NCBI GenBank assembly: GCA_002726235.1
Contig: PBSN01000027.1
Location: 1-10,068, forward strand
Reading direction: 5' to 3'
DNA length: 10,068 nucleotides
Source of the DNA: Nitrospiraceae bacterium
Lineage (GTDB): Bacteria > Nitrospirota > Nitrospiria > Nitrospirales > UBA2166
Shown here in pieces: positions 1 to 10,068 of the stretch; the stretch's first letter is position 1; every line of letters starts with the position of its first letter. The notes beneath the pieces are model-generated. The model had not been told where the DNA came from, ran no database searches, and was given only the letters and a program-made list of their open reading frames with translations. The position numbers were made by a program, and so were the translations under genes.

Positions 1-735
1 GCTCACCGGGGTGGGCGCAACCATCGCTGCCGGCAACCAACTGTGAAAGGGCATAATCGCAGCTTTGGCTAACCCCGCGATAAACAAAACGTAAATGATC
101 GTAAGCAGGATGGGCGCATCGACACCTGCGAAAACTCCACCTCGTTGGAACTCCAAGGTTCCTGTCAGGGTGTAGGTAAGAACGACTGCAGCGAGGAAGA
201 AGCTTTTCGACGCTCCGACCAGGTAGATGAGATACATCTTCCCGCCTTTCCAGGCTTCCGCGGTCTGCTTGTGCATGACCAGAGGATAGGTGGAGAGGCT
301 GAGAATTTCGTAGAACAAAAAGAGCGTAAAGAGATTCGAGGCAAACGCAACTCCTATTGTCGAGGAAAGCGCAATAGCGAAACAGGCATAAAATCTCGTC
401 TGTGCATGCTCATTGAGACCGCGCATGTAGCCGATCGAATAGATAGTGGCAAGTATCCATAAAAATGACGCGGTGGTGGCAAAGAGTAGTCCCAACGCAT
501 CCGCACGAAAACTGATACTGATCCCGGGAAGCAGTGTTACCAGCGTAAATTCAATAACTCCGCCGGCCAACACCGCAGGTGCCATCGACAGAACAATTAG
601 AAACTTAATGATGCCGGCACCGATAGAGAACGATTCTCGAAGATTAGGGCTATGCCGAGCGTATACAATAAGCAACGCTGCGATAGCAGAAACTGTGAGG
701 GCAAGAACCGGTTTTATGGAGACAATAGATTCCAT
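1..735 (-). CDS. Proton-pumping antiporter-like complex I membrane subunit (NuoM/MrpD type), 5' part
   Basis: First 245 codons of a polytopic membrane protein; the rest lies beyond the left edge. It belongs to the NuoL/M/N-MrpA/D family of proton- or cation-translocating subunits in the complex I membrane arm and Mrp antiporters. Visible family marks are the FRADALGLLF stretch (about residues 76-85), SIGYM (100-104), the Glu of FYEILSLSTYPL (E143, matching the pump-helix Glu of NuoM), and the Lys of GLAKAAIMPFHSWLP (K224, matching the central Lys, then HSWLP at 231-235). Hydrophobic segments fill most of the rest. The start ATG at 735 has an AGAGG ribosome site 9 nt upstream (745-749). The gene follows nuoK after 26 nt, where nuoL would be expected. 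The N-terminal half reads more like MrpD/NuoM than NuoL, so no symbol is given. Family assignment is strong; exact subunit identity is uncertain. Confidence 0.88.
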   Translation of the reverse strand, partial: MESIVSIKPVLALTVSAIAALLIVYARHSPNLRESFSIGAGIIKFLIVLSMAPAVLAGGVIEFTLVTLLPGISISFRADALGLLFATTASFLWILATIYSIGYMRGLNEHAQTRFYACFAIALSSTIGVAFASNLFTLFLFYEILSLSTYPLVMHKQTAEAWKGGKMYLIYLVGASKSFFLAAVVLTYTLTGTLEFQRGGVFAGVDAPILLTIIYVLFIAGLAKAAIMPFHSWLPAAMVAPTPVS

Positions 736-743
736 GTCGAGTT

Positions 744-757
744 ACCTCTGACCTCTG
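744..757 (-). promoter_or_regulatory. Tandem ribosome-binding-site repeat before the antiporter-like gene
   Basis: Between nuoK and the antiporter-like gene the 7-base unit CAGAGGT (minus strand) occurs twice in tandem. The copy nearer the gene places AGAGG 9 nt before the ATG at 735, a good Shine-Dalgarno fit. The second copy is too far away to act on that ATG directly and may be a chance duplication. Seen directly; its role is inferred. Confidence 0.5.
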
Positions 758-761
758 ATCC

Positions 762-1064
762 CTACCATTTCAACAAGTTCAATTGATCAACGTTCGTCGC
801 GATCTTGCGGCGGAAGACGACGATAATGATGGCTAGTCCGATGGCCGCTTCTCCCGCAGCAATGGCAATGACGAAGATTGCCGCTATTTGTCCATCCAAG
901 GCATCGAAGTAGGAGGCGAACGCGACGAGATTAATATTTGCGGCATTCAACATAATCTCGATGGACATGAAGATGATGATAAAGTTTCGTCGAATGAGAA
1001 CACCGACGAGTCCAATTACAAACAGGATTGTGGCCACTGCCACGTAGTAGGATAAAGGGATCAT
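762..1064 (-). CDS. nuoK: NADH-quinone oxidoreductase subunit K
   Basis: Small membrane subunit of complex I and a homologue of MrpC, 100 residues, the usual family length. Three hydrophobic helices lie at about residues 5-24, 29-50 and 60-85. The two buried glutamates needed for proton translocation in the family are both present: E36 in the SIEIMLNAANINLV motif and E72 in AIAAGEAAIGLAI. The ATG at 1064 overlaps the nuoJ stop in an ATGA arrangement (1061-1064), so the two are likely translationally coupled. No separate strong ribosome site is seen. The gene is followed 26 nt later by the antiporter-like subunit. Nothing is missing or broken. Confidence 0.97.
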   Translation of the reverse strand: MIPLSYYVAVATILFVIGLVGVLIRRNFIIIFMSIEIMLNAANINLVAFASYFDALDGQIAAIFVIAIAAGEAAIGLAIIIVVFRRKIATNVDQLNLLKW

Positions 1065-1591
1065 GGTTTGTCAGAAGAATCGTATTGCCGGGCAATCGGA
1101 GTTTTGGCCAGGACGATAGCTCCGATAATCGCTCCAAGTAGAAATACCGCAATGATTTCAAATTGAAGCAGAAAATCGTTAAATATTGTAATTCCGACTG
1201 CTTTCGTGTGACCGACGAAACCAATCACTTCAGGGGTCGCGTTTCCGCTGAGGCTTGCAAAGGGACTGCTCAAGAGCATCAGTAAAAAGACTCCTCCAAC
1301 TCCGGCTGTGACAAATGCGATCACCGCAGTGCGTTGATGAAATACCCGCTCTTCTGTTTTAAGATTGAGCAGCATGAGTACAAAGAGATAGAGCACAAGG
1401 ATGGCTCCGGCATAGACAATGATCTGGACCATCGCAAGAAACTCTGAGTTCAACAGAATGAAGAATCCCGCAACGTGGAGAAGAAGGGTAAGTAGTGCTA
1501 GTCCGCAGTGCACTGGATTTCTGAGTGCAACGGTCAATATCCCCGAAGCGATACTTATCAAAGCAAGGTAGGCAAAGAAGAATGTGGTCAT
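1061..1591 (-). CDS. nuoJ: NADH-quinone oxidoreductase subunit J
   Basis: Membrane subunit of complex I and a homologue of the MrpA C-terminal part, 176 residues, normal for the family. Five hydrophobic helices are seen at about residues 5-23, 28-47, 53-76, 90-109 and 141-163. The third holds the conserved VQIIVYAGAILVLYLFVLMLLN stretch (55-76), where the family has the pi-bulge helix linked to coupling. The RNPVH turn (24-28) after helix 1 and E50 just before helix 3 are also typical. It lies 13 nt after nuoI and overlaps nuoK by 4 nt, the standard I-J-K order. The ribosome site is weak, so coupling to nuoI translation is likely. Confidence 0.96.
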   Translation of the reverse strand: MTTFFFAYLALISIASGILTVALRNPVHCGLALLTLLLHVAGFFILLNSEFLAMVQIIVYAGAILVLYLFVLMLLNLKTEERVFHQRTAVIAFVTAGVGGVFLLMLLSSPFASLSGNATPEVIGFVGHTKAVGITIFNDFLLQFEIIAVFLLGAIIGAIVLAKTPIARQYDSSDKP

Positions 1592-1604
1592 TTCAAAATC
1601 GTTG

Positions 1605-2387
1605 TTAGGCCTTCGGTTCTGGTGAAGTAGACTCTAAACTTGGTGCGGGCGTGACAACTGCAGTTTTTTCTGCCGCGCTGGGCGAGCCTGTGTCAGGCGT
1701 TTTGGCGATGGCTACTGGCGCTTCCGACTTGGGTACAGTGTCTACGTCAATAGGCTCGTCTTCACTCGGAGGAGTTAAAGTTTGATATGGCGACTGCATC
1801 TCGACGGTGGGAGATGGGAAGCGATAGCGATATCGTTCCCACATTTCGTCGTCGACCTCTTGGTTGTGGACAAAGAGATACTTTTTGGAATCCTCAAGAA
1901 AACGCTCCCCGATCGCGTAGAGTTTCTTTTTGTCAAAGATGAGGGCGCGTTTGTCTGTCGTTGAATATTCGTATTCCTTTGTCATCGCAAGTGCATTGAC
2001 AGGGCAGGCTTCAACGCAATAGCCGCAAAACACACACTTTGTAATATCAATATAGAATTCCTTCGCATGGCGAAGCAATGGGTTTGGTGCATCAGGCCCG
2101 GCGGGCTCACTCACGACTTTTATGCAGTGTGATGGACAGGCCGCTTCACACAAATCACACCCGACGCACCGTTCTTCGCCTATTTTCCCTTCACCTTTAT
2201 CGTATCGCAGTAAACCAAGGGCGCCACGATGGGCATCAGGAATAATTCGTTTCTCACGCGGGTATTGAAAAGTCACCTCTCTCATAAACATGTGCTTGAA
2301 GGGTACTTTCATCGCAGTCCAGATTTCTCGAAACAAAACTGCGTCAAAAAACTTCTTTATGGGTCCTTCGCGTGCGGATTTTTGCAT
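1605..2387 (-). CDS. nuoI: NADH-quinone oxidoreductase subunit I (8Fe ferredoxin-like, long C-terminal tail)
   Basis: Peripheral subunit holding clusters N6a and N6b, which pass electrons from NuoG to N2 in NuoB. Both 4Fe-4S motifs are intact: C74/C77/C80/C84 (CVGCDLCEAACP) and C118/C121/C124/C128 (CVFCGYCVEACP). An amphipathic N-terminal stretch (about 1-45) fits the membrane-docking region of the family. The protein is 260 residues, against about 180 for E. coli NuoI. The excess is a C-terminal tail from about residue 195, rich in Pro, Ala, Thr, Ser and Glu and likely disordered. It starts 17 nt after the nuoG stop, so there is no room for nuoH, which usually lies between nuoG and nuoI. The ribosome site is weak. 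Confidence 0.97.
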   Translation of the reverse strand: MQKSAREGPIKKFFDAVLFREIWTAMKVPFKHMFMREVTFQYPREKRIIPDAHRGALGLLRYDKGEGKIGEERCVGCDLCEAACPSHCIKVVSEPAGPDAPNPLLRHAKEFYIDITKCVFCGYCVEACPVNALAMTKEYEYSTTDKRALIFDKKKLYAIGERFLEDSKKYLFVHNQEVDDEMWERYRYRFPSPTVEMQSPYQTLTPPSEDEPIDVDTVPKSEAPVAIAKTPDTGSPSAAEKTAVVTPAPSLESTSPEPKA

Positions 2388-2404
2388 CTTGTGTCTTTAT
2401 GCGG

Positions 2405-5209
2405 TTATTTTTCGGGTATCTCAGGTTTCGTCGTGTCCCCTTTGGGAGCATGTGCGGTGCTTGGGAGCCCATGTTTTTCTAACGTGACTGGGCCGGATTT
2501 GAACGCGGGAACGCCAGTCACCGCATCTGTCGTGCAGGCGATTAAATCCTTGAGTGAAGGATTGGAAAAATGTTCTGGGAAGAAGGTTAGGCCTGTGGGC
2601 AATGAGTCATCGACTCGAAAGGACATTTCAACACATCCAGTCGGCGAACTTATTTTTACGCTGTCGGCTTCACCTAATCCCAGCGATTCGATATCGTTCT
2701 GGCTGAGATGAAGACTGCCATGATTGGGATACATGGTCAGTAGAGCAGACGAGCGTGTTGAAAGTTTTCCTGAGTGGTAAATAATCTGACCCAGAGTGAG
2801 TATCGGTGATTTTCCTGTCGGTGTCCCTTGTGGATTAGCATATCGTGCACTGACGTTTGCAGCATATCCATTGCGCAGATAAGACAAGAGGTTGGGTGCA
2901 GGTTTCTCTTTCCGCTCTTTTGAAAAATAGCTAGGAATAAGTCTTTCAATGTCGTGAAGAACATCCTGCGGTCCTTCATATTCCATTGTGTGTCCCAAGC
3001 CATGCGCAATTACGGCGAAAACTTCCCAGTCTGGCCGTGAGTCTTCCTTGGGTTGGAGCGCTTCGTTGAGCGGCCCGATTCGTCCCCAGAAGTTCGTCAT
3101 CGACCCAACTTTCTCGGCATACGAGCATGCAGGAAAGACGACGTGCGCTAATTTCGCAGTCTCTGTCATGAACAGGTCTTGGCAAATCAGGAATTCAACG
3201 TTTTCCAAAGCTTCCCGTACTTTTGACGAAGCTGGCAATGTTGCAAGCGGGTTTTCCCCTACGATATACAACGCTTTAATCTGACCGTTGCGGCATCGAT
3301 CAAGAATTTCCATCAGTGATGCGCCGGAATTTTCGGGTGGGAGCTCACAACCCCACGCCACGCCACATCGCGTGCGTGCTTCAGCATCACTGAATGCAAC
3401 TTGCCCAGGAAGTAGTTCTGGTGCGACACCCATGTCGACCGCACCTTGCTCATTCGCTTCTTCCGGAAGACAGGTGATGCCAGAACCTGGTTTTAGTAGC
3501 GCGCCGGTTAGCCAGGCCAGATCGATAAGATTGAGCATGGCGGTATAACCACCTGCACGCATGCTAACGCCCTCTGCACACAAAATTACCGTTCGCGGTG
3601 ATTGCGTGAGGATTGTTGCGACATCAACGATCGTATCAACATCGATATTCGTTTTCACTGCTATCGCTTCCAAGGACATTGTCTCTAGTGCGGCTTTAAT
3701 TGCCTTCAGCGCCTCGGGGTACGGAGCCGTGGCATCTTTGTCAAAAAGGTCACGTTCGATTAGCGCCTTGATCAAGCCAGTGACAAACCAATTCTCTGTT
3801 TCAGGGTGCAGTCGAAGGTGATGGACATTATCAAACTCCAACTTGGCAAGATGTGTTGTCCGTGGATTTGCAATAAAAACATTAGATTTGTAGACGCGGA
3901 TTGCCTCTTTGACGCGTAGCCCCGTAATCGGGTGTGTTTCCGTAATGTCCGAGCCGATGAGTAAAATTGCCTTTGCTTTGGTGATTTCCTCGAATGAATT
4001 CATCGAGCAGCTTAACCCAGTTGCGTCGCGCATAGCACGAACGAAATTCATATGCCCGTAGCGGGCACTACTGTCGATGTTATTGGTGCCCAGCGCACCT
4101 CGCATGAGACGCTGAAACACATAGAGGTCTTCATTTGTGCAGCGTGCGGTGATCAGACCGGCAATTGCTTGTCCTCCGTGCTTGGACTTGATGTCCGCAA
4201 GTTTCCTGACGGTTTCATCGATTGCATTTATCCATGGGGTTGGGGCATGGATGTCTGCTTTTTGTGAAGAATGGCGAACAAGCGGTTGCTTCAATCGCGC
4301 TGTGTGATCGACATAGTGAAACCCGAAGCGTCCACGCACGCAAATTCCGCCATGCCCTTGCGCTGTCGTTTCGCGATCCCCCCACTTATTCTTCCACGAA
4401 AGCGCGGATCGCACACGAACTACTTTCTCGTCTTTGGTGTCAAGGAAAGTTTCACAGCCATCCGCACAATATGTACATGTTGTTGTGGTTGTTTTCAGTT
4501 GCCATGGCTTATAGATGTATTTTGCAAATTTGTTAGTGATTGCACCAACTGGGCATACCGCTAAGCAATCTCCGCAAAACTCGCAATGCAATGGCACGTC
4601 GCCTTTGGCAACGACCTGCTGAGCCCCGTTTTTCTTGAGAAACTGGAGGGCTCCGGTTTTGAATTTGCCTTTCTCGTTCTTTGCCGGATTGATCATCTGA
4701 ACATCTTCACAGATGTTGATACACTCGCCACACACAATGCAGCGCTCCATATTAAAATCGAGCACGAGACTTCGTGTATCTTCGGGAATTACCTTTCGTT
4801 TGACATCAATCAGGTTTGTGATCTCGTGGCCAAATGCCATGTCTTGGAGTTCGCATCTTCCATCAGCATCGCATACGGGACAATCAAGGGGATGCGTCGA
4901 AAGGTGCTTAGAAACAGCTTTCTTGCGAGCCTCAAATAGATCAGGAGTCTCAGTGGTCACAACCATGTCAGCCTGCACTTTGGCGGTACAGGAACGAACT
5001 GGCGCCTTTTTCCCTTCGACTGTGACAAGACAAACCCCGCATGATCCAAACGGATCAAAGGTGTAGTGGTAACACATGGCTGCGATCCTTTTGCCCTGCT
5101 TTGAAATGACATCATAGAGCGAGATGCCTGGCTTGGCGTGTACGACCTCACCGTCGATCGTCAACTCGACAGGTTCGACTTCAACATCGGGGTTGGTTAC
5201 AGGTTTCAT
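2405..5209 (-). CDS. nuoG: NuoG-type complex I subunit with formate-dehydrogenase-like features
   Basis: 934-residue iron-sulfur protein of the complex I electron-input arm. In order: 2Fe-2S domain (C46, C57, C60, C74); His-Cys3 4Fe-4S site (H106, C110, C113, C119); two complete ferredoxin-type motifs (C157/C160/C163/C167 and C209/C212/C215/C219); a 4Fe-4S motif opening the pterin-oxidoreductase domain (C245, C248, C252, C290); a long molybdopterin-type domain with FDH-like EEANEQGAVDMG; and a dinucleotide-binding C-terminal domain (about 800-920). Canonical NuoG has one ferredoxin-like cluster where this has two, as in FdhA and HydA/HndD proteins. The metal-ligand Cys/Sec of formate dehydrogenases (ARV-C/U-H) is replaced: it reads ARYGH, with G385 before H386. 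Formate oxidation is therefore unlikely and a structural or electron-relay role is inferred. An in-frame stop (5246-5248) and lack of other start codons fix the ATG at 5209; no clear ribosome site precedes it. Confidence 0.9.
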   Translation of the reverse strand: MKPVTNPDVEVEPVELTIDGEVVHAKPGISLYDVISKQGKRIAAMCYHYTFDPFGSCGVCLVTVEGKKAPVRSCTAKVQADMVVTTETPDLFEARKKAVSKHLSTHPLDCPVCDADGRCELQDMAFGHEITNLIDVKRKVIPEDTRSLVLDFNMERCIVCGECINICEDVQMINPAKNEKGKFKTGALQFLKKNGAQQVVAKGDVPLHCEFCGDCLAVCPVGAITNKFAKYIYKPWQLKTTTTTCTYCADGCETFLDTKDEKVVRVRSALSWKNKWGDRETTAQGHGGICVRGRFGFHYVDHTARLKQPLVRHSSQKADIHAPTPWINAIDETVRKLADIKSKHGGQAIAGLITARCTNEDLYVFQRLMRGALGTNNIDSSARYGHMNFVRAMRDATGLSCSMNSFEEITKAKAILLIGSDITETHPITGLRVKEAIRVYKSNVFIANPRTTHLAKLEFDNVHHLRLHPETENWFVTGLIKALIERDLFDKDATAPYPEALKAIKAALETMSLEAIAVKTNIDVDTIVDVATILTQSPRTVILCAEGVSMRAGGYTAMLNLIDLAWLTGALLKPGSGITCLPEEANEQGAVDMGVAPELLPGQVAFSDAEARTRCGVAWGCELPPENSGASLMEILDRCRNGQIKALYIVGENPLATLPASSKVREALENVEFLICQDLFMTETAKLAHVVFPACSYAEKVGSMTNFWGRIGPLNEALQPKEDSRPDWEVFAVIAHGLGHTMEYEGPQDVLHDIERLIPSYFSKERKEKPAPNLLSYLRNGYAANVSARYANPQGTPTGKSPILTLGQIIYHSGKLSTRSSALLTMYPNHGSLHLSQNDIESLGLGEADSVKISSPTGCVEMSFRVDDSLPTGLTFFPEHFSNPSLKDLIACTTDAVTGVPAFKSGPVTLEKHGLPSTAHAPKGDTTKPEIPEK

Positions 5210-5393
5210 CGCAGTGAGGGGAGTATTGACAAATTCAAAGGTTTCTCAAATTGGCAAGAGTTAGGAGACACTACAAAAATACCAAGAGAATATAAGGCTC
5301 TTCAAAAAATAACCGCGCGGTAAGGTGCAAGAGGCGTGGGTGAACACGACAAAGAACTGAGGACGCCGCTACTGGCGTTTTGCCCTAGGCCCA
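5210..5393. other. 184-bp gap between nuoD and nuoG, where nuoE and nuoF would normally lie
   Basis: No coding sequence or remnant of nuoE or nuoF is recognisable here. On the minus strand, just after the nuoD stop, a small hairpin (ACGCC/GGCGT, 5363-5378, 6-nt loop) is seen without a T tract. Further on, a 10-bp palindrome ACCGCGCGGT (5312-5321) is followed by a T-rich stretch, but it has no room for a loop. The nuoG-proximal half (about 5220-5310) is AT-rich and could hold a promoter, but I see no convincing -35/-10 pair. Confidence 0.6.
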
Positions 5394-6674
5394 TTAACGG
5401 TCACACTCTCCCATCACGACATCATAGGTACCAAAGATCGTGACGGAATCTGAAATCATATATCCTTTACACATGTGGTCAAATGCTCCCATGTGGATGA
5501 ACGAAGGCGCCCGAATCTTCATGCGATAAGGCCGCGAGTCTCCATCGCTCACGATGTAAAATCCGAGTTCGCCCTTGTGGGCTTCGGTGCCACAGTAGAT
5601 TTCTCCTTTCGGCGCCTTGAAGCCTTCAGAAAAGAGTTTGAACTGCTGAATCATGTTCTCAAGGCTGGTAAGCACACGGTCTTTTGTCGGGAGAGTCACG
5701 CTCGGTCGTTTGGCCATGATCTGATTGCGAGGATCGTCGGCTGGAAGTTGGTCAAGCTCTTTGAGATGATCAAGGCACTGCCTGATGATTTTGACACTCT
5801 CTCTCATCTCTTCCATACGAATCCAGTATCGATCGTATGTGTCGCCATTTGTGCCGACAGGAACCTTCCACTCGACTTTGTCATAGGCCGCATAGGGTTC
5901 ATACTTGCGCAGGTCATAATCGACCCCCGATCCTCGGAGTGGCGGACCACTCATCCCAAAGCTAATGGCGTCTTCAGCTGAAATCACTGCCACGCCTTTC
6001 GTCCTTGCAAGCCAGATCCGATTTTTTTCGAGAAAGATCATGTACTCATCGATTTTTGGAGGAAAGTAATCGAGATATTCGCGCATCGTCTCGACAAGAG
6101 ATGGAGAGAGATCTCGCTCGACACCTCCGATGCGATACCAACTCGTGGTTAGACGAGCACCACACAGTCGTTCAAACCAATCGAGCAGAATTTCGCGATC
6201 ACGAAAAGTGTAGAAGAAAACCGTCATTGCACCAAGGTCCAAAGCCTGGGTTCCAAGCCAGAACTGGTGTCCGATGATTCTCTGGATTTCCGCGACGATG
6301 GTTCGAAGGTATTCCGCACGTTCTGGAACTTGCAGATTAATCAGCTTTTCGACCGCTCGAACATACGCAAAGTTGTTGTACATGGCACAGACATAGTCTA
6401 GCCGGTCGGTATGTGGGATAAACTGATGATATGTGCCATGCTCGGCGAGCTTTTCAACCCCGCGATGCAAATATCCCATTACAGGAGTAGCCTTGATGAT
6501 GCGCTCGCCTTCCAGATCCAAGACGACCTTGAGTACCCCGTGAGTGGCAGGGTGTTGCGGTCCCATGTTGAGCATCAGTTCTTCAGTGCGAAGAACGGGA
6601 AGGGCAGGATCTTTAGGACGATTTGGGTCGACCCGATATACAGTGTCTCGCTGGTCTTGAAGGCCTTGGGACAT
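5394..6674 (-). CDS. nuoD: NADH-quinone oxidoreductase subunit D (49 kDa)
   Basis: Core Q-module subunit, related to the large subunit of NiFe hydrogenases, which forms the quinone pocket with NuoB. It is 426 residues, a normal length for an unfused NuoD. The quinone-binding residues are present: H41 and H45 in GPQHPATHG and Y94 in HTDRLDY, the His45-Tyr94 spacing matching the His38-Tyr87 pair of Thermus Nqo4. Other family marks are MGYLHRG (66-72), SWYRIGG, GPPLRGSG and a C-terminus ending GECDR, near the usual GEVDR. It is separated from nuoC by a gene on the opposite strand, so it must have its own promoter or be reached by transcription across that gene. An AAGGAG sits 13 nt before the ATG, farther than usual; no in-frame start codon lies in between. 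Confidence 0.98.
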   Translation of the reverse strand: MSQGLQDQRDTVYRVDPNRPKDPALPVLRTEELMLNMGPQHPATHGVLKVVLDLEGERIIKATPVMGYLHRGVEKLAEHGTYHQFIPHTDRLDYVCAMYNNFAYVRAVEKLINLQVPERAEYLRTIVAEIQRIIGHQFWLGTQALDLGAMTVFFYTFRDREILLDWFERLCGARLTTSWYRIGGVERDLSPSLVETMREYLDYFPPKIDEYMIFLEKNRIWLARTKGVAVISAEDAISFGMSGPPLRGSGVDYDLRKYEPYAAYDKVEWKVPVGTNGDTYDRYWIRMEEMRESVKIIRQCLDHLKELDQLPADDPRNQIMAKRPSVTLPTKDRVLTSLENMIQQFKLFSEGFKAPKGEIYCGTEAHKGELGFYIVSDGDSRPYRMKIRAPSFIHMGAFDHMCKGYMISDSVTIFGTYDVVMGECDR

Positions 6675-6888
6675 AGATGAATTTGGGCTCCTTAATTGGC
6701 TCGCAAAACCCCCATGGTATACAGGGTTGTCTACTCTCGCAAGAGGGGAAAAGTCCTATTGTTGATAGTGGGCCAAAAGTGCTACATAGGTTACTGCTAT
6801 AAACTGTTGCCACATCAGCATATTTCCCCTTTTCGAGTTGCATCCTCTCTGATAAGCTGTTCGGCACTGCTGATCATTGTGGAGCATT
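6675..6888. promoter_or_regulatory. Divergent intergenic region between nuoD and the radical SAM gene
   Basis: These 214 bp separate two divergently read genes and should hold a promoter for each. For the plus-strand gene, an extended -10-like box TGCTATAAA (6795-6803) is the best candidate; no good -35 is seen, and it would give a leader of roughly 80 nt. A GGAG at 6881-6884 is the ribosome site for the ATG at 6889. For nuoD, only a weak TTGCGA / TATACC pair with a 15-nt spacer is visible on the minus strand, about 25 bp upstream of its AAGGAG. A short inverted repeat CTCT-CGCA-AGAG lies at 6734-6745. No known operator is recognised. Confidence 0.4.
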
Positions 6889-8529
6889 ATGCGTCGCCTA
6901 AAAATCACTATTCTTGATCTCCTGACCAAAGGTCCAACCACAAGTCTTTACGCACGGGTCATGAATCAGAATCTCGCCAGTATTATGCCTCAGGTGGTTG
7001 CAGTGTGGTGTGAGCAGATGGGTCACGATGTTCAATTCATTTGTTACACTGGTTTAGAAGATCTCAACAGCGAGCTACAGCGTGATGCAGATCTCTTATT
7101 TATCGCGGCATTTACCCGTTCGGCCGAACTCTCCTACGCCATTAGCAGTTCTTTCAGACAGCAAGGAGCTGTGACTGTGTTGGGCGGACCTCATGCACGG
7201 TGCTACCCGCAGGACGCGGCACGTTACTTCGACTATGTTGTGGGTTTTACTGACAAAGCGTTGATTGGAGATATCATCCGAGATTGTGAACCACATCGAC
7301 CCATCGGGCAACAGCTCAGTGTAGCTCAACAACCGCGTGAACTGCCTGGGGTCAAGGAACGGTGGAAATTTATTGAGCCTACCATCAGTAAAGCACCTAC
7401 ATCCTTCAAAATTATTCCCATGATCGGAAGTATGGGCTGTCCGTACACCTGCGGTTTTTGTATCGATGCGAACATCGATTTTCAGCAATTGGGCTTTGAT
7501 CAAATTCGTGAGGATCTTCGGTTTCTGCTTACGAAAATAGATAGGCCCTGCGTTGCGTGGCATGATCCCAACTTCGGCGTAAGCTTCAACCAGTACATGG
7601 GAGTCATCGAGGACACTATTGCACCTGATTCGATTGATTTTATTGCTGAAAGCACCTTGTCAATCCTGAGCGAATCGCACCTCAGACGGATGCAGAGAAA
7701 CGGATTCAAAGCCGTACTTCCGGGTATTGAATCCTGGTACGACCACGCGGACAAATCAAGCTCTGGCCGACGGACCGGCCTTGAAAAGGTCAGGCACATC
7801 GCTGACCATATCAATTTAGTCCACCAATATATCCCCTACACCCAGTCAAACTTTGTTCTGGGGTTGGACAGCGATGAGGGGCCAGAACCGTTTGAACTGA
7901 CCAAAGAGTTTCTCAAGCGGGTGCCCGGAACTTTCCCAGCATTCTCCTTGCTGTCGGCATTTGGCCAAGCTTCGCCATTCAATCTCGATCTGCAACGAGA
8001 GGGCAGGGTCCTACCGTTCCCATTCTACTTTCTCGACAACAACAAGGCTATGAATGTTCGTCCAAAGAACTATACGTGGCCGGAGTTCTACGATCATCTC
8101 GTTGATCTTACTCGTTACGCGTTCTCTTGGCCACGGATTTCTCGCAGGGTGGTTACAACCAAAGGTTGGGTTCCGAAGTGGTTGAATGTGGTTCGTAGTG
8201 TATCGTCCGAGGGATTTGGCCGTCTCAAGTATCACACAACCATTCGCAGGAAACTTGATTCGGATATTGCTTTTCGTCGTTACTTGGAGGGGGAAAGCAC
8301 CGCACTTCCGGAGTTTTATAAAGAGAAGATTAAAAAGAAACTGGGCCTATATTGGGAAATGCTACCAGATGGGGCCTTGTCTCACGACCACTTGGCATAT
8401 CTCAAGACACACGGTCGCATGGCAGATAATCTCGCTGAACATTCAACCCCAGCAGACACTGATGACGTAACTTCCCGGGGCAATAAAGTGTCAGTGAAAC
8501 TGTGCGTCCCCCACACGCAGACCACCTAA
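6889..8529 (+). CDS. Radical SAM protein with a B12-binding-like N-terminal domain, function unknown
   Basis: 546 residues. The CxxxCxxC motif that binds the SAM-cleaving 4Fe-4S cluster is intact at C184, C188 and C191 (GCPYTCGFC). Before it is a Rossmann-like region resembling the cobalamin-binding domain of class B radical SAM enzymes, with GGPHA near residues 99-103 and FDYVVG near 115-120. The Asp-x-His-x-x-Gly motif of His-on cobalamin proteins is not seen, and the usual acidic GEGE after FDYVV reads GFTD. Downstream, HDPNFGV (225-231) and GIESW match the family core. The C-terminal 200 residues are basic and aromatic-rich with no domain I recognise. The ATG at 6889 is preferred because GGAG (6881-6884) precedes it; an in-frame TTG at 6877 would add four residues. 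It sits inside the nuo cluster on the opposite strand. Substrate is unknown; methylation, ring formation or lipid/cofactor modification are all possible. Confidence 0.88.
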   Translation: MRRLKITILDLLTKGPTTSLYARVMNQNLASIMPQVVAVWCEQMGHDVQFICYTGLEDLNSELQRDADLLFIAAFTRSAELSYAISSSFRQQGAVTVLGGPHARCYPQDAARYFDYVVGFTDKALIGDIIRDCEPHRPIGQQLSVAQQPRELPGVKERWKFIEPTISKAPTSFKIIPMIGSMGCPYTCGFCIDANIDFQQLGFDQIREDLRFLLTKIDRPCVAWHDPNFGVSFNQYMGVIEDTIAPDSIDFIAESTLSILSESHLRRMQRNGFKAVLPGIESWYDHADKSSSGRRTGLEKVRHIADHINLVHQYIPYTQSNFVLGLDSDEGPEPFELTKEFLKRVPGTFPAFSLLSAFGQASPFNLDLQREGRVLPFPFYFLDNNKAMNVRPKNYTWPEFYDHLVDLTRYAFSWPRISRRVVTTKGWVPKWLNVVRSVSSEGFGRLKYHTTIRRKLDSDIAFRRYLEGESTALPEFYKEKIKKKLGLYWEMLPDGALSHDHLAYLKTHGRMADNLAEHSTPADTDDVTSRGNKVSVKLCVPHTQTT

Positions 8530-8564
8530 GTTTTGGTTGGTGCGTTGTGCGTTGGTTTGGGGAG

Positions 8565-8592
8565 AGGTTATGGCAAAACCCGGATTTTTTTT
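8565..8592 (+). terminator. Possible weak terminator after the radical SAM gene
   Basis: A short GGTT...AACC stem with a 7-nt loop is followed by eight T (8585-8592) about 55 nt after the radical SAM stop. The stem is only four or five base pairs, so this is a weak candidate. The T run reaches into the last codon of the convergent nuoC. Confidence 0.25.
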
Positions 8593-9079
8593 ACGGCTTT
8601 TCACCGAGAAACTCGAACGTATCGCGCCAGCCTTTACCTTGTAGCGGGAAGTCTTTGCGTAGAGGGTACCCTTCAGGGTAGTCGTCAGGAAGGAGGATTC
8701 GGCGGAGATCAGGGTGATTGTCGAAACGGATACCCATCATGTCAAAGACTTCTCTCTCCATAAATTCGGCCCCTTTCCAGATATCCACCATGGAATCGAG
8801 ACGCGGGTCGGATTCTGGAATTCGAGTTTTTACTCGTATGCGGTGACGCTTTGGAATGGAATAGACCTCGTAGACGACTTCAAATCTCTCAGGATCGTTT
8901 GGCCAGTCCACGGAACTTACGTGAACCATGTAATCGCAGGCCATCTCGGGATCGTCGCGGAGAAATTGGCACACCTTGTGGATCGATTCACGTTTGACGC
9001 TGGCGGTCACTTCTCCTAGGTATTCCATCATAACGGCTTCCGGAAATCGTTCTTTTATGCGGGCCGAAAGTGGATGCAT
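8591..9079 (-). CDS. nuoC: NADH-quinone oxidoreductase subunit C (30 kDa)
   Basis: Peripheral Q-module subunit that packs against NuoD and NuoI, 162 residues and not fused to NuoD (in E. coli the two are one protein). The family signature is clear at about residues 101-133 (WKGAEFMEREVFDMMGI, then DNHPDLRRILLPDDYPEGYPLRKD to residue 143). The ATG at 9079 overlaps the nuoB stop by one base (TAATG), with GGAAGGG just upstream as ribosome site, so translation is likely coupled to nuoB. It is the last gene of the right-hand nuo block. Its 3' end faces the end of the radical SAM gene across 61 bp. No terminator for nuoC is evident, so transcripts may run antisense into that gene. Confidence 0.97.
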   Translation of the reverse strand: MHPLSARIKERFPEAVMMEYLGEVTASVKRESIHKVCQFLRDDPEMACDYMVHVSSVDWPNDPERFEVVYEVYSIPKRHRIRVKTRIPESDPRLDSMVDIWKGAEFMEREVFDMMGIRFDNHPDLRRILLPDDYPEGYPLRKDFPLQGKGWRDTFEFLGEKP

Positions 9080-9600
9080 TACCCTTCCATGCTGACTTCT
9101 TTGGGTTGTTTAGTGAACACTCGGCGACGCATGATTTCGTCCTGAAGTTTGAGTATGCCATCGAAGAGTGCTTCTGGCGTTGGTGGACATCCAGGCACAT
9201 ACATGTCAACCGGAACAATGCGATCGACACCTTGGACCACAGGATAACTATCGTAAATATTTCCTGAGGTCGCGCACGAGCCCATCGAAATCACATACTT
9301 TGGTTCGGGCATCTGGTCGTATACCTTTCGAACCACAGGGGCCATGCGACGACAGACAGTTCCGGCGACGATCATCAGGTCTGATTGACGAGGAGTCCCG
9401 CGAAAGATACCGGCGCCAAATCGATCCATGTCATATCGGGACGATACCGCTGCCATCATCTCAATGGCACAACAGGCCAGCCCAAAGGTCATCGGCCATA
9501 GGGATCCTTTTCGAGCCCAATTTACTGCCCGTTCTAGGGTCAGAGTGATGACTCCAAGATCTCCAGATTTATCCTGTGGTCCGATATGAATTAATCCCAT
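9079..9600 (-). CDS. nuoB: NADH-quinone oxidoreductase subunit B (PSST; cluster N2)
   Basis: Q-module subunit binding cluster N2, the last Fe-S centre before quinone, 173 residues. The four ligands are all present with canonical spacing: the adjacent pair C43/C44 ([11 protein letters not shown]), C109 ([10 protein letters not shown]) and C138 ([11 protein letters not shown]). The intervening [11 protein letters not shown] and [10 protein letters not shown] stretches are typical. It overlaps nuoA by 10 nt (9591-9600), with AAGGGG about 7 nt before its ATG, and touches nuoC by one base. Nothing is degraded. Confidence 0.98.
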
Positions 9601-9992
9601 TCCAATGCCCCTTTCATCCAGGCATAGAAGTAGGCGACGAAAAACAGACCGATAAAAATCATCATTTCCATCATGCCAATCATCCCGATTTCATTGAATG
9701 CTACGGCCCACGGATATAAGAAAATCACTTCGACATCGAAGATGACAAATAACATTGCGATGATGTAATACCGAACGGGAAATGGCATTCGAGCATCTGA
9801 AATTGGTTCGCTGCCACATTCATAGGTGGTAAGTTTTTCCGCTTCGGGGTACTTGGGCTGTGCGACGTGGCTGACCAGCAGGGTGCCAGCACCAAACACA
9901 AACGCCGCCCCCAAAAATAGGAGGATTGGCAAATACTCGGTTAAGTAAGCGATAAGTGAAGGAGAAAGCTCCATGGCTAGACAGCATAGCAT
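9591..9992 (-). CDS. nuoA: NADH-quinone oxidoreductase subunit A
   Basis: Small membrane subunit of complex I next to the quinone site, 133 residues from the ATG at 9992 or 127 from the in-frame ATG at 9974. Three hydrophobic helices are seen at about 19-42, 73-97 and 102-125. The conserved YECGSEP loop (58-64, with the exposed Cys of the family) and [20 protein letters not shown] segment are present. AAAGG lies 3 nt before the 9992 ATG, which is close; the 9974 ATG has no ribosome site, but [10 protein letters not shown] looks like a more natural NuoA beginning. The start is therefore uncertain by six residues. It is the first gene of the cluster in this window and overlaps nuoB by 10 nt. 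Confidence 0.96.
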
Positions 9993-10012
9993 TGGCCTTT
10001 TTTCTGGTGCAA
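9983..10012 (-). promoter_or_regulatory. Possible promoter of nuoA
   Basis: On the minus strand TTGCAC (10007-10012) and TATGCT (9983-9988) are spaced by 18 nt, a fair fit to -35 and -10 boxes. If used, transcription would begin near the 9974 ATG and would exclude the 9992 start, leaving almost no leader, so the assignment is doubtful. A second copy of TTGCACC lies 27 bp further upstream (10033-10039). Confidence 0.25.
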
Positions 10013-10054
10013 GCGGATAATGGGCCTATGCCGGTGCAACGTATGGGCATTATT

Positions 10055-10068
10055 CCCCCCCCCCCCCC
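10055..10068. repeat. Homopolymer run of 14 C at the sequence end
   Basis: The last 14 bases are all C (G on the nuoA coding strand), about 60 bp upstream of nuoA. A run this long at a sequence end most likely marks where assembly or sequencing failed, though a genuine G tract upstream of nuoA cannot be excluded. Confidence 0.9.

Follow-up and report, generated by a model that had tools for sequence, protein, structure and literature searches.

The DNA analyzed here, a window of 10,068 nucleotides that makes up contig C27 of a Nitrospiraceae bacterium assembly, carries two blocks of complex I genes, nuoA-B-C and nuoD-G-I-J-K, with an oppositely oriented radical-SAM gene between them and an antiporter-like gene after the second:

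9591..9992, minus strand: nuoA (PF00507)
9079..9600, minus strand: nuoB (PF01058), N2 cysteines retained in the alignment
8591..9079, minus strand: nuoC (PF00329), separate from nuoD
6877..8529, plus strand: B12-binding/radical-SAM gene between nuoC and nuoD, on the opposite strand
5394..6674, minus strand: nuoD (PF00346; TIGR01962 above cut-off), quinone-site His and Tyr retained in the alignment
2405..5209, minus strand: nuoG, 934 amino acids plus stop, assigned to a clade-3 2M-type complex I from Pfam domains, 80 orthologues and a tree
1605..2387, minus strand: nuoI (PF12838; TIGR01971 above cut-off), eight ferredoxin cysteines and a long C-terminal tail in the alignment
1061..1591, minus strand: nuoJ (PF00499)
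762..1064, minus strand: nuoK (PF00420; NF004320 above cut-off)
1..735, minus strand: MrpD1-type first antiporter-like subunit (PF00361 and Mrp subunit D models), truncated by the contig end

The order A-B-C-D-G-I-J-K is constant over the related loci that cover the region, and no nuoE, nuoF or nuoH was found in the window operon or beside the related loci compared. A radical-SAM gene likewise lies between nuoC and nuoD at L004, L005 and L006; none was detected there in the remaining Nitrospira loci compared. The C-terminal tail of NuoI (1605..1900, minus strand) is long and rich in Pro, Glu and Thr, whereas E. coli NuoI has no such tail.

Possession of a [2Fe-2S] and a His-Cys3 domain, in a protein encoded beside quinone-module genes, identifies the product of the 2405..5209 gene as NuoG (75-kDa subunit). 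Its Pfam domains are Fer2_4, NADH-G_4Fe-4S_3, Fer4_7, Molybdop_Fe4S4, Molybdopterin and Molydop_binding. The cluster-binding part comprises the following, all on the minus strand:

4946..5176, minus strand: [2Fe-2S] domain for N1b, residues 12-88 (C46, C57, C60, C74; PF13510), invariant in 80 orthologues
4817..4927, minus strand: His-Cys3 domain for N5, residues 95-131 (H106, C110, C113, C119; PF10588), invariant in 80 orthologues
4709..4741, minus strand: CxxCxxCxxxC motif 1, residues 157-167, invariant in 80 orthologues
4553..4585, minus strand: CxxCxxCxxxC motif 2 (extra cluster), residues 209-219, with C212 in 79 of 80 orthologues and the other cysteines in all 80
4340..4477, minus strand: N7-type [4Fe-4S] site, residues 245-290 (C245, C248, C252, C290; PF04879), invariant in 80 orthologues

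A preliminary description of this DNA, made from its letters alone, had noted two full CxxCxxCxxxC motifs and predicted five Fe-S clusters. Both motifs are where it placed them, and ligands for all five predicted clusters are present, with N4 assigned residues 157, 160, 163 and 219 and the extra cluster residues 209, 212, 215 and 167. Across the 80 Nitrospirales-type orthologues, every cluster ligand but one is invariant (19 of 20), and C212, the exception, differs in a single orthologue; given such conservation, the pattern of ligands and site residues cannot be put down to chance. The description was also right that E. coli and Thermus NuoG lack the second motif: E. coli NuoG is without four of the eight ferredoxin cysteines, keeping only the last Cys of motif 2 in the alignment, and the Thermus and M. 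smegmatis chains likewise lack motif 2 except for its last Cys.

The double ferredoxin motif is by no means peculiar to this operon, as it also occurs in the canonical NuoG of the same genome, in NuoGs of distant Nitrospirota and in the NuoG of the rhizobial green complex I. Chain A of PDB 7q5y, the NuoG of Aquifex aeolicus, has both full motifs and is shorter than the window NuoG, at 632 amino acids. The equivalent cluster of the Rhodobacter formate dehydrogenase (RcFDH) is A2, and the RcFDH paper refers to older work that had predicted such a cluster from sequence for complex I of C. jejuni, H. pylori and A. aeolicus (PMC7171172), and one additional [4Fe-4S] cluster was predicted for Nitrospina NuoG2 (PMC3578206). 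The extra cluster is thus a known trait, widespread among NuoGs of one type; the alternative state, represented by E. coli, Thermus and mitochondria, is to lack it. Because the NuoG trees are not rooted with respect to gain or loss, they do not give the ancestral state.

The pterin-domain part of the protein resembles formate dehydrogenases (FDHs) and is marked by the following features:

3005..4297, minus strand: molybdopterin-oxidoreductase-like domain, residues 305-735 (PF00384), predicted fold matching FDHs and nitrate reductases
2495..2779, minus strand: C-terminal molybdopterin dinucleotide-binding-like domain, residues 811-905 (PF01568)
4334..4336, minus strand: R292, aligned with the Lys that the FDHs share (Lys in 17 of 17 FDHs, Arg in 78 of 80 2M orthologues)
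4052..4057, minus strand: G385-H386, where FDHs have Cys/Sec-His (Cys or Sec in 17 of 17 FDHs, Gly in 80 of 80 2M orthologues)
3464..3466, minus strand: P582, aligned with the catalytic Arg, third of the active-site residues of FDHs (Arg in 16 of 17 FDHs)

Besides E. coli FDH-H and plasmid-borne FdhF/FdsA types, the 17 FDH-type sequences in the alignment included eight from other Nitrospirota that are apparently selenoenzymes, judging by an in-frame TGA at the active site. The FDH sequences were labeled by annotation, or by active-site residue and neighborhood, and a tree built without the site columns separated the labeled groups with one change. This alignment bears out what had been described for the pterin domain: the QGAVDMG stretch lies at residues 588-594, Gly385 occupies the position of the Cys/Sec metal ligand next to a retained His386, and Arg292 stands on the Lys column. 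Whether residue 385 is Gly in all close homologues had been raised as a check, and it is Gly in every one of the 80 Nitrospirales orthologues; H386 is retained in 79. To these changes we add the column of residue 582, where Arg is never found in the 15 2M rows or the 18 other complex I rows aligned. The Rhodobacter FDH has Cys386, His387 and Arg587 as its active-site trio (PMC7171172). Since two of the trio and the Lys are gone from the window NuoG, formate catalysis is predicted to have been lost, as the description proposed, and judging by these residues is very unlikely. Other NuoGs with the double motif have Gly, Ser or Asn in the active-site column. The complex I NuoGs at L140, L141 and L164 have Gly in column 385, yet keep the FDH-type Lys in column 292.

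Does the dead site mean that a formate dehydrogenase was captured? The preliminary description saw in the protein an FdhA-type subunit recruited as an electron-input arm. That complex I separately captured such a subunit, which then lost catalysis, would fit the observation that the closest PDB entries in sequence and in fold are FDHs and that the FDH alpha model TIGR01591 gives the protein a higher score (434 bits; curated cut-off 666) than the NuoG model TIGR01973 does (325 bits; cut-off 470), both scores being below cut-off. The TIGR01973 cut-off is a database threshold and does not define the subunit: the model misses this divergent NuoG type, whose membership rests on tree and operon. In a tree made without the metal-site columns, a single branch with SH-aLRT 100 splits FDHs from complex I NuoGs, and the tree with all columns gives the same split (bootstrap/aLRT 100/100); the tree without the metal-site columns omits E. 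coli NuoG, which has a very long branch. The window protein nests among the complex I NuoGs, within a 2M clade supported at 100/100. A dead site and a double motif are shared by the canonical NuoG and by NuoGs encoded beside nuoE/F and nuoH, so any loss of FDH function predates the window NuoG, and because the double-cluster set also occurs in canonical, rhizobial green and Aquifex NuoGs, no fresh recruitment of FdhA is needed. The similarity to FDHs fits a common ancestor and slow divergence of this NuoG type, and we regard separate capture as improbable. The recruitment part of the earlier proposal is not supported, although an input arm is plausible. The window NuoG belongs to a conserved variant that is for the most part already known, rather than being a fresh capture of a formate dehydrogenase; FDH-like NuoGs with a dead site are commonplace among Nitrospirota, and labeling them as formate dehydrogenases is to be avoided.

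To which complex does it belong? In Nitrospira, the clade-3 2M complex I (CI_1 in N. moscoviensis) is encoded without nuoE, nuoF or nuoH and with an enlarged nuoG, and it has been proposed to reduce ferredoxin (PMC6606698; clade definitions from Chadwick et al. 2018, as cited there). The window shares its gene set, its enlarged NuoG and its separate NuoC and NuoD; NuoG is 55-60% identical to Nitrospira orthologues. The first pumping subunits differ, being MrpD1/MrpD2-like here and NuoL in Nitrospira. From its description, NUO-2 of Nitrospina gracilis likewise has a NuoG2 with N1b, N4, N5, N7 and one extra [4Fe-4S] cluster and a proposed role in ferredoxin reduction; it differs in having NuoE2, NuoF2 and NuoH (PMC3578206). 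FdsA of the NAD-dependent FDH of Rhodobacter capsulatus (PDB 6tg9) has five Fe-S clusters and a pterin domain of the same fold, but keeps Cys386, His387 and Arg587 and binds bis-MGD, where the window NuoG has Gly, His and Pro. The canonical complex I of the same genome is encoded on another contig (C4), with its NuoG adjoining fused nuoEF and nuoH. We consider it likely that the window gene encodes the NuoG of a Nitrospira-type clade-3 2M complex I, with a noncatalytic pterin remnant and an outer end that exchanges electrons with ferredoxin.

How might electrons move through such a complex? Having lost the Cys/Sec that binds the metal as well as the Lys and the catalytic Arg, the pterin-fold domain would be a structural remnant unable to oxidize formate. 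In RcFDH, A2 couples A1 (equivalent to N7) to the chain (PMC7171172); in ordinary complex I, N7 is too distant from the chain (PMC7613608). The extra [4Fe-4S] cluster at the A2 position may link N7 to the N4-N5/N1b chain. With no NuoE or NuoF in the operon, NuoG would be the outer end of the electron wire, as published proposals have it, and electrons could pass among quinone, N2, N6a/b, the NuoG clusters and ferredoxin; the N2 cysteines of NuoB and the quinone-site His and Tyr of NuoD are intact in the alignments. It is also possible that a NuoF encoded elsewhere docks on NuoG. An electron-input arm is plausible, but published proposals favor reverse electron transport, with ferredoxin as the acceptor (PMC6606698; PMC3578206). 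Following them, the proton motive force would mainly drive electrons from quinol to ferredoxin, which once reduced would serve those carboxylases of the reductive TCA cycle that depend on it. Two POR_N-family proteins in the genome are consistent with a demand for reduced ferredoxin. We found no biochemical test of ferredoxin reduction in the literature. The extra cluster is also present in NuoGs with adjoining NuoEF and is therefore not specific to ferredoxin use. In the predicted structure, pLDDT is below 50 at residues 131-301, so that only the pterin fold is informative and cluster distances cannot be taken from it. The clade-3 2M complex is the published candidate for the source of low-potential ferredoxin in nitrifiers that fix CO2 through the reductive TCA cycle, and the features of the sequence that matter for this role are the additional cluster, an N7 that it would rewire, the absence of a NuoH gene and the partner that docks on the complex.

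Since the genome encodes a solo NuoF, the complex could instead still be an NADH:quinone oxidoreductase that borrows the canonical NuoEF or uses the solo NuoF. This gene (L100 4982-7044, on contig C25 of the window genome, G000) is followed by genes for a [2Fe-2S] ferredoxin and an IscA-like protein, an arrangement reported for N. moscoviensis, and an interaction of solo NuoF with the complex has been suggested (PMC6606698). Its CNADE and (I/L)RGE motifs are changed, however, to CNAGE and YINND, so that flavin binding may be altered, and NuoE/F was not found in the operon at any locus compared; we think the NADH route rather unlikely. That the pterin-like domain binds its cofactor without a protein metal ligand and performs another reaction might be suggested by the conservation of much of the domain between FDHs and NuoGs and by the near-universal H386. 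Yet ligand, Lys and Arg are all replaced, and canonical NuoGs considered noncatalytic have retained the domain too; of the readings weighed, we rate this one the most improbable.

The clade-3 2M complex is consistently without a NuoH of its own. The window genome has two NuoDs and one NuoH, which lies in the canonical cluster; the single-contig genomes G081, G252, G110, G179 and G299 have the same two and one, and matches to the NuoD family outnumber those to the NuoH family in 76 of 77 Nitrospirales genomes. These family counts include some hydrogenase-type relatives, and unambiguous evidence comes only from the simple two-and-one genomes. The one genome that departs from this, G105, has NuoD of the 2M type only and retains a NuoH, followed by NuoI and NuoJ and preceded directly by a relative of the methyltransferase that precedes canonical nuoA. 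In this region (L224 11216-13343) the canonical A-B-CD-EF-G genes appear to have been deleted, leaving NuoH-I-J. This arrangement fits a 2M complex that borrows the canonical-cluster NuoH, but it is only a lead, coming from a single draft genome.

The membrane arm also departs from that of Nitrospira, whose loci have a NuoL of ~665 amino acids after nuoK where the window has the MrpD1-like gene. The window subunit is 87% identical to its UBA2166 homologue and about 26-28% identical to Nitrospira NuoL. In a relative, G297, one contig ends with nuoG-I-J-K-MrpD1, and another (C67) starts inside an MrpD2-like gene and continues with Nitrospira-type M, M′ and N with the distal-helix insertion. Two NuoM subunits and a longer distal helix also characterize the clade-3 2M type; the window stops within the first antiporter gene, and the window genome has M-M′-N with the helix insertion on contig C17 (L102), not contiguous with the window. 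A separate green-type set, MrpD1-MrpD2-M-N, lies elsewhere; relatives carry two MrpD1/MrpD2 sets. On a UBA2166 contig (L004), K-MrpD1-MrpD2 lies near green-type copies, unlike the arrangement in G297. Joined across contig ends, these pieces indicate that the arm in the genus is probably MrpD1-MrpD2-M-M′-N. Such an arm was described for Complex_I_3 of Candidatus Manganitrophaceae and not found there in other phylum members analyzed (PMC9040806). By that description the probable arm is the same, with a helix insertion in the 2M-set MrpD2; here, in contrast, it occurs in a Nitrospirales genus and is pieced together across contig ends. This is probably a second occurrence of the Manganitrophaceae-type arm.

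A bolder proposal is that the extra cluster turns N7 and the dead pterin domain into a working second electron port, such as a ferredoxin dock, in a complex that lacks NuoE/F, shares the single NuoH of another operon and, in this genus, has five antiporter-like pumps. Taken as a whole we think this unlikely.

Several smaller observations concern the assembly. L212 and L213, together with contigs C3 (L101) and C17 (L102), bear on the MrpD1-first arm. Positions 1..277 of the window overlap positions 1..277 of L101 at the contig ends, with 85% identity and identical ends. We considered and rejected the idea that C27 runs straight into C3, as the overlap is only 85% identical and relatives have two separate MrpD1/MrpD2 sets. 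The 277-bp overlap reflects either a pair of MrpD1 paralogues that have stretches of sequence in common or an assembly drawn from more than one strain; identity to UBA2166 is 95-97% for the C3 genes and 85% for NuoG on C27. A run of C at 10055..10068, at the contig end, is probably an assembly artifact, and at L076 (1676-4438) the NuoG orthologue is broken into two open frames by a frameshift or an assembly error.
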